The translations under genes and the position numbers were made by a program. From Hippea maritima DSM 10411 (GTDB lineage: Bacteria > Campylobacterota_A > Desulfurellia > Desulfurellales > Hippeaceae): a DNA stretch of 64,000 nucleotides. Numbering within the stretch: position 1 is the first letter of the stretch; every line of letters starts with the position of its first letter. Location: positions 1,561,001-1,625,000 of the forward strand of contig NC_015318.1 of assembly GCF_000194135.1 (NCBI RefSeq), in the 5' to 3' direction. This document shows positions 1 to 64,000 of the stretch, piece by piece. The notes beneath the pieces were generated by a model, which saw only the letters and a list, made by a program, of their open reading frames with translations, had not been told where the DNA came from and made no database searches.

Positions 1-1192
1 TAGCAACAAACATCTGATTCAGTTCATATCTTTTAGCCTTAATCAGAGGATTAACATTCCAGGTTTTGTGTAATTTATCTGTTGCAATGAAAAGGGCAAC
101 ATTTAGGATATCCATGGACTGGAAGAACCCTCCTTTCTTTAGCCTTTGTTTTTCAAAGGATGAATGTACAGATTCAACAGTGTTTGTTGAATTGATGTAC
201 TTTCTTATTACCTCAGGGTACTTTAAGAAGGCAAGGAGTTCTTCTTTTCTTGAGTCTAAATATTTGGTGTAGGTCTTGTATTGGTCTTTGAATCTGTCAA
301 TTATCTCTGTTTTGAAAATCTCTATCCCTTTTTCAAAGGTATCACAGGAGTATTTAATCTCCTTGAGCTTTTTGTTCACATATGAGGCATCCTCCTTTTT
401 CATATGCTTGTATACGTTTCTTGATGCATGAACTGTGCATTTCTGAATATCCGAGTAAGGAAAGAAGGCTCTTATTGCCTCTGAGATTCCGTTGAAATCA
501 TCACAGATGAACATTAAGACCCTTTTCATTCCCCTGTTGATTAAATCCTGGAATACTTCCATCCAGGTGGATCTGTTCTCACTACCAAAGAATGAGTAAT
601 ATCCAAGGAGTGTTTTTTGAGCATTTGTGTCTATCCCTACAACAGTGTAAACGACAGCTCTCTTTACCCTTTTATCCTTTTCATCCTTTACCATACAGTG
701 ATAGGCGTCTATGTATAGAAAATAGTAGTTTTCCTGAAGTTCTTTGGATTTAAATTCAAGCATCTGTGTCTTTATGTATTCAAATATCTCATCGTATGCT
801 TTTTCACTAAAATCCAGTCCTCTCAATTTCATCTTGTGCACGATTTCCTGTTTTGAGTCTCCATTGATTAGGAAGGAGAAGATTAAATCCTCAAAGCTTT
901 CATCATACCTTTGATATTTGGGAGGGAGAAGATGAGAGCGGAAGTTTCCGCTCCTTGTTCTTGGGACATCCAAATTCAGTTTACCAAGGCCTGTGTTTAG
1001 GCTCCTTTTGTAGGTTCCATTGCCTTTGTCTTCTGGGTTCTCAAGTAAGTACTCGTATCTTTCCTTACCCATTATCTCAATAAGTAGTCCTTCCATTAGG
1101 GTGGCCAGTTTATTCTTTCCGTATTCATCCAACTCCTTTACTACATCCATATCCATGTTTGAGATTATCTCCTTAAGCATCTTTCTGTTCAT
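1..1192 (-). CDS. IS256-type (mutator) transposase, cut by the left window edge
   Basis: DDE transposase that would catalyse cut-and-paste or copy-out movement of an IS256-family element. The reading frame is open from an ATG at 1192 to the window edge (397 codons), close to the roughly 400 aa of the family, so only a few C-terminal residues are missing. A strong GGAGGAG ribosome site lies just upstream of the ATG. Likely catalytic acidic residues are seen in YIDAYH, in CDDFNG and in NTVESV (Glu). Typical mutator features such as DVPRTRSGNF near the N-terminus and CTVHASRN in the core support the family call. The gene looks intact as far as visible, so it may be an active copy. Family is confident from motifs; activity is unknown. 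Confidence 0.88.
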   Translation of the reverse strand, partial: MNRKMLKEIISNMDMDVVKELDEYGKNKLATLMEGLLIEIMGKERYEYLLENPEDKGNGTYKRSLNTGLGKLNLDVPRTRSGNFRSHLLPPKYQRYDESFEDLIFSFLINGDSKQEIVHKMKLRGLDFSEKAYDEIFEYIKTQMLEFKSKELQENYYFLYIDAYHCMVKDEKDKRVKRAVVYTVVGIDTNAQKTLLGYYSFFGSENRSTWMEVFQDLINRGMKRVLMFICDDFNGISEAIRAFFPYSDIQKCTVHASRNVYKHMKKEDASYVNKKLKEIKYSCDTFEKGIEIFKTEIIDRFKDQYKTYTKYLDSRKEELLAFLKYPEVIRKYINSTNTVESVHSSFEKQRLKKGGFFQSMDILNVALFIATDKLHKTWNVNPLIKAKRYELNQMFVA

Positions 1193-1365
1193 CTCTTAAA
1201 GCTCCTCCATACTTAGCCTAATTTCAGAGTTCATTAGAACAGTTCATTAAACCCCACTCCATTTTAGTAGGTTTGTGGGGGAGACACAAAAATATTTTAA
1301 GTCCCAATTCCCCACCCTTTTGGTAGCATGCCCTAATCTTTTTAAAAGATGGAGGGTAAATAAAA

Positions 1366-1752
1366 TTGTTGGGGGTTTGTATGTATTACTCGGTAAAAGC
1401 ACTACTGAGTATTGGGAAAAATGTCTCACAGATTGCAAGAGAGCTAAAGATTGACAGGAAAACAGTCAGAAAGATTAAGAAAAAGGTAGAAAACGGAGAG
1501 ATTAAGACACCCACCATCAAAAGGAAAAGCATCCTTGATCCATACAAGGATGAAATCATTGAGTATTTAAAAAGTGGTCTCTCCGCTGTTTTAATCCACC
1601 AGAAGTTAAAAGAAAAGCATAGTCTAAATGTAAGCTATAGCTCTGTGAAACGCTACATCAGGAAGCTAAAGCCAGGTGAGCCCTTCATCCCCTTAATAAG
1701 CCCACCTGGCCAAGAAGCCCAAGTAGATTTCGGCTATGCCGGTTATTTCTAA
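1366..1752 (+). pseudogene. istA: IstA transposase, N-terminal part (frameshifted)
   Basis: N-terminal 128 residues of an IS21 IstA transposase: a helix-turn-helix (residues about 14-40, with VSQIARELKIDRKTVRKI) and the start of the DDE core (EAQVDFGYAGYF, where the D is the first catalytic residue). The frame then meets three consecutive stop codons, TAA TAA TAG, at 1750-1758. The rest of the protein continues in the +1 frame from 1736. The start may be the ATG at 1366 or the one at 1381 (MYYSVKALL), which is closer to usual IstA starts. It is either a decayed gene or one needing a +1 ribosomal frameshift. Confidence 0.75.
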
Positions 1753-2860
1753 TAATAGCAGAAGAAAAAAGAAAGTAAAGTACTGGATATTCTCAATGGT
1801 TTTGTCCTATTCGAGGTACAGATACTATGAGCTTGTGGATAACCAAAGTATACCGACATTCATAAACTGCCATATCAATGCATTTGAATATTTCTCTGGT
1901 GCACCAAAGGCTATAAAGATAGACAACCTAAAAAGCGGTGTATTGCATGTTAACTTCTATGAGCCTGAAATTCAGCATGAATATGCAAGGATGCTTGAGT
2001 ATTACAACTCCTCTGCTGTTGCCTGTAGGGTGAGAAAACCAAATGAGAAGGGCAAGGTAGAATCCAGCATAAAATACATAAAGAACAACTTTCTAAAAAG
2101 CATAAGAGCGGAAGGAATAGAAGACATAGACACAGTCAAAGAGAAGCTTTTATTCTGGCAGGACAACATCTGTAATGCAAAGCTACACGGCACAACAAGA
2201 AAAATACCGAAGGATGAGTTTCTCAATGTAGAAAAGGAAAAACTCAACAGATTGCCAGATAGAAGATATGAGACCTACGATATTGCAAAAAGAACTGTAA
2301 ACACCTACTCCCACATCTATTACAGGTACAACTACTACTCTGTGCCTGAAAAATACATATCAGAAAAGCTCAATATTAGGTCAAATGGAAATATAATGGA
2401 GATCTATGATTCATCGTTCAACTTAATAGCCACACATGAGCTTTCTCAATTAAAGGGTGAGTTCATAACAAAGGAAAGCCATAAACCCAAGATGAAGAAA
2501 AATCCCACAGATTCAGAATACACCACCATGACGCTTGATATAGGTGAAAGCGCCTACCTGTTCTATAAAAGGCTAAGAAAAGAGAAACCTGCCTCATATC
2601 ACAGGGTAATGAGAGGTGTAATGTCTCTTTCAAAGGGATACCCCAAAGAGACAATGGAGCTTGCATTCAAAAGGGCAATTGATTTCAACTGCATAAGCTA
2701 TTCCTCTTTAAAAAGCATACTGAAGAATGAGCTCTACAACATTCCCTACGACAAACCAGACTCACCCATAGCCTTAGGTTTTTATAACCCACTAAGAGCT
2801 TACGATGAAATGACAGATATAAAAGCAGATATGAAAACAGACATTATGAGTGGTGAGTGA
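1736..2860 (+). pseudogene. istA: IstA transposase, C-terminal part (frameshifted)
   Basis: The remaining 374 codons of IstA, in the +1 frame relative to the upstream piece and overlapping it by 17 nt. The core continues with WIFSMVLSYSRYRYYE, IDNLKSGV (second Asp) and RKPNEKGKVESSIKY (catalytic Glu region), then the C-terminal Mu-type domain (YRYNYYSVPEKYI). The sequence quality of both halves is good, so the frameshift must be recent or functional. It overlaps the start region of istB, the normal IS21 arrangement. Confidence 0.75.
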
Positions 2861-2861
2861 A

Positions 2862-3644
2862 ATGAAAGGGGTGGAAAATGTAAAAGATATGAAAAACATA
2901 GAAAGAAGACTAAAGGAGTTTAAACTCTCTGGCATTGCAAAGACACTTGAGGCAAGGAACAGGTATGCCATTGATAATAATCTGACATACATAGACTTCT
3001 TAAAACTCCTATTAGAGGATGAATACATAAACAGGCAGAGCAACTCATTTAGAAAAAGACTTACAAAATCAAAGCTTGACACAACAAAGACTTTAGATAG
3101 CTATGATTTCACATACCAACCAAAGCTAAACAAGAAAGAACTCTTAGACATTGCATCCTGCAGGTTCATAGAGGAGAAGAAAAACATCATATTCATGGGC
3201 AATCCTGGAGTTGGTAAAACCCACCTTGCAAATGCGATAGGATTAGAGGCCCTAAAACAGGGATATAAGGTCTTGTTCATCCATACCAACGATTTAATCC
3301 TAAAGCTCATATCTGCAAGGGGAGATGGAACCTACACCTCAATACTGAACCAGATTCTATCATCTGACCTTCTGATAATAGATGAAGTAGGCTTTAAAAA
3401 GATCCCATCCAACTATGTGGATGAGTTCTTTGAGGTGATAAGGAGAAGATATGAAAAGGGTTCAATTATAATCACCACTAATAGACCATTTGAGGAGTGG
3501 GCTAATATATTTTCAGATGCCGTTTTGGCCTCTGCCATAGTTGATAGACTTGTCCATCACTGCCATATATTCAAGATAACAGGTGAGAGCTATAGAATTA
3601 AACACCTAAAGGAGGCAAAAGATAATCAAAACAGTTTAAATTAA
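2862..3644 (+). CDS. istB: IstB ATP-binding helper of IS21-type transposition
   Basis: 260-residue AAA+ ATPase that assists IstA in target selection. It shows the Walker A GNPGVGKTHLA, Walker B LLIIDEVG and sensor IIITTNRPFEEW motifs expected of IstB/DnaC-like proteins, and its length is standard. The frame also opens at a GTG at 2850 (four codons earlier), overlapping the end of istA. ATG 2862 is chosen because MKGVENVKDM is the first methionine. The coding sequence appears intact. Confidence 0.9.
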   Translation: MKGVENVKDMKNIERRLKEFKLSGIAKTLEARNRYAIDNNLTYIDFLKLLLEDEYINRQSNSFRKRLTKSKLDTTKTLDSYDFTYQPKLNKKELLDIASCRFIEEKKNIIFMGNPGVGKTHLANAIGLEALKQGYKVLFIHTNDLILKLISARGDGTYTSILNQILSSDLLIIDEVGFKKIPSNYVDEFFEVIRRRYEKGSIIITTNRPFEEWANIFSDAVLASAIVDRLVHHCHIFKITGESYRIKHLKEAKDNQNSLN

Positions 3645-3689
3645 CAATCCAAGGGGTGGGGAATTTAAATGACCCAAAGGTGGGGAAAT

Positions 3690-4254
3690 TTGGTTGACTT
3701 TAACACCGTCAAGATGAAAGCTTGTGCTGTCTAAGTGTATGGTAGAGGGTGTAAGGTTCAGTATTTTGAGTGCCCTGCTTGCTATCTTTTCATACAGTTC
3801 ACTTACGCCGTATTCAAAGAGCTTATCTAATGTTCTACCAAGTGCATCATCGTTGAACCAAGAGAAGTCAACATCCCTTCCGAATAATCTCTTTAGTGGT
3901 TTGTCTTTGAAGAAGAGAGGAGTTAGGTAGAGTTGCTTGTTGACATAACCAAGACCGTTAAGGATCATTGCCTTTGTTGCTTCGCCATAGCTTAGGTTCT
4001 TTGATTTGCTTGATGATGGTATTTCATCATCTATGGTTTCTGCTATCTTTAGTTCGTCTATCATACCAGCTATTAGTCCTAAGTGATCCATGTTCTTGAT
4101 AACTGCTTTTTGTTGTAACATTTAAATACCCCCTCTTTTTAGAGGGAGATGTAAGCATTTTCTGTTCCGTTTATTCTAAGACCCTTTTCATTCTTTTACT
4201 CTGTGCATTTGGGTTTGGTCAAATAAAATAGAGGTTTGGGTGCGGAAAGGGGGG
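3690..4254 (-). mobile_element. 5' part of an IS1634-type element, truncated by the IS21 element
   Basis: The right end at about 4238-4254 (GGGTGCGGAAAGGGGGG) resembles, in inverse orientation, the CCCTCATTCCGCACC end at 17791 and both ends of the small derivative at 4775-5126. From this end inward come about 120 nt of leader and then the N-terminal half of the transposase, which stops at the IS21 junction near 3690. The 3' half and the other end of this copy are not adjacent. Confidence 0.65.
3692..4121 (-). pseudogene. IS1634-type transposase, N-terminal fragment
   Basis: About 143 codons of an IS4/IS1634-superfamily transposase reading leftward from ATG 4121. Family-typical stretches are LSYGEATKAMILNGLGYVNK, FFKDKPLKRLFG and NDDALGRTLDKLFEYG. 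The first catalytic Asp is in TIHLDSTSFHLDG, just before the break. Codons after VKVN (below about 3692) belong to the inserted IS21 end and lead to a stop at 3636. Non-functional because the second Asp and the Glu region are missing. Confidence 0.85.
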
Positions 4255-4455
4255 TTTTGCTTTCAAAACTACTTAAAGCTCCCGAAAAGGTGTGGATTTT
4301 GTTTGCTATTTCCTCTTAGTTTAGGCATGTAACCATATAGAGTGTTAAGCTCAATAAATACAGCTCTGTTAAGAAATTTTTTAGTGATAGAAATGACTAA
4401 TTAACATATTTTAAGAACATTGCTTCTATTTATAACTATTTCTGTTTTATCCTTT

Positions 4456-4734
4456 TTAATCAACCTCTATAACCCTGAGCTCCGCTGGTTCTTTATAATT
4501 AATTAAATCCATAAATTCTTTTTTTGAGATGTATTTTTCCTCTTCGCCTTTGTGATAGTATATTTGTAAATCATCGGAATCTCCTACTACTTCTATGAAA
4601 ATATCATCTTTTAGGAATAAACAAATACATACACTATATACGATAGCAGCTTTTTTCGCTATAAAATCTAACTCCTCTTTTGAAAAGTTACTTTTTATAT
4701 TGTAAGCAAAATCTTCATGTTGTAATTCAAGCAT
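4456..4734 (-). CDS. Small hypothetical protein (92 aa)
   Basis: I do not recognise this protein. It is acidic, soluble in appearance, has no signal peptide, and begins MLELQHEDFAYN. The middle contains a hydrophobic stretch (KKAAIVYSVCICLFL) followed by an alternating pattern that could form a beta-strand hairpin, and the C-terminus is acidic. A modest ribosome site (CTGGAG) lies about 10 nt before the ATG. It sits alone between two IS1634 fragments, so it may be a cargo or stranded gene. The reading frame is coherent, but no homology was recognised. Confidence 0.45.
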   Translation of the reverse strand: MLELQHEDFAYNIKSNFSKEELDFIAKKAAIVYSVCICLFLKDDIFIEVVGDSDDLQIYYHKGEEEKYISKKEFMDLINYKEPAELRVIEVD

Positions 4735-4774
4735 AAATCTTGAACTCCAGAAAATAACCTTTGCCTTTAATTAA

Positions 4775-5002
4775 CCCTCATTTTACACCTCTTTCTCCAT
4801 TTATACCATAAAACCCCATATAATTACTACCCAATAGTTCCAATATCAGCCTATGCTTGTTTTCCAACCCAACAATCTACTCTTGCCCATTAAGTAAGAG
4901 TAGATGTATAGCAAAGAAGTTCTCAAACACCCATCTTGCAGTGGGATTCTGAATGGGTTTGCCAAGTTGATTGGGAAAGGATTTGTTTTGATTTTTAAGC
5001 TC
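4775..5002. repeat. 228-bp repeat, partner at 17791-18018
   Basis: Near-identical direct repeat of the 3' end of the IS1634-type element. The partner is in the same orientation about 13 kb away, flanking the whole cobalamin island together with its IS remnants. Homologous recombination between the two copies would excise the segment 5.0-17.8 kb. Confidence 0.8.
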
Positions 5003-5074
5003 CCTCATTATAGCTTGTTTTCTGCCAAGTGCATCATCATTGAACCATGAGAAATCAACATCCCTTCCAAACAA
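4877..5074 (-). pseudogene. Remnant transposase reading frame inside the small IS1634 derivative
   Basis: 65 codons joining two distant parts of the IS1634 transposase: residues around the DDALGR motif, then KQAIMRE at the deletion joint, then the last ~45 residues ending LLLLNGQE, identical in reading to the C-terminus of the 17.9-kb copy. All catalytic residues are lost. It is not expected to be functional. Confidence 0.8.
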
Positions 5075-5164
5075 CCTCTTTAATGGTTTATCTTTGAAGA
5101 AGAGAGGAGTTTGGGTGCAGAATGAGGGATATATAAATTGGATTAAGTAGTTTGGTATTTTTTG

Positions 5165-5890
5165 TCATACTACTTTGTATCCGCGAGGGGTGATTAAATT
5201 GCCGTTTTTAAACTGTGTTTTGGTGTTGCCCACTATTACCGTTGTTGCCATATCCACGAAATTATAGTCGAAATTTGATATGCGGTCTATCTTAATCAGC
5301 TCTTTTTCTTTGCAGCAGTTTTTTACGGAGGCGCACCACAGATCGCCCCTTTGTTTAAAAAAGCTATCCAATGCATACTTTAGCTGCCAATCCCTCTTTC
5401 TGCTTTTGGGGTTATAAATAGCACACACAAAATCGCCCACATTTACCGCCTCGATCCTTTTTTGTATAACCTCCCACGGCGTTAGAAGATCCGACATCGA
5501 AATAATAGCCAGATCATCACTTATGGGAGCACCTATCCTTGCAGATACGGCCAATGCGGCTGTTATGCCCGGTATAATCTCAATATCGATCCAATCAGGT
5601 GCAAGCTGAATAACAACCGAAGCCATACCGTAAAGGGATGAATCACCCCCGCTAATGATGGAGGTTGTATTACCAGTCTCGGCAAATGCTATAGCTTTTT
5701 TTACCCTTTCTATCTCTCCGCCCATACCGTTTGAGAATACGGTTTTGTCTTTTATCAACCCCTCAATCTGTTGTATGTATGTTGAATAACCACAGATAGC
5801 ATAGGACTCCTCTATAGCCCTTTTTGCCTTTATAGTTAACAGCTCCAAATCCCCGGGTCCTATGCCAACAACAAACAGTTTATAAGCCAA
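5165..5890 (-). CDS. cbiH: Cobalt-precorrin-3 (factor III) C17-methyltransferase CbiH
   Basis: SAM-dependent tetrapyrrole methylase of 241 aa that methylates C17 and contracts the ring in the anaerobic cobalamin pathway. The N-terminal VVGIGPGDLELLTIKA glycine-rich SAM loop, ISGGDSSLYGMASV (GGDxxxYG type) and IYNPKSRKRDWQL, which is characteristic of the CbiH/CobJ group, are visible. No extra C-terminal nitrite-reductase-like domain is present, as expected for the anaerobic form. The start overlaps the cbiG end by 11 nt. It is the last gene of the leftward cbiDEFGH run. The stop codon lies in a short inverted repeat (AAGTAGT/ACTACTT) that could mark the transcript end. Confidence 0.92.
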   Translation of the reverse strand: MAYKLFVVGIGPGDLELLTIKAKRAIEESYAICGYSTYIQQIEGLIKDKTVFSNGMGGEIERVKKAIAFAETGNTTSIISGGDSSLYGMASVVIQLAPDWIDIEIIPGITAALAVSARIGAPISDDLAIISMSDLLTPWEVIQKRIEAVNVGDFVCAIYNPKSRKRDWQLKYALDSFFKQRGDLWCASVKNCCKEKELIKIDRISNFDYNFVDMATTVIVGNTKTQFKNGNLITPRGYKVV

Positions 5891-6677
5891 ACATCCCCTC
5901 CCTTGCTATAGCGATGGTTACACCATCAAACACCGTCTTTTTCAGTATAAGTGTTGGATTGAACGATGCTATAAGTGCAGATGCCTCGGCCACATTCTTT
6001 ATGCCTATGTATTTCTCTGCCAAGGATCTCTCAAACCTGTATAGCTCATTCTCGTATAGGAATTTAGGCAAAAACCTCACCTGCAATCCCAATTCCAAAG
6101 AGGCATCCAATAGGCTTTTGCTGTTTGCCTTATGCCAGCATGTGGATATAAGTCTCACATCGTTTAACATGATACCTGCTATATCCAAAGCCTTTAGTAT
6201 TGCCTCTTTTAGCTGCTCCTTTGTTGTGTGTTTTCTAAAGCCTATGCCCACAACATACCGTTTCAGTGATTCTGTGGCTGTTGTAATTACAGGTTGACAG
6301 CCTATGACAGAGCTTATCTTGAGGCTTAATCTGTTAGCGCCACCCTCATGCCCTGACAACAGGCTTATGGCAAATCTGCCCCCTTCATCTACAACCACCA
6401 CGGCTGGATCGCGGTATTTGCTCTTTGGCAGACCTGAGATCATCCTAACGGCTATGCCTGTGGCCATTATGGCAATTATATTTTTTTTGGAGGAAAAAAG
6501 AGTTCTAAATAATTCTTTTAGCTTGCTAAATTCAACAACGCCGTTGTCTTTTATCCCTTCCCTTGCATAAATAATACCGCCTAAGGCATCCTTTAGGGGT
6601 TTTGCTATCTTTAACCCCTCCTGTCTGATGATGACAAACGCCGTGTTAGTCCCTGAATCCATGTGAAAACTTCTCAT
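5880..6677 (-). CDS. cbiG: Cobalt-precorrin-5A hydrolase CbiG (compact form)
   Basis: Opens the delta-lactone and releases acetaldehyde from cobalt-precorrin-5A. The N-terminal domain is recognisable by IIAIMATGIAVRMI and LLSGHEGGANRLS (residues about 65-120), and the C-terminal CbiG domain by VVGIGFRKHTTKEQL and LISTCWHKANSKSLLDA. At 265 aa it is shorter than many CbiG proteins (about 330 aa); the middle domain appears absent. The start is ambiguous: ATG 6677, or ATG 6662 (MDSGTNTAF), neither with a strong ribosome site. The start overlaps the cbiF end, so translation is probably coupled. Confidence 0.9.
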   Translation of the reverse strand: MRSFHMDSGTNTAFVIIRQEGLKIAKPLKDALGGIIYAREGIKDNGVVEFSKLKELFRTLFSSKKNIIAIMATGIAVRMISGLPKSKYRDPAVVVVDEGGRFAISLLSGHEGGANRLSLKISSVIGCQPVITTATESLKRYVVGIGFRKHTTKEQLKEAILKALDIAGIMLNDVRLISTCWHKANSKSLLDASLELGLQVRFLPKFLYENELYRFERSLAEKYIGIKNVAEASALIASFNPTLILKKTVFDGVTIAIAREGMFGL

Positions 6678-7395
6678 CGTATAACTTTGAGTATGCCTGA
6701 ATATTTTCTTTCAAAGCCTCGCCAATAATTACAACAGCTTGCCTGTTTATGCCTTTTTGCTTTACCTTTTTAGATATATCGGCAAGCGTCCCCTTTACAA
6801 CCATCTCATCGTCCCACGACACCTTATAGCATACAGCCACAGCTGTGTCGGGCTTTCTATGCTTTAAAAACGCCTTTGATATCTCCTCTATCCTGTTTAC
6901 GGACAGGTAAAGACATACAGTTCCCGGGCATTTTGCTATTCTTGATAGATCTTCTCCTTCTGGCATCGGGGTTCTTCCCTCAACCCTGCTTATCAGGATG
7001 GTTTGTGAGATCTGAGGCGCGGTTAATTCAACGCCTAAACTGGCTGCTGCTGCGAAGGCAGCACTAATTCCCGGTATAACCTCATACTCTATGCTTCTTT
7101 TCTTTAGCTCGTTGATCTGTTCGGCAATTGCACCATACACCGATGGGTCACCGCTGTGCAGTCGTGCAACATCCAATCCCCTATTTATTGCCTGCTCCAT
7201 TATCGATATTATTTGGTTTAGGTTTAGCTTGGATGAATCATAAAGCTCTTTTGCGGTGGTAAACGATAGGAACTCTTTGTTTATCAGACTCCCTGCATAT
7301 ATCACAACTCCGCACTTTTTTAAAAGCTTTAGCCCTTTTACGGTCAACAATTCAGGATCCCCAGGACCTGCGCCAATAAAATACACCTTACCCAT
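6646..7395 (-). CDS. cbiF: Cobalt-precorrin-4 C11-methyltransferase CbiF
   Basis: SAM-dependent methylase (249 aa) acting at C11 of the contracted corphin. Motifs: KVYFIGAGPGDPELLTVKG at the start (SAM loop), RLHSGDPSVYGAIAEQ (GDPxxYG) and EVIPGISAAFAAAASLG. The region with ISRVEGRTPMPEGEDL is typical of CbiF/CobM. It starts one base after cbiE ends (7395/7395 junction), so the genes are translationally coupled. Confidence 0.93.
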   Translation of the reverse strand: MGKVYFIGAGPGDPELLTVKGLKLLKKCGVVIYAGSLINKEFLSFTTAKELYDSSKLNLNQIISIMEQAINRGLDVARLHSGDPSVYGAIAEQINELKKRSIEYEVIPGISAAFAAAASLGVELTAPQISQTILISRVEGRTPMPEGEDLSRIAKCPGTVCLYLSVNRIEEISKAFLKHRKPDTAVAVCYKVSWDDEMVVKGTLADISKKVKQKGINRQAVVIIGEALKENIQAYSKLYDEKFSHGFRD

Positions 7396-8009
7396 TATGC
7401 CTTCCTTTCAAAAAACAAAATACACAGTTTGCACTGTTTTAATTTATCCAGATCCTCCTCTGTTTCTATCTTAAAAATGCCTTCGTCTTTTAAAGATAGA
7501 TTGCAGCCTGCAAATATATCGAAGTTTTTGAACACCTCTGATGCTTTTATTGTTTCTGGCAATCCGTTTTTTCCGCACAACAGGATAAAGCTTTTATTTG
7601 GCAGGTTATCTGTTTTAAGTGAACTTTTTGAGTGTGCCGATAGGAACTCAACATCCTCATAGCCTCTCTTTAGCTTTGCAAATAAGAGCTGAAAGGATGA
7701 TATACCTGGTATCACCTCTTTAATGTATGGCTTGTATCTTTTATACACAGTTTTGGCCAGAGAGAAGAAGCCTGCATCACCGGATACAAGAATGCCTATT
7801 TTTTTACCCCAGTATCTTTTTATAACTTCATCCAGGTCTGTCGATAGGTTTTTAAGCCCTATAAATGGAACATCAAATAGATTACCAAAACGGCTATGTC
7901 CTATAAGTATGTCCATATTCTTTACTGTTTTTTCCGCTTTGATGGTAAGGTATTCTTTAGATCCACAACCCACAGATATGACATAGATGAATTTATGCCC
8001 TTCCAACAA
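7395..8009 (-). CDS. cbiE: Cobalt-precorrin-7 C5-methyltransferase CbiE
   Basis: 204-residue methylase for C5 late in ring synthesis. It opens with IYVISVGCGSKEYLTIKA and has VSGDAGFFSLAKTV and EVIPGISSFQLLFAKL, the CbiE/CobL-N pattern. The start overlaps the cbiD end by 17 nt. In many genomes CbiE is fused or adjacent to CbiT (C15 methylation and decarboxylation). Here it is a stand-alone protein and no CbiT-like gene is visible in the window. Confidence 0.9.
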   Translation of the reverse strand: MLEGHKFIYVISVGCGSKEYLTIKAEKTVKNMDILIGHSRFGNLFDVPFIGLKNLSTDLDEVIKRYWGKKIGILVSGDAGFFSLAKTVYKRYKPYIKEVIPGISSFQLLFAKLKRGYEDVEFLSAHSKSSLKTDNLPNKSFILLCGKNGLPETIKASEVFKNFDIFAGCNLSLKDEGIFKIETEEDLDKLKQCKLCILFFERKA

Positions 8010-8970
8010 GCTTCCCCTTCATATCAAACAGTATAACATCAACCTCAAAGCCAAAATCGTTTTTAACCCTTTCTTTAACCAAAGAAGCTGTTTTGTTTAG
8101 GCCAAGATAGCCCTTTAGCTGGCATATCTCCTCAACGGTATTTACATTTTGCTCTATTCCCTCTATGGTTTTTACAAAATCGATCGCCTGGGGAGAAAAC
8201 CTTGAGTGTGTGTTGTAATAACCCATAGCCAGCTTTGCGATCTTGCCCGGATGCCCTGCTATACCGAATTTGCGAATGCCCTTTTGCTTTAAGTAATTAA
8301 AAGCCCCATCAAAGTAATTGCTAACCTGAACGCAGGGTGCATCTGTTAAGCTTTTCAGATGCCTTTCGCCTATCCTGCCCGGAACCAAGAAGAAATAATC
8401 TTCGTTGTTCGCAACTAAAACATCGATCTCACACTCAATAGATGCGATCAAAGCCTTAACGCTCATAGGCTCAACTATACCGGTCGTGCCTAAGATGGAT
8501 ATCCCATCAATTATACCCAGTCTTTCGTTAAATGTCTTTTTTGCTATCCTTTTGCCGTCAGGGACTATAATCTCAACAAGAATCCTTTCGTTATCACCTA
8601 TAAGAGGGATAGCGTTTTCTTTTATCATCTTTTGCGGTACCGGGTTTATGGCTTTCCTGCCTACATCCACCTGCAACCCCTTTTTTACAACAAGGCCAAC
8701 ACCCTCACCACCATCGATAATTATATCTTTTTTCCCCTCTTCTATGGTGATCTTTGAGAAAATTTTTATGTTGTTTGTGATATCCGGATCATCCCCCGCA
8801 TCCTTTTTTACACCCACAAGACCGTCTTCTAAAAAAACAGGTATTTTTAAGCTTTTCTTATTTGGAAGGTTTACAAAGACATACTCCGGCAGTTTGCCTG
8901 TTTTTTTGTATATGATTGCAGCTTTGGTTGCTGCAGCTGCGGCAGTTCCTGTGGTAAAACCCTTTCTCAT
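7993..8970 (-). CDS. cbiD: Cobalt-precorrin-5B C1-methyltransferase CbiD
   Basis: 325-residue enzyme that methylates C1, specific to the anaerobic pathway. The diagnostic start MRKGFTTGTAAAAATKA is present, followed by GGEGVGLVVKKGLQ and the GTTGIVEPMS and GHPGKIAKLAMGYYNTHS motifs. It is the first gene of the leftward cbiDEFGH run. No obvious ribosome site precedes the ATG. Its upstream region (8971-9025) is shared head-to-head with the riboswitch promoter on the other strand, so the leftward genes are not themselves behind the riboswitch. Confidence 0.95.
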   Translation of the reverse strand: MRKGFTTGTAAAAATKAAIIYKKTGKLPEYVFVNLPNKKSLKIPVFLEDGLVGVKKDAGDDPDITNNIKIFSKITIEEGKKDIIIDGGEGVGLVVKKGLQVDVGRKAINPVPQKMIKENAIPLIGDNERILVEIIVPDGKRIAKKTFNERLGIIDGISILGTTGIVEPMSVKALIASIECEIDVLVANNEDYFFLVPGRIGERHLKSLTDAPCVQVSNYFDGAFNYLKQKGIRKFGIAGHPGKIAKLAMGYYNTHSRFSPQAIDFVKTIEGIEQNVNTVEEICQLKGYLGLNKTASLVKERVKNDFGFEVDVILFDMKGKLVGRA

Positions 8971-8992
8971 GATTTACAAGTTTAACAATTGC

Positions 8993-9021
8993 TTGACAAA
9001 AATCAAAGTTTTTGGAATAAG
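8993..9021 (+). promoter_or_regulatory. Promoter for the riboswitch and cbiA operon
   Basis: A perfect TTGACA -35 box (8993-8998), a 17-nt spacer and AATAAG as -10 (9016-9021, four of six matches). Transcription would begin around 9028, exactly where the riboswitch P1 helix begins. Confidence 0.65.
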
Positions 9022-9026
9022 TTAAG

Positions 9027-9202
9027 TTGGTTTGCGTAGGGAAGTCCGGTGAAAATCCGGCGCTGTACCCGCAGCTGTTAAGGGGAACGAAAACCCAACA
9101 TGCCACTGCCCTTTTGGGTGGGAAGGCGGGTGAGTAGGAGTTTGCCCCTAAGCCAGAAGACCTTGCAAACCTGAATATTCCCCGGGAATTGGGAGGTTTT
9201 TT
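9027..9202 (+). promoter_or_regulatory. Cobalamin (B12) riboswitch
   Basis: Cobalamin-sensing leader RNA. P1 is formed by GGTTTGC (9029-9035) and GCAAACC (9165-9171). GGGAAGTCCGGTGAAAATCCGG with CGCTGTACCCGCAGCTG downstream, GCCACTG at 9102-9108 and the B12 box GCCAGAAGACC at 9152-9162 are the conserved core elements of the class. Downstream, TTCCCC (9178-9183) can pair either with GGGAA or with the GGGAGG ribosome site at 9191-9196, so control is probably at translation initiation, with no terminator seen. B12 should lower expression of the downstream biosynthesis and import genes. Confidence 0.93.
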
Positions 9203-9241
9203 ATGTGTATTGAGTTAAAGCCCTCACCTTTGGTGTTGTGA
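9203..9241 (+). CDS. Putative 12-codon leader peptide coupling the riboswitch to cbiA
   Basis: The strong GGGAGG ribosome site that ends the riboswitch lies 6 nt before an ATG at 9203, not before the cbiA start. That ATG opens a 12-codon frame (MCIELKPSPLVL) whose TGA stop overlaps the cbiA GTG start in a GTGA (9238-9241). The cbiA GTG has no ribosome site of its own. I infer that the riboswitch gates leader translation and that cbiA is read by translational coupling. The peptide itself probably has no function. Confidence 0.55.
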   Translation: MCIELKPSPLVL

Positions 9242-10560
9242 AGAAATCGTTTCTCATAGCAGCCGATAGGTCTAATAGCGGAAAGACCACCATAACATTA
9301 GGCATACTTTCTTTTTTAAAGAAGCATAATCTGTCTGTGGCTGGATTTAAATGCGGCCCAGACTATATCGACACGCTTCATCTGACCAGAGTATCGGGCA
9401 GTCCAGCATACAATTTGGATACGATCTTTGAAACACCGCAAGAGCTTAAAACCACATTCTCTTTGGCAATGAATAATGTGGATGTTGGCGTTGTTGAAGG
9501 TGTTATGGGGTATTTTGATGGTATCGACTATGCAACATTTAAAGGCAGCAGCTATGAGGTAGCCTCCATTTTGAATTTGCCCGTCTTCTTAGTTTTGGAT
9601 GTATCCGGCAGTTCGTATTCTGTTGCATCTATTGTTAAGGGCATTGTTGGGTTATCAAAGAATGCAAAGGTGGGCGGTGTGATTTTAAATAATGTTGCAT
9701 CCCCTCTGCATGAAAGCATGGTTAAATCCTCCATTGAATATCACACAGGCATACAGGTGGTTGGGGCTTTGAAAAAGGGTGAGCTTCCCAGTTTGCCCTC
9801 ACGCCATTTAGGTGTTTATACAGCCTTAGAGGTTGATGATGATTTTTATGATGATTTAGCCAAGCGTGTTGGATTGTCTGTTGATATCGATAGAATCATT
9901 GATGTCTCAAATTATCAAAGCGACACTGCTGTAATTTATAAAACCAAAGAACAGCCAAAAAATAAAAAGGCCTTTGTTGCGTTTGATGAGGCCTTTAGTT
10001 TTTATTATCAGCACAATCTGGATTATTTGGCTAAGTTGGGTTATGAGGTGTGCTTCTTTTCACCAATGAAGGATGAAGCCGTTGATGGTGCGGATTTTGT
10101 ATATCTTGGCGGGGGTTATCCTGAGCTGTATGCCGATAGGCTTTCAAGCTCAAAGAATACGATCAATAGCATTGTTGAGTATGTAAACTCAGATAAACCC
10201 ATGCTTGCAGAGTGCGGCGGTATGATTTATCTGACAAAGGGTATAGCTAAAGACGGCAGATTTTTTGATTTTTGCGGTGTTTTTGATGCTGCGTGTGAGA
10301 TGACAAAAAAGAGAGAGGCTTTGGGCTATGTGTCTGTTGAGGGCTTGGGCTTGAGGTTTAGCGGTATTGGACATGAGTTTCACTATTCCCGCCTAAGATC
10401 GGTTAATGAGCCTTACGCATTTAAAATAAAAAAACTTACAACCAAAAGTGAGTATCTTGACGGCTTTGTTAAAAATAGGACTATATCAAGCTATACGCAT
10501 TTTTACTTTTCCTCTAAGAACAGGGATTTAATAGATTTTCTTTTTGGAGGTGCTTTATGA
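9238..10560 (+). CDS. cbiA: Cobyrinate a,c-diamide synthase CbiA
   Basis: ATP- and glutamine-dependent amidation of the a and c side chains of cobyrinate. The N-terminal dethiobiotin-synthetase-like ATPase has AADRSNSGKTTITLG (P-loop) and GVMGYFDG. The C-terminal class I glutamine amidotransferase has the nucleophile in LAECGGMIYLTKG and YLGGGYPELYA. 440 aa, normal length. The start is a GTG; in-frame sequence upstream hits a stop at 9211, so this is the only reasonable start. First enzyme of the riboswitch operon; its stop overlaps the cbiK start by 4 nt. Confidence 0.95.
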   Translation: MKKSFLIAADRSNSGKTTITLGILSFLKKHNLSVAGFKCGPDYIDTLHLTRVSGSPAYNLDTIFETPQELKTTFSLAMNNVDVGVVEGVMGYFDGIDYATFKGSSYEVASILNLPVFLVLDVSGSSYSVASIVKGIVGLSKNAKVGGVILNNVASPLHESMVKSSIEYHTGIQVVGALKKGELPSLPSRHLGVYTALEVDDDFYDDLAKRVGLSVDIDRIIDVSNYQSDTAVIYKTKEQPKNKKAFVAFDEAFSFYYQHNLDYLAKLGYEVCFFSPMKDEAVDGADFVYLGGGYPELYADRLSSSKNTINSIVEYVNSDKPMLAECGGMIYLTKGIAKDGRFFDFCGVFDAACEMTKKREALGYVSVEGLGLRFSGIGHEFHYSRLRSVNEPYAFKIKKLTTKSEYLDGFVKNRTISSYTHFYFSSKNRDLIDFLFGGAL

Positions 10561-11531
10561 AAAGACTCCTGGGCATTGTGCTAACCGTTTTGTTGGTTTT
10601 GTCTTTTTCGGGTTTTGGTTATGCAAAACAGCTGGATTCAAACAGGGTGGCCATAGTTCTAGCGGATTTTGGAACGACCTATCCAACCGGTTTTGTTGAT
10701 ATTCTGAATATAGAAAAACAGGTGAAGAAGGCTTTTCCGCATGAAAAGGTCGTATTTGCCTTTACATCCAACATTATCAGACACATATGGCATAAAAGAA
10801 AACATGATAAGAAATTCCTTGAGAGGTATCCTCAGGCTAAAGAATTTCTAAATGTTAAAGGGCCACTTGCCACGATAGCGGATCTGCAGGATGCAGGTTA
10901 TAAAACGATCATCGTTCAGCCAACCCATATCTATGACGGTGAGGAGTTTCACGATCTTTGCTCGTATGTTGCCGGTTTAAATGCGATCAAAACGATGAAG
11001 AAGAAGTATATGCCGTTTAAAAAGCTCGTTGTTGGAAGGCCGGCTTTGGGTAGGAATGTGTGGAAGTATGACTATCATGAGGATATAAAAATAGCAGCTA
11101 AAGCGTTGGCTGATGATGTTGAGTTTGCAAAGAAAAAGGATGCAGCTTTGGTCTATATGGGGCATGGAAACGAATTTTACTCTACAGGTGTGTATGCTGA
11201 ATTCCAAAAGGAGCTAAGAAGGGTTTATAAGACGGATAGGATTTTTATTGGAACGGTTGAGGGTTTTCCATCTTTGGAGGATACGCTTGAGGCTGCTAAA
11301 AAAGCGGGTGTAAAAAAGGTTGTGCTTAAGCCTTTGATGGTGGTTGCAGGTGATCATGCCAATAACGATATGTGCGGTAAGGATAAAGATTCGTGGAAAT
11401 CTACGTTTGAGAGAACTGGTGTTGATGTGATCTGCGATATTCACGGTCTTGGTGAAAACAACAGATGGGTAAACATATACATTCAGCACATAAAGGATGT
11501 TGCACAGGATAACGGAATACAGCTAAGATGA
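10557..11531 (+). CDS. cbiK: Sirohydrochlorin cobaltochelatase CbiK with signal peptide (periplasmic type)
   Basis: Class II chelatase (324 aa) that inserts Co(II) into sirohydrochlorin. The fold is indicated by VLADFGTTYP, QPTHIYDGEEF, YMGHGNEFYS and VVAGDHANNDM; the last two carry the conserved metal-handling histidines. Unlike cytosolic CbiK it starts with a clear signal peptide (KRLLGIVLTVLLVLSFSGF, cleavage after YAK or nearby), so it should be exported, like the periplasmic CbiK described in Desulfovibrio vulgaris. It lies between cbiA and an ABC importer with overlapping genes. Whether it provides the pathway's cobalt insertion or serves metal or tetrapyrrole uptake is open. Confidence 0.9.
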   Translation: MKRLLGIVLTVLLVLSFSGFGYAKQLDSNRVAIVLADFGTTYPTGFVDILNIEKQVKKAFPHEKVVFAFTSNIIRHIWHKRKHDKKFLERYPQAKEFLNVKGPLATIADLQDAGYKTIIVQPTHIYDGEEFHDLCSYVAGLNAIKTMKKKYMPFKKLVVGRPALGRNVWKYDYHEDIKIAAKALADDVEFAKKKDAALVYMGHGNEFYSTGVYAEFQKELRRVYKTDRIFIGTVEGFPSLEDTLEAAKKAGVKKVVLKPLMVVAGDHANNDMCGKDKDSWKSTFERTGVDVICDIHGLGENNRWVNIYIQHIKDVAQDNGIQLR

Positions 11532-12493
11532 AACTAAAACCGATCTATCTTTATGTTATTTTAATTCTTCTGAGTGCTGTTTGCTTTGTTGCTGGTTTAC
11601 TGTTTGGCTCTTTTTTGGTAAACCCGTTTAATATGAGTGCGACGGATGTTAGTATCATTTTAGGCTATAGGCTGCCCCGCTCACTGGAGGCCTATCTTGT
11701 GGGCGCTTCACTGGGATTGAGCGGGGCTGTCTTGCAAATTATTTTGAGGAACCCGTTGGCTGATGGGTTTACAGCCGGTGTATCCTCTGCCTCGGCTGTG
11801 GGGGCTGTTTTTGCCCTGTGTTTGGGTGTAAGTTCTGCTTTTATCCCCCTGTTTGCTGTTGTGTTTGGCGTTTTTGGCATAGCATTGGTTTTGGCTTTGT
11901 CTAAAGATTCACTGGATTATACGACGCTGATTTTAGCTGGTATTGTTTTAAACATAATATCCACCGCCTTGATCGGTTTTTTAAAGTATGTTTATCAGGA
12001 AAGTATAGGCGGTATAGTTTTTTGGCTTATGGGCGGGTTTTTTAGCGTAAGTTTTTTTAAGGCTTTCCTGCTTTTTGTTGTGTTTGCTGTTGTGTTTGTT
12101 GTGTTTTTGAGGTCATCTTTGGAGATGAATCTGCTTTCATTTGACCTAAAAAGCGCAACCTCTTTAGGGTTGGATGTCAGGATTGTTAGAATGATAGGCT
12201 TTGGATTGTCTGCAGCTTTAGTGGCTGTGGGCGTTAGCTTTTCCGGTATAATAGCGTTTGTGGGTTTGATTACACCGCATATAGTCAGGGCAGTCGCAGG
12301 TTATGACTCTAAGGTAGTTATGATCGGTTCTTCTCTGTTTGGTGGGGCTTTCTTGCTGGTATCTGACTTACTTTCCCGCTGTATTGCACCATCCTCTGAG
12401 GAATTGCCCGTTGGTATTTTGACCTCTTTTATTGGCGGTATTTTCTTTTTTTACCTTTTACTTAAAAATAAAAAGGGTATGTGGTATGGCTAA
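11528..12493 (+). CDS. FecCD/BtuC-type ABC transporter permease
   Basis: 321-residue inner-membrane permease with about nine or ten hydrophobic helices. Family motifs: YRLPRSLEAYLVGASLGLSG near the N-terminus, NPLADGFTAGVSS and GFVGLITPHIVR-like IAFVGLITPHIVRAVAGYD in the C-terminal half, where the cytoplasmic coupling region contacts the ATPase. It starts inside the end of cbiK and is followed by the ATPase and binding protein. Given the B12 riboswitch, corrinoid, cobalt-tetrapyrrole or siderophore-like import is likely; substrate is inference. Confidence 0.9.
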   Translation: MKLKPIYLYVILILLSAVCFVAGLLFGSFLVNPFNMSATDVSIILGYRLPRSLEAYLVGASLGLSGAVLQIILRNPLADGFTAGVSSASAVGAVFALCLGVSSAFIPLFAVVFGVFGIALVLALSKDSLDYTTLILAGIVLNIISTALIGFLKYVYQESIGGIVFWLMGGFFSVSFFKAFLLFVVFAVVFVVFLRSSLEMNLLSFDLKSATSLGLDVRIVRMIGFGLSAALVAVGVSFSGIIAFVGLITPHIVRAVAGYDSKVVMIGSSLFGGAFLLVSDLLSRCIAPSSEELPVGILTSFIGGIFFFYLLLKNKKGMWYG

Positions 12494-13217
12494 ACTTGAG
12501 GTGTTTAATCTAAAACTAAAAAGAAATAGATTTGAGCTTTCCGTTGATAGATTGGTTATAGAAAACACTGAAAAGATAGCTGTCTTGGGCGAAAATGGCA
12601 GTGGAAAGACCACGCTGCTTGAGGTGATATCGGGCAATCTAAAGGATTACAGTGGGAATGTTCTCATAGATGGGTCTGATATTGAACAACTTAAGAAAAA
12701 AACCAAAGCCAGGATGGTATCCTTTCTTCCCCAGTTTACCGATGTGCTTTTCTCCCAAACCGTTTATGAACTTGTTTTGCTTGGCAGATATCCCCACAGC
12801 AGCGGTTATTTCACAGAACAGGATAAAAAAAAGACGCTTGAGGTGCTTGAGGAGTTTGGATTGTTAGATATTAAGGATGTTGGTTATTTTGAGTTATCCG
12901 GCGGCCAGAAAAGAAGGGTAATGATAGCAAGAACGGTTAATCAGGATGCCGCATTGAGTATCTTTGATGAGCCGTTTGCAAACCTCGATATAAAACACTC
13001 ACTGTCCATTTTAAACAGGATGAGCCTAACAAAAAAGACTATAATCGCATCGATACACGATGTTAATTTGGCTGTAGCTTTTTTTGATAGGATTATTATT
13101 TTAAAAAACGGTTCTATAATATTTCTTGGGAAGCCGCTTGATTTAAATACGGAGGTATTACATGAGGCCTTTGGTGTGGATTTTAAGTCTTGTTCTGATC
13201 GGTTTGTTTTCGCTTGA
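12486..13217 (+). CDS. ABC transporter ATPase, BtuD/FecE type
   Basis: 243-residue ATPase with Walker A GENGSGKTTLLE, signature LSGGQKRRVMIART, Walker B ALSIFDEPF and the switch His in ASIHDVN. The frame extends upstream to 12432, but ATG 12486 (MAKLEVFNLKLK) is chosen because it gives the usual N-terminus and overlaps the permease stop by 8 nt. It energises import with the permease before it and the binding protein after it. Confidence 0.9.
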   Translation: MAKLEVFNLKLKRNRFELSVDRLVIENTEKIAVLGENGSGKTTLLEVISGNLKDYSGNVLIDGSDIEQLKKKTKARMVSFLPQFTDVLFSQTVYELVLLGRYPHSSGYFTEQDKKKTLEVLEEFGLLDIKDVGYFELSGGQKRRVMIARTVNQDAALSIFDEPFANLDIKHSLSILNRMSLTKKTIIASIHDVNLAVAFFDRIIILKNGSIIFLGKPLDLNTEVLHEAFGVDFKSCSDRFVFA

Positions 13218-13956
13218 TGGATTTTGCTTTGACAGGGTTGTGATACTCGCACCGGACGCAGCAGACATATTTATAAAACTGGATTTAAAGGATAGGGTTG
13301 TTGGCATAACAAGGCATGTTAAGGGTTTTGATAAAGCAAAAAAGGTGGGCAGCCACTTAAGACCCAATATCGAGATAATAAAAGCCCTAAATCCCGACTT
13401 GATTGTGTTAAAAAAGAAAAACGAGATAGATGAGTCTATGTTCAGCCATGTTAGGTTTTACTATTACAATCCGCAGACGCTTGGCGGTATATTAACCCAG
13501 GTTGAAAGAATAGGGGTTTTGTTTGGCAAAAAACAGCAGGCTGAAAGGCTTATAGATAGCTTAAAGTCCAAGCTCAAATTTATCGGGATATTAAAAAGAA
13601 AACCCCGTGTGGTGTTTGAGGTTATGCAGATGCCGTATATCTTAGCAGGAAATAGATCCATTGTTGGTGATATCATAAAAACAGCAGGGGGTATAAACAT
13701 AATTGACAAGAACAGGTATTTTGTAAGGACATCTCCAGAGGTTGTGTTCTTGAAAAAGCCGGATATTTACCTGTATGAGGTTGGGCCTATGAATAAAAAT
13801 CCAACACCCCCAAACAAAAGGATTTTACTTAAAAAGCTCAATATGATGGTTGTAAAGGTGGATGAAAGCAAGTTTTTAAGGTCAAACACCGTCTCATTTG
13901 ATAGCGCCGTTTATCTATACAGGATCTTTAGAAAATGGAGTGAACATGTCCGCTAA
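13162..13956 (+). CDS. Periplasmic substrate-binding protein, BtuF/FecB type
   Basis: 264 aa with a signal peptide (RPLVWILSLVLIGLFSLDGF) followed by a helical-backbone binding protein fold: VVILAPDAADIFIKLDLKDR, VVGITRHV and SHLRPNIEIIKALNPDLIVL. These match the class III binding proteins for B12, haem and siderophores. It overlaps both the ATPase gene (56 nt) and cobA (11 nt). It is shorter than typical siderophore binders and close to BtuF, in keeping with corrinoid capture; the ligand is inferred from context only. Confidence 0.85.
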   Translation: MRPLVWILSLVLIGLFSLDGFCFDRVVILAPDAADIFIKLDLKDRVVGITRHVKGFDKAKKVGSHLRPNIEIIKALNPDLIVLKKKNEIDESMFSHVRFYYYNPQTLGGILTQVERIGVLFGKKQQAERLIDSLKSKLKFIGILKRKPRVVFEVMQMPYILAGNRSIVGDIIKTAGGINIIDKNRYFVRTSPEVVFLKKPDIYLYEVGPMNKNPTPPNKRILLKKLNMMVVKVDESKFLRSNTVSFDSAVYLYRIFRKWSEHVR

Positions 13957-14662
13957 ACTGATCATAGCCTCCTGTCCTCCCGATAAGAACAAAATCACCA
14001 AGCAACTCAGTGATGCCCTAAACGATTGCGATGTGATTCTTTATGATAGACTGATAGATGCCAATATTTTGGATGGCGTTAGGGCAAAGAAGGTGTTTGT
14101 TGGCAAGCAGCCATACAAGAAACATCCAACGCAAGAGTCCATCAACGATATGATAAAGATGTATCTGAAAAAGGGTTTGAGGGTTGTGAGACTAAAAGGT
14201 GGGGATGCAGCGTTTTTTTCCAGAGCGACGGAAGAGATAGCCGTTGCCAAGCAGCTAAATGCAGAAGTTTGCTGGATAGCGGGCATTACATCAGCCTCAC
14301 TTTTGTGTGAGAGGCTCAAAACATCCCTTACCGTTAGAGGGGTTTCCAACGGCGTTATCTTCATCACAGGCCACACAAAAGATAATAAAATAGAGGAGGA
14401 ATACGATTGGGATGCAATAGTAAGGCTGAATATGACACTTGTGATCTATATGGGTATAAAGAACCTTCCTCTGATATCACAACTATTAATGGATAAAGGT
14501 ATGGATCCGAAAACGCCTGTGGCTGTGGGCATGAATCTCGGTTTTGATGATGAGAGGGTGGAGTTTTTCTATCTAAAAGAGCTAAAAACGGAAGGTATAA
14601 ACCTTAAACCGCCGGCTATTGTTGTTATCGGCGATGTTTTGAAGTATAGTTTAAAAGATTAG
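13946..14662 (+). CDS. cobA: Uroporphyrinogen-III C-methyltransferase
   Basis: Makes precorrin-2 by methylating uroporphyrinogen III at C2 and C7. Motifs: DVILYDRLIDANIL, VRLKGGDAAFFSRATEE (GGDxxxF), SASLLCERLKTSLTVRG and FITGHTK are those of SUMT. The N-terminal glycine loop is unusual: IASCPPDKNKITKQLSDAL replaces the common GxGPGDxxLLT. ATG 13946 is chosen because a GGAG lies 5 nt upstream; the frame extends to 13898 inside the preceding gene. 238 aa, normal for stand-alone SUMT. The altered SAM loop is worth checking. Confidence 0.87.
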   Translation: MSAKLIIASCPPDKNKITKQLSDALNDCDVILYDRLIDANILDGVRAKKVFVGKQPYKKHPTQESINDMIKMYLKKGLRVVRLKGGDAAFFSRATEEIAVAKQLNAEVCWIAGITSASLLCERLKTSLTVRGVSNGVIFITGHTKDNKIEEEYDWDAIVRLNMTLVIYMGIKNLPLISQLLMDKGMDPKTPVAVGMNLGFDDERVEFFYLKELKTEGINLKPPAIVVIGDVLKYSLKD

Positions 14663-14674
14663 GGGCTGGTTGTT

Positions 14675-15370
14675 ATGAATAAGGTTTTTGTTATTGGCCT
14701 TGGTGCTGGCGATAGTGGGCTCATCACGCTTAAGGCTTATGAGATTTTAAAGGGTTGCGATGTTGTGATAACACCTAAATCAAAACTATCTCCAAGAAGC
14801 GTGGCATTGGAGATTGTAAAAGATATTGTTGAAAAGGATAGGATTGAGTTTTTTAATTTTCCCACAACCAACGACGAAGGGGATCTAAAGGAAGCATACG
14901 ATAGAGAGGCTAACAGGATAAAGCAACTCATAAGCCAGGGCAAAAGGGTTGCATACACCACCATAGGCGATGTTTCCATATATTCGACCTTTAACTATCT
15001 GTCTGAAAGATTGACACATCTTGGTGTGGATTTTGAGATTGTCGAGGGGGTGCCGTCTTTTATATCGTTAGCCAATAGGGTTAAAAAGCCTTTGGTGTTA
15101 AAGGGTGAATCGTTTGCCGTTGTTGAGCTAAAAGAGGGTGTAGATAAAATTGTTAGACTGTTTGAGCTTGTAGATACAGTTGTTGTTATGAAGATAGGAG
15201 GTAGGATTAGGCAGCTTTTTGAACTGATAAGGAGCGTTAAGCTTGAATATGCTTACCTTGGAAGCAGGCTCTACCTTGAGGGTGAAAGGATCATCGATCT
15301 TATGGATGCAAAACAGGATGAAATATCGGATGCATATCTGTCTGTTGCTATACTGAAGAGGTTGAAATGA
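14675..15370 (+). CDS. cbiL: Cobalt-factor II / precorrin-2 C20-methyltransferase CbiL
   Basis: SAM-dependent methylase (231 aa) at C20. It begins KVFVIGLGAGDSGLITLKA (SAM loop), then VVITPKSKLSPRSVALEIV, typical of CbiL/CobI, TIGDVSIYSTFNYL (GDxxxYSTF) and EIVEGVPSF. Ends within the cbiC start by 4 nt. Follows cobA by 12 nt in the riboswitch operon. Confidence 0.93.
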   Translation: MNKVFVIGLGAGDSGLITLKAYEILKGCDVVITPKSKLSPRSVALEIVKDIVEKDRIEFFNFPTTNDEGDLKEAYDREANRIKQLISQGKRVAYTTIGDVSIYSTFNYLSERLTHLGVDFEIVEGVPSFISLANRVKKPLVLKGESFAVVELKEGVDKIVRLFELVDTVVVMKIGGRIRQLFELIRSVKLEYAYLGSRLYLEGERIIDLMDAKQDEISDAYLSVAILKRLK

Positions 15371-15981
15371 AGGGTAAGGATATAGAGCAGAAGAGTTTTG
15401 AGATAATAGAAGCCAATGTTGATCTAACCGGATTTGACGAAAAACAGAGAGTTATAGTCAAAAGGATAATCCATGCATCCGGTGATTTTGAATTTGCACA
15501 ACTGATAAAGTTTTCGGAAGATGCGGTTGAGAGGGGCATAGTTGCTTTAAAGAATTGTTACAGCGTTGTGTGTGATGTAAATATGGTAAAAGCGGGTATC
15601 ACCGAAGCCTTTGCCTCAAGGATAGGCGTTAAACTGCACTGTTTTATAAACGATGACGATGTTGTTAGGCGTTCCAAAACAGAGAACAAAACGAGGGCTG
15701 AATGCTCAATATTGAAGGCAAATGAGATGTTTGAGAAGATAATCTTTGTTATCGGTAATTCGCCCACTGCTTTGCTTGAAGTGTTGAGGCTGAATGATAC
15801 AGGAAGGCTAAAGCCGTCGTTTGTTTTGGGTTTTCCTGTGGGATTTGTGGATGCAGAAAGTTCAAAAAAACTCCTTATGCAATCCGACCTGCCTTACATA
15901 ACAAATATCGGAACAAAGGGTGGAAGCCCGATCGCTGCAAGTGCCTTTAGGGCTATAGCGGGCTTGGCTTTTGACTTATGA
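15367..15981 (+). CDS. cbiC: Cobalt-precorrin-8 methylmutase CbiC
   Basis: Moves a methyl group from C11 to C12 to yield cobyrinate. 204 aa. The catalytic His is in RIIHASGDFEFA (H36), and SVVCDVNMVKAGI, FVIGNSPTALLE and LGFPVGFVDAESSK are family signatures. Overlaps cbiL by 4 nt and cbiJ by 4 nt. Confidence 0.94.
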   Translation: MKGKDIEQKSFEIIEANVDLTGFDEKQRVIVKRIIHASGDFEFAQLIKFSEDAVERGIVALKNCYSVVCDVNMVKAGITEAFASRIGVKLHCFINDDDVVRRSKTENKTRAECSILKANEMFEKIIFVIGNSPTALLEVLRLNDTGRLKPSFVLGFPVGFVDAESSKKLLMQSDLPYITNIGTKGGSPIAASAFRAIAGLAFDL

Positions 15982-16655
15982 TTTTGGTTCTTGGTGGCAC
16001 ATCGGACACCCACAGGGTGGTTGATAGCCTAAAGGATGATTTTATAATCACCGTTGCCACAGATTATGGTTTTAATGTCTTTTATAGACTCTATGGTGAA
16101 AGGGTCAAACAGGTCAAGTTCTCAGAAAAGACGCTTACGGATTTCATAAAAAGATACAGGATCAATCGAATAGTCGATACAACACATCCGTATGCTAAAG
16201 AGATCTCAAGGATAGCCAAAAATGTATCTGCTAAAATTGGTATACCGTATGAGGATAAAAAACGAGATGTATCCGTCGAGCTTGATTACAAGCGCATCTT
16301 TCTTGCTAAAAACACAGAAGAGGCAAAGCGATTCTTTAAAAAGAACTGCAAAAGCATTCTGTTTACTATAGGCTCCAAGCTTTTAGATGAGTTTATTGAA
16401 TTTAAAAACAATGGATATTTTAGGGTCCTACCCTTTTCTGACTCTATAGATAGATGCTTTAGGCTTGGCATAGAGCCAAGCAGGATAATAGCGATGCAGG
16501 GGCCGTTTTCTTCTAAATTAAACAAGGCTTTGCTTGATGAGTTTGATATAGATTGTCTGGTTTCAAAAAACAGCGGCAGGGCTGGTGGTTTGGATGCTAA
16601 GATCGAGGCTGCAAAGAGAAAGGGATGCTATCTGGTGATATTGTTAGATATTTAA
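15978..16655 (+). CDS. cbiJ: Cobalt-precorrin-6A reductase CbiJ
   Basis: Reduces the ring of cobalt-precorrin-6A with a nicotinamide cofactor. 225 aa with MILVLGGTSDTHRVVDSL at the N-terminus, DTTHPYAKEISR in the core, LPFSDSIDRC and VSKNSGRAGGLDAKIEAAK near the C-terminus, all typical of CbiJ/CobK. Last gene of the rightward operon; the converging gene ends 27 nt further on. Confidence 0.92.
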   Translation: MILVLGGTSDTHRVVDSLKDDFIITVATDYGFNVFYRLYGERVKQVKFSEKTLTDFIKRYRINRIVDTTHPYAKEISRIAKNVSAKIGIPYEDKKRDVSVELDYKRIFLAKNTEEAKRFFKKNCKSILFTIGSKLLDEFIEFKNNGYFRVLPFSDSIDRCFRLGIEPSRIIAMQGPFSSKLNKALLDEFDIDCLVSKNSGRAGGLDAKIEAAKRKGCYLVILLDI

Positions 16656-16682
16656 ACATAATTTAATATGAAAAGGCCTAAA

Positions 16683-17255
16683 TTAGCCTAATAGTGGCGT
16701 TTTCCATTTTAACTTTGATAAATATCTCTCTATTTCTTCTTTTTTATTTTTCTCAAGAACAGATCTTCTTATAGCTTCTATTTCTTTTATAACTGCACCA
16801 ATATTATCAGGTACAACTATATCCAAAATTTCTCTAGCTTTTTTTGATACAGAAGGCGCCTTTCCAGATGTGGATATTCCCACAACAAAATCATCCCTTA
16901 CAACAACAGAAGGAAATATAAAAGAAGAAAACCTCGCTCCATCAGAACAATTTATGGGTATATTGTTTTTCTTACAGATCTCATATGCTGTGCGTTGAAG
17001 ATCTATATCGTCAATTGCTACTATAACTAAATCACTGTCTTTAATGTCTTTTTTTGGCTCAAAACTTTTGGTACGTAACGTTATTACCCCTTTTTCTGCG
17101 AGTTCCTTTATAAAACAACTGACCTTTTTAGACACAACTGTTATCTTTGGTTTGAACATCAAGAGAGATTTTAGTTTTCTTGTCGCTACTTTTCCACCAC
17201 CCACTACTAAAACATTTTTATCCGATAAATCAACAAACATAGGAAAAAATGCCAT
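16683..17255 (-). CDS. Precorrin-2 dehydrogenase / sirohydrochlorin ferrochelatase-type (CysG N-domain, Met8-like)
   Basis: Oxidises precorrin-2 to sirohydrochlorin with NAD, feeding sirohaem and cobalt-early cobalamin synthesis. 190 aa: Rossmann motif VLVVGGGKVATRKLKSLL at residues about 15-32, ELAEKGVITL, DLVIVAIDDI, FIFPSVVVRDDFVVGISTSGKAPSVSK (the SGKxP signature). It lacks the SUMT domain of full CysG; a separate cobA is present at 13946. Leftward, converging on cbiJ; outside the riboswitch operon. Confidence 0.9.
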   Translation of the reverse strand: MAFFPMFVDLSDKNVLVVGGGKVATRKLKSLLMFKPKITVVSKKVSCFIKELAEKGVITLRTKSFEPKKDIKDSDLVIVAIDDIDLQRTAYEICKKNNIPINCSDGARFSSFIFPSVVVRDDFVVGISTSGKAPSVSKKAREILDIVVPDNIGAVIKEIEAIRRSVLEKNKKEEIERYLSKLKWKTPLLG

Positions 17256-17256
17256 T

Positions 17257-17484
17257 TTAATAAACCTCTCTATCTACAGCATAATCTCTACCCATGACAC
17301 CTTCAACTTTAAAGTATGTTGAGTTAGAGAAGCGGTATGTTGGTGTGAGGGTTACAGAGCAGATATTTTTGGTTTTTTCGTTGTCTATGTATATTTTGCT
17401 TTTTCCTTGATGTATGTATTCCAATGGTAATGTCAACTTTTTTGTGTCACCCCTTTTCCTGATTAGTTCACTTAACTTCCCCAT
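17257..17484 (-). CDS. Small unrecognised protein, possibly a gene remnant
   Basis: 75 codons from ATG 17484 (MGKLSELIRKRG); the frame also allows a TTG at 17493. I do not recognise it. The second half (CSVTLTPTYRFSNSTYFKVEG) alternates polar and hydrophobic residues like an outer-membrane beta-hairpin, suggesting a piece of a barrel protein, but this is weak. It ends immediately before the precorrin-2 dehydrogenase gene and may be translated with it. A GGAGG lies 11-12 nt before the ATG, inside the end of another fragment. Confidence 0.35.
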   Translation of the reverse strand: MGKLSELIRKRGDTKKLTLPLEYIHQGKSKIYIDNEKTKNICSVTLTPTYRFSNSTYFKVEGVMGRDYAVDREVY

Positions 17485-17485
17485 C

Positions 17486-17581
17486 CTACCCAAAGGCCTC
17501 CATCAGGTATTCTGAGTATCTTAATTTTCTTGATAAATACTCCTCATCCTTGTCTTTGAAGAAAAGGTAAAGAAACTTTTC
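17486..17581 (-). pseudogene. 31-codon C-terminal fragment of an unknown gene
   Basis: A stop-bounded frame reading EKFLYLFFKDKDEEYLSRKL and ending SEYLMEAFG, with a TGA just upstream and no start codon. The charged helical look is protein-like, so this is probably the 3' end of a lost gene. The next small frame begins right after it. Its parent family was not recognised. Confidence 0.3.
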
Positions 17582-17646
17582 TCACATTCCCCTAAGAATG
17601 AAAATATCCCTTTTATTCTCATGCAATCCTTCAGATCCTTAAAACA

Positions 17647-17692
17647 CCTTCCAAGCCGAGCTGATACCCGGCATTGGCTCTGGCTTGGAAGG
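17647..17692. terminator. Strong stem-loop in the IS-remnant spacer
   Basis: CCTTCCAAGCC (17647-17657) and GGCTTGGAAGG (17682-17692) are perfectly complementary, and GAGC/GCTC extends the stem to 15 bp with one bulge around a loop of about 15 nt. On the plus strand it is followed by GTTAGTTTTCTC, weakly terminator-like. A further GAAGGG...CCCTTC pair follows at about 17712-17742. It could be a terminator or a structured end of a lost mobile element. The rest of 17585-17790 shows nothing else I can support. Confidence 0.4.
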
Positions 17693-17790
17693 GTTAGTTT
17701 TCTCTCAAAGAAGGGTTATAACATATAGCTCTTCTCCCTTCAAAGGGTAGCACAAGCAATTTTACATTACCTAAAAAATAGGTTTTCTAT

Positions 17791-18312
17791 CCCTCATTCC
17801 GCACCTCTTTCTCCGTTTATACCATAAAATCCCATATAATTACTACCCAATAGTTCCAATATCAGCCTATGCTTGTTTTCCAACCCAACAATCTACTCTT
17901 GCCCATTAAGTAAGAGTAGATGTATAGCAAAGAAGTTCTCAAACACCCATCTTGCAGTGGGATTCTGAATGGGTTTGCCAAGTTGATTGGGAAAGGATTT
18001 GTTTTGATTTTTAAGCTCACTTCTTATTCTGTATTCCAAGGCAGAATAGACAAGCAAAGAGAGTGTCATTATCATAAGCATTGCTTCAATGCGTTTTGGG
18101 TTCTTTAGAAACATGGCATCGCTTAAAAACTCTGGTGATTTTAAGAACCTAAAGCCCCTTTCTATTCTCTGTTGAGATTTATACTCATCAAGCAGTTCCT
18201 TGGCAGACAGTGTCATATCATTGGTTGCAAGGATAAAAAGGCCACTCTTTTGGTTCTGTTTTTGTTTTAGGTATTCTTCATTTGTCATCCGCCGTGCTAA
18301 AATACACCGCAA
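17791..18312 (-). mobile_element. 3' part of an IS1634-type element, truncated
   Basis: The outer end CCCTCATTCCGCACC starts at 17791. The copy then runs through the C-terminal part of the transposase and breaks off near 18310 where a different IS remnant begins. It complements, but is not contiguous with, the N-terminal piece at 3.7-4.1 kb; roughly 200 or more middle codons are present in neither copy. Confidence 0.7.
17893..18309 (-). pseudogene. IS1634-type transposase, C-terminal fragment
   Basis: About 139 codons reading leftward. Contains the IS4-superfamily C-terminal signature around the catalytic Glu, YKSQQRIERGFRFLK (the Y-R-E-K pattern), then SDAMFLKNPKRIEAMLMIM and the C-terminal LLLLNGQE. 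The N-terminal half, with both catalytic Asp residues, is missing; the apparent first Met is fortuitous at the junction. Confidence 0.85.
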
Positions 18313-18319
18313 ACGTCTA

Positions 18320-18340
18320 CTAAAAGTGCACCACTTTTAG
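18320..18340. repeat. Palindrome at the left edge of the chimeric IS remnant
   Basis: CTAAAAGTG-CAC-CACTTTTAG: nine-base perfect arms around a 3-nt centre, immediately right of the truncated IS1634 copy and about 45 nt before the next transposase start. Likely part of the end of the IS21-type element, though it could act as a hairpin. Confidence 0.45.
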
Positions 18341-18386
18341 TAATTGTTTATACTCTCCTGGAATAATCTTTTTCAAGGAGAGTACT

Positions 18387-18737
18387 ATGATTAGCAAGGA
18401 GGAGTTTGTTGTGATTCACACACTGCATTCTCAAGGGTTGTCAATCAGACAGATATCAAAGATTCTTGGTCTAAACAGAAGAACGGTATCAAAAAGACTG
18501 AAAGAGGAGGATTTAAAACCGTATTCCAAAAGAAGCTACCCCTCAAAGCTTGATGGTTACAAAGATTATATAAGGACAAGGATTAATCAAGCCTATCCAG
18601 ATAGGATTCCTTCTACTGTCGTTTTAAGAGAGATAGCTGATATGGGATACACAGGGAGTCTAAGGACACTTCAGAAATACACAAAGACCATATTGTTAAA
18701 GAGGCAAAAAGCACAGGGTACAGATACAGGCTTCTAA
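18387..18737 (+). pseudogene. IstA-type transposase N-terminus, truncated and fused
   Basis: Starts with a helix-turn-helix (LSIRQISKILGLNRRTVSKRL) and the IstA-typical SKLDGYKDYIRTRI and MGYTGSLRTLQKY. After about residue 105 similarity to IstA ends, and the frame closes at 18737 over sequence that in another frame encodes a different transposase. No catalytic core remains. A good AAGGAG ribosome site precedes ATG 18387. Confidence 0.75.
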
Positions 18738-19606
18738 GCTATTACCTAAAGAACAAATACTCCATAGAGATAAGCGAAAACACAATAAAGAAGGTTTTAA
18801 AGAGAAACAGGGTGAGGAAAAAGAAAATAAGGACTCTAAACAAAAACAGAAGGCATCTTTATGATTATGAACACCTGACGCCCTTTAGCCACCTTCAGAT
18901 AGACACAAAACACATACTGTATGAAACATCTCTACCAAAGAGCGTGTATAGACACATAGAGAAATACGACCTGCCAAAATATGAATGGAACGCAATAGAT
19001 GTAAAAACGAGAATGAGATTTACAGCTTACTCCCATACTCTTTCTGCATCCTTTGGATTTGCTTTTATCCTTTTTGTCGTACTGTGGTTAAAGCTGCACA
19101 ATGTAAGGGGAAAAATAAACATAAGGTTGGACAACGGTTCTGAATTTGCATCCTCAAGCAGAAGAAAATTGGATGAATACAACGAATTCTTTTCAAAACT
19201 GAATGTAGAGTTAAAACCCATACCACCAGGTGCAAAACACCTCCAGGCTATAGTTGAAAACTCACACAGAAAAGACGATGAATCATTTTTCTCCATTCAT
19301 CCAGAAAGGTGCAGGAATGACGCTGAGTTCTTGCTCAAAGCTCAACAATGGCAGGATACATGGAATACAGCAAGACCTCACTATGGCATAGACATGAACG
19401 GCCTAACGCCTTTTGAGAAACTGAAATCAACAAAAGCTATGATATCTGAAAACATAGTAAGGTTTCCAACCTTACTACTGGAAGATATCATAAGGGTAGC
19501 AGGCTACCCTTATGAATGGTTGAGTAAGTTTGTGAACCTGTATATATTTAGTAGAGGTGGTAAGTATGTGTGGACCACTTACCTTTTTGCCCAATGCTTA
19601 ATTTAG
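18689..19606 (+). pseudogene. IS481/IS3-like DDE integrase-type transposase lacking its N-terminus
   Basis: The frame is open upstream of the GTG at 18812 and reads HIVKEAKSTGYRYRLLSYYL, a typical second HTH region, followed by the rve core: LQIDTKHI (Asp 1), IRLDNGSEFAS (Asp 2) and IVENSHRKDDESFF (Glu). The C-terminal ARPHYGIDMNGLTPFEKL is characteristic. The natural N-terminus is missing, replaced by the IstA fragment in another frame. The residual core is complete, but translation start is doubtful; GTG 18812 would begin inside the HTH region. Confidence 0.75.
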
Positions 19607-19617
19607 AATTAAAAGAC

Positions 19618-19646
19618 TTGAATTACATTAAAAATTTACATAAAAT
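19618..19646 (+). promoter_or_regulatory. Sigma-70-type promoter of the secreted-protein cluster
   Basis: TTGAAT (19618-19623), 17-nt spacer, TAAAAT (19641-19646), 33 nt before the lipoprotein ATG. It lies directly after the end of the upstream transposase remnant and in AT-rich DNA, so it may predate or derive from the insertion. Confidence 0.55.
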
Positions 19647-19678
19647 TAAGCAAGATAATCTATTTAGGAAACATTCTT

Positions 19679-20629
19679 ATGAGAAAAAGCTTGGTTTTTT
19701 TACCACTCTTATTTTTTCTTATAAGCTGCCAGCCAAAAAAGCAAAACCCATGTAATATAAAAACAAACAACTTTAGCCTATCTAACAACACAATACTTCT
19801 TGAAACCAAAAATAACAAAAGCTGCAGAGGATTTAAAATAAAGCTAATCTACAACAAAGAAATCTTTACATTCTATGTTAATTTTGAACCAAAGATAGTG
19901 AACAATGCACCTCCTTATGGGTTTTCTGTAAAAATACCGAACAAGGATTACCTGTCTTTGGGTGTTGATGGAAATATATTTGAGAGAAATTTACCCGTTT
20001 ACCTAAGAAATGAAAGTAAAATAGAAATTTTAAAAGATTATGTGCTCGTCAGGTGGGTTATAAAACCAAAAGATATAAACAGGATATCAAAAATAGAGAT
20101 CGGGAATGTAATAATAAAGCACCCTTCAAATAAAGATTGCCAGCTCACATACAACGACTATCTAACAACACCAAGACAAAAACCCACTTTTTACCCATTT
20201 GACAAATTTTTAAACTTTTGTAAATCCAAATGGCTCATCGAAAGAAAAGATAAGCCATTTAGGGTAATATTTAGAGTCAGTGATGAAGATATAAAAGAAC
20301 TACAAAAAAGGGGTAACGTAGCTCTCTTGAGTTTTTTAGGTTTTGTAAAGCAAAAGACTCAGGCGTTTGGAGATAGGTGCAACATACACATACTGCTTTA
20401 CGATTCAAAGAACTACAAAAGGTTAAACCCGACAGGATTTAGATTTCATCTAAAAAAACTAAACAAAGAAGCCTACGAAATGAGTTTTGATGAGGAGAGC
20501 GTTGCTGTTGCAAGCGGTGGAGTGTATGTTATTAGGACAACATCGAGTGAGTATTGGGGAAAGAGTAGGATAATAATTTGCAAGAAAGGAGAATACTATG
20601 TGGCAATTTTGGTTAGAAGTAAAATTTAG
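19679..20629 (+). CDS. Unrecognised lipoprotein (316 aa), first gene of a secreted-protein cluster
   Basis: No family recognised. A lipoprotein signal peptide is clear: KSLVFLPLLFFLISC with the lipobox Cys at residue 17, so it should be lipid-anchored, probably at the outer membrane (residues after Cys are QPK, no Asp retention signal). The mature part is about 300 aa, beta-rich in appearance (alternating pattern such as FKIKLIYNKEIFTFYVNFEP), basic, with several Cys (NPCNI, KSCRGF, KDCQL, NFCKS, DRCNI, IICKK) that may form disulfides. An AGGA ribosome site precedes the ATG. It is followed after 90 nt by two large exported paralogues and a WSC/PAN protein in the same orientation, which suggests a common surface function. 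Confidence 0.75.
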   Translation: MRKSLVFLPLLFFLISCQPKKQNPCNIKTNNFSLSNNTILLETKNNKSCRGFKIKLIYNKEIFTFYVNFEPKIVNNAPPYGFSVKIPNKDYLSLGVDGNIFERNLPVYLRNESKIEILKDYVLVRWVIKPKDINRISKIEIGNVIIKHPSNKDCQLTYNDYLTTPRQKPTFYPFDKFLNFCKSKWLIERKDKPFRVIFRVSDEDIKELQKRGNVALLSFLGFVKQKTQAFGDRCNIHILLYDSKNYKRLNPTGFRFHLKKLNKEAYEMSFDEESVAVASGGVYVIRTTSSEYWGKSRIIICKKGEYYVAILVRSKI

Positions 20630-20645
20630 GGTTTCTATTGCGGTA

Positions 20646-20673
20646 TTGAACTAATTGCTTTCTAAAGTAGATT
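20646..20673 (+). promoter_or_regulatory. Possible internal promoter before the first large paralogue
   Basis: TTGAAC (20646-20651), 16-nt spacer, TAGATT (20668-20673) in the 90-nt gap before the 20720 gene. Moderate match only; AT-rich background makes chance matches likely. Confidence 0.3.
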
Positions 20674-20719
20674 GCGTCGTTTCACTACAAAAAACAATTA
20701 AACAATAAGGAGAACGGGG

Positions 20720-22819
20720 ATGAAAAGATATTTTATTTTAACATTTATATTCTTAGTCTCGCTTCTATCAATATCACACGCAGAGGACCTAAACAAAATA
20801 AAGGAAAAACTGAAAGTCACAAAACAAGACTTAAGTTTTACTCCATTTAAACTTTACAACTTTAATGATGTTATTGAAATAGTAAATCCATTCTGCCATT
20901 GGGGAAACAGTGTGCACTTATCGTTTAAGAGCGGTCCATATGCAGGAGCTTATGCTGGTGTTTTAAGAATCTATTATTGTGAAACCCCAGAAAATGCTAA
21001 AAAATTTTTTAATCAATTTACCGCAAAGTTTAAAGCCTTAAAAAACCGCACCGTGATTAAAAAAGGCAAAAAAATTTCAACAAGGTATATCTATAAATTC
21101 AAAAAAATCTCCAAAGACGGCTTTTTCTATCTTGAGAAGCTAATGATAGAGCAGGATTTCTACACATCAAGTAAACTTGCTACGGAATACAGACGGGAAA
21201 GTATTTCATACTTCAAAATTACCGGCAGCTATTTTTTTATGATCTCACTTTCAAAGCCGAATAAAGACAAGGGTTTCGTAAAAACTGCAGGAAATCAGCT
21301 CTATAATGTTATCCTAAAGAAATTGAGCGGTGAAAGCAAAAGCAGGAATCCTGAGGAAAACAGTGATGACTTTGAAGTTATAGTTTCTGCTGAATCTGAT
21401 GGTTTTAAACCCAGCGTCTTAGAGTATGATATAAAATACGGTATTTCAAAAAAAGGCCTGAACCCATCGTCTTTGAAAGAGGTAGCTTTAACAGGTAATA
21501 TCTTAAGCTCTAAGGAATTAAGCCCAATCCCAGGGGCAAATATCACAATAAAATTCAGAGGAAAAAGATACTCAGTTAAAAGCAATAATGAGGGAATCTA
21601 TAGAAAAATACTTAAAATTAATTCTAAAGGCACCAGAACCGCAACAATAAATTTAGACTTATACCTAACAGAAAAAGCTAAAAAAGTGGCAATCAAAGTT
21701 TCAACAAGTAAATTTGTTGCAAACGGGAGATACCAAAAACTTAAAATAAGAGTAATACAAGAAAATGGCAAACCCGCAGCCAATAAGGTATACTTTTTAA
21801 ACTACAGTGATTTTACTCACAATAACAAAAAAATACATTACATAACGCATCCAATTCTTTCAAAGACATTCAAAACAAACAAAAATGGTTTTGCAACTAT
21901 AATTATACCTACACCAAAGGTTATAAAAAGCAAACTAAACAATATCTCAGATTCAAAGAAATACTTCCCAATAACAGCTACTATGACTGTATCAAAAAGA
22001 GAGAAGTTAGGTACATTTGATATATATTTTGATAGCCCATTTCCTGAAATTGTAAAATTTCTCTTGCCCGGAGGGATGGATGCAGAGCACTGGCAAATCA
22101 TTCCATCAAAAATCTTCATAAAAGACTTAGATAGCAATACATTCAACATAAAACTCATGGGTTATGGCAGGTTCAAAACGAAAGGTGGCAAAATCTATAA
22201 AACCGTTTTCCATCAATACAGATATAAAGGCAATGAATTTGAGTTCTATTTTGCATCTGATAAACTTGGTCTGGATCTAAACAAACAACCACAAGTATGG
22301 AAAGATTTTGTCGATACGAATCTTAGAGTATTAATGAGCACTTTATTAACCTTGAATGAGGGTACATCGTTTGAGGAAATGAGAAAAATTAAAAAGGGGT
22401 GGCTATCAACTGTTTTAACAGATAAGGTAAGTTTTGAGAGAGTGTATGGAGGTTCTAAACTTGCCTTTGGTGCAAGAGAATACAAAAATTCGGCTCAAGC
22501 ATTTTTGAACAGTAAAAATAAAGATCGCGTATCAAGAACAGATATGGTTGTCGGTGGAGCTTTTATTGCAAATGACTTAGTGGCGCTCATAAGAAATAGC
22601 TCAAGTAAGCTTAAGCACAATCTACAGATGGAACTAATGAAAGCCATTTATGAGAATGCAAAAACAACTTACAATATTTATAAAAAATACAGAAAAATAG
22701 CAGATAGTTACAAGGACTTGTTTAAAATAAACATCTTTGTCAAGGTAACTGATATGGATGGATACTCAACAATCACAACAAAGCCAATCTTTGTTAAAGC
22801 GTGGCAAAGCATTGAGTAA
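20720..22819 (+). CDS. Large exported multi-domain protein, paralogue 1 (699 aa)
   Basis: No described family recognised. The signal peptide is KRYFILTFIFLVSLLSISHA (cleavage after about A21). An N-terminal module at residues 30-195 has a WGNS...GPYAGAYAGVLRIYYC pattern and CETPENAKKFF. At about 252-330 there is an Ig-like segment resembling carboxypeptidase-regulatory folds (SPIPGANITIKFRGKRYSVKS). At about 335-440 there is a second beta-sandwich (VIQENGKPAANKVYFL, TNKNGFATIIIP). A C-terminal domain at about 445-697 begins LLPGGMDAEHWQIIPSKIF and is shared with the next gene. A clean AAGGAGAACGGGG ribosome site precedes the ATG. Domain names are inference from sequence pattern; export is well supported. 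Confidence 0.75.
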   Translation: MKRYFILTFIFLVSLLSISHAEDLNKIKEKLKVTKQDLSFTPFKLYNFNDVIEIVNPFCHWGNSVHLSFKSGPYAGAYAGVLRIYYCETPENAKKFFNQFTAKFKALKNRTVIKKGKKISTRYIYKFKKISKDGFFYLEKLMIEQDFYTSSKLATEYRRESISYFKITGSYFFMISLSKPNKDKGFVKTAGNQLYNVILKKLSGESKSRNPEENSDDFEVIVSAESDGFKPSVLEYDIKYGISKKGLNPSSLKEVALTGNILSSKELSPIPGANITIKFRGKRYSVKSNNEGIYRKILKINSKGTRTATINLDLYLTEKAKKVAIKVSTSKFVANGRYQKLKIRVIQENGKPAANKVYFLNYSDFTHNNKKIHYITHPILSKTFKTNKNGFATIIIPTPKVIKSKLNNISDSKKYFPITATMTVSKREKLGTFDIYFDSPFPEIVKFLLPGGMDAEHWQIIPSKIFIKDLDSNTFNIKLMGYGRFKTKGGKIYKTVFHQYRYKGNEFEFYFASDKLGLDLNKQPQVWKDFVDTNLRVLMSTLLTLNEGTSFEEMRKIKKGWLSTVLTDKVSFERVYGGSKLAFGAREYKNSAQAFLNSKNKDRVSRTDMVVGGAFIANDLVALIRNSSSKLKHNLQMELMKAIYENAKTTYNIYKKYRKIADSYKDLFKINIFVKVTDMDGYSTITTKPIFVKAWQSIE

Positions 22820-22838
22820 GAGAAGGGATAATACTGTT

Positions 22839-24779
22839 ATGCGGTTATTCTATCTAAGAACTATATTTAGGTTCATGGTTTTTATTGTAATTTTACCTGC
22901 AATGGCAAAGGCATACTGTAGTTTACCTCAGATAAAAAATATCTTTCCAACAACAAAAGAGGTCGGGGATGTGATAGAACAAGCAAGGTACGATTCTGGC
23001 CCATACAATAGTAAAGACGGATCAATCACATACTCAAGAACCTGGCGGGGAGGGCCAGGTGGATATAGAGATTTAACGATACGCCTTTATATATATCCAA
23101 AGCCAAATCTTGCACGACTCAAGGTAGAAAAATACTGTAAATCATTGGGTTCTCGAAAGATAACTCTACCATATGCAGATATTGGTTGCACAGCAAAGCG
23201 TAGGTATAACTTTAGAAGGTACTATATGCTTGCGGAGAAATGCGCCGTAATTGTACTGTGGACTGACTACCCAGATCGTAGGCTTGTAGATCCGCAAGAT
23301 TATCTGTTAAAACCCATGGTGGAAAGAATTAAAAAGCTAAATTGTCTGTGCTCTACCTCGCAACAAAATACATCTGCAAACCGCACAGCAACATACAAAG
23401 TAAGTGCAAGCAAAAAGGGATTTTTAAATGATTGGGATAAAAGGGAGATAAACATAGATACAACAAAACGGCTAATAGTTTGGGGCACTGTGTACGATAA
23501 CAAGGGCAAGGAGTTACCATCAGCTATTGTAACATTTAAAATTTTGGGTAAAACATTCACAAAAAAGAGCGACTCTAACGGTTATTTTGAATTTGACTTA
23601 ACCATCAACCCCAAAGGAAATAAAACATTAAAGTTTAACGAAGATTTGCATCTAAAGAAGCCACTTCCACATCTTACAGCTCAGGTTTTATCCAAAACAC
23701 TTGCTGCAGATGGTAGAATACAAAATGTAAAGGTTAGACTTACAAGCGATAAAGGCGTTGTGAGAAATAAAAAACTCTACATATCAACCGATAACATGCC
23801 ACTGCTACACAACGGCAGAATAGTAAATTACGCCAAGTTCTCATACGACTCAAAATACATCACAACGGATTCTAACGGCGTGGCAACATTCAAAGTTAAA
23901 TCACCAAAGTTAGATGTAAACCTTGTTAATCGTTCAAACGATAAAGCGCTATTTCCTATAATCTCAAGATATACCGTTTACTCACTTGAAAATGGCAAAA
24001 AGGAAAAGGTTGGATTTATAAAGCTCTCATTTTTATCTCCAAAGCCACACATAACAAAGGTATTGCTTCCCGGTGGTGTAGAAGAACAACTATGGCAAAG
24101 TATGCCTTCAAGAGTGTTTATTGAAGACATTGATAGCAACCACTTTAGCATACTGATTCGTGGCTGGGGACGCTTCAAGAGCAAGGGTAGCAGTATTAGA
24201 TATAACACACTCATACGTCAATTTGACGGCAAAGAGTTCGATTTCTATTTTAGTCCCAGAAAGATAGGTTTCGATCTAAACGATCAACCGCAACTGTGGA
24301 AAGACCTTTTGACTACAAACCTAAATGTCTTGGGTAGCATATTCATACCATTGGCTCAGAATGGCAAGCTGCCACTAAAATACCCTGCAAGCGATGAGTT
24401 TAAGTCTCTCATAGACTCATACGTAATCCAGTTTGGCACAAAGGACTATGTGAATCTAATAAAACAAGCGCATAACAGCCCATCTCTCACAAATATAACA
24501 GACGGTGCAGTAGGTGGCGCTCTATTAGGCGATGCTATAAATAACCTGTTAAGCGGCAAAAACATCCCTCTTGGTCAAACAATGCAATTGGAGGTGTTGA
24601 AGGCCGTATATGCCAATTTGACAACGATATACAAAGCTTACGCCAAATATGGAAAGATAGCACGTGCATATCAGGATATAGATTTCTTGCCCATAATTGT
24701 AATCATAACAGACAGTGATGGCTATAAAGATAGATATCTACGTTATATTTCTGTAAAAATTTGGAAGGAAGGAGAGTAG
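22839..24779 (+). CDS. Large exported multi-domain protein, paralogue 2 (646 aa)
   Basis: Tandem paralogue of the preceding protein with the same module order. Start chosen at ATG 22839 ([10 protein letters not shown]), which gives a signal peptide ending near AMAKA, with AAGGGA upstream; the frame extends to 22758 inside the previous gene. The N-terminal module (about 25-170) has [11 protein letters not shown] and several Cys. The Ig-like segment (about 212-290) has [15 protein letters not shown] and [11 protein letters not shown] second sandwich carries [12 protein letters not shown]. The C-terminal domain (about 407-645) has [64 protein letters not shown] and a glycine-rich [17 protein letters not shown] helix that parallels DMVVGGAFIANDLVAL in paralogue 1. 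Function unknown. Confidence 0.75.
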
Positions 24780-24781
24780 AG

Positions 24782-26701
24782 ATGAAAAAAATGTTTATTG
24801 TTTTTTTATTGGTTTTGCTCATACCAATCAGAGCTTACACTGACGTAATAAGTAACTACTTCAACTTTGTTCAGAATAAAAATCTGTCAGGAATAAAACA
24901 ATTACTTTACAACCCAACGCCAGATCGGTTGAAGGTTTACAAAGTGGTATTTGCAGCAGTTAACCAAAGGGTCAACAGTGTAAGAATCAAAAAAACACAA
25001 GTATTTGGAGATAAAGCAATAGTAACGGTGCATGCAAACGTAACGATCTACAATAGATTCAACAAGCGGAGTTTTAACGAGGATAATGACTTGGTCTTCC
25101 TGCTCCAAAAACAGTCTAACAAATGGAAAATAGCGAAAGTAATGCCGCTTGCAGACTTTATACTCAAAAAGAAACTATTAATCGTAAAAAATGCTTTGGA
25201 TAAGATGTCTAATACAAATAAAAATCAAGGAAACAAACAATCAGTAATTTACAACACGGCAGAAGGAGGTGAGAACTTCCTAAACAACAATAAAAATAAT
25301 AATCCATACAAACCAAATAACAACTACACCTATTTAGGCTGCTTCAAAGACCAGGGCGACCCGTTTGGTCTAAGGGGCAGGGATTTGGCTGCATTTGGAT
25401 TCAGAAGCGATAGAATGACACCTAACCTGTGCATGAGGGAGTGTGCAAGAAGAGGCTATAGGTATGCAGGTGTGCAATACAGCGGCTATTGTTTCTGTGG
25501 CAATAGGTACGCAAGATTTGGACGGGCTACAAACTGTAATATGAGATGCACAGGCGACAGTAATAAAATCTGTGGCGGAAGCTGGGCAAATGATGTTTAC
25601 GATGTGTCAGGCCCGAATGTCCCAAGGCTTTATTATAGTAGTGGAGTTGAGCCAAATACCGATAGACCTGGATCTGACTATAAAAACTTCAATCTCCCCT
25701 ATCCGGACTATAGGCTCTGTCAAAACGCTTGCAATAAAGACCCACAGTGTAAGGCATGGACGTATGTAAAACCATACACAATCCAAGGGGCTTATGCCAG
25801 ATGCTGGCTTAAAAACGCCATACCAAATCCAGTCAAAAGAAATTGTTGTATATCTGGCATAAAACACAACACTGCAGAGACTACAAAAACATTTAAATAT
25901 CCAAAGATAAACGGATATAGGCTTGATTGGTGTAGATTATGGGCTCAAGATTGCGGCAAAGGTGCTGCAGATGAATTCTGTAAGAAAATGGGGTTTAAAA
26001 GGGCAATATCATTTGAAGAAGACTACGACATTGGTGCAAAATCCCCTACATATGTGATTGACGACGGTAAAATTTGCAATCAGGGTTTTTGCGATGGGTT
26101 TAGATATATAACATGTGCCGGGAAAAACCAGACTGCAAAGACAACTATAAAAAATAAAGCAAACACTCAAAATAGAGCTACAACATCAATAAATTGCAAA
26201 GATGCTTATAGAGAATTTGTAAAATCTTATAATAGGGTTGTTGGGCTAATGAGCGCAGGTAAATCCAATACGCCTGAGGCCAAAAGTGCATATGCTGAAT
26301 ATAAAATAGCCCGAGAGAAATACTATTCATGTAAAAATAAAAAAAACAACCAGACTCCACACTATAGCATAGACAAATGTGCTGTATATCAGGATAAACA
26401 GGATTATATATCAATGCGCTACCCAGAATACCTGAGTGCCAAAAAGCACTATGTAAACCTAACATGCTCGGTTTATATGTTGCCAAAGGGTAGCAGAATT
26501 AAAGCAGAATGGTACTATGTTACACCAAACCAGGATTACCTAATAGGACAAAAAACCGTTACAGTTAATAGAACCTCACCAAAAGATAAATATGTTAATT
26601 TTAGAATTGAAAACAACAAAGAATGGCCGGCTGGTTTGTATAGAGTGAGAATAATGCTAAATGGCAAAGAGATTGATGTAATTTCATTCAAAGTTAGATA
26701 A
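24782..26701 (+). CDS. Exported protein with NTF2-like, WSC, PAN/Apple-like and Cys-rich domains (639 aa)
   Basis: Signal peptide [19 protein letters not shown], start ATG 24782 with AGGAGAG upstream. Residues about 22-125 look like an NTF2/SnoaL-like domain (tentative). A low-complexity Asn/Lys linker follows (about 140-182). Residues 184-275 are a WSC domain with all eight cysteines: [42 protein letters not shown] and KICGGSW. About 283-363 resembles a PAN/Apple domain ([32 protein letters not shown]). About 378-446 is another Cys module ([30 protein letters not shown]). About 530-639 is an Ig-like C-terminal domain ([15 protein letters not shown]). WSC and PAN modules bind carbohydrate or protein, so a surface adhesin or glycan-binding role is likely. 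WSC is well supported, PAN less so. Confidence 0.85.
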
Positions 26702-26712
26702 ACTTACATTCG

Positions 26713-26758
26713 GGGGCAAGAACAATCTCACCTTGAGCAAGACAACATGCCCCTTTTG
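26713..26758 (+). terminator. Possible terminator between converging genes
   Basis: GGGGCA (26713-26718) pairs with TGCCCC (26749-26754), followed by TTTT; an inner CTCA/TGAG pair lies in the loop. It would end the secreted-protein transcript just before the converging thioredoxin-like gene. The outer stem is short, so support is modest. Confidence 0.4.
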
Positions 26759-26762
26759 CCAA

Positions 26763-27116
26763 TCAACCCTTACCAAAGCCAAATAATTTTTTAATCTTCT
26801 TTATAAACTCTCCAGCCTTCAGGAGTTCTTCAAGCTCTAACTCCACAGCCCTCTTTGATACTGCGCCCATCTCCTTACCCACAACCTCTTTACCATTCAT
26901 AAAATAGGTCAAGGGCGTTGACATTATGTTATACTTTGTGGCAATCTCAGGATTCGAGGAGATATTCAAAACATAAAATTCTATCCCCTTGTCTAAGTAA
27001 TCCTTCTCAATCTGTTTCATCAACTTCTCCATCTGTCTGCAATACGGGCAGTGGTTGCTAACAAACATCAACACATATTTTCCCTTTGTTTCTGGCAATT
27101 CCTTTATGCTTTTCAT
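26763..27116 (-). CDS. Small thioredoxin-fold protein
   Basis: 117-residue thioredoxin-like protein with active site NHCPYC (C23, C26) and the cis-Pro region IMSTPLTYF. The frame extends to 27161, but ATG 27116 (MKSIKELPET) has a GGGAGG ribosome site 7 nt upstream and is preferred. Without the extension there is no signal peptide, so it is probably cytoplasmic; with it, a membrane anchor would exist. The C-terminus is basic (FIKKIKKLFGFGKG). Follows livF by 73 nt on the same strand; a functional link to histidine use is not evident. Confidence 0.8.
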   Translation of the reverse strand: MKSIKELPETKGKYVLMFVSNHCPYCRQMEKLMKQIEKDYLDKGIEFYVLNISSNPEIATKYNIMSTPLTYFMNGKEVVGKEMGAVSKRAVELELEELLKAGEFIKKIKKLFGFGKG

Positions 27117-27189
27117 AAAAAACCTCCCAAAAATCAATTCCGCCACTATTAGCAATACCAAATTTATAGTAAATTTTACAGGATAATCT

Positions 27190-27906
27190 CTACATGCCTA
27201 AATAAGCCTTCTTTATAAGCGGGTCGTTTAGAATACCGTCTCTGTCTGTCTCCTTTAAAATCTTTCCTAACTCCAGTATGTAAATTCTATCTGCAACCTC
27301 AGAGGCTTTATGGGCATTCTGCTCAGAAAGCAGTATGGTCAGCCCTTCTTTGTGTAATCTATCTATAACATCAAAAACAACATCCACAAGCTTGGGCATC
27401 AAGCCTAAAGAAACCTCATCTACCATAAGTAATTTAGGTTCTCCCATCAGGGCTCTTGCCATTGCAAGCATCTGCCTTTCACCGCCAGAAAGGGTTCCTG
27501 CAGCCTGATTAAGCCTCTCTTTGAGCCTTGGAAATATACCATAAACCCGTTCAAGCCTGCGTTTTATAGTGGTTTTATCCTTCTCTTTATAAGCTCCCAA
27601 CAAAAGATTACCATAAACGCTAATTGAAGGGAAAACCCGTGCACCTTCTGGAACAAAGGATATGCCCATCTTTGCTATTGTATGTGTGGCAAGACCATCT
27701 ATTTTTTTATCCAAGAACAAAATTTCACCCTTTTGTCTTTTTACAAAACCCATAATAGATTTAAGAAGCGTGCTTTTGCCTGCTCCGTTTGCCCCAACTA
27801 TAGCCACGCACTCGCCCTTTTTAACCTCAATAGAAACGCCGTTTATAGCCTTTATCTTGCCATAACTTACATAAAGGTCTCTTATTCTAAGAATACTTCC
27901 TTCCAA
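27190..27906 (-). CDS. ABC transporter ATPase, LivF type
   Basis: 238-residue ATPase of the branched-chain/polar amino acid importer family. Walker A GANGAGKSTLLK, signature LSGGERQMLAMARAL, Walker B KLLMVDEVSLGL and SEQNAHKA switch. Overlaps the LivG-type gene by 20 nt. Last of the transport genes in the leftward hut unit; expected to work with the other four components in histidine or urocanate uptake. Confidence 0.92.
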   Translation of the reverse strand: MEGSILRIRDLYVSYGKIKAINGVSIEVKKGECVAIVGANGAGKSTLLKSIMGFVKRQKGEILFLDKKIDGLATHTIAKMGISFVPEGARVFPSISVYGNLLLGAYKEKDKTTIKRRLERVYGIFPRLKERLNQAAGTLSGGERQMLAMARALMGEPKLLMVDEVSLGLMPKLVDVVFDVIDRLHKEGLTILLSEQNAHKASEVADRIYILELGKILKETDRDGILNDPLIKKAYLGM

Positions 27907-28648
27907 GGTATGCCTCTATCACCTCTTTATTATTTACAACATCAACAGGAGAACCCTCTGCAATCTTCTTGCCATGATTTATAACCATAACCCTTTTACA
28001 CAACTCCATAACTATAGGCATATTGTGTTCTATTACAATAATGCTTAAACCTTCTTGATTCAGTTCTAAAACTAAACCCTTTAGCTCATCTATCTCAGAA
28101 AAACTCAACCCTGAAAACGACTCATCAAGCAGAATAATAGACGGATTTAAAGCAAGAGCCCTTGCTATCTCAAGCCTCCTTTGAAAACCCAATGGAAGCT
28201 GAGAGGCAGGCCTGTCTCTAAACTCATATAAGCCCGTTTTTTTAAGGATAGCATCGATCCTTTTTAAAATGTTTTTATTATGCCATTTTCTGAACACAAC
28301 CAATACATTACTGTAAAACTCAACACCGCAGGCCACGGCCACATTCTCAAGCACCGTCAAGCTCCTAAAAGGTCTTACAACCTGAAAAGTCCTTCCGATG
28401 CCAAGCCTTGCGAGTTTGTGCGGTTTAAATGAGGTAATATCGTTTCCTTTGAAGAATATCTTGCCCCTGGACGGTTTCAAAACACCGCTAATTATATTAA
28501 AAAGCGTGGTTTTGCCGGCTCCATTAGGCCCAACTATGCCAAATATCTCACCTTCTTTTGTGGAAAAATCTATGCCGTCTAAGGCCTTTAGACCACCGAA
28601 TTGCTTGGTTATGCCTACACCTTTGAGAATCTCTTTAGAATTCCCCAT
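27887..28648 (-). CDS. ABC transporter ATPase, LivG type
   Basis: 253 aa. Walker A GPNGAGKTTLFN, ARLGIGRTFQVVRPF (the LivG-specific RTFQ motif), signature LPLGFQRRLEIARAL and Walker B SIILLDESFSGLS. The signature is LPLG instead of LSxG, a small deviation worth noting, as is DES for DEP. Start overlaps the LivM-type gene by 34 nt. Confidence 0.92.
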   Translation of the reverse strand: MGNSKEILKGVGITKQFGGLKALDGIDFSTKEGEIFGIVGPNGAGKTTLFNIISGVLKPSRGKIFFKGNDITSFKPHKLARLGIGRTFQVVRPFRSLTVLENVAVACGVEFYSNVLVVFRKWHNKNILKRIDAILKKTGLYEFRDRPASQLPLGFQRRLEIARALALNPSIILLDESFSGLSFSEIDELKGLVLELNQEGLSIIVIEHNMPIVMELCKRVMVINHGKKIAEGSPVDVVNNKEVIEAYLGRKYS

Positions 28649-29490
28649 ACAAGCCCTCTCTTACCAAAAAATCCATCTGGCTGAAATCTCATCATAAACA
28701 CAAGCAACAAACCATAAAGCAGCATTCTGTAATCATGAATAAATCTAAAAATCTCAGGTAATATAACCAGCAAAACCGAACCAAATATAGGCCCTATTAT
28801 TGTGGCTTCACCGCCAACCATAACCATAGCAAGTATTGTTACAGAAACAGGGAAGGAAAAATCAGCAGCGGATATAAAACTCATAAAACTTGCATACAAA
28901 ACACCGCTAATGCCAGCTATAGCAGAACCGATGGCAAAGGATAAAAGCTTAAACCTAACTGGTGATACAGAATTTACGCTTGCTGCAAGCTCATCATCCT
29001 TGATGGCAAAGCTTGCAAGCCCAGCCCAGGAGCGCTTAAACATATAACTTGCAACTATTGTAATGGCCACAAACCCATACACCATCAACATAAAAGCCGT
29101 GTTTGATATCATTTCACCCTTAAATGTGGGAAACGGAATCCCACCTATACCCATAGCACCGCCGAAATAGTCGGAGCTATTGAATATACCCTGAACTATA
29201 AAGTTTATGCCTATTGTTGTAATAGCAAGGAAATCTTCACTAACCCTTAGACTGGGAAGACCCAAAAATATGCCAACAAGTGTCGTTATAATAACGGCAA
29301 GGACAGAGCTTTCAATAAAGCCAAGCCCGTATTTGGTTGTCAATATGGCAAAGCTATATGCCCCAATCGCCCAAAAGGCCGCATGACCCAACGATATCTG
29401 CCCTGCGTAACCCACGATTATATTTAAACTCAAGGCAAGTATCATGTATATGCCGACTGTTATAGCAAGCGTCACCAAATAACCGCTCAT
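28615..29490 (-). CDS. ABC transporter permease, LivM type
   Basis: 291-residue inner-membrane permease. LSLNIIVGYAGQISLGHAAFWAIGAY near the N-terminus is the classic LivM segment, and GLASFAIKDDELAASV is the cytoplasmic coupling loop. About eight to ten hydrophobic helices. Starts within 4 nt of the LivH-type stop. Confidence 0.93.
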   Translation of the reverse strand: MSGYLVTLAITVGIYMILALSLNIIVGYAGQISLGHAAFWAIGAYSFAILTTKYGLGFIESSVLAVIITTLVGIFLGLPSLRVSEDFLAITTIGINFIVQGIFNSSDYFGGAMGIGGIPFPTFKGEMISNTAFMLMVYGFVAITIVASYMFKRSWAGLASFAIKDDELAASVNSVSPVRFKLLSFAIGSAIAGISGVLYASFMSFISAADFSFPVSVTILAMVMVGGEATIIGPIFGSVLLVILPEIFRFIHDYRMLLYGLLLVFMMRFQPDGFFGKRGLVWGILKRFSKV

Positions 29491-30350
29491 CTTTTAAAAA
29501 TCCCCATTATTCCAGAAGGTTTTATAAGAAGCATAACCACCATGAAGATAAAAGCCAAAGAATCCCTCGGCAGAGGAACATTAAAAACACCGATAGCTAT
29601 GGTCTCCAACAAACCTATAACGATAGCGGCAAAAAATGCACCCCAAATATTGTTCATTCCACCTACAACGATAATGGCAAGCGACTTATAGGCTGGCACA
29701 TCACCCATGGAGGGATAAACAGAGTTAAAATAAGCACCGACAAGCAGTCCCGCAAGACCAGCAAAGGCAGAGGAAAAGGCAAAGGCAAGCATAATCATCC
29801 ATCTTGAATCTATGGAAACACCCTCTGCCATCTCAATATCCTCAGAAACGGCTTTTAAAGCCAAGCCGAAGCGGGTCTTTTGGGTGATAAACCATATCAA
29901 CACTATGCTTATCATACCAACCAACAAAACTACCACCTGTGAACTGCTCAAGATCAAGCTGCCCAGGTGGTATTCACCGGAAAACATAGCAGAAGGGAAG
30001 GATTTTATATAAGGCCCAAAAACCAACCTAATCCCCTCCTCTATACTGATAAACACGCCTATGCTTGCTATCAAAGAAATTATGGGAGAGTTGTTAAGCA
30101 AAGGCATATAAACAAGCTCTTCTATCAAAACGCCAACAACCGCCGATGCTATCATAGAGGCCAAAGCGGCAAGAACGAAACTGTGGCTAAACATAAACAC
30201 ATAAAGACCGGTATAGGCACCAACCACATACACACCAGCGTGCGCCACATGTATAATGCGCAATATTCCATAAACAAGGGCAAGCCCCATGGCTATCAAA
30301 GCATACACGCCACCTATGGTAAGCCCGTTAACAACCTGCTGAAAAAACAC
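29487..30350 (-). CDS. ABC transporter permease, LivH type
   Basis: 287-residue permease beginning VVNGLTIGGVYALIAMGLAL, the canonical LivH N-terminus. LALKAVSEDIEMAEGVSID is the coupling loop. I choose the GTG at 30350 because a GGGGAG ribosome site lies 4 nt upstream; an ATG at 30374 (MLCIRGE) would extend it and overlap hutI more. Embedded in the hut operon directly after hutI. Confidence 0.9.
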   Translation of the reverse strand: MFFQQVVNGLTIGGVYALIAMGLALVYGILRIIHVAHAGVYVVGAYTGLYVFMFSHSFVLAALASMIASAVVGVLIEELVYMPLLNNSPIISLIASIGVFISIEEGIRLVFGPYIKSFPSAMFSGEYHLGSLILSSSQVVVLLVGMISIVLIWFITQKTRFGLALKAVSEDIEMAEGVSIDSRWMIMLAFAFSSAFAGLAGLLVGAYFNSVYPSMGDVPAYKSLAIIVVGGMNNIWGAFFAAIVIGLLETIAIGVFNVPLPRDSLAFIFMVVMLLIKPSGIMGIFKR

Positions 30351-31578
30351 GCTCTCCCCTCTTATACACAGCATAAATCGGATTCACGCCTGCATGATAC
30401 GGTATAAAAAGATAGCTGTTCTCCTTCAACAACACAAAATCGGCCTGTTTACCCACCTCAAGTGATCCAACCAACTTTTCCCTTCCAAGCACATAAGCGC
30501 TGTTTAGCGTTGATGCAACGATAGCCTCCCTCGGTGTAAGTCCCATATTAAGCACAGCCAGTGTAATGGCAAAAGGCATGGATTCTGAATATGAGCTGCC
30601 GGGGTTGAAGTCTGTGGCTAAAGCCACGCCGACTCCGCTATCAACAAGCCTCCTTCCATCGGCAAACTCCTCCTTTAAACTAAACGCCGTTATAGGCAGA
30701 AGCGTTGCCATCGTGCCCGATTGTTTTAAAGCCTCTATGCCGCTTTCTTTTATCTTCAGCAGGTGGTCGCACGAGGAGAGTTTTGTCTTTAAGGCAAGCT
30801 CGCTGCATCCAATAGATGCTATCTCATCTGCATGAATCTTGGCCTTGAGTGAATGTTTTAAGCCTGCCTCAATTATACGCAAGGTCTCCTCAGGCGTATA
30901 AACACCCTCTTCGCAGAAAACATCAACAAACTCAGCCAATTTATGTTCTGCAATATAGGGTATCATCCTTTCAACCACAAGCTTAACATACTCCTCTTTT
31001 TTATCCTTAAACTCCTCAGGTATCGCATGGGCTCCGATGAATGTTGCAGCTATATCCATTGGAGTCTCTTTTTTTGTTAAGGCTATAGCCGTGAGCATCT
31101 TTATCTCGTTTTCAAAATCCAGACCATAGCCGCTTTTTACCTCAAGTGTTGTTGTTCCATACTCAAAGAATGTTTTAATTCTCTTTTTTAGCTCATCTCT
31201 AAGCTGCTCAATCGTTGCAGACCTAAGCCTTTTTACGCTGTTTAGAATTCCACCGCCGGCGTTTAATATCTCCATATAGCTTTTGCCTGCAAGCCTCATG
31301 TCAAACTCTTTTTCCCTTGTTCCAACAAACAAAGCATGTGTATGGGGATCAACAAAACCGGGCAAGACCGCTCTGAAGTTTGCATCAACTATGTTTTTTG
31401 TATCCCTGTGCTTTTTAAACAAATCATCCGTCTTGCCTATATCGACAATAACCCCGTCTTTAACGGCTATAGCACCATCTTCGATAGAGGCAAGCTCATC
31501 CATCCTTTTTAGCGTTTTTGGCTTGCCATCATCTATAGGAGTAAAGATATTGCCCCTTATAAGCAGAAGGTCAACCAT
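30328..31578 (-). CDS. hutI: Imidazolonepropionase
   Basis: Third step of histidine degradation: 4-imidazolone-5-propionate to N-formimino-glutamate. 416-residue amidohydrolase with the metal-binding VDPHTHALFVGTRE near residue 77, KAKIHADEIA, SSCDHLLKI and ATDFNPGSSYSESMP. Family-typical length. Lies 2 nt after hutU and overlaps the LivH-type permease gene. Confidence 0.95.
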   Translation of the reverse strand: MVDLLLIRGNIFTPIDDGKPKTLKRMDELASIEDGAIAVKDGVIVDIGKTDDLFKKHRDTKNIVDANFRAVLPGFVDPHTHALFVGTREKEFDMRLAGKSYMEILNAGGGILNSVKRLRSATIEQLRDELKKRIKTFFEYGTTTLEVKSGYGLDFENEIKMLTAIALTKKETPMDIAATFIGAHAIPEEFKDKKEEYVKLVVERMIPYIAEHKLAEFVDVFCEEGVYTPEETLRIIEAGLKHSLKAKIHADEIASIGCSELALKTKLSSCDHLLKIKESGIEALKQSGTMATLLPITAFSLKEEFADGRRLVDSGVGVALATDFNPGSSYSESMPFAITLAVLNMGLTPREAIVASTLNSAYVLGREKLVGSLEVGKQADFVLLKENSYLFIPYHAGVNPIYAVYKRGERVFSAGC

Positions 31579-31580
31579 TT

Positions 31581-33581
31581 TTATTTTTTCAACCTCTCTT
31601 TTACTACATCGTTTATAAGCTTATCATCGGCCTCTTGAGGCAATGTTATAGCACCGTTTTTGGTTGCATTCCATTCGGTTGATACCTCAATAGCATGCGG
31701 GTTTCTTGCCCAGGCTCTCCTTGATACACCGACCATAACATCCCAATCCAAAGCCCTTTCGATTATCCTATCCACACGCTCAGAGCCATCCAGAACAAGA
31801 CCAAAACCACCGTTTATAGCCTTGCCTATACCAACACCGCCTCCGTTTGAAAGCACAACCATGCTCATACCCCTTGCAGCGTTGCCTGCAAAACAGTGAA
31901 CCGCCATATCAGCCATGATGTTGCTGCCGTCTTTGATGTTTGCCGTTTCCCTAAACGGTGAATCGGTGCCACCGGTGTCGTGGTGATCCCTGCCAAGCAT
32001 TACAGGACCTATCTCACCCTTCCTTATCATCTCATTGAACTTAAGCGCTATCTTTACACGCGTTGATGCATCGGCATACAGAATTCTTGCTTCAGTTCCC
32101 ACAACCAACCTGTTTTGCTCTGCATTTACAATCCAGTGGTGGTTATCCCTATCCTGCATTCTCCTTGTGGGGTCGATAATTTCTGCTGCAGCTTTATCGG
32201 TTTTTATTAAATCCTCATGTTTATGGGATAAACAAACCCACCTAAAAGGACCATAACCATAATCGAAGTAAAGCGGCCCCATAATGTCTTCAACATAGGA
32301 TGGGAAGATAAAGCCCTCATCGGTCGTCTCACCGTTTTTGGCCACCTCTTTCACACCTGCATCGTAAACAGCTTTTAAGAAGCTATTGCCGTAATCCCAG
32401 AAGTATCCTCCCCTTGCATGGAGAACCTTTATTAGTTCAAAGTGCTTCCTTAAGGACTTGTTCACATATTCGACAAATAAAGCGTGGTTTTCCTTGATCA
32501 TCCTGCGTGCTTCATCTAAGGTCAAACCCTGAGGAATATATCCACCATCGTATGGCACATGGCATGAGGTCTGATCGCTTATAAGTTCTGGCTTTATGTT
32601 ATTCTCAACCATATACTCAAGCAGATCAACAACATTGCCGTGATATGCGATTGAGATGGGCTTTTTGTCCTCCAAATACTCACCTGCTATATCGAACGCT
32701 TCTTTTAAGCTATCTGTAACCCTGCTCACCCAGCCCTGGCTCTTTCTCGTCTCTATTCTTGAATAGTCAACCTCAGCTATGATTCCAACACCGCCTGCGA
32801 TCTCTATCGCTTTAGCCTGAGCACCGCTCATGCCACCAAGACCTGAGCTCACAAACAGATGCCCCCTTAAGTCCTGATCCCACGGAACACCCAAAAATAG
32901 CCTTGCAGCATTGAGAATTGTTATGTATGTGCCATGAACTATGCCCTGAGGTCCAATATACATCCAGCCGCCAGCTGTCATCTGGCCATAGTTTGCAACG
33001 CCAAGCTGTGCGGCTATATGCCAATCGTCGGGATTATCAAACATACCCACCATCATGGAGTTTGTGTTTATTACCCTTGGAGCCTCTTTATGAGACGGGA
33101 AAAGACCCAACGGATGACCGCTCATAACAACAAGCGTCTGGTCATCCCTCATAACCTCAAGGTATTTCTTAACCAACCTATATTGCATCCAATTCTGGAA
33201 TACCTGACCAGTCTCACCATAAGTTACAAGCTCATAGGGATACAGCGCGATATCAAAATCCAAATTATTGTCTATCATAACCTGAAAAGCCCTGCCTTCC
33301 AGTGTATTGCCTTCGTATTGATCAATGGGTTTTCCCCAAATCCTGCCGTAAGGCCTGTATCTGTATCCGTAAATTCTCCCTCTTGTTATTAGCTCCTCCA
33401 AAAACTCAGGTGCTATCTTATCGTGCAAATGCTTAGGTATATACCTTAATGCGTTCTTTAAAGCCAATTTTGTCTGATATTCATTTAGATTAAAAAACCT
33501 TGCAGGTGCCCTTCTTATACCTTCAACAAACTGCGGGTATTCCGGTAGCTCATCAGGCAGCGAAACCCTGAAAATCTCCAT
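31581..33581 (-). CDS. hutU: Urocanate hydratase, long form
   Basis: Second step of histidine degradation, urocanate to imidazolonepropionate, using tightly bound NAD as electrophile. FVSSGLGGMSGAQAKA is the NAD-binding loop, SDQTSCHVPYDGGY carries the active-site Cys region, and LGRDHHDTGGTDSPFRET is diagnostic. At 666 aa it belongs to the longer urocanase form rather than the ~555-aa form common in proteobacteria. A GAGGAGG ribosome site precedes the ATG, downstream of a strong intergenic hairpin. Confidence 0.95.
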   Translation of the reverse strand: MEIFRVSLPDELPEYPQFVEGIRRAPARFFNLNEYQTKLALKNALRYIPKHLHDKIAPEFLEELITRGRIYGYRYRPYGRIWGKPIDQYEGNTLEGRAFQVMIDNNLDFDIALYPYELVTYGETGQVFQNWMQYRLVKKYLEVMRDDQTLVVMSGHPLGLFPSHKEAPRVINTNSMMVGMFDNPDDWHIAAQLGVANYGQMTAGGWMYIGPQGIVHGTYITILNAARLFLGVPWDQDLRGHLFVSSGLGGMSGAQAKAIEIAGGVGIIAEVDYSRIETRKSQGWVSRVTDSLKEAFDIAGEYLEDKKPISIAYHGNVVDLLEYMVENNIKPELISDQTSCHVPYDGGYIPQGLTLDEARRMIKENHALFVEYVNKSLRKHFELIKVLHARGGYFWDYGNSFLKAVYDAGVKEVAKNGETTDEGFIFPSYVEDIMGPLYFDYGYGPFRWVCLSHKHEDLIKTDKAAAEIIDPTRRMQDRDNHHWIVNAEQNRLVVGTEARILYADASTRVKIALKFNEMIRKGEIGPVMLGRDHHDTGGTDSPFRETANIKDGSNIMADMAVHCFAGNAARGMSMVVLSNGGGVGIGKAINGGFGLVLDGSERVDRIIERALDWDVMVGVSRRAWARNPHAIEVSTEWNATKNGAITLPQEADDKLINDVVKERLKK

Positions 33582-33599
33582 AACATCCTCCTCTTTTAT

Positions 33600-33627
33600 T
33601 TAAAGAGGGGGGCAAGCCCCTCTTTAA
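33600..33627 (-). promoter_or_regulatory. Intercistronic stem-loop between the binding-protein gene and hutU
   Basis: TTAAAGAGGGG (33600-33610) and CCCCTCTTTAA (33617-33627) form an 11-bp perfect stem around a 6-nt loop. It includes the binding-protein stop codon. On the coding (minus) strand it is followed by AATAAAAGAGG, not a U run, so it is unlikely to terminate well. Such hairpins after periplasmic binding-protein genes often protect the upstream mRNA and allow higher expression; that role is inference. Confidence 0.6.
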
Positions 33628-34766
33628 GGTGTTATTATGTTCTTTTTATCGACAACACCAAAATAGATAAACTTACCATCTTCAACCTTCTGTAAAACAA
33701 CAGGTTTTATGACCTCACCCTTTTTTGTAAAGCCGTGTATTTTACCTGTTACGCCGTTGAAGTTTTTAATTGAAGCAAGGGCTTTTCTAATTCTGGCTGG
33801 GTTTGTGCTATTAGCCTTCTTTATAGCCTCAGCCAACACATAAACAGCATCAAAGCTTGATGCACCAACCATATCCGGTTCCATCTTAAACTGCTTCCTG
33901 TATTGGCTTATAAACCATTTTACTATGGGTCTTTTTGAATCCCTATTTAAGTCTGTTGTGATTATTGTCCCATTTGCCGCATTCCCTGCAATCTTTAAGA
34001 ACATCGGTGAGTCAAACCCTTCCTGTCCAAACAATTGGGCTTTAATACCCAGCTGTTTTGCCTGTTTAACGGTTAAAGCACCCTCGGAATAATAACCTGT
34101 GCAGTATATCAGGTCGGGGTTTAGAGCCTTGATCTTTGTCAGATAGGGTGTCATATCCTTCTCACCCAAAGCAAAGCTTAAGTTTGCAACAACCTCAGCG
34201 CCGTTCTTTTTAGCCTCATTGACAAAACCTTCAGACAAAGCCTTGCCGAAATCGTTATCCATCGTCAAAACAGCAATCTTTTTTGCATGCAACATTGTTG
34301 TTGCCACATATCCGCCTGCTCTTCCTTCAACCTTGGCCAAAAATCCCACCCTAAATACATAATCACCGGCTTTTGTAATGTCTGGATGGGTGGCATAAGC
34401 CACAACAAAGGGAACCCTGAAGCGCTGATAGATAGGTGCTGCTGCCCTTGTTGGAGTGGAGTATGATCCACTAACCACGCCTACGACCCTATCCTGCTGT
34501 ATAAGCTTTCTTGCTATAGCCACGGCCTGCTGAGAGCTTACACCATCATCATAAACAACCAATTTAACCTTTTTACCCAGGATGCCTCCGGTTGAGTTAA
34601 TCTTCTCAACTGCAAGCATAGCCCCATGTTTGGCTGATGCCCCATCAGCTGCAGCAAATCCTGTTAAGGGTGCAAAAAAACCTATCTTTATAACACCTCC
34701 TGCAAAAGAAACAGCAGATGTTAAAAATACCAAAACAATCCCCAAAACAAACCTCTTCAGCCTCAT
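33624..34766 (-). CDS. Periplasmic binding protein of the LivJ type, in the hut operon
   Basis: 380 aa with a signal peptide (LKRFVLGIVLVFLTSAVSFA) and a type I periplasmic fold: IGFFAPLTGFAAADG, ILGKKVKLVVYDDGVSSQQA, VVSGSYSTPTRAAAPIYQ, FGKALSEGFVNEAKKNGAEV and TGYYSEGALTVKQAKQLG. ATG 34766 is chosen over GTG 34772 because AGGAGG lies just upstream. Located between hutG and hutU, it probably captures histidine or urocanate for the LivHMGF-type components downstream; the ligand is inferred from context. Confidence 0.9.
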   Translation of the reverse strand: MRLKRFVLGIVLVFLTSAVSFAGGVIKIGFFAPLTGFAAADGASAKHGAMLAVEKINSTGGILGKKVKLVVYDDGVSSQQAVAIARKLIQQDRVVGVVSGSYSTPTRAAAPIYQRFRVPFVVAYATHPDITKAGDYVFRVGFLAKVEGRAGGYVATTMLHAKKIAVLTMDNDFGKALSEGFVNEAKKNGAEVVANLSFALGEKDMTPYLTKIKALNPDLIYCTGYYSEGALTVKQAKQLGIKAQLFGQEGFDSPMFLKIAGNAANGTIITTDLNRDSKRPIVKWFISQYRKQFKMEPDMVGASSFDAVYVLAEAIKKANSTNPARIRKALASIKNFNGVTGKIHGFTKKGEVIKPVVLQKVEDGKFIYFGVVDKKNIITP

Positions 34767-34775
34767 GGCCACCTC

Positions 34776-35714
34776 CTAAACCTTAAAAAAATCGTTAGAA
34801 ACAATCCCATCCACCAATCTAAATACTATGTAGGCCGCAAGCTTTGATGTTGCATTATCCCTATCCAGGGCAGGCGAAACCTCAGCTATATCGAAGCTAA
34901 CTATCTTGCCGCTTTTTAACACCACATAGAACAAAGACAAGAACTCATCAATAGATAAACCAAAAGGCGTTGGTGCACTAACACCCGGTGCTACACTCTG
35001 GGCAAAAACATCGCTGCATATAGTCAGATGAATATGCCTTTTATCCTTTAAAAAATCGCTCAATAGCTTGATGGCTGCTTTTGTGTTAAACCTTATCATG
35101 TCTATATCAATCCAGCTAACCCCAAGCTCTTTTGCCCTCTCAAAAAGCTCCAATGTGTTTGCAGCCCTCTGTATACCCACACAAAGATAGTCAAACCTAA
35201 ACCCATCCTTGCTATAAACCCTTTCAATCTGCCTAAATGGTGTTCCACTTGTCGAGACCTCTTCTTCCCTTAAATCAAAATGGGCATCGAAGTTCACAAC
35301 GGCCACGGGCTCCTCCAAACCCTTATACGCACCCTTAATACTGCCGAAGGCAACCTCATGGCCACCCCCCAGAACTATCGGAAACAGCCCCCTATTTATT
35401 ATTTCTGCTACAACAGATGAAAGCTTCTCTTGACCCTCTTCTAAATCATCAATCACCTCAATATCGCCGACATCATACAGGGTAATATCATCAAAATGCC
35501 AGGCAAGAGAAGATAGCTGACGCCTTATTGCGGTTGGCCCTTCTTTTGCCCCAACCCTGCCCTTGTTCCTCTTTATGCCCTCATCACTTGCAAAGCCAAC
35601 AATGCAAAAGCCATTCTTCTTTTCTATTTGATCTATATCCACAACCCTTACAATCTGATGCCACCTTAGTTGATCTTTTTTATCTCCGTCAACTCTTCCA
35701 GACCAAACAGACAT
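34776..35714 (-). CDS. hutG: Formimidoylglutamase (ureohydrolase family)
   Basis: Cleaves N-formimino-L-glutamate to glutamate and formamide, last step of the pathway. 312-residue arginase-fold enzyme: PIVLGGGHEVAFGS, VVNFDAHFDLRE (DAHxD metal ligands) and ICSDVFAQSVAPGVSAPTPFG, where the third ligand motif has the HutG-like form rather than the agmatinase SxDxxDP. Pathway context supports HutG over agmatinase. Confidence 0.9.
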   Translation of the reverse strand: MSVWSGRVDGDKKDQLRWHQIVRVVDIDQIEKKNGFCIVGFASDEGIKRNKGRVGAKEGPTAIRRQLSSLAWHFDDITLYDVGDIEVIDDLEEGQEKLSSVVAEIINRGLFPIVLGGGHEVAFGSIKGAYKGLEEPVAVVNFDAHFDLREEEVSTSGTPFRQIERVYSKDGFRFDYLCVGIQRAANTLELFERAKELGVSWIDIDMIRFNTKAAIKLLSDFLKDKRHIHLTICSDVFAQSVAPGVSAPTPFGLSIDEFLSLFYVVLKSGKIVSFDIAEVSPALDRDNATSKLAAYIVFRLVDGIVSNDFFKV

Positions 35715-35722
35715 AGCTCACC

Positions 35723-37273
35723 TCAATAAACAGAAAACTTTTCCTTAAATGAATTATCCACCTTAAGGCTGTTATTCACCTGTTCTATAAAAGCACCATC
35801 CTCTATGAGCCTGTGCACCTTATTTATGTCCTCAGAGAAAATCCTGTCCTCTTCAGCAAAGCTAACCCTTTCCCTTACAACATCGTGCACATACTCAACA
35901 AGCGGAGTTGATCTTAAAGGTCTTCTAAACTCAAGCGCCTGAGCAGAAAGCAATAGCTCAACGGCCAATATATAGCTCAAATTATCCAAAACGGCGTTGA
36001 ACTTCCTTGCGGCAATTGAGCCCATACTTACATGGTCTTCCTGACCCAATGATGTGGGTATACTGTCTGCACTTGCAGGAAACGATAGGCTTTTATTCTC
36101 ACTTGCCAATGCAGCAGTTAGGTATTGGCTTATCATAAAGCCCGAATTTATACCAACATCTCTTAGCAGCATCTTTGGCACATCATCATCCCCCGAAAGC
36201 AAAAGATAAACCCTTCTGTCTGATATATTACCTAACTCACTTGCAGCCAGAGTGGCATAATCAAGCGGCAAAGCAACAGGCTCACCGTGAAAGTTGCCCC
36301 CGCTTATGACGGTATCCTTATCGATAATAACCGGATTGTCGGTAACGGAGTTCAACTCAACATCAAGCGTTCTCTTAAGTTGCAGAAAGGCCTCCCTTGC
36401 CGCTCCGTGTACCTGGGGGATACATCTAAAAGAATAGGGGTCTTGAACCTTATTGCAATTTGCATGGGATCTTACAATTTCAGAATCCTCAAGCAAAAGC
36501 CTCACTCTATTTGCAACATACCTGCACCCATCATAAGGCCTTAAATCATGCAATCTATAATCAAATGGCTTTATTGATGATTTGGTTGCCTCAATGGAAA
36601 CAGCTGAGATAATATCGGCAGCATCTAAGTATCTTGCAAACCTATAGGCGCCAAAGGTGGCAAAGGCGGAAATAAACTGCGTACCATTAATGAGTGCAAG
36701 TCCCTCCTTGGGATGAAGCCTCAACGGTTTCAATCCATGCTCCTTTAAAACCTCTAAAGCCTGCTTCCTTTCACCTTTATAGAAAACCTCACCAAGGCCA
36801 ACTAAAGGCAGAAATAGATGAGCAAGGGGCGCTAAATCACCGCTTGCACCAACAGAACCCTTTTCAGGAACCACAGGTATTACATCGTTTTCAATATGCC
36901 AGATAATCCGCTCAATGGTATCCAACGAAACACCAGAATAACCCAAAGTCAGCGAATGAACCTTTATAATCATCATAAGCTTTGCAACCATAGGCTCAAC
37001 AGGCTTGCCTATGCCGCATGCATGACTCTTTAGGAGATTGTACTGCAATCTAGTTGTATCTTCTTTTGAAATAACCGTCCTACAAAGCACACCAAAGCCT
37101 GTATTTACACCATAAACCGCCTCATCCCTTTTTAGAATCTCACCTATTGCACTAAAACCCCTTAGAACATTGGACTTGGCCACATCATTTAGCTCACCTT
37201 TTATTTTTCCCTCTGCTATGCCAATAGCGGCACCTATTGTAAGCTTATCTATTCCGTATCTAAAAACCTTCAT
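35723..37273 (-). CDS. hutH: Histidine ammonia-lyase
   Basis: First step of histidine degradation, giving urocanate and ammonia. 516 aa with GVNTGFGVL near residue 55 and GSVGASGDLAPLAH, whose Ala-Ser-Gly (143-145) forms the MIO cofactor. SLGQEDHVSMGSIAARK and DNPVIIDKD are further family motifs. Starts 2 nt after the regulator gene, so the two are co-transcribed. Confidence 0.97.
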   Translation of the reverse strand: MKVFRYGIDKLTIGAAIGIAEGKIKGELNDVAKSNVLRGFSAIGEILKRDEAVYGVNTGFGVLCRTVISKEDTTRLQYNLLKSHACGIGKPVEPMVAKLMMIIKVHSLTLGYSGVSLDTIERIIWHIENDVIPVVPEKGSVGASGDLAPLAHLFLPLVGLGEVFYKGERKQALEVLKEHGLKPLRLHPKEGLALINGTQFISAFATFGAYRFARYLDAADIISAVSIEATKSSIKPFDYRLHDLRPYDGCRYVANRVRLLLEDSEIVRSHANCNKVQDPYSFRCIPQVHGAAREAFLQLKRTLDVELNSVTDNPVIIDKDTVISGGNFHGEPVALPLDYATLAASELGNISDRRVYLLLSGDDDVPKMLLRDVGINSGFMISQYLTAALASENKSLSFPASADSIPTSLGQEDHVSMGSIAARKFNAVLDNLSYILAVELLLSAQALEFRRPLRSTPLVEYVHDVVRERVSFAEEDRIFSEDINKVHRLIEDGAFIEQVNNSLKVDNSFKEKFSVY

Positions 37274-37275
37274 AC

Positions 37276-38187
37276 TTAACCCCTCTCAAAAATGGCCAAT
37301 CTTTTGTTGACATCAGTTTTTTCTTCTGTAGCAACCTTTCTAAAGCCGTTTTCTGCTAATATCTTTATTATCAAAGGTTTATCTGCATCTAAATAAACCT
37401 TGGCTTTCTTCAGGCTAAACTGTCCGATAAAACGCAAAAACAGTTCAGCGGCAATTCTGTTGTCTACATCGTCTTTATCACACACAAAAACAAGGGTTTC
37501 AGCCTTTTCCTCCACCCCTAAAACGCAAGCTACAGCCTCCCTATCTTTCAAAGCAAAAAGTAGTTTGCTTTTTTTTAGCGTATCTTTAAAGTCGTTAACA
37601 AGGGAGCTTTTAATGCATCCAAAGTTAAACATCCAATTAAAAAACAGTCTTTTCAATTGCAAGTAAAATTCACCCCTATAGTCTGCAACAATACTGTAGT
37701 CTATATTACTTAGCTCTTCTAAAACCCTTTGACTTAAGCTTTTTCTTTGACATGAAATTTCAAGCTCATCTAAAGCCTCAAGCAGATATTTGCTATTTTC
37801 ACCTTCATTTAATACTTCTCTCATCTTAGCCTTTATGAGTTTCCACAAAGGCTTAACCTGCAACAAAAGTTTAAATGCATCCTCTGTAAGCTCCAAAACC
37901 TTGATTCTTTTATCACCCTTTTGAGTGCCTACTTTAATTAGTCCTTTATTTTCAAGTATAGATATTGTTTGACTTATAGCGGATTGGGTTAAATCAAGCT
38001 CATAAGCCAACTGACTTATAGTAGTTTTACCATGTCTATCCAAAATATAAAAAATGGCAAACCACGACGGCTCAAAGGGTATGTTCTGCGATTTATAAAT
38101 TACAGAGACCTCGTTTAGAAATCTATCGCTCAGTCTTTTTAACCTGCTGCCCAATATAAGTTCTTTAGCTCGAATGTAAACAGACAT
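37276..38187 (-). CDS. MarR-type regulator with C-terminal GNAT-like domain, probable hut regulator
   Basis: 303 aa. Residues about 35-100 are a winged HTH of the MarR family (TISQLAYELDLTQSAISQTISILENKGLIKV). Residues about 205-303 look like a GNAT acyltransferase-type domain (AAELFLRFIGQFSLKKAKVYLDADKPLIIKIL then ENGFRKV). MarR-GNAT fusions exist in other bacteria. As first gene of the hut unit it probably senses histidine or urocanate; the GNAT part may bind a ligand instead of acting as an enzyme. An AAGGAC ribosome site lies 8 nt upstream, within the CTTAA repeats. Confidence 0.82.
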   Translation of the reverse strand: MSVYIRAKELILGSRLKRLSDRFLNEVSVIYKSQNIPFEPSWFAIFYILDRHGKTTISQLAYELDLTQSAISQTISILENKGLIKVGTQKGDKRIKVLELTEDAFKLLLQVKPLWKLIKAKMREVLNEGENSKYLLEALDELEISCQRKSLSQRVLEELSNIDYSIVADYRGEFYLQLKRLFFNWMFNFGCIKSSLVNDFKDTLKKSKLLFALKDREAVACVLGVEEKAETLVFVCDKDDVDNRIAAELFLRFIGQFSLKKAKVYLDADKPLIIKILAENGFRKVATEEKTDVNKRLAIFERG

Positions 38188-38213
38188 ACTTAAGTCCTTA
38201 ATTAAGTTCTTAA
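38188..38213. promoter_or_regulatory. Candidate operator for the MarR-GNAT regulator
   Basis: ACTTAAGT (38188-38195, perfect palindrome), CTTAATTAAG (38197-38206, perfect palindrome) and another CTTAA (38209) lie directly before the regulator start. Clustered short palindromes next to a MarR gene suggest autoregulation and shared control with the divergent lipoprotein gene. AT-richness weakens the case. Confidence 0.4.
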
Positions 38214-38295
38214 ATTTTTTACAAAAAAATTAACCACCTGTCAAGCAAAATGGGGAAATCTTGATTTTAGCCTGCCTTTTTTATAGGATTGGAGT

Positions 38296-38409
38296 ATGAA
38301 AAAGTTAGCTGTTTTTATCGTGATGTGTCTGACGGTTCTTGCCCTTTCAAGTTGTGGGCATAAAACCAATATAACGCCGCCAGATACCAAAACCCACATA
38401 ACCTTTTAA
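38296..38409 (+). CDS. Tiny lipoprotein (37 aa)
   Basis: A 37-codon gene: basic start MKKLAVFIVM, a hydrophobic stretch, and lipobox LALSSCG with Cys at residue 18; the mature part is about 19 residues. AGGATTGGAG lies just upstream of the ATG. It resembles LptM-type small lipoproteins in size and in Cys-Gly followed by a Pro-rich tail, but identity is uncertain. It is followed by nadB after 12 nt and may be its first co-transcribed gene. Confidence 0.65.
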   Translation: MKKLAVFIVMCLTVLALSSCGHKTNITPPDTKTHITF

Positions 38410-38421
38410 GGGGGACATACA

Positions 38422-39978
38422 ATGAACAAAACCATAGCGATAGTAGGCAGCGGGGTTGCAGGTTTAAGGGCGGCTATAGAACTGCTAAATAACGGATACG
38501 AAGTATTAGTCTTTTCAAAGGATAAACTAAGCTATTGCAACACTGATAAGGCTCAGGGTGGGATAGCAGTTGTCCTAAATCCACTGGATAGCCTTGATAA
38601 ACACATTGAGGACACTCTAAAGGCTGGTGCTGGTCTGTGCAGAAAAGAGGCCGTGGAGATTTTAGTCAAAGAAGGGCCAGAAAGAGTCAGAGAATTGATA
38701 AATTGGGGCGCTAACTTCGATAGAAACGATAAAGGGGAATTGGACTTTACTAAAGAAGCAGCGCACTCCACAAACAGAATCTTGCATGCTTTGGGTGATG
38801 CTACAGGGCATGAAATAGAGCAAACTCTTATTAAAAAACTCAAAACCTTTAGCAGGGTTGAAATATTTGAATATCGTATGCTCTTGCGCATTTTAACAGA
38901 AAACAATCAAATCTATGGAGTAGAATTCCTGAATCTAAAAACAGAAGAGTATGAGGTATACAAGATTGATGCTGCAATACTGGCAACCGGAGGATACGCA
39001 GCTATATACAAAAACACCACAAATCCACAAATTACAACGGGAGATGGTATAGCTACAACCTTCTTAGCTGGTGCCACCTTAGAAGATATGGAATTTGTCC
39101 AATTTCACCCAACAGCACTAAAAAGGTACAACGCCCCCCAGTTCCTTTTGAGTGAATCTATGCGCGGAGAAGGTGCTGTTTTGATAAATGATAGGGGCGA
39201 GGAGTTCATGAGAAAATACCATAGACTGGGAGACCTTGCACCCAGGGATGTTGTGGCTCGCTCCATAATATTTGAAATGAAGGAGCGCGGAATCGATAAA
39301 GTTTACTTAGATGCAACAAAGATGGGTGCAGATTTTGTAAGAAAACGCTTTCCCACTATATACAACGAGTGCTTAAAGTATGGACTTGATATATCAAAAG
39401 AGGCCATTCCTGTCTCACCAGCTGCCCATTACACTATGGGTGGGATAAAGACAGATGTAAAAGCGAGAACGTCAATAAAAGGACTATTTGCAGCAGGCGA
39501 GGTAGCCTGCAATGGAGTGCACGGTGCAAACAGGCTTGCAAGTAATTCAATGCTCGAGGGCTTGGTTTTCGGAAAAAGGGCCGCAGAAAGCGCAACAGAA
39601 TTTCTGAAATCTTATCAGCCCATTAACATAGAAGTTCGAAAACCAAATACCATAAATTGCAACAAACTCGCTCTAAAAAGAAGAATAGAAGACTTAAAGG
39701 AAACAATTTGGAATAAATTGGGTGTCGTAAGGCGGATGAAAGAGATGGAAGAAATATTAAACTGCAGCTGGGCACTATTTTTAAAACACAACCTACCATA
39801 CAATTGTCCGGAGGGTATAACACTGCGCAATATGGCACTTATTGCATCAGCCATAGCTTATGCTGGCATACTAAGAAAGAGTAGCGTTGGCGCTCATTAT
39901 TGTGTAGATACGCCGCATTCGTACGATAACAAAAGGCACATATCTTTCAATATAAAAGATTTAGAGAAAAACCTATGA
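38422..39978 (+). CDS. nadB: L-aspartate oxidase
   Basis: FAD enzyme (518 aa) that oxidises aspartate to iminoaspartate for NAD synthesis. N-terminal FAD site VGSGVAGLRAAIELL, then KAQGGIAVV, EAAHSTNRILHALGDATGHE, FVQFHPTAL and GVHGANRLASNSMLEGLVFG. Lack of heme or quinone context and the short C-terminal domain separate it from succinate dehydrogenase SdhA. A GGGGGAC site precedes the ATG. Overlaps the cysteine synthase gene by 4 nt. nadA and nadC are not in the window. Confidence 0.93.
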   Translation: MNKTIAIVGSGVAGLRAAIELLNNGYEVLVFSKDKLSYCNTDKAQGGIAVVLNPLDSLDKHIEDTLKAGAGLCRKEAVEILVKEGPERVRELINWGANFDRNDKGELDFTKEAAHSTNRILHALGDATGHEIEQTLIKKLKTFSRVEIFEYRMLLRILTENNQIYGVEFLNLKTEEYEVYKIDAAILATGGYAAIYKNTTNPQITTGDGIATTFLAGATLEDMEFVQFHPTALKRYNAPQFLLSESMRGEGAVLINDRGEEFMRKYHRLGDLAPRDVVARSIIFEMKERGIDKVYLDATKMGADFVRKRFPTIYNECLKYGLDISKEAIPVSPAAHYTMGGIKTDVKARTSIKGLFAAGEVACNGVHGANRLASNSMLEGLVFGKRAAESATEFLKSYQPINIEVRKPNTINCNKLALKRRIEDLKETIWNKLGVVRRMKEMEEILNCSWALFLKHNLPYNCPEGITLRNMALIASAIAYAGILRKSSVGAHYCVDTPHSYDNKRHISFNIKDLEKNL

Positions 39979-40826
39979 ACATAATAGATACAATAGGCTC
40001 CACGCCTATAGTAGAACTAAAAAGTGGTATTTATGCAAAGCTTGAATTTTTCAATCCCACGGGTTCAATAAAAGACAGAACTGCCTGGGGTATGTTAAAG
40101 GATGCTCTTGACAAAAAGATAATAGACAAAGAAAAGGGCATTGTCGAGCCAACAAGTGGTAATACTGGTATATCACTTGCCTTCTTGGGCGCATACCTTG
40201 ATATACCAACAACCATAATAATGCCTGAAAATATGAGCAAACAGAGAATTAAGATAATGGAAAGCTTTGGTGCTAATGTAATACTGACAAGCGCAAAAGG
40301 CGGCATGAAGGAGAGCATTAAAAAAGCTATTGAGTTTGCAAAAGAAGGCTATACATTTCTGGATCAGTTTTCAAATAACGCAAACCCGATGGTTCACTAC
40401 AATACAACAGCAAAAGAGATTGAAAAACAGATAAAAACGGATATATTGGTATGCGGAATAGGAACAGGCGGCACATTTACAGGAATTACAAAAAGACTTA
40501 AGCATTCCAATCCAAATCTAATTGCCGTTGCCGTTGAACCTTTAGGTAGCCCTTTTTTAAGCCAGGGAAAAAGTGGCATGCACAAGATTCAGGGGCTTGG
40601 TGCCGGTTTTGCACCCCCTGTTTTGGATATAAACCTTATAGACAGGGTTGTAGCCGTATCAGATAAGGATGCCTTGAGGTATCAGGAAAAATTAATTAAA
40701 GAAGAAGGAATCTTTGCTGGCGTATCAAGTGGAGCTGCCTATTGGGCGGCTTTAAAGATAAAAGATGAATACAAAGACAAAACGGTGGTTGTAATCTTTG
40801 CAGACTCAGCAGACAGATACATCTAA
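39975..40826 (+). CDS. Cysteine synthase (O-acetylserine sulfhydrylase family)
   Basis: PLP enzyme of 283 aa forming cysteine from O-acetylserine and sulfide. PLP Lys in NPTGSIKDRTAW (K33), PTSGNTGIS, and GIGTGGTFTGI phosphate loop, SSGAAYWAALKI. Slightly shorter than typical CysK (about 310), nearer CysM. Could be either; no linked serine acetyltransferase is visible. Confidence 0.9.
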   Translation: MNIIDTIGSTPIVELKSGIYAKLEFFNPTGSIKDRTAWGMLKDALDKKIIDKEKGIVEPTSGNTGISLAFLGAYLDIPTTIIMPENMSKQRIKIMESFGANVILTSAKGGMKESIKKAIEFAKEGYTFLDQFSNNANPMVHYNTTAKEIEKQIKTDILVCGIGTGGTFTGITKRLKHSNPNLIAVAVEPLGSPFLSQGKSGMHKIQGLGAGFAPPVLDINLIDRVVAVSDKDALRYQEKLIKEEGIFAGVSSGAAYWAALKIKDEYKDKTVVVIFADSADRYI

Positions 40827-40827
40827 A

Positions 40828-41502
40828 ATGGAATTTGAAGAAAGACTTGGATACACCTTTAAAAACAAAGAGTTACTAAAAAGAGCTCTAACGCATCGCT
40901 CCTATGTAAAAGACAAAGCAAAATCCAACGAAAGATTGGAGTTTTTAGGCGATGCAGTGCTGGAGCTTGTGGTTACAGAATTCCTTATAAACAATTACAA
41001 AAATATAGATGAGGGAAAACTATCCAAAATAAGGGCAGCATCCGTTAACACAAAAACACTTTCTAAGCTTGCAAGAAAATTAGAGCTATCAGACCAGATA
41101 CTCGTGGGAAGAAGTGAGAAAAAAGAAGGTATAACAAACAACGATAGTATTTTAGAGGATGCTTTTGAGGCTATTGTTGGGGCAATATACTTAGATGGAG
41201 GCTTAGATAAGGCAAGAAGGTTTGTTGAACACATGCTCAAAGATACCATAATCGCTATAGTAGAAAACGGGATAATATTCGACTACAAAACTCATTTGCA
41301 AGAGATAACGCAAAAACAGTTTGGTTGCCTGCCCGAATATGTAATAGTAAAAGAAGATGGTCAAGAACATAACAAAACTTTCTATTGCGATGTTATGATA
41401 AAAGGGGTAAAATATGGTTTTGGCATCGGCAAGAGCAAAAAAGACGCAGAAAAAAATGCAGCCAAAGAAGCTGTAAAAAAACTGGAGCAGAATGATGTTT
41501 AA
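40828..41502 (+). CDS. rnc: Ribonuclease III
   Basis: Double-strand RNA endonuclease, 224 aa: catalytic domain with NERLEFLGDAVLELV signature and NDSILEDAFEAIVGAIYLD, C-terminal dsRNA-binding domain from about 155 (HLQEITQKQF, GFGIGKSKKDAEKNAAKEAVK). ATG 40828 is chosen; the frame extends 10 codons into the upstream gene. Its end overlaps era by 11 nt, a common rnc-era arrangement. Confidence 0.95.
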   Translation: MEFEERLGYTFKNKELLKRALTHRSYVKDKAKSNERLEFLGDAVLELVVTEFLINNYKNIDEGKLSKIRAASVNTKTLSKLARKLELSDQILVGRSEKKEGITNNDSILEDAFEAIVGAIYLDGGLDKARRFVEHMLKDTIIAIVENGIIFDYKTHLQEITQKQFGCLPEYVIVKEDGQEHNKTFYCDVMIKGVKYGFGIGKSKKDAEKNAAKEAVKKLEQNDV

Positions 41503-42388
41503 GTCTGGATTCGTTGCAATGATAGGAAAACCTAATGTTGGAAAATCAACACTTTTAAATTTGTTGATAGGCGAGAAAATAGCTATAGTATCACCAAAGC
41601 CACAGGCAACAAGAAAATCGGTCAGGGGAATTTTAAATGGTAAGGACTACCAGATTATATTTATAGACACACCCGGGGTTCATGAATCTGAGAAAAAATT
41701 AAATCAAGTCATGAAAAAATACATAGATGAGGCATTAGAGGATTTTGATTTAGCTGTAGTAATAACGGATAACCACGGCGAAATTGATGAGGTGCTTGCC
41801 GAATATCTATCCAAAATAAAAGAAAAAAGCAAAAAGGCCATACTCATAGTAAACAAAACAGACCTGATGAACAAAGAGCAAATTGAACAGATAAAGTCAG
41901 AATTCACATCAAAAGCCAATTTCGAGAAGATCATAGAAACATCGCTTATCGGCTCACCAGATGCAAAGGAAAAAATCTTAGAGGCAATATTGGAGCTACT
42001 ACCGGAAGGTCCTAAGTATTACGAGGATGATATAATAAGCACAGAAACCGAACGTTTTATAATAGCAGAGATAATACGAGAAAAGGTAATGAACAACGTC
42101 TCAAAAGAGATTCCATACCACATAGCTGTTACCGTTGAGGAAATGAAATATAGGCAGGAAAAGGAGTTATACTATATAAAGGCAAATATCATTGTTGAAA
42201 GAAGAGCGCATAAAATGATAATCATTGGAGAAGGCGGAAAGAAAATAAAAGAAATAGGAAAACAAGCAAGACAAGAAATAGAGGCATTCCTAAGAACCAA
42301 GGTATACCTTGAGTTGTGGGTAAAGATAAAAGAACATTGGACGAAAAAAGAAGCCCTAATAAAAGAATACATAGACCCGAGGTTTTAG
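41492..42388 (+). CDS. era: GTPase Era
   Basis: Ribosome-assembly GTPase that binds 16S rRNA. G1 GKPNVGKSTLLN, G2 region QATRKSVRG, G3 DTPGVHE, G4 NKTD, and a C-terminal KH domain with IIGEGGKKIKEIGKQAR. 298 aa, typical. Starts inside the rnc end and is followed directly by mgtE. Confidence 0.96.
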   Translation: MMFKSGFVAMIGKPNVGKSTLLNLLIGEKIAIVSPKPQATRKSVRGILNGKDYQIIFIDTPGVHESEKKLNQVMKKYIDEALEDFDLAVVITDNHGEIDEVLAEYLSKIKEKSKKAILIVNKTDLMNKEQIEQIKSEFTSKANFEKIIETSLIGSPDAKEKILEAILELLPEGPKYYEDDIISTETERFIIAEIIREKVMNNVSKEIPYHIAVTVEEMKYRQEKELYYIKANIIVERRAHKMIIIGEGGKKIKEIGKQARQEIEAFLRTKVYLELWVKIKEHWTKKEALIKEYIDPRF

Positions 42389-43762
42389 ATGGCAAAAGAG
42401 CATATCGAAACAAAAATGATCCTCCAAACGGTAAGGAAGTTTATACGAAAGGAAGCATCGGAAAATGTAGCAAAGATCTTGAAAAAATTACACCCGGCTG
42501 ATATCGCAAAGATAGTTCAAAATTTAGCCCCAGATGAGCGGGCTTTTGCCATAAAAGCCATAGATGACCTGGAGTTAAAAGCTGAAGCTATAGAATACTT
42601 AGATGACTATACCATCGCAGCAGAAATATTAGAGCAACTCACACCGCAAAATGCCGCAAGAATTATTCAAAGTATATCCGTAGATAAAGCAGTAGACATT
42701 TTAGAGGAATTAAATGAAGAATTTGCCGATGAGGTTTATAAGCATTTAGAAGATAAATTCAAGGAAGAAATACATAGCCTGTCAAGGTATCCAGAAGATA
42801 CCGCAGGCGGCATCATGAATCCCGATTTCTTTGCCATAGATAAGGATCTAACAGTAAAAGATGCCTTAGAGAAAATCAGAAAGGCAAGCAAGGAAAAGAA
42901 GATAATCTATGTTTATGTAATAGACAGGTTTGGTCACCTTATAGGGGTTGTTACTCTAAGATCCTTAATCACAGCCGATGAAAACGAAAAGATAGAAAAC
43001 ATAACAAACACAAACATCATATCGGTTAGAACGGATATGGATCAGGAGGAAGTTGCAAAATTAGTTGAAAAATACGATTTACTATGCGTACCTGTTGTAG
43101 ACAACAAAAACAGGCTTGTAGGTATTATTACAGTCGATGACATTATCGATGTTATACGCGAGGAAACAACGGAGGATATCTATAAATTAATCGGTACATC
43201 TGAAGAAGAATTTGAAGAAACAAGCATTTTAAACATTATAAAATACAGGGCTCCGTGGCTTATCATGAGCTTAATAGGTGAATCTATATCCGGAAGCGTC
43301 CTAAAGTTCTTCGATGGAACATTAAAAACAGCTATATCTTTGTCGTTCTTTATGCCTTTAATCATGGCACTTGGTGGAAATACAGGGCAACAGTCACAAA
43401 CAATAGTAGTCAGAGCTTTAGCACTTGGTAAATTTGACGAAAGCGGTATATGGATAATTATTAAAAGACAGATAAAAACGGCTATATCAATAGGCCTTTT
43501 ATTTGCCATTTTAGGTTTTGCTATGGCACTTGTGTTCCAGAAAAATTTCTACTTATCCCTTGTAGTAGGCTCATCTTTGTTTATATCTATGTTTTTATCA
43601 ACAATGATAGGTGCTCTTCTGCCTCTGGGATTGAAAAAGCTCAATGTTGACCCGGCAGTTGCTGCAAGTCCATTCATATCGGCTATGAACGATATAGTGG
43701 GTCTTTTAATCTACCTATCTATAGCCACAGCAACTATAAAATACTTTGGGGTTAGCCTATGA
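42389..43762 (+). CDS. mgtE: Magnesium transporter MgtE
   Basis: 457-residue Mg2+ channel: N-terminal MgtE_N helical domain (LHPADIAKIVQNL repeats, residues 25-125), two CBS domains (about 130-255, with YPEDTAGGIMNPDFFAI at the start), then five C-terminal membrane helices carrying FMPLIMALGGNTGQQSQTIVVRALALG, the signature pore region. Start abuts the era stop. Confidence 0.95.
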   Translation: MAKEHIETKMILQTVRKFIRKEASENVAKILKKLHPADIAKIVQNLAPDERAFAIKAIDDLELKAEAIEYLDDYTIAAEILEQLTPQNAARIIQSISVDKAVDILEELNEEFADEVYKHLEDKFKEEIHSLSRYPEDTAGGIMNPDFFAIDKDLTVKDALEKIRKASKEKKIIYVYVIDRFGHLIGVVTLRSLITADENEKIENITNTNIISVRTDMDQEEVAKLVEKYDLLCVPVVDNKNRLVGIITVDDIIDVIREETTEDIYKLIGTSEEEFEETSILNIIKYRAPWLIMSLIGESISGSVLKFFDGTLKTAISLSFFMPLIMALGGNTGQQSQTIVVRALALGKFDESGIWIIIKRQIKTAISIGLLFAILGFAMALVFQKNFYLSLVVGSSLFISMFLSTMIGALLPLGLKKLNVDPAVAASPFISAMNDIVGLLIYLSIATATIKYFGVSL

Positions 43763-45117
43763 AGCTATTTGGAACAGATGGTATAAGGGGAAAAGCCAAT
43801 ACATACCCGATGGTAGGCGATGTGGCCTATAAGTTAGGAAAGGCACTTGTATATGCTTTAGATGGCAAAACAGACAGAAAGAGAAAGATAATAATAGGTA
43901 AAGATACAAGGCTTTCCGGATACATGCTTGAGAGTGCTATTACAAGCGGTGTTGTATCCATGGGAGCTGATGCATACCTTGTTGGTCCTATGCCTACTCC
44001 AGCCATAGCATTTCTCGTTAGGAGCATGCGTGGTGATGCCGGTGTTGTGATATCTGCAAGCCATAACCCATACGACGATAACGGCATAAAAATATTTTCA
44101 AAAGATGGACTAAAGCTGGATGACAAACTTGAGGATTTGATAGAAAAACTGATACTAACCGATAAACTCAATAACATGGGAGCAGTTGGTGATAAAATTG
44201 GCAGGGCATACAGGATCAGGGATACATTGGGTAGATACATAGTATTTGCCAAAGACACCCTCCCCTACAGCGTCTCTTTGGATGGGCTAAGGGTCGTTTT
44301 AGACTGCGCAAACGGCGCTACCTATAAAGTAGCTCCAATGATATTCGAAGAATTAGGCGCTGAGGTGATAGCAATAAACAATCAACCAAACGGCATAAAC
44401 ATAAACGACAAGTGTGGCTCAACCTATCCAAAGGCTATAGTTGATGCAACTAAGCTCTACAGAGCAGATGTGGGCATTGCCTTTGATGGTGATGGTGACA
44501 GGGTTTTAATGGTCGATGACAGATACAACATAGTAGACGGTGATGCTATACTTGCCATACTTGCAAGATATATGAAGAAACGCAATACCTTAAAGGGCGA
44601 CAAGGTCGTAGGCACTGTAATGACAAATTATGGACTTGAGATGTTTTTAGATAAACTGGGCATATCGCTACAAAGGGTTGATGTAGGCGACAAAAATATT
44701 GTTAAAAAGATAATGGATGAAAACTTGAACTTGGGAGGAGAACAATCAGGACATATAGTCCTATGGGACTTTAACACAACTGGAGATGGCATTGTTACAG
44801 CTTTGGCCATTCTTTCGATAATGAAACAGGAAAACGCAAGGCTCTCAGAACTTACACAAGATTTCAGAAAAATCCCTCAAAAAACCGTTAACGTATTGGT
44901 TAAGGAAAAACCTCAATTGGAAGAGGTAGAAGAAATTCAAAATGCAATAACAAAGGCAAAAGAGAAGCTCTCAAAAAACGGCAGGATTGTGGTTAGATAC
45001 TCAGGCACTGAACCGCTTTTGAGGATAACTGTTGAATCCTTTGAAGCTGCCTTAGTTGATGAATGCTTAAATCTGGTGTCCAATGCAGCTGTTAAATCGA
45101 TAGGGGGTAAGCCATGA
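43759..45117 (+). CDS. glmM: Phosphoglucosamine mutase
   Basis: Converts glucosamine-6-P to glucosamine-1-P for UDP-GlcNAc. 452 aa. N-terminal LFGTDGIRGKAN, the phosphoserine loop GVVISASHNPYDDNG (S101), Mg site DGDGDRV and the sugar loop GEQSGHIVL, C-terminal RYSGTEPLLRI. Feeds cell wall and also the UDP-GlcNAc used by the pse pathway in this window. Confidence 0.96.
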   Translation: MKLFGTDGIRGKANTYPMVGDVAYKLGKALVYALDGKTDRKRKIIIGKDTRLSGYMLESAITSGVVSMGADAYLVGPMPTPAIAFLVRSMRGDAGVVISASHNPYDDNGIKIFSKDGLKLDDKLEDLIEKLILTDKLNNMGAVGDKIGRAYRIRDTLGRYIVFAKDTLPYSVSLDGLRVVLDCANGATYKVAPMIFEELGAEVIAINNQPNGININDKCGSTYPKAIVDATKLYRADVGIAFDGDGDRVLMVDDRYNIVDGDAILAILARYMKKRNTLKGDKVVGTVMTNYGLEMFLDKLGISLQRVDVGDKNIVKKIMDENLNLGGEQSGHIVLWDFNTTGDGIVTALAILSIMKQENARLSELTQDFRKIPQKTVNVLVKEKPQLEEVEEIQNAITKAKEKLSKNGRIVVRYSGTEPLLRITVESFEAALVDECLNLVSNAAVKSIGGKP

Positions 45118-45596
45118 GAAAGGTAGCATTGATTTTTTTATTTACCATTCTACTTGCAGGTATAAGTCAGGCAAAAACCGTTCAAATGGGGCTTGACTCA
45201 CCGTATTTTGGAAACTCAAAACATATAGATGTGGCCGATTTTGTTGGCAAAAAACCTCTTGTGCTAATATTTTTTTATCCTGAATGCACACCCTGCGAAA
45301 AGAGTGTGCCTGTTTTGAATAACCTATACAAAACCTACAAGGATAAAATTTACATTATAGGAATAAGCTTAAGTAGAGATAGATACGAAATAGGCGATTT
45401 TATAAAGGAAAACCATCCGCTTTATCCCATCTATAGAATTTCGGATAAAGGCGACTTAAGGAATGTAGGAGGAATATTGGCAACTCCAACTGTGGTAGTT
45501 ATAGACAAAAACGGTAAAGTAGCTAAAAAACTTATAGGAAAGCATGGCTGCAGTTATTTGAAAAAAACAATAGACAAAATAATAAAAGAGGGGTGA
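45114..45596 (+). CDS. TlpA/ResA-type thiol-disulfide protein, exported
   Basis: 160 aa with a signal peptide (RKVALIFLFTILLAGISQA) and a thioredoxin fold of the TlpA type: FFYPECTPCEKSVPVL (C58, C61) and GGILATPTVVVID with the cis-Pro. Probably periplasmic reductase for c-type cytochromes or secreted proteins. Overlaps glmM by 4 nt. Confidence 0.9.
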   Translation: MRKVALIFLFTILLAGISQAKTVQMGLDSPYFGNSKHIDVADFVGKKPLVLIFFYPECTPCEKSVPVLNNLYKTYKDKIYIIGISLSRDRYEIGDFIKENHPLYPIYRISDKGDLRNVGGILATPTVVVIDKNGKVAKKLIGKHGCSYLKKTIDKIIKEG

Positions 45597-45603
45597 TTTA
45601 GGA

Positions 45604-47193
45604 ATGTACAAGGTTGTTGTCTGCGATACAATTTCTGATGCAGGAATAGAGATATTAAAAAAAGAAAAAGATATAGAGCTTCAAATAAAAAGCGATGTAA
45701 ATAAAAAGGAGCTCCCTAAACAACTAACGGACGCTGATGCCATAATAACAAGAAGCTCCACAACTATAGACAAAGAGTTTTTAAGCTTCTGTGAAAATCT
45801 AAAGGTAATAGGAAGAGCCGGTGTTGGTGTTGACAACATAGACCTGGATGAGGCATCAAAAAGGGGAATAGTAGTTCTGAACATGCCTACAGGCAACACA
45901 CTTGCAGCCACTGAACATACAATGACTCACATGCTCAACTGCCTACGTTTTATGCCCAATGCTAACTATGAGTTAAAGTATAAGCATAAATGGGATAGAA
46001 AAAAATGGATGGGCATTGAGTTGTACGGAAAAACTGTTGGTATTATAGGAATGGGCAGAATCGGGAGCCGCGTTGCCATTAGAGTTATGAGTTTTGGGGC
46101 AAACGTTGTGGTTTACGATCCGTATATACCAAAGGAAAAGGCAACAAAGATAGGCGCAAAGATAGTGGATAACCTGGACGAATTGCTTAAAGTTTCGGAC
46201 ATTATAACGATTCATACGCCAAAAACAGAAGAAACATACAACATGATTGATAAAGAAGAGATTGAAAAGATGAAGGACGGCGTGATCTTGATTAACTGTG
46301 CTCGTGGTGGTCTTTATAATGAAAAGGCGCTTTACGAGGGTCTTAAGAGTGGCAAAATCAGGGCACTTGGTATAGACGTGTTTGAGAACGAGCCCCAGCT
46401 CAATCATCCACTATTTGAATTTGACAACGTCTTTGCAACGCCCCATCTGGGCGCAAATACATATGAATCACAAATAAGGGTTGGCGAAGGTATTGCCCGC
46501 TCGGTGGTAGATGCATTGAAAGGTAGGGGCTACGAGAATGCCGTAAACATAAAGATGGAAGAGGAAGAGATTACAGAACTTGGCAAACAGTTCTTGGGCT
46601 TAGCAGAGCGAATGGGTTCATTTTTATCCCAATATATAAAAAGCTTTATTAAAAGAGTTACAATATACGCACACGGCGAGATAGAAAGCTGTACAAACTC
46701 GTTGGGGCTTTTTAGCAGCGTAGGAATTCTAAAAAATATGATAGATGAGCATGTAAACTACGTAAACGCACCATATTTAGCCAAAGAAAGAGGTTTAGAG
46801 ATAGAAACAAAAATTTATGACAAAGCCACGGAGTTTAAAAACTATTTACTACTTGAAGCAGAATATGACGACAATAAAAAAATTGAGATAGGCGGAACCG
46901 TATTTGAACCTAACAAGGCGCGTATTGTGTACATGGATGGTTTTGATATGGAAATAGAGCTAACCGGTAATATAATTGTATTCAGAAATTACGACAAACC
47001 AGGCATAATAGGCAAGGTTGGTGAAATATTAGGCAAGCACAATATCAACATAGCAGACTTCAGGCTTGGCAGAAAACAAGCGCTTGGAGAGGCTTTATCG
47101 TTTATAAAGGTGGATCAAGAGGTAAACGACGCCATCTTAAAGGAAATACTAAGCATAGATGGCGCCATATCAATAGCCAAAGTCAAAATTTAG
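45604..47193 (+). CDS. serA: D-3-phosphoglycerate dehydrogenase
   Basis: 529 aa, long form: substrate domain, NAD Rossmann region GIIGMGRIGSRVA, catalytic residues in VILINCARGGLYNE and TPHLGANTYESQ, an intervening domain and a C-terminal ACT domain (KPGIIGKVGEILGKHNINIADFRLGR) for serine feedback. First step of serine synthesis. Ends 4 nt inside the converging MAF gene. Confidence 0.96.
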   Translation: MYKVVVCDTISDAGIEILKKEKDIELQIKSDVNKKELPKQLTDADAIITRSSTTIDKEFLSFCENLKVIGRAGVGVDNIDLDEASKRGIVVLNMPTGNTLAATEHTMTHMLNCLRFMPNANYELKYKHKWDRKKWMGIELYGKTVGIIGMGRIGSRVAIRVMSFGANVVVYDPYIPKEKATKIGAKIVDNLDELLKVSDIITIHTPKTEETYNMIDKEEIEKMKDGVILINCARGGLYNEKALYEGLKSGKIRALGIDVFENEPQLNHPLFEFDNVFATPHLGANTYESQIRVGEGIARSVVDALKGRGYENAVNIKMEEEEITELGKQFLGLAERMGSFLSQYIKSFIKRVTIYAHGEIESCTNSLGLFSSVGILKNMIDEHVNYVNAPYLAKERGLEIETKIYDKATEFKNYLLLEAEYDDNKKIEIGGTVFEPNKARIVYMDGFDMEIELTGNIIVFRNYDKPGIIGKVGEILGKHNINIADFRLGRKQALGEALSFIKVDQEVNDAILKEILSIDGAISIAKVKI

Positions 47194-49958
47194 TTTGACG
47201 AAGAGATAGGCTTAATTTTATCCATAAGCGTATTGTATTTGTTTATCATGCCCATTTCTTTATAGCATAATGCGATTTTTGTTAGTGTTTTAATCTTATC
47301 ATCCGAGTATTGTAAAAACTCCTCAAACGCTCTAAAGGCCTTTTCATACTCTCCAAACTCATAATACAGATTGCCAAGCGTATCCAAAATACCTGGTTTT
47401 AGGTCGGGGTTCATATTTATCGCCTTCTCCAAATTCTCCTTTGCAGCATAATAGTTTTCCTTCATAAGATACAGTTTACCCAACGCCAGATACACAAGCG
47501 GCTGATACGGTATAAGCTCAACCGCCTCTTTTAGGTATTTCTCAGCCTTATCAAGCTCTTTTCTGTCGATGTAGATGCTGCCAAGCAAAAATGGTATGTC
47601 TCCAAACGAACCGTACTTATCATAAAGCTCAACCAAAATATCAAAAGCTTTATCCAACTGCTCTTTTTTAACAAAATCAATGGCTTTTTTATACTCATCA
47701 AAGATATCACCCTCTAAGCTCAATTGGGCATACAACAGGTTTTGTCTTTTTATATCCTTGGAAACTTTAGACATTTCTTCAACTACATCAAACCACTTTT
47801 TAGCCTCTTCATTTTCAGGCTCGTAATCTAAAGCTCTCAAAACAAGCCTTTTCGCATCAATAAAGTCTTTATTATCTAAAGCTCTCTTTGCCAACAAAAG
47901 ATGCGAAGCCACCATATTCTGCTCAACTTTATAGTCAAATTTTGCTTTTTTGTGGTCTGGATTAATTTCAATAGCTTTTTGAAAACTCTCTAAAGTCTCC
48001 TTGTGCATAAATCTATTCAAGCTGCATAGTTTGCCTTTCCAATAGTATAAGTCCGCTGAATCCTTGTATATCTCAATAGCACGATCGACAAGCTCAATAC
48101 CTGTATAAATATCCTTAAACTCAACATATAATTTCAAGAGGTTCACCACTTTTTCTTTCTTCTTCAAGAACCTATCCGCATCTTTTTTAAACTCATATTC
48201 AAGCTTTAATATATCGAGAAGGTTTTTGATATGCTTTCTGGATAATATAGATTTTTCTCTGATCAATTTAAAATACTTAATGGCTTGATTTATTCTATCC
48301 TCAACACTTTGGCCTTCTATATCTATCTCTTCCCTATTAAAATAAAAGAAATCCTTAAAGAAAAAATTCTGAACTGCACTGATAAATATTTCATCAAAAG
48401 TAATTTCATCGTTAATTGCATTAATTTTATTCACCCTTTTTCTTATCTGATTCTCATCTTTATTAATTTTCCATTTATCCAAAACATCCTTAGCCATTTT
48501 CAAAGCATCTTTAGACTTGCGTATAATTTGCTCTATTCCACCTAATATCTGTTCGGTTTTAGAAATTATTTTATCATAGTCGCTGCTGTTGTTTATCTCA
48601 AAAACCGTTTTATCAACATTGTCTTTCAGGTATTTCTTTTGCACATCTTCAAGTGTTAGAAGTTCCGCACCCTCTATATAGGCACCTCCTTCTGTAGCAT
48701 TAATAAACTTAAACCCTTTAGGAGATAAAACTTTAATTATATCCTCAACAAGCTTCAAACCAGTGTACATTGCATGGTCAGTCGGTACTTTATCCTGATA
48801 ATTACCCCTAACCCAATGCAACTGCTTAGGCAAATCAACCTCAACAGAAACCCCCTTTGCATGGTCAAGTCCGCCAGTAAATGCCCAATCCTGCCCAACA
48901 AAAATGATAGGATTAGCACGCAGATAATAAGCTACGGCTATAGCAGTGTGAGTAACAGCATTGCTGGGAAGAGAGACATCATTAAAATCTCCAAAAATCT
49001 CTCCATACAGATCAGATAAAGACAAGGAATGACACTCAACAACTGACTTCTTAAATATTTTTGGTATTTGATGATAAACTGCTGCAGTATGTATGTAAAT
49101 AAAGTCTGATTTTTTCTTATCCTTTAATATGGTTTTATACTTCTCAATATTTATCGGGTTGTAATCAACGCCGCATACTATATCGGGTTTTATACCAAAC
49201 TCATTTAAAGTTCCCAGTACACTATCTGCGGCTATTACCAAAGCTTTATCTTTCAGTCCCTTAAGCTTATCTATATTTTTCATAAGAGAGGGTCCACTTG
49301 CTACGATAATAGCCGGCTTATTCTCAAATTTGTTTTTTACAAAAAGCCTCAAAGGACCACCTCTTAAAAAGGACAATGTGTTTTTAATAGAGTTTTCTGT
49401 AATAATTTCAGATTTATGCAAAAGAGTTGATCTATTAATGTAAAATGCAGCTAAAAATCTTCTTGTATACTCTTTAATTTCATCTAAGTTATAGAAATCA
49501 ACTTTTTCATATCCTGCAATTGAATACTGATAAACATCTGCCCACAATAATTTCATAGTCAAAGAGCCCAAAAGTTTATCTATTTCATCTTTGTAATTAT
49601 AGGACAAAGGTACTATAAGTGTATTCTTATCAGTCAAAATATCAGATAGGTCTTTTTCGCTCAAAAGCAGTTTTAAAAGACTAAAATTAGTTTCAAAAAC
49701 AATAATAAAAGTCCTTTTAAACTTATTTCTTAAATTCCTTATGGTTTTACCAGATCCAAAACCATGCAGTATTGCAATATCATAAGATTTTAGGTCTTCG
49801 GCTACTTCATTTAAAGTGTCCAACTCAACATCTTTATAAAAAAGCTTGTCCTCTTCAGGTATATATTTTAGATTGCTATCAATATCCACATTATTTAATC
49901 TATCCAAAAGCCCTTTGTATATACCACTCTTCATTGCATTAACATTAACATAAAGCAT
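47190..49958 (-). CDS. MAF-type flagellin glycosyltransferase with TPR repeats
   Basis: 922 aa. Residues about 200-375 match the MAF (motility accessory factor, DUF115) domain: PAIIVASGPSLMKNIDKLK, IAADSVLGTLNEFGIKPDI, VDYNPINIEKY, PIIFVGQDWAFTGGLDHAKG. C-terminal third carries tetratricopeptide repeats (ADLYYWKGKLCSLNRF, AIEINPDHKKAKFDY, PLVYLALGKLYLMKENYYAAKENLEKAI). MAF proteins transfer nonulosonic acids to flagellin Ser/Thr. ATG 49958 is preferred because GGAGG lies just before it; a GTG at 49970 is in frame. Lies head-to-head with flagellin. Confidence 0.92.
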   Translation of the reverse strand: MLYVNVNAMKSGIYKGLLDRLNNVDIDSNLKYIPEEDKLFYKDVELDTLNEVAEDLKSYDIAILHGFGSGKTIRNLRNKFKRTFIIVFETNFSLLKLLLSEKDLSDILTDKNTLIVPLSYNYKDEIDKLLGSLTMKLLWADVYQYSIAGYEKVDFYNLDEIKEYTRRFLAAFYINRSTLLHKSEIITENSIKNTLSFLRGGPLRLFVKNKFENKPAIIVASGPSLMKNIDKLKGLKDKALVIAADSVLGTLNEFGIKPDIVCGVDYNPINIEKYKTILKDKKKSDFIYIHTAAVYHQIPKIFKKSVVECHSLSLSDLYGEIFGDFNDVSLPSNAVTHTAIAVAYYLRANPIIFVGQDWAFTGGLDHAKGVSVEVDLPKQLHWVRGNYQDKVPTDHAMYTGLKLVEDIIKVLSPKGFKFINATEGGAYIEGAELLTLEDVQKKYLKDNVDKTVFEINNSSDYDKIISKTEQILGGIEQIIRKSKDALKMAKDVLDKWKINKDENQIRKRVNKINAINDEITFDEIFISAVQNFFFKDFFYFNREEIDIEGQSVEDRINQAIKYFKLIREKSILSRKHIKNLLDILKLEYEFKKDADRFLKKKEKVVNLLKLYVEFKDIYTGIELVDRAIEIYKDSADLYYWKGKLCSLNRFMHKETLESFQKAIEINPDHKKAKFDYKVEQNMVASHLLLAKRALDNKDFIDAKRLVLRALDYEPENEEAKKWFDVVEEMSKVSKDIKRQNLLYAQLSLEGDIFDEYKKAIDFVKKEQLDKAFDILVELYDKYGSFGDIPFLLGSIYIDRKELDKAEKYLKEAVELIPYQPLVYLALGKLYLMKENYYAAKENLEKAINMNPDLKPGILDTLGNLYYEFGEYEKAFRAFEEFLQYSDDKIKTLTKIALCYKEMGMINKYNTLMDKIKPISSSN

Positions 49959-49994
49959 AAAAACCTCCACTTAAGAAAATTTCCCTCTTTTTTT

Positions 49995-50002
49995 AGTATA
50001 GC
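49995..50002 (-). promoter_or_regulatory. Extended -10 promoter of the MAF gene
   Basis: On the minus strand TTGCTATACT contains TGN-TATACT, an extended -10, with the hexamer at 49995-50000, about 37 nt before the MAF start. No convincing -35 is seen. Confidence 0.4.
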
Positions 50003-50044
50003 AAGCCCTATTCCATAAAAAATCTAAAAAACGCAATCTAGGAT

Positions 50045-50071
50045 TAAAGTTACGCTAAAAGTTGCCGATTG
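50045..50071 (+). promoter_or_regulatory. Sigma-28 (FliA) promoter of flagellin
   Basis: TAAAGTTA (50045-50052), 11-nt spacer, GCCGATTG (50064-50071): near-perfect fit to TAAAGTTT-N11-GCCGATAA. Transcription would start around 50079, leaving a 5' leader of about 115 nt. An inverted repeat AAAGTTGCC / GGCAACTTT (50058-50066 / 50081-50089) straddles the -10 box. Confidence 0.85.
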
Positions 50072-50194
50072 AATAGGTGAGGCAACTTTAGAGGAAAAGG
50101 AGGTGATGCCCTGAAGGAGAAAATTTCAGCCTAAGGGCTTCATGGGTTTGGGAATTTATGTTTAACCTTAAGAAAAATTTACAAGGAGGTAGCA

Positions 50195-51985
50195 ATGGGA
50201 CTCAGAATTAATACCAACATAGCTGCACAGTATTCGGTATTTAACCTAAACAACACAAATAACAAATTATCACTCTCTCTTAACAGGCTTTCCACGGGCT
50301 TGAGAATTACAAAGGCTGCAGATGATGCTGCTGGCATGACGATTGCAGATGGTCTTAAGTTTCAGTCTATGAACTTAGGACAAGCAATCAATAACGGCAA
50401 TAACGCTGTCAAACTCATCCAGATTGCTGACATGGCACTCCAGAAATCCATTGACATCGTTCAGACAATCTCTCAAAAAGCAGCCCAAGCTGCAAACGCT
50501 ACAGAAGATCCATCATCAAGAGAGGCACTCCAAGCGGAAATCAACAAACTCATCGAAGAGGTAAACAACATCGCAAACACAACATCCTACAAAGATACAA
50601 AACTTCTTGATGGAACATTTACAAACAAGATAGTCCACATAGGCGCATACATGAATCAAACTCTATCCATAGGCGCACAGAGAACGGCAGCAGATTCAAT
50701 CGGTTGGGTTGCCCAAACAACAAGCTCAAATCATGACACATATACTACATCTATACAAGATGCTTCAAATTCATCAACTGAATATTTACAATTTAACACA
50801 AACACAAACTTTGTAGAGCTCAAGGGTGGAGATTTAACAATAAATGGAATAGATGTTGCAAATTACGCTGCGGGTATAGACGCAGACCATCAATTATCCG
50901 CTAAAACAATGGCTGCAGCAATCAATAAAGTTCAGTCTGAAACAGGTGGTGTTGAGGCTGATGCAACTACAACTGTAACTGGAAGTGCAGAGATTACAGC
51001 CGGAACTATAACAGCAGGCACCTTCAAAATCAACGGTGTTGACATTGGGCAGGTAAATGTAACAGCTGGGGATGCAGATGGTGCATTGGTTAACAAAATA
51101 AATCAATACTCAGACCAAACAGGTGTTGTAGCAAGCACAGATAGCAGCGGAAGATTAGTCCTGACAGCAGAAGACGGAAGAAATATAGCAATAACAGCAG
51201 ACTCAACTGCTCAGGGCATATTACATTTAAGTGATACAGAGACTACAATACATGGAACAACAAGTACTATAGCTACAGCTATGACCTTTTACCTAAATGG
51301 CACTCAAATATCCCTAAGCGCTAATGAGACTGCAGCATCTGCAGTAACAGACATAAACAACACCCTCGCTTCTGCAGGTATCGACACAACAAAACTCTAC
51401 GCAGAATTATATACTTCAGGTTCAGGTCATTACGTTAAGTTAGTTGCTAACGACGGAAGAGATTTGAACATATATGTAGCATCAGGTCAAGCAGCAGCAA
51501 GCCATCTCGATTTCTTAGGTTTATCTTCTGCTACTGCTAATCATAATACTAGATACATAGCCAATAGTTCCAATCATGGAACAATAACACTAACAAGCAT
51601 GGACAACATTGAAATAAGTGGCGATAAAGCTGCCGTAGGTGGTCTCAAAACAAGTGTTGTTTCGCCAAACAACAACTTAGAAAGCGTAGATGTAACATCC
51701 CAGAGTGGTGCAGAGCTTGCAATAAAGATAGCACAATCAGCACTTAAGGATTTAGATTCTATAAGGTCTAATCTCGGTGCAATTCAGAACCAGATTCAGG
51801 CAACTGTTGAGAACATCTCAGTAACTCAGATCAATATTAACGGTGCTGAATCAACAATAAGAGATGTCAACTTCGCACAAGAGTCTTCAAACTTCTCAAA
51901 ACTCCAGATTCTTGCACAGTCTGGCACCTATGCATTAGCTCAATCTAATGCTGTTCAGCAGAACGTCTTGAGACTGCTACAGTAA
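50195..51985 (+). CDS. Flagellin
   Basis: 596 aa. N-terminal D0/D1 (GLRINTNIAAQYSVFNL, LSTGLRITKAADDAAGMTIAD) and C-terminal D1/D0 (LDSIRSNLGAIQNQIQATV, ILAQSGTYALAQSNAVQQNVLRLLQ) are canonical. The long central domain includes at least two flagellin-IN-like motifs (FKINGVDIGQV with TGVVASTDSSGRLVL; MTFYLNGTQISL with YVKLVANDGRDL) and is rich in Ser/Thr, plausible glycosylation sites for the adjacent MAF and pse pathway. Ribosome site AAGGAGG. Transcribed from the sigma-28 promoter. Confidence 0.96.
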   Translation: MGLRINTNIAAQYSVFNLNNTNNKLSLSLNRLSTGLRITKAADDAAGMTIADGLKFQSMNLGQAINNGNNAVKLIQIADMALQKSIDIVQTISQKAAQAANATEDPSSREALQAEINKLIEEVNNIANTTSYKDTKLLDGTFTNKIVHIGAYMNQTLSIGAQRTAADSIGWVAQTTSSNHDTYTTSIQDASNSSTEYLQFNTNTNFVELKGGDLTINGIDVANYAAGIDADHQLSAKTMAAAINKVQSETGGVEADATTTVTGSAEITAGTITAGTFKINGVDIGQVNVTAGDADGALVNKINQYSDQTGVVASTDSSGRLVLTAEDGRNIAITADSTAQGILHLSDTETTIHGTTSTIATAMTFYLNGTQISLSANETAASAVTDINNTLASAGIDTTKLYAELYTSGSGHYVKLVANDGRDLNIYVASGQAAASHLDFLGLSSATANHNTRYIANSSNHGTITLTSMDNIEISGDKAAVGGLKTSVVSPNNNLESVDVTSQSGAELAIKIAQSALKDLDSIRSNLGAIQNQIQATVENISVTQININGAESTIRDVNFAQESSNFSKLQILAQSGTYALAQSNAVQQNVLRLLQ

Positions 51986-51994
51986 TAAGCCTTA

Positions 51995-52028
51995 AAAAGT
52001 CCCGCTTACGCGGGACTTTTCTATTTTT
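51995..52028 (+). terminator. Rho-independent terminator after flagellin
   Basis: AAAAGTCCCGC (51995-52005), loop TTAC, GCGGGACTTTT (52010-52020), then CTATTTTTTT. Eleven-base stem and U tract make this a strong terminator. Confidence 0.92.
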
Positions 52029-52061
52029 TTATCACAAGGGAGTGAAGATAAATTAAGCGAT

Positions 52062-53207
52062 TCACTTAAACTTTTCAAAAGCCTCATCAACAGCCTCAAA
52101 AACAAGCTCTAAGTTTTCCCTTGTAAGGCAAGGATAAACGGGCAAACTTAACTCCCTTTTGTAAAACTCTTCTGTCTTTGGACAGTACACATCTGACACC
52201 AACCCTCTATAAAACGGCTGTCTGTAAATGGGAATATAGTGCACCTGAACGCCAATGCCCTTTGTCCTTAAACTCTTAAAAATCCCTTGCTTCCTGCCAA
52301 CAAAATCATCCTTTAACAAAATCGGCAACAGATGATAACCGCTTTTTGCGTCCTTTGTTTCTTCTGTAAAATCAAAAAAATCACTATCCTTAAATCTGTC
52401 TCTGTAAAGCTTCGCTATTGTTCTGCGTTTTTCTATAAACTCATCTATCTTTTTTAACTGGCTCAAGCCCAGAGCAGCCTGCATATCGCTAATCCGCCCG
52501 TTAAACGATAAAAACTGCATCTCGTAATACCAATCACCGTCAGGCTTAAACTCAAAATCTCCTGCATTTCTTGTTATGCCGTGATTTTTAAACATCAAAA
52601 GCCTCTTATACACAGCTTCATCGTTTGTTAGAGCCGCACCGCCCTCTGCCGTTGTTATGGGTTTTACCGGGTGAAAGCTAAAAACGGTAATATCACAAAA
52701 TTCGCACGACCCAATCCTCTTGCCCTTGTATTCTGCACCCAAAGCATGCGAGGCATCATCTATAAGCTTCAAGCCGTGCTTTTCTGCCATGTCTTTTAGC
52801 CTATCCCATCTAAGTGGATTGCCGCCATAATCGACACCAATAATCAACTTTGTGCTTTTCTCAATCAAACTTTCAATCAAATCGACATCCATATTGCCTG
52901 TTCTTGGCTCAATATCACAAAATATGGGCTTTGCACCACAATAGACGCCCGCATTTGCCGTTGATACAAAACTTATCGGCGTTGTTATGAAGCTGTCGTT
53001 TTTACTCAAGTCAAGGGCAAAGCATGAGGCATAAAGCGCCGTTGTTGCAGAGTTAAAAGCCACACAATACTTAGCAGAGCAATAATCAGCCAAAGCCCTT
53101 TCAAACTCCTCAACCCTTGGTCCCTGTGTTAGAAAGTCCGATTTTAAAACCTCAACTACAGCCTCTATATCGCTTTCATCGATGCACTGATGAGAGTACG
53201 GAATCAT
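52062..53207 (-). CDS. pseC: UDP-4-amino-4,6-dideoxy-N-acetyl-beta-L-altrosamine transaminase PseC
   Basis: Second step of pseudaminic acid synthesis: PLP-dependent amination at C4. 381 aa of the DegT/AryC1 family. PLP Lys in FHPVKPITTAEGGA (K182); DDASHALGAEYKG; start MIPYSHQCIDESDIEAV and CVAFNSATTALYAS are PseC-like. Start overlaps the pseB stop by 4 nt. Confidence 0.93.
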   Translation of the reverse strand: MIPYSHQCIDESDIEAVVEVLKSDFLTQGPRVEEFERALADYCSAKYCVAFNSATTALYASCFALDLSKNDSFITTPISFVSTANAGVYCGAKPIFCDIEPRTGNMDVDLIESLIEKSTKLIIGVDYGGNPLRWDRLKDMAEKHGLKLIDDASHALGAEYKGKRIGSCEFCDITVFSFHPVKPITTAEGGAALTNDEAVYKRLLMFKNHGITRNAGDFEFKPDGDWYYEMQFLSFNGRISDMQAALGLSQLKKIDEFIEKRRTIAKLYRDRFKDSDFFDFTEETKDAKSGYHLLPILLKDDFVGRKQGIFKSLRTKGIGVQVHYIPIYRQPFYRGLVSDVYCPKTEEFYKRELSLPVYPCLTRENLELVFEAVDEAFEKFK

Positions 53208-54199
53208 GATAGACCCTTAAGCCTCTCTTTTAACTCATCAATGGTAAGCCACCACGGGTTGTTTTTGGATGTAAAGCTAAAACCAAACTCTCTTTTCTTG
53301 CCCTTCTCGCCCCACCTGTTAACCTCATACTTCGGAGAGCCTGTAAGCAAAATAGAGGGCAAGACCGTAAAGTAATTTTTAAACTCCAATGTGTTGTGGG
53401 ATTCATCCTGCGAGATCAATGTTTCGTGCAGCTTTTCACCTGGCCTTATGCCAATTATCTCAAATTCAGCATCAGGCTTTATCGCTTTTGCTAAATCCGT
53501 TATCTTCATAGAGGGTATCTTTGGCACAAAGATCTCACCGCCCTGCATCGTCTCAAACGCCATCATAACAAACCTGACGGCCTCTTCAAGCGTGATCCAA
53601 AAACGAGTCATTTCTGGGTGTGTTATGGGCAACTTTTTAGCTCCCTTAGAGGCAAGCTCCAAAAACAGCGGCACAACGCTGCCACGCGAACCCATCACAT
53701 TGCCATACCTTACAACACTGAACTTGATGTCCCTTGATCCCTTTATATTATTTGCAGCTATGAACAGTTTATCGGCCGCAAGTTTGGTTGCACCGTATAG
53801 GTTCACAGGATTGACGGCTTTGTCGGTCGATAATGCGACCACCTTTTTAACACCTTGCTCGATCGCCGCATCGATAACATTGTTAGCGCCCAAGATATTT
53901 GTCTTTATCGCCTCCATCGGGTTATACTCAGCCGCAGGCACCTGCTTTAAAGCCGCCGCATGAACGACATAATCAACGCCCTCCATCGCCCGAAGCAGTC
54001 TGTCTTTATCCCTAACATCGCCGATAAAATACCTCATGCATTTATCGTTAAAAACCTTGCTCATCTCAAACTGCTTGAACTCATCCCTTGAATAGATGAT
54101 AACCTTTTTTGGCTTGTATCTTTTAAGGAGAACTTCGGTGAACTTCTTACCAAAACTCCCCGTTCCGCCTGTTAAAAAAACAACTTTATCATTAAACAT
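53204..54199 (-). CDS. pseB: UDP-N-acetylglucosamine 4,6-dehydratase (inverting) PseB
   Basis: First step of pseudaminic acid synthesis. 331-residue extended SDR with FLTGGTGSFGKKFTEVLL, AALKQVPAAEYNPMEAIKTN, STDKAVNPVNLYGATK and GNVMGSRGSVVPLF, all PseB-typical. A complete soluble form without membrane segments. Upstream 54200-54377 separates it from the divergent pseG; I see no clear promoter or other feature there. Confidence 0.95.
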   Translation of the reverse strand: MFNDKVVFLTGGTGSFGKKFTEVLLKRYKPKKVIIYSRDEFKQFEMSKVFNDKCMRYFIGDVRDKDRLLRAMEGVDYVVHAAALKQVPAAEYNPMEAIKTNILGANNVIDAAIEQGVKKVVALSTDKAVNPVNLYGATKLAADKLFIAANNIKGSRDIKFSVVRYGNVMGSRGSVVPLFLELASKGAKKLPITHPEMTRFWITLEEAVRFVMMAFETMQGGEIFVPKIPSMKITDLAKAIKPDAEFEIIGIRPGEKLHETLISQDESHNTLEFKNYFTVLPSILLTGSPKYEVNRWGEKGKKREFGFSFTSKNNPWWLTIDELKERLKGLS

Positions 54200-54377
54200 A
54201 ATCCACCCCCATTGCTTGTTAGATTAATATAACACAGATTAAAAAGAGTTTGAAAGCAAAAATTACTCAATGCTTTGGTCTTAAAAAAGCCAAATACTCA
54301 TTACTGTTAAAGAATACAAAAGATTGACACAATCAAGGCTTTCATATAAATTTAATTTAGTAACAGAAGAAAGCAAA

Positions 54378-55376
54378 ATGAAAACTGTAAAAGTTGGTAT
54401 ATTAACAGAGGGTAGCAACAGTATAGGATTTGGTCATATTACAAGGTGTTTATCTTTATACCAAGCCTTCAAGAAAAAAAACATAAAGCCAAAGTTCTTC
54501 ATAAACGGCGATGACTCTATAATTGAACTTATTAAGGATACAAATTTTGAGGTTATTGATTGGCTAAAAATGCGTAAAGAGGTTTTTGATAAGCTCAAGG
54601 ACTTTGATATTGTTATCATTGATAGTTACCTTGCAGATAAAGAATTTTATGATGAATTGTCCAAATTAGTGAAACTTCCTGTTTATATGGACGACAACAA
54701 AAGAATAGACTACCCAAAAGGCGTTGTTATTAATGGGAATATTCATGCAAAAGAATTAAACTATCCTAAAAAAGATGGAGTGATTTACCTGCTTGGAACA
54801 GAATATACACCCCTAAGAAAGGAATTTTGGGATGTCCCAGAAAAAACAATAAGGGAAAAAGTGCAAAGTGTAATGATAACCTTTGGCGGAGAAGATGCAA
54901 AAAACATGACACCAAAGATTTTAAGATTGTTAAGTGAAAACTATCCTGAACTAAAAAAGAATGTTGTTATAGGAAAAGGATTCCGTAATATTGAAGATAT
55001 TAAAGCTGTGGCAGACAAAAACACAAATTTGATATACTATCCAGATGCAGAAGGTATGAAACAGATAATGTTTGATGCCGATATAGCTATCTCCGCAGGA
55101 GGACAAACCTTATATGAACTTGCAAGAGTGGGTGTGCCTACGATCGCTATTGCCATTGCTGATAACCAGCTTGGAAATGTAAGGACTTTTGAGAAATTGA
55201 AAATAATTAAATTCGTAGTATGGTGGGAACATATTGACAAAATTAATATTGATGGATTTCAAGAACAAGAATTAAGAAAAAAAATTAGCAAAAAAATGCA
55301 AGAATTAATTGATGGAAATGGCTCAAGAAGGATAATTAAAAATTTAATAAAGTCATATGAGGTGATAAATGAATAA
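54378..55376 (+). CDS. pseG: UDP-2,4-diacetamido-2,4,6-trideoxy-beta-L-altropyranose hydrolase PseG
   Basis: Releases UDP from the diacetamido sugar. 332-residue GT-B-like protein: GFGHITRCLSLYQA (GxGHxxR), PVYMDDNKR, MITFGGEDAKN and SAGGQTLYELARVGVPTI. ATG 54378 is chosen; an 18-codon extension to 54324 is unsupported. Opens the rightward sugar operon; overlaps the next gene by 8 nt. Confidence 0.9.
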   Translation: MKTVKVGILTEGSNSIGFGHITRCLSLYQAFKKKNIKPKFFINGDDSIIELIKDTNFEVIDWLKMRKEVFDKLKDFDIVIIDSYLADKEFYDELSKLVKLPVYMDDNKRIDYPKGVVINGNIHAKELNYPKKDGVIYLLGTEYTPLRKEFWDVPEKTIREKVQSVMITFGGEDAKNMTPKILRLLSENYPELKKNVVIGKGFRNIEDIKAVADKNTNLIYYPDAEGMKQIMFDADIAISAGGQTLYELARVGVPTIAIAIADNQLGNVRTFEKLKIIKFVVWWEHIDKINIDGFQEQELRKKISKKMQELIDGNGSRRIIKNLIKSYEVINE

Positions 55377-56331
55377 TTACGAAATAAGAGAATATAAACC
55401 TGGCGATTCAAAAAAAATTTGTGAATTATTAGATACATATACTCCATACGATAGAGATGAAAAATTTTGGATCTGGATAAACAGATTGTTGTCTATCAAA
55501 AAAACTGTTGTTGTAGTAGCTGAATCAAAAAATAAAATTGTGGGACATTATGCAGTAATTCCTCAATATTTGAACATTAAAGGAAATATCTATAATGCAG
55601 GATTAGCTATACATGCATTTATTCACCCAGATTATCGCAATACTTTTATGGTATTTGAAATTACAAAAATGATGCATAATTTGGCAAAAAAAAATGGTAT
55701 AGAAATTATTTATGGATTTCCCAATAGTAAATTTAGAAGCATTTTATTAAAAATTCATAAATGGAAAGAAGTAGCTTTATTTAAGTCGCTAGAAAAATTT
55801 AGTTTGGAAAGAAAAGAGCACAATTTTAAATTAATTAAAGTCGAAAAAAATTATCTTCACTATTATGAATTATCTGAAATTTTAGACAGCCAAATCAATA
55901 ATAAAAACAAAGTAAAAGTTGAGAAAAATTTAATTTATTTTGTTAATAGATACATCAATCACCCACAAAATTTATACAAAAATTTCTTTATCGAAAAAAA
56001 CGGGCAAAAAGTGGCATTCATTGTTCTAAAAATATATGAAAAAAAAGGAGTAAGAATAGGACATTTAATAGACTATGTTAAAAATAGTAAAATTTCTTTT
56101 CAAGATATTCTTAATATAGTAGAAAATTACTTTTATGATAAAGTTAACAAGCTTTCTTTTTGGAAATTCGATGAAACCCAAAAAGAAATCTTGTTAAAAA
56201 ACGGTTTTGAAGAAAAAGGTTTTGAAACATGTTTAGGAATTAAGATGCTGATAGATAATAAAAAAATAGAAAATTTTTTGCTAAATTTTGACAACTGGAC
56301 ACTTTGCATGGGAGATTCTGATGCCTTCTGA
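55369..56331 (+). CDS. GNAT-family N-acyltransferase (320 aa)
   Basis: Acetyltransferase-like protein: YEIREYKPGDSKKICELL at the N-terminus, VVAESKNKIVGHYAVIPQYL, then AIHAFIHPDYRNTFMVFEI where the acyl-CoA loop lies. The C-terminal half (about 165-320) may be a second degenerate GNAT domain. It is longer than PseH and separate from the PseH-like gene downstream. The gene is strikingly AT-rich. Its acceptor is unknown; an additional acyl decoration of the nonulosonic acid is plausible. Confidence 0.72.
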   Translation: MNNYEIREYKPGDSKKICELLDTYTPYDRDEKFWIWINRLLSIKKTVVVVAESKNKIVGHYAVIPQYLNIKGNIYNAGLAIHAFIHPDYRNTFMVFEITKMMHNLAKKNGIEIIYGFPNSKFRSILLKIHKWKEVALFKSLEKFSLERKEHNFKLIKVEKNYLHYYELSEILDSQINNKNKVKVEKNLIYFVNRYINHPQNLYKNFFIEKNGQKVAFIVLKIYEKKGVRIGHLIDYVKNSKISFQDILNIVENYFYDKVNKLSFWKFDETQKEILLKNGFEEKGFETCLGIKMLIDNKKIENFLLNFDNWTLCMGDSDAF

Positions 56332-57007
56332 CAAATTTATTTTAATTATTGCTGCTCATCCTGACGATGAAATTTTGGGATGTGGGGGATCTATAGCAAG
56401 ATTGGTTAAAGAAGGATATGAGGCTTATACATTAATATTAGGGGAAGGTGTTACATCAAGGGATAAGAGCAGAGATAGAAAAAAAAGAGAGGATGAAATC
56501 AAAAGACTAAAGGAGCAAATACACAAAGCTAATGAAATATTGGGAGTAAAAGAGGTTTTTACTTTTGATTTTCCGGATAACAGGTTTGATTCTGTTAATC
56601 TCTTGGACATAATTAAAGCAATAGAAGAGATAAAAAACAAGATAAAACCAGAAATTATATTCACACACTCAAAGTCCGATTTGAACATAGACCACCAAAT
56701 AACACACAAAGCAGTTATAACCGCTACAAGACCAATGCAAAACGAAAGCGTTAGGGAGATTTATGCTTTTGAAGTTTTATCATCTACAGAATGGAATTAT
56801 CCATTATCGTTTTCCCCAAACGTTTATTTTGATATAGAGAATACTTTAGATTTAAAACTAAGGGCTATGACAGAGTATAATTTTGAGCTAAGAGATTATC
56901 CCCATCCCCGCTCATTGGAAGGGATAAAGATAAAAGCAAAACAACGAGGAATGGAAGTTGGGGTTGTTTATGCAGAAGCTTTTGAATTGGTTAGAGGAAT
57001 TAAATGA
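56321..57007 (+). CDS. PIG-L family N-deacetylase
   Basis: 228-residue zinc-dependent deacetylase of the LmbE/PIG-L family: AAHPDDEILGCGGS (HPDDE at 13-17), FTHSKSDLNIDHQITHKAV with further metal-binding His, and GVVYAEAFEL at the C-terminus. ATG 56321 has GGGAG six nt upstream; the frame extends 11 codons back. Removes an acetyl from an amino sugar; in a pse-type cluster this could make way for another acyl group. Confidence 0.9.
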   Translation: MPSDKFILIIAAHPDDEILGCGGSIARLVKEGYEAYTLILGEGVTSRDKSRDRKKREDEIKRLKEQIHKANEILGVKEVFTFDFPDNRFDSVNLLDIIKAIEEIKNKIKPEIIFTHSKSDLNIDHQITHKAVITATRPMQNESVREIYAFEVLSSTEWNYPLSFSPNVYFDIENTLDLKLRAMTEYNFELRDYPHPRSLEGIKIKAKQRGMEVGVVYAEAFELVRGIK

Positions 57008-57567
57008 ACCTTACACTCAAGAATTTTGTAAATCTAACCTTGGAAGAACAGATTGAGGTTCTCAAAATCAGAAATGCTAAATATGTAAGAACAAAAATGA
57101 AAAATTCTAATATTATAAAACTAACCGATCATCTAAACTGGATTAACTCCCTTAGCCAAGATAAAAATAAAAGATACTATGCTGTTTTCCTAAATAACGA
57201 AATAATAGGAGCCAATTATGTTTTATTGCTTAATAAAATCATTGGATATGGAAATATAGGATTTTATTTTAAACAAAATACACCCCCCATAATTTCTTCA
57301 ATCAGCATAGTTTATTTTCTTGAAATGATTTTTAATAACCTAAATATAAATAAAATATTCAGCGAAGTAAAGACAAACAATTCAATGGCGTATAGGTTTA
57401 GCAAAAGCTTGGGCTTTAAAGTTGTTAATATAAAAGTGGAAAATGACGAGAAATATTATTTAATGGAATTAAACAGACAAAAATGGGAAAGAATGAAAGA
57501 CACAAAACTATTAAAATCAGTTAAAAAACAATCAAAAGACATAGTTATTAAATTTGAGGAGGATTAA
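57004..57567 (+). CDS. pseH: PseH-like GNAT N-acetyltransferase
   Basis: 187 aa. LTLEEQIEVLKIRNAKYVR and DHLNWINSLSQDKNKRYYAVF at the N-terminus match PseH-type enzymes that acylate the 4-amino group of the UDP sugar, and NNSMAYRFSKSLGFKVV is the acyl-CoA-loop region seen in many GNATs. C-terminal tail is basic. Overlaps the deacetylase gene by 4 nt and abuts the ACP gene. With an ACP next door the donor might be acyl-ACP rather than acetyl-CoA; inference. Confidence 0.8.
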   Translation: MNLTLKNFVNLTLEEQIEVLKIRNAKYVRTKMKNSNIIKLTDHLNWINSLSQDKNKRYYAVFLNNEIIGANYVLLLNKIIGYGNIGFYFKQNTPPIISSISIVYFLEMIFNNLNINKIFSEVKTNNSMAYRFSKSLGFKVVNIKVENDEKYYLMELNRQKWERMKDTKLLKSVKKQSKDIVIKFEED

Positions 57568-57870
57568 ATGAAAGCAAAAATCCAAAACTTAATTATCGAA
57601 AGCTTAAAAGAATTAAATGAAGAATTAGAAATAGAAGCATTAATCAATCCGAATGAGAATACGAAACTTTATGGAATCAACGGGGTATTAGATAGTTTAG
57701 CATTGGTCACATTAATCACAGATTTAGAAGAAAAGATTTCAGAGGAATTTGGTAAAGATATAACTTTAGCTGACGAGAAAGCAATGAGCCAAAGAATTTC
57801 GCCCTTTAGAAGTGTAGAAACACTTACCAACTACATAGCTAAGTTATTAGAGGAAGAGAAAAATGAGTAA
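57568..57870 (+). CDS. Acyl carrier protein
   Basis: 100-residue acidic ACP with NGVLDSLALVTLI; Ser43 in the DSL motif should carry phosphopantetheine. The helical pattern and length fit stand-alone carrier proteins of secondary pathways. Starts directly at the preceding stop and overlaps the SDR gene by 8 nt, so it is dedicated to this operon and not the housekeeping ACP. Confidence 0.88.
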   Translation: MKAKIQNLIIESLKELNEELEIEALINPNENTKLYGINGVLDSLALVTLITDLEEKISEEFGKDITLADEKAMSQRISPFRSVETLTNYIAKLLEEEKNE

Positions 57871-58564
57871 AGTCTTTATAATTACAGGCACAAGAAAAGG
57901 GATAGGAAAAGGGTTAGCAGAGTATTATCTAAATAAAGGCAATATTGTTGTTGGTTGTAGCAGGGGAAAAAGTTCAATAGAGCATAAAAGTTATAGACAT
58001 TTTTGCTTAAATGTAAGTGATGAAAAAGCAGTTGTTGATATGGTCAGGAAAACAAAAAAAGAATTTAAAAGGATTGATGTGCTCTTAAATAACGCTGGAA
58101 TTGCTTCAATGAACCATATTTTGACAACGCCTTTAAAAACAGCGAAAAATATTTTCAATACCAATTTTTTTGGTTCGTTTCTTTTTATTAGAGAAATTGC
58201 AAAAGTCATGATGAAACAAAAACAAGGAAGAATTGTAAATTTTGCTACAGTTGCAACTCCTTTAAGATTAGAAGGTGAAGCAATATATGCTGCAAGCAAG
58301 GCAGCTATAGTTAATTTAACTGAAATAGCAGCAAGAGAATTAGCTGGATTTAATATTACAGTAAATGCAGTCGGGCCTACACCAGTCCCAACAGATTTAA
58401 TTAAAAATGTCCCAAAAGAAAAAATGCAAGCCCTTCTTAATAGACAGGCAATTAAACGATTTGGAGAATTTAGAGATGTTGTAAATGTGATTGATTTTTT
58501 TATCGATGAAAGAAGTGATTTTATTACTGGGCAGGTGATATATTTAGGGGGAGTGAATGGATAA
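57863..58564 (+). CDS. Short-chain dehydrogenase/reductase (KR-like)
   Basis: 233-residue classical SDR: FIITGTRKGIGKGLAEY (TGxxxGxG), LLNNAGIASM, YAASKAAIVNL with catalytic Tyr and Lys, and C-terminal ITGQVIYLGGVNG. It resembles FabG-type reductases and, next to ACP and ligase, probably reduces a beta-ketoacyl or related group on the carrier. Confidence 0.9.
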   Translation: MSKVFIITGTRKGIGKGLAEYYLNKGNIVVGCSRGKSSIEHKSYRHFCLNVSDEKAVVDMVRKTKKEFKRIDVLLNNAGIASMNHILTTPLKTAKNIFNTNFFGSFLFIREIAKVMMKQKQGRIVNFATVATPLRLEGEAIYAASKAAIVNLTEIAARELAGFNITVNAVGPTPVPTDLIKNVPKEKMQALLNRQAIKRFGEFRDVVNVIDFFIDERSDFITGQVIYLGGVNG

Positions 58565-59105
58565 TATAATCGCTTTTGAAAATATTGAAGATTTGATTAT
58601 TGAAATTAAAGGACAAAAAGTTTTATTAGATAGAGATGTAGCCTCTTTATATGGAGTTGAAACAAAAAGAATTAATGAAGCAGTTAAAAATAACCTTGAT
58701 AGATTTCCGGATGGTTATATAATTGAGCTCGATAAAGAGACCAAAAAACAACTGGTCGAAAATTTCGACCGGTTCAAAACATTAAAACATTCATCAGTAA
58801 ACCCAAAAGCCTTTACTGAAAAAGGACTTTATATGCTAGCAACAATTCTAACTTCAAAAGAAGCAGTAAAAGTTACAATTGCAATTATTGAAACTTTTAC
58901 AAAAATAAGAGAACTATCAAGAACAATCAAAAAACTTCCAACCGTTACAGATAAAAAGGAACAACAATCCTTGATGCAAAAAAGTGGAGAAATAATAGCA
59001 GAAATTTTAGATGATGGACTAACAACCAATGAGAGTGAAACAACCATTGAAATGAACTTAGCATTTTTTAAATTTAAACATACTGTAAAGAAGGGTAAGA
59101 AATGA
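58557..59105 (+). CDS. ORF6N-domain protein (phage-type DNA-binding)
   Basis: 182 aa. Residues about 8-95 match the ORF6N domain found in phage antirepressors and scattered chromosomal genes: IIEIKGQKVLLDRDVASLYG, TKRINEAVKNNLDRFP, FTEKGLYMLATILTSKEAV. The C-terminal part (about 115-182) is charged and helical. It overlaps both neighbours (8 nt and 4 nt) inside the sugar/acyl operon, an unusual place. A regulator of this operon or a selfish insertion are both possible. Confidence 0.9.
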   Translation: MDNIIAFENIEDLIIEIKGQKVLLDRDVASLYGVETKRINEAVKNNLDRFPDGYIIELDKETKKQLVENFDRFKTLKHSSVNPKAFTEKGLYMLATILTSKEAVKVTIAIIETFTKIRELSRTIKKLPTVTDKKEQQSLMQKSGEIIAEILDDGLTTNESETTIEMNLAFFKFKHTVKKGKK

Positions 59106-60442
59106 GCTATTTAATAGAAAACTTTAAGAAATTTGATTCAAAATTAGCAATTATCCATAACGATAAAAAATATACATATAAAGAGCTTTTAGAAAAGATA
59201 GAAAAATTTTTAAATGATTTTAAAGGGAAAATAAAAAAAGGTGAAGTTGTAGCTATTTTAGGAGACTATTCTTTTGAGAATATCGCTTTATTATTAGCTC
59301 TTTATTTGAATAAAAACATTATAGTCCCTATAACATCCACAAACGAACAGGAGATAAAGGAAAGATTAAGAGAAGCAAATGTTGACAAAGTTTTGAAGAT
59401 TAGGAACGGAAAACCAACAATTGATATTTTGGAATCTAAAGAAAAACATAATCTAATAAAAAATTTACAAGAGCAGAGCCACTCAGGCCTTATTCTCTTT
59501 TCAAGTGGAAGCACAGGAAAACCAAAAGCAATGATTCATGATTTTGATAATTTGATAGAGCATTATAAAGGAAAAAAAGAGAAAAATATTAATATGCTCA
59601 TATTTTTGATGTTTGACCATATCGGCGGACTTAATACACTTTTAAACATTCTTTCAACAGGAGCTGTTGCAATAATTCCTAAAAACAGAAATGCTGACGA
59701 AGTGTGTAAAATTATAGAGGAATACAAGATAAAAGTTCTGCCATCATCTCCAACATTTCTAAACCTTTTGCTAATGAACAAATCTTATGAAAAATATGAT
59801 TTAAGTTCATTAAGAATGATAACATATGGAACAGAACCTATGCCAGAATCCCTTTTAAAGAAATTAAAAGAAACATTTCCTAAGGTTAGGTTTCTGCAAA
59901 CCTTTGGAACAAGCGAAACAGGAATAACCAACACCTATTCAAAATCTTCTGATTCAACACTCATGAAAATAGACGATCCGGATATAGAATATAAGATTGT
60001 AAACGGAGAACTATGGTTAAGAAGCAAAACTCAAGTCTTAGGATACTTAAACGCCCCTATGAACAGTTTTACCGAGGATGGTTGGTTTAAAACAGGAGAT
60101 TTGGTGGAAGTGGATAAGGATGGATATATAAAGATTATAGGCAGAAATAAAGATATTATAAATGTTGGAGGAGAAAAGGTTTTTCCTGCAGAAGTAGAAT
60201 CGGTAATACTTGAAATACCAGAAGTAATTGACTGTATGGTGTATGGTGAAAAAAATTCAATTACAGGTCAAACTGTTGTTGTTGATGTCGTAATGAAAGA
60301 AGGCATTGATAAGAAAGAAGCAAAGAAAATAATAAGAAAATATTGCAAGCAAAAGCTTGATAACTATAAAATCCCAACAAAAGTTAATTTAGTGGAGAAA
60401 ATTAATTTTGGGGATAGGTTTAAGAAGATTAGGAGGAGATAA
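59102..60442 (+). CDS. AMP-dependent acyl-CoA/acyl-ACP ligase
   Basis: 446-residue ANL-family adenylating enzyme. LILFSSGSTGKPKAMIHD (P-loop-like A3), TFGTSETGITN (A5), DGWFKTGDLVEVDKDGYIKI (A7/A8), NVGGEKVFPAEVES (hinge). The C-terminal catalytic Lys region is FGDRFKKIRR. With ACP and SDR it likely activates an organic acid and loads it on the carrier. Ends TAATG with the pseI start. Confidence 0.92.
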   Translation: MSYLIENFKKFDSKLAIIHNDKKYTYKELLEKIEKFLNDFKGKIKKGEVVAILGDYSFENIALLLALYLNKNIIVPITSTNEQEIKERLREANVDKVLKIRNGKPTIDILESKEKHNLIKNLQEQSHSGLILFSSGSTGKPKAMIHDFDNLIEHYKGKKEKNINMLIFLMFDHIGGLNTLLNILSTGAVAIIPKNRNADEVCKIIEEYKIKVLPSSPTFLNLLLMNKSYEKYDLSSLRMITYGTEPMPESLLKKLKETFPKVRFLQTFGTSETGITNTYSKSSDSTLMKIDDPDIEYKIVNGELWLRSKTQVLGYLNAPMNSFTEDGWFKTGDLVEVDKDGYIKIIGRNKDIINVGGEKVFPAEVESVILEIPEVIDCMVYGEKNSITGQTVVVDVVMKEGIDKKEAKKIIRKYCKQKLDNYKIPTKVNLVEKINFGDRFKKIRRR

Positions 60443-61476
60443 TGAGAATCCAATACTCCTTTATAAATAATAGAACCTTCATTGTCGCCGAGCTTTCTGC
60501 GAATCATAGGCAGGACATAGAACTCGCAAAGGATACCATATACGCAATGAAAGAATCGGGGGCTGATGCGGTAAAACTGCAAACATACACTCCAGATACA
60601 ATTACTATAGATTGCAACAATGAATATTTTCAGATAAAGCAGGGTACTCTGTGGGATGGAAAAACCCTCTACGAACTCTATAGAGAAGCATATACTCCTT
60701 GGGAGTGGCATTATGAACTCAAAGAGTTAGCAGAAAAGTTGGGGCTTGTTTTTTTCTCTACACCCTTCGATAAAACAGCTGTTGATTTTTTAGAGAAACT
60801 GGATGTCCCCGCATATAAAATCGCTTCCTTTGAGATAACCGACATACCGCTCATAGAGTATGCAGCCTCTAAAGGAAAACCGATGATAATTTCCACAGGC
60901 ATAGCAACACTTTGCGACATTCAAGAGGCTGTCAATGCCTGTAAAAGAGTCGGAAACGACCAGATAATACTATTAAAATGCACCTCTGCCTATCCTACAC
61001 CTTTGGAGGATGTAAATTTAAAGACAATTCCGAATATGGCAGAGACCTTCGGATGCATTGTAGGATTATCAGACCATACACTTGGCATCTCTGTTCCTGT
61101 CGCTGCTGTTGCGCTTGGTGCAAGGGTTATTGAAAAACATTTTATACTATCCAAAGATATAGAAACACCCGATAGAGATTTTTCACTTACACCAGAGGAA
61201 TTTAAGGCGATGGTAAAATCTGTAAGAGAGGTCGAGAAAGCCTTGGGTAAAGTCTTTTATGAGCTTACAGACAAAATGAAAAAGGGCAGAGAGTTTAGTA
61301 GGTCTTTATTTGTTGTCAAAGATGTGAAAAGAGGAGAAATTTTCAATGAAGATAATGTAAAATCCATTCGTCCAGGATATGGCCTTAATCCAAAATTTTT
61401 GAAGGATATTTTAGGAAAAAAAGCAAGAAAAGACATAAAAAAAGGTACACCGTTGCAATGGGATTTAATAGAATGA
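60442..61476 (+). CDS. pseI: Pseudaminic acid synthase PseI (NeuB family)
   Basis: Condenses the deoxy sugar with PEP. 344 aa: FIVAELSANHRQDIELAKDT, DAVKLQTYTPDTIT, FFSTPFDKTAVDFLE, PAYKIASFEITDIPLIEYAA, LLKCTSAYPTP, GLSDHTLG, VIEKHFILSKDIETPDRDFSL; C-terminal SAF antifreeze-like domain (VVKDVKRGEIFNEDNVKSIRPG). Overlaps the next gene start in an ATGA. PseI rather than NeuB/LegI from the EITDIPL and TPDRDFSL context; specificity should be checked. Confidence 0.93.
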   Translation: MRIQYSFINNRTFIVAELSANHRQDIELAKDTIYAMKESGADAVKLQTYTPDTITIDCNNEYFQIKQGTLWDGKTLYELYREAYTPWEWHYELKELAEKLGLVFFSTPFDKTAVDFLEKLDVPAYKIASFEITDIPLIEYAASKGKPMIISTGIATLCDIQEAVNACKRVGNDQIILLKCTSAYPTPLEDVNLKTIPNMAETFGCIVGLSDHTLGISVPVAAVALGARVIEKHFILSKDIETPDRDFSLTPEEFKAMVKSVREVEKALGKVFYELTDKMKKGREFSRSLFVVKDVKRGEIFNEDNVKSIRPGYGLNPKFLKDILGKKARKDIKKGTPLQWDLIE

Positions 61477-63041
61477 AAAGACTCCCAATAGGCATTCAGA
61501 CCTTTAGCAAGATCATAGAGGAAAACTGTTATTATGTTGATAAAACCCACTTTGCCCTAAAACTGATCCAAAACGGTGGCTATTACTTCCTCTCCCGCCC
61601 CAGACGCTTTGGCAAGTCTCTGTTTCTTGACACACTGGCAGAGATATTCTTAGGCAACAAGGAGCTATTCAAAGGCTTATACATCTATGATAAGTATGAC
61701 TTCAAACCCCATCCAGTCATAAGGATATCATTTGGCAGTGGTGATTACTCGTTGGATGAGAGTCAGACCATTGATGAGATAAAACACATACTACAGGACA
61801 ACATAGAGGCTTTGGGTTTAGACTGCACAGATATAAACGACTTCAAAACCTGTTTTAAAGAGCTCATCAGAAAATCCTACCAAAAACACAAAACCAGAGT
61901 TGTCATACTCATAGACGAATATGACAAACCCATTCTTGACAATATCACAAACAAAGAGATGGCAACAAAGGCAAGGAATATCTTGAAGAACTTCTACAGT
62001 ATCATCAAGGACAACGACAGATACATCAGGTTTGTTTTTATCACTGGAGTAAGCAAGTTCTCAAAACTAAACCTGTTCAGTGGTTTGAATAACTTAGAGG
62101 ATATTACAATAAACAAGGAGTATGCTGAGATATGTGGATACACCCATGACGATCTACTCACAGTGTTTAAAGATAGAATTGAAGGAGCAAACCTTGAGTT
62201 AGTCAAGAAGTGGTATAACGGATACAACTACTTTGGAAAACCTCTATACAACCCCTTTGACATACTCCTCTTTCTCTCATCTGGTCATGACTTCCGAAAC
62301 TACTGGTGGCAGACAGGCAATCCAAGCTTTTTGATAGAGAAACTCAAGGAAGAAAACTACTACATCCCAGAGCTTGAGAATGCCCTAATCTCAGAGGAGG
62401 CTTTGGAGGCCTTTGATGTGGAATACATAGACCTAAGGGCATTGTTGTGGCAAACGGGGTATTTGACATTTGAGGAGAGGTTTACAGATGAAAGAGGAAG
62501 ATTGAAATACAAGCTAAAAATTCCCAATTTAGAGATACAATACTCCCTAAATGAGCTGTTTATCCTTTACCTTACAAACCAAAGACAGGAGATGTATAGA
62601 TACGAAGACAACCTGTATGAGGCACTAAAACAGAACGACTTTACATCCTTTACCAACCACCTAAAGACCATCTTCTCAACCATTCCTTACACAAACTATG
62701 CTAACAATATAATCTCAAAATACGAAGGCTACTATTCAAGTGTGGTATTCACCTATCTCATGGCTTTAGGCTATGATGTGATTCCTGAAGACATTACAAA
62801 CAAGGGAAGGATTGATTTAACAATAAAAACAAAGGATAAGATTCTAATCATAGAATTCAAGGTTGATCAAGAGAAGGACAAACCAATAAAGCAGATAAAA
62901 GAGAGAAGATACTATGAGAAGTACTTGAAAGAGAACAAAGATATTTATCTTGTGGGAATGGTGTTTGATTCGAAGGAGAGGAATATAGAAAGCTGGAGAG
63001 TGGAGGAGGTAAATAAGGACGGTGCAAACAAACTTCATTAA
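61473..63041 (+). CDS. AAA-ATPase-like protein with C-terminal PD-(D/E)XK nuclease-type domain
   Basis: 522 aa of the AAA_ATPase-like plus PDDEXK_9 family, widespread, often multi-copy, of unknown function. N-terminal IGIQTFSKIIEENCYYVDKT, Walker A-like SRPRRFGKSLFLDTL, Walker B VVILIDEYDKPIL, and C-terminal ALGYDVIPEDITNKGRIDL then KILIIEFKVDQEKDKPIKQI with the nuclease-type D...ExK residues. ATG 61473 overlaps the pseI stop. Its composition and placement inside a sugar operon suggest insertion. Confidence 0.9.
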   Translation: MKRLPIGIQTFSKIIEENCYYVDKTHFALKLIQNGGYYFLSRPRRFGKSLFLDTLAEIFLGNKELFKGLYIYDKYDFKPHPVIRISFGSGDYSLDESQTIDEIKHILQDNIEALGLDCTDINDFKTCFKELIRKSYQKHKTRVVILIDEYDKPILDNITNKEMATKARNILKNFYSIIKDNDRYIRFVFITGVSKFSKLNLFSGLNNLEDITINKEYAEICGYTHDDLLTVFKDRIEGANLELVKKWYNGYNYFGKPLYNPFDILLFLSSGHDFRNYWWQTGNPSFLIEKLKEENYYIPELENALISEEALEAFDVEYIDLRALLWQTGYLTFEERFTDERGRLKYKLKIPNLEIQYSLNELFILYLTNQRQEMYRYEDNLYEALKQNDFTSFTNHLKTIFSTIPYTNYANNIISKYEGYYSSVVFTYLMALGYDVIPEDITNKGRIDLTIKTKDKILIIEFKVDQEKDKPIKQIKERRYYEKYLKENKDIYLVGMVFDSKERNIESWRVEEVNKDGANKLH

Positions 63042-64000
63042 GGATGCAACCTTGAATGACTTAAACAATTTAACCTCATGGTTTATTAAAAATAAAGATA
63101 TGAAAGGTCTTATCTACAAACTCTTAGACAACAGAGATCTGGGCGAGGCTTTTGTCTATTTTAAAGACAATTTTATCAAAAACATTTTTAAAGATAATTT
63201 AGAGGGATACATAAAAGCCTTTGAGCCTGTGTTTGATAGGGATTTTTTAAATCTGAACATTCTGGCTCAAAAAGCCATAATAATACTCTTTTTTTATGCC
63301 TATTTTGACGAAAACACGCGATCAAATAAAGATGTATTATTTTTTGAACCCTTGTACAAATTATTCATCAAGGCAAAGGATAAAAACAATTTGGAGCTAA
63401 TGGCTTTTTTGTATATACCTTTATTGTTTAGCTCTCAGGACATGAAAGCTTTTAATAAAAAAGTAAACAAAACTCTGGAAAGGCTGATTCTGAAGAATTT
63501 TAAATCAAACTATACACCAAAACCCAGATCGGATAATAAAACAAGAATCGGATTTATGATAGAAAGGGCTATATGGCACTCGGTAAACCAGATAAACTAT
63601 AGTTTTTTATATAACCTAAAAAAATCTTTAGAGGAAAACAAACAAAACGATACGGAAGTTATCATCTTGGATCTAAACTTTTTTGAATTTACAGGCGGAA
63701 TGGAAAACGTTAAGAACAAATTTAAGTCAATAGGATTTGAATATATAGACCTGCACGATGCCTTAAACATACCAAAAAACCTGCTTTACAATATACTTGA
63801 CAAAAGCATAAAGGTTAGGGATTATATTAGAAACTTGGGTTTGGATGTTCTGATTATGTCCCCTATAACCCACTTTACACACATATTTTTACTAAACTCA
63901 AGGGTTGCAAAAAAACAGGTTTACTGGTCTCACGGCAACTGTGCTATTGATGTTAAAGGAATAGACGCAAGAATAAGCCACTTTGAGCAAACATGCAAAG
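63022..64000 (+). CDS. Probable surface or flagellar glycosyltransferase, cut by the right window edge
   Basis: Open frame from GTG 63022 to the window end (326 codons). GGAGGAGGT lies 11 nt upstream; it overlaps the previous gene by 20 nt. The N-terminal ~170 residues are helical. From about residue 175 (RIGFMIERAIWHSVNQINY) an alpha/beta pattern like GT-B enzymes appears, with EVIILDLNFFEF, LGLDVLIMSPITHFT and KKQVYWSHGN, resembling OGT/SPY-like bacterial glycosyltransferases. Assignment is tentative because the C-terminal donor-binding half is missing. Confidence 0.6.
   Translation, partial: MQTNFIKDATLNDLNNLTSWFIKNKDMKGLIYKLLDNRDLGEAFVYFKDNFIKNIFKDNLEGYIKAFEPVFDRDFLNLNILAQKAIIILFFYAYFDENTRSNKDVLFFEPLYKLFIKAKDKNNLELMAFLYIPLLFSSQDMKAFNKKVNKTLERLILKNFKSNYTPKPRSDNKTRIGFMIERAIWHSVNQINYSFLYNLKKSLEENKQNDTEVIILDLNFFEFTGGMENVKNKFKSIGFEYIDLHDALNIPKNLLYNILDKSIKVRDYIRNLGLDVLIMSPITHFTHIFLLNSRVAKKQVYWSHGNCAIDVKGIDARISHFEQTCK

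Follow-up and report, generated by a model that had tools for sequence, protein, structure and literature searches.

Organization of the locus

The window analysed here is a 64,000-nucleotide stretch of the genome of Hippea maritima DSM 10411 (contig NC_015318.1, positions 1,561,001 to 1,625,000). H. maritima MH2T is a thermophile that reduces sulfur and lives at submarine vents (PMC3156395), and NCBI taxonomy places the species in the Campylobacterota, class Desulfurellia. The gene under study (the WSC gene, gene 4) was intact, with an ATG at 24782, a stop codon at 26699-26701 and 639 residues between them. It was the last gene of an operon in which the genes at 20720-22819, 22758-24779 and 24782-26701 overlap or abut, and a lipoprotein gene ended 91 bases upstream of the gene at 20720. 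A scan for promoters and terminators gave nothing above chance. The features, in window positions, were as follows.

17893-19606, no strand assigned: insertion-sequence debris (IS1634-, IS21- and IS481-like fragments, NCBIfam)
19679-20629, plus strand: lipoprotein gene (gene 2) with lipobox LISC; 36-37% identical to the lipoprotein of locus L075, which has the same operon order, in the Campylobacterota
20720-22819, plus strand: partner paralogue (gene 3', 699 aa), 35% identical to the product of the gene at 22758
22758-24779, plus strand: partner gene (gene 3), encoding an Ig-like/CarboxypepD_reg-like exported protein; its body is horizontally shared, by identity to T. dismutans and genome G683
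23377-25865, plus strand: DNA in common with Thermosulfurimonas dismutans (2495 alignment columns, 74.6% identical)
24782-26701, plus strand: WSC gene (gene 4), for an exported modular protein of 639 aa (ORF call, Pfam)
24782-24838, plus strand: Sec-type signal sequence (about residues 1-19), most hydrophobic at residue 5, no lipobox
24845-25216, plus strand: probable NTF2-like N-terminal module, about residues 22-145 (conserved module, low-confidence model, weak Foldseek matches)
25331-25579, plus strand: WSC domain with eight Cys, residues 184-266 (Pfam PF01822; Kremen and fungal structures by sequence)
25658-25813, plus strand: PAN_4 domain, residues 293-344 (Pfam PF14295)
25886-26125, plus strand: third Cys-rich module, M3, about residues 369-448, with six invariant Cys and no Pfam family
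26195-26347, plus strand: helical hairpin module, about residues 472-522 (helices in the model; a copy placed elsewhere in the G004 protein)
26363-26698, plus strand: probable Ig-like C-terminal module, about residues 528-639 (seven strands in the model, weak Ig-fold matches)

The initial annotation had described the WSC gene product as exported, and the hydrophobic N-terminal segment, of which 18 residues were also read by eye as signal sequence, supported that claim. No hydrophobic segment of membrane strength was found after residue 60 in the hydrophobicity profile. The protein contained 24 Cys. Besides WSC and PAN_4, the Pfam search of the protein returned no other notable match, and none for the NTF2-like N-terminus or the Ig-like C-terminus. 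Taken together, the sequence analysis showed a predicted exported protein with a Cys-rich WSC-PAN_4-M3 middle between conserved N- and C-terminal modules, co-encoded with a lipoprotein and one or more Ig-rich partners.

The Cys-rich middle

WSC domains are usually treated as a speciality of fungi and animals, and in solved WSC domains eight Cys form four disulfides and a long L5 loop wraps a PAN/Apple-like fold. PF01822 matched the H. maritima protein over the full model (positions 1-82) with an E of 9.1e-19 and 67.9 bits, far over the cut-off of 27.8, and all eight Cys were present (187, 217, 221, 237, 239, 252, 256 and 264). The WSC assignment of the initial annotation therefore held, although the end that it gave (residue 275) was slightly long compared with residue 266. 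PF14295 matched with an E of 6.9e-18 and 64.9 bits against a cut-off of 27 (model positions 1-51), bearing out the PAN/Apple-like module. By these scores, neither match is expected by chance.

The Cys of yeast Wsc1 lie at 27, 49, 53, 69, 71, 86, 90 and 98, and its spacings of 4, 2, 4 and 8 (C49-53, 69-71, 86-90 and 90-98) were identical in the H. maritima domain (PMC9024836). Because the Cys spacing equals that of Wsc1, the disulfides are predicted to join 187-252, 217-237, 221-239 and 256-264. The nearest solved structures by sequence were 9N3U, a Fusarium aldehyde oxidase of fungal family AA5_1 (PMC13094651), Kremen-1, and the yeast Wsc1 domain 7pz2 (PMC9024836). A profile built from bacterial WSC copies matched human Kremen with an E of 2.6e-16, and Foldseek on the low-confidence model of the H. 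maritima protein matched Kremen 5fwt at 34% identity with a weak E of 7.9e-3. The likeness to the PF01822 family (Wsc1, Kremen, 9N3U) thus extends to the profile, the eight-Cys spacing and the GYRYAGV/CFCGN/CGG landmarks. Unlike these proteins, the H. maritima protein has no transmembrane sensor architecture and no oxidase, Kringle or CUB partner, and it alone has the bacterial operon setting with PAN_4, M3 and Ig/NTF2-like ends.

M3 was below cut-off for every Pfam family, and assignment to the YecR-like lipoproteins (PF13992) was rejected since the isolated module reached 18 bits against a cut-off of 27. Its Cys at 384, 391, 400, 432, 437 and 445 were invariant in all 7 aligned copies, the module stood in tandem within another Hippea protein, and it was present in 3 of about 265 genomes outside the phylum, indicating that M3 is a real domain, as had been proposed for a third Cys-rich module. 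The resemblance to bacterial PAN_4 proteins lies in the PAN_4 match over cut-off, and PAN_4 adjoining M3 was also found in G192 (L076), outside the phylum. The WSC-PAN_4 fusion was found, in the searches made, only in Hippea and its relatives, Thermosulfurimonas, Thermodesulfatator and one Helicobacteraceae MAG.

The end modules

The AlphaFold model of the full-length protein was of low confidence (mean pLDDT 47.8). In this model the N-terminal module consisted of helices followed by four strands, and its Foldseek matches to ARC6, ketosteroid isomerase and the CaMKII hub were weak (E about 2e-3 to 9e-3). The best match of an N-terminal profile to the PDB was a designed cortisol-binding protein (E 0.07), and hhalign of the N-terminus to the NTF2 domains of the linked gene 1 gave 3.7%. 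The C-terminal module was modelled as a seven-strand sandwich, also at low confidence, with weak Foldseek matches to Ig folds including Leptospira 6oe6; its profile had no significant match in the PDB. The Ig-like module was common to H. maritima and a Campylobacterota protein. Residues 583-638 weakly resembled LIC_12238, a plasminogen-binding lipoprotein (NF047559); membership of that family was rejected at 13.1 bits against a cut-off of 170. Judged from this model and the weak structural matches, the ends are likely NTF2-like and Ig-like. Of the architecture given by the initial annotation, the WSC, PAN and third Cys-rich modules were therefore confirmed, and the two ends stand as weak fold matches.

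Operon and partner genes

The partner body (about residues 205-673) was 76% identical to its T. dismutans counterpart and 60% to that of Campylobacterota genome G683. Residues 205-426 of the partner were modelled confidently by AlphaFold, the sole confident part across both models, and the Ig-rich protein had weak fold matches to the S-layer protein SbsC, the biofilm scaffold RbmA and macroglobulins. The order of partner then WSC gene was also found in G001, G006, G011, G014, T. dismutans and G683, and in T. dismutans the two genes overlap like the H. maritima pair. In G683 the order was a tandem NTF2-like membrane protein, a lipoprotein with 36-37% identity to that of H. maritima, the partner and an NTF2-like-WSC-X-Ig protein. 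Hippea G008 had the same first two genes in the same order, and a 1282-aa helical protein, with no NCBIfam family, replaced the partner before the WSC gene; its first gene was over cut-off for the DUF4864 and DUF4878 models.

No description of this operon was found in the open-access literature. WSC and PAN_4 are known domains and, as judged from that literature, the mobile operon is undescribed. The earlier view that the architecture is not covered by standard annotation thus applies to M3 and the neighbouring genes, and not to WSC and PAN_4, which are standard Pfam domains.

In G003, a MAG, a lipoprotein gene (L104, C138:22160-23085) was seemingly broken by in-frame stops and adjoined a partial partner-like gene.

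Distribution and horizontal transfer

Among the 25 genomes of the H. maritima phylum set in the genome collection, WSC was present in all 9 Hippea genomes and in 2 of the 3 from a neighbouring genus, and the 13 others lacked it; the cassette was absent from the sister family. None of about 361 further sampled bacterial genomes outside the phylum carried WSC, in keeping with a domain that is unusual in bacteria. Within the phylum of T. dismutans, 1 of 198 genomes was positive (T. dismutans itself), as were 2 of 298 in the phylum of the Helicobacteraceae MAG. When 84,980 species genomes were scanned with a WSC-PAN-M3 profile, a scan whose reach is limited by its seed patterns, matches were found in Desulfurellales, Thermosulfurimonas dismutans, Thermodesulfatator autotrophicus and a Helicobacteraceae MAG, together with a single PAN_4 protein from a gammaproteobacterium and a single WSC protein from a deltaproteobacterium.

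The stretch shared with T. dismutans, about 2.5 kb, ran continuously from the partner gene into the WSC gene, of which it covered codons 1-362, and the WSC protein had 76% identity to T. dismutans over residues 1-364. H. maritima and T. dismutans belong to different phyla, and their RpoB proteins were 50% identical. Within Hippea, RpoB was 82-84% identical, distant WSC-PAN blocks were 47-62% identical and most other partner copies about 35%. The T. dismutans pair had a GC3 of 0.36-0.42 against a GC of 0.53 at the RpoB locus of that genome, which fits a low-GC donor. The T. dismutans cassette (L035:2656-10624) lay between two identical 379-base inverted IS481-family copies, one truncated and one intact. 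An AU test on the WSC-PAN tree, in which most branches are weak and some rows long, rejected a single Desulfurellales clade (p 0.016). The examined Hippea cassette loci adjoined unrelated genes (glnA, clpB, flgI, an agmatinase gene and pckA). MAG contamination cannot explain the result because the isolates H. maritima MH2T, T. dismutans S95 and T. autotrophicus S606 carry the shared modules. These sequence comparisons showed that the unit of partner and WSC genes has passed from phylum to phylum among vent bacteria.

A phage or plasmid origin was rejected, as no relatives were found in viral contigs or plasmids and there was no useful PHROG. A defence system was likewise rejected, PADLOC giving just a stray 14-bit Cas8a match.

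Module shuffling

The shared DNA began with residue 207 of the partner, at the start of its confidently modelled Ig-like region, and ended with residue 362 of the WSC protein, where the PAN_4 module finishes. Downstream of the shared part, Hippea had M3-hairpin-Ig and T. dismutans WSC-X-Ig. The partner N-terminus was an 'N2' module in T. dismutans and G683 and differed in Hippea, where the WSC protein of G008 itself opened with the N2 module. In G001 and G008, M3-hairpin-Ig was replaced by a different C-terminal module. The NTF2/Ig frame held WSC-PAN-M3, WSC-PAN-WSC-X, WSC-X or nothing in related loci, the last in a second locus of G001, where the partner was followed by a 286-aa protein with the two end modules alone and no Cys-rich middle. 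The Cys-rich middle is therefore a replaceable insert. The differences have the pattern left by exchange at domain borders, and at the sequence level they show that the middle modules were swapped there.

Further arrangements were seen at related loci. A third downstream gene in Thermosulfurimonas and Thermodesulfatator (L035:8336-9559 and L036:10048-11280, 74% identical to each other) encoded two Ig-like modules and an NTF2-like C-terminus, and in the Helicobacteraceae MAG three WSC domains and a PAN_4 were attached directly to this Ig pair. In Hippea G004 (L016:3465-8000), WSC-PAN-M3 stood at the tail of a protein that is 1511 aa or longer and looks helical over a long N-terminal part; the 1282-aa gene of G008 lies at L078:1198-5046. 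An aromatic-rich module of about 210 aa followed the last WSC in the L035, L036 and L075 proteins (two Thermodesulfobacteriota, one Campylobacterota); its assignment as a concanavalin-like lectin was rejected, with no Pfam and no convincing PDB support.

Possible function

The best explanation, to which we give a probability of about 0.5, is that the WSC protein is the ligand-binding member of an exported surface complex for adhesion or matrix binding, horizontally exchanged and shuffled in its modules. The lipoprotein and the Ig-rich partner would hold the protein at the outer surface, the NTF2-like and Ig-like ends would serve as fixed parts of the assembly, and the disulfide-stapled WSC, PAN_4 and M3 modules would bind a ligand outside the cell, for which a polysaccharide from a biofilm matrix or from another cell is the likeliest candidate. 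Swapping of modules may then change what is bound, as in variable adhesins or scaffold proteins. The module types of the WSC protein and its neighbours are binding or structural, and the exported Ig-like partner with its weak fold matches recalls variable adhesins and Ig-rich scaffolds such as RbmA and SbsC. There is, however, no sequence homology to RbmA or SbsC, and the H. maritima type differs as a two- to four-gene operon with modules shuffled across phyla. Also against this explanation, the WSC protein itself has no surface anchor, the lipoprotein and tandem-NTF2 genes are not always beside gene 4, and the disulfides and end domains are predictions from sequence and a low-confidence model.

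Known WSC proteins give mixed guidance on the ligand. Some fungal WSC proteins bind beta-glucan or chitin, and single WSC domains failed to show binding (PMC9024836, PMC13094651). SiWsc3 of Serendipita indica, a lectin with three WSC domains, binds beta-1,3-glucan (PMC9024836); the Fusarium and Colletotrichum oxidases FgrAldOx and CgrAldOx, which have a single WSC, showed no binding to any of six polysaccharides (PMC13094651), and Wsc1 has no obvious glycan pocket (PMC9024836), which counts against glycan binding. SiWsc3 is similar in being secreted and in its WSC number, as vent relatives carry multiple copies (three in L037), but the H. maritima protein has a single WSC, and its binding of a glycan is a prediction. 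The surface glycan- or matrix-binding role suggested by the initial annotation is therefore best kept as plausible.

More tentatively, the loci may belong to a mobile 'interchangeable surface module' system in which a conserved core, formed by the tandem NTF2-like membrane protein and the lipoprotein, displays an exported pair with fixed ends and exchanged Cys-rich middles. Those middles (WSC, PAN_4, M3 and others) would be exchanged between phyla by IS-assisted transfer and recombination at module boundaries, altering what the cell attaches to or what recognises it.

Other explanations were weighed against the adhesin-like complex. It is possible, if doubtful, that the WSC protein and the Ig-rich partner form a scaffold internal to the envelope, a periplasmic or S-layer-like layer binding the cell's own envelope polysaccharide; the fold matches of the partner, the lipoprotein in the operon and retention in all 9 sampled genomes of the genus would suit such a layer. 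A core layer is expected to be inherited vertically, fixed in place and constant in its modules, whereas this cassette was transferred, relocated and re-cut, and the sister family lacks it. The polymorphic architecture, with a variable middle, variable partner N-termini and horizontal spread, also recalls a secreted effector or toxin of an interbacterial system whose interchangeable modules act on neighbouring cells. This we consider improbable, since Pfam, NCBIfam and PADLOC found no toxin, nuclease, protease, other catalytic or defence family in the window proteins, no immunity-like small gene was present, and the variable parts are disulfide-rich binding modules.

Two readings follow from the relatives of the WSC domain. 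Wsc1, Kremen and the WSC domains of fungal oxidases are its closest structural relatives, which would agree with an extracellular sensor of surface stress like the fungal Wsc sensors. Those sensors have a single-pass anchor and a cytoplasmic tail; the H. maritima protein has neither a transmembrane segment after the signal sequence nor such a tail, and no kinase or regulator was linked among the operon ORFs, so that a sensor is strongly disfavoured. The eukaryotic fame of the domain and the Kremen match of the bacterial profile could likewise reflect a recent acquisition of WSC from a eukaryote followed by ordinary drift. This is unlikely: the divergence of bacterial copies from the H. maritima copy already amounts to 40-55%, WSC occurs in at least two bacterial phyla and a groundwater deltaproteobacterium, and the recent transfer that was seen is from bacterium to bacterium.

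Every sampled genome of one bacterial genus carries WSC, and its operon has crossed between phyla at 75% DNA identity. Most of the interest lies in this operon, in its horizontal mobility and in the shuffling of modules, none of which the initial annotation had noted. The cut points offer an immediate handle on the shuffling of bacterial surface proteins. If the modules bind sugars of a matrix or cell surface, nature would offer in them a collection of binding domains that are thermostable and stapled by disulfides, and the same surface-binding parts would be common to vent bacteria from different phyla.

Insertion-sequence remnants

With its flanking inverted IS481 pieces, the T. dismutans cassette was composite-element-like. 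In H. maritima, the insertion-sequence debris lay directly upstream of the lipoprotein gene, and the tandem NTF2-like gene of G683 and G008 was absent among the ORFs at 17893-19606. The upstream transposases were rejected as the mobilising element, being fragments with no tblastn match to the T. dismutans IS. Two 240-base copies, at 4772-5011 and 17788-18027, were 96% identical, and the second overlapped the IS1634-like remnant.
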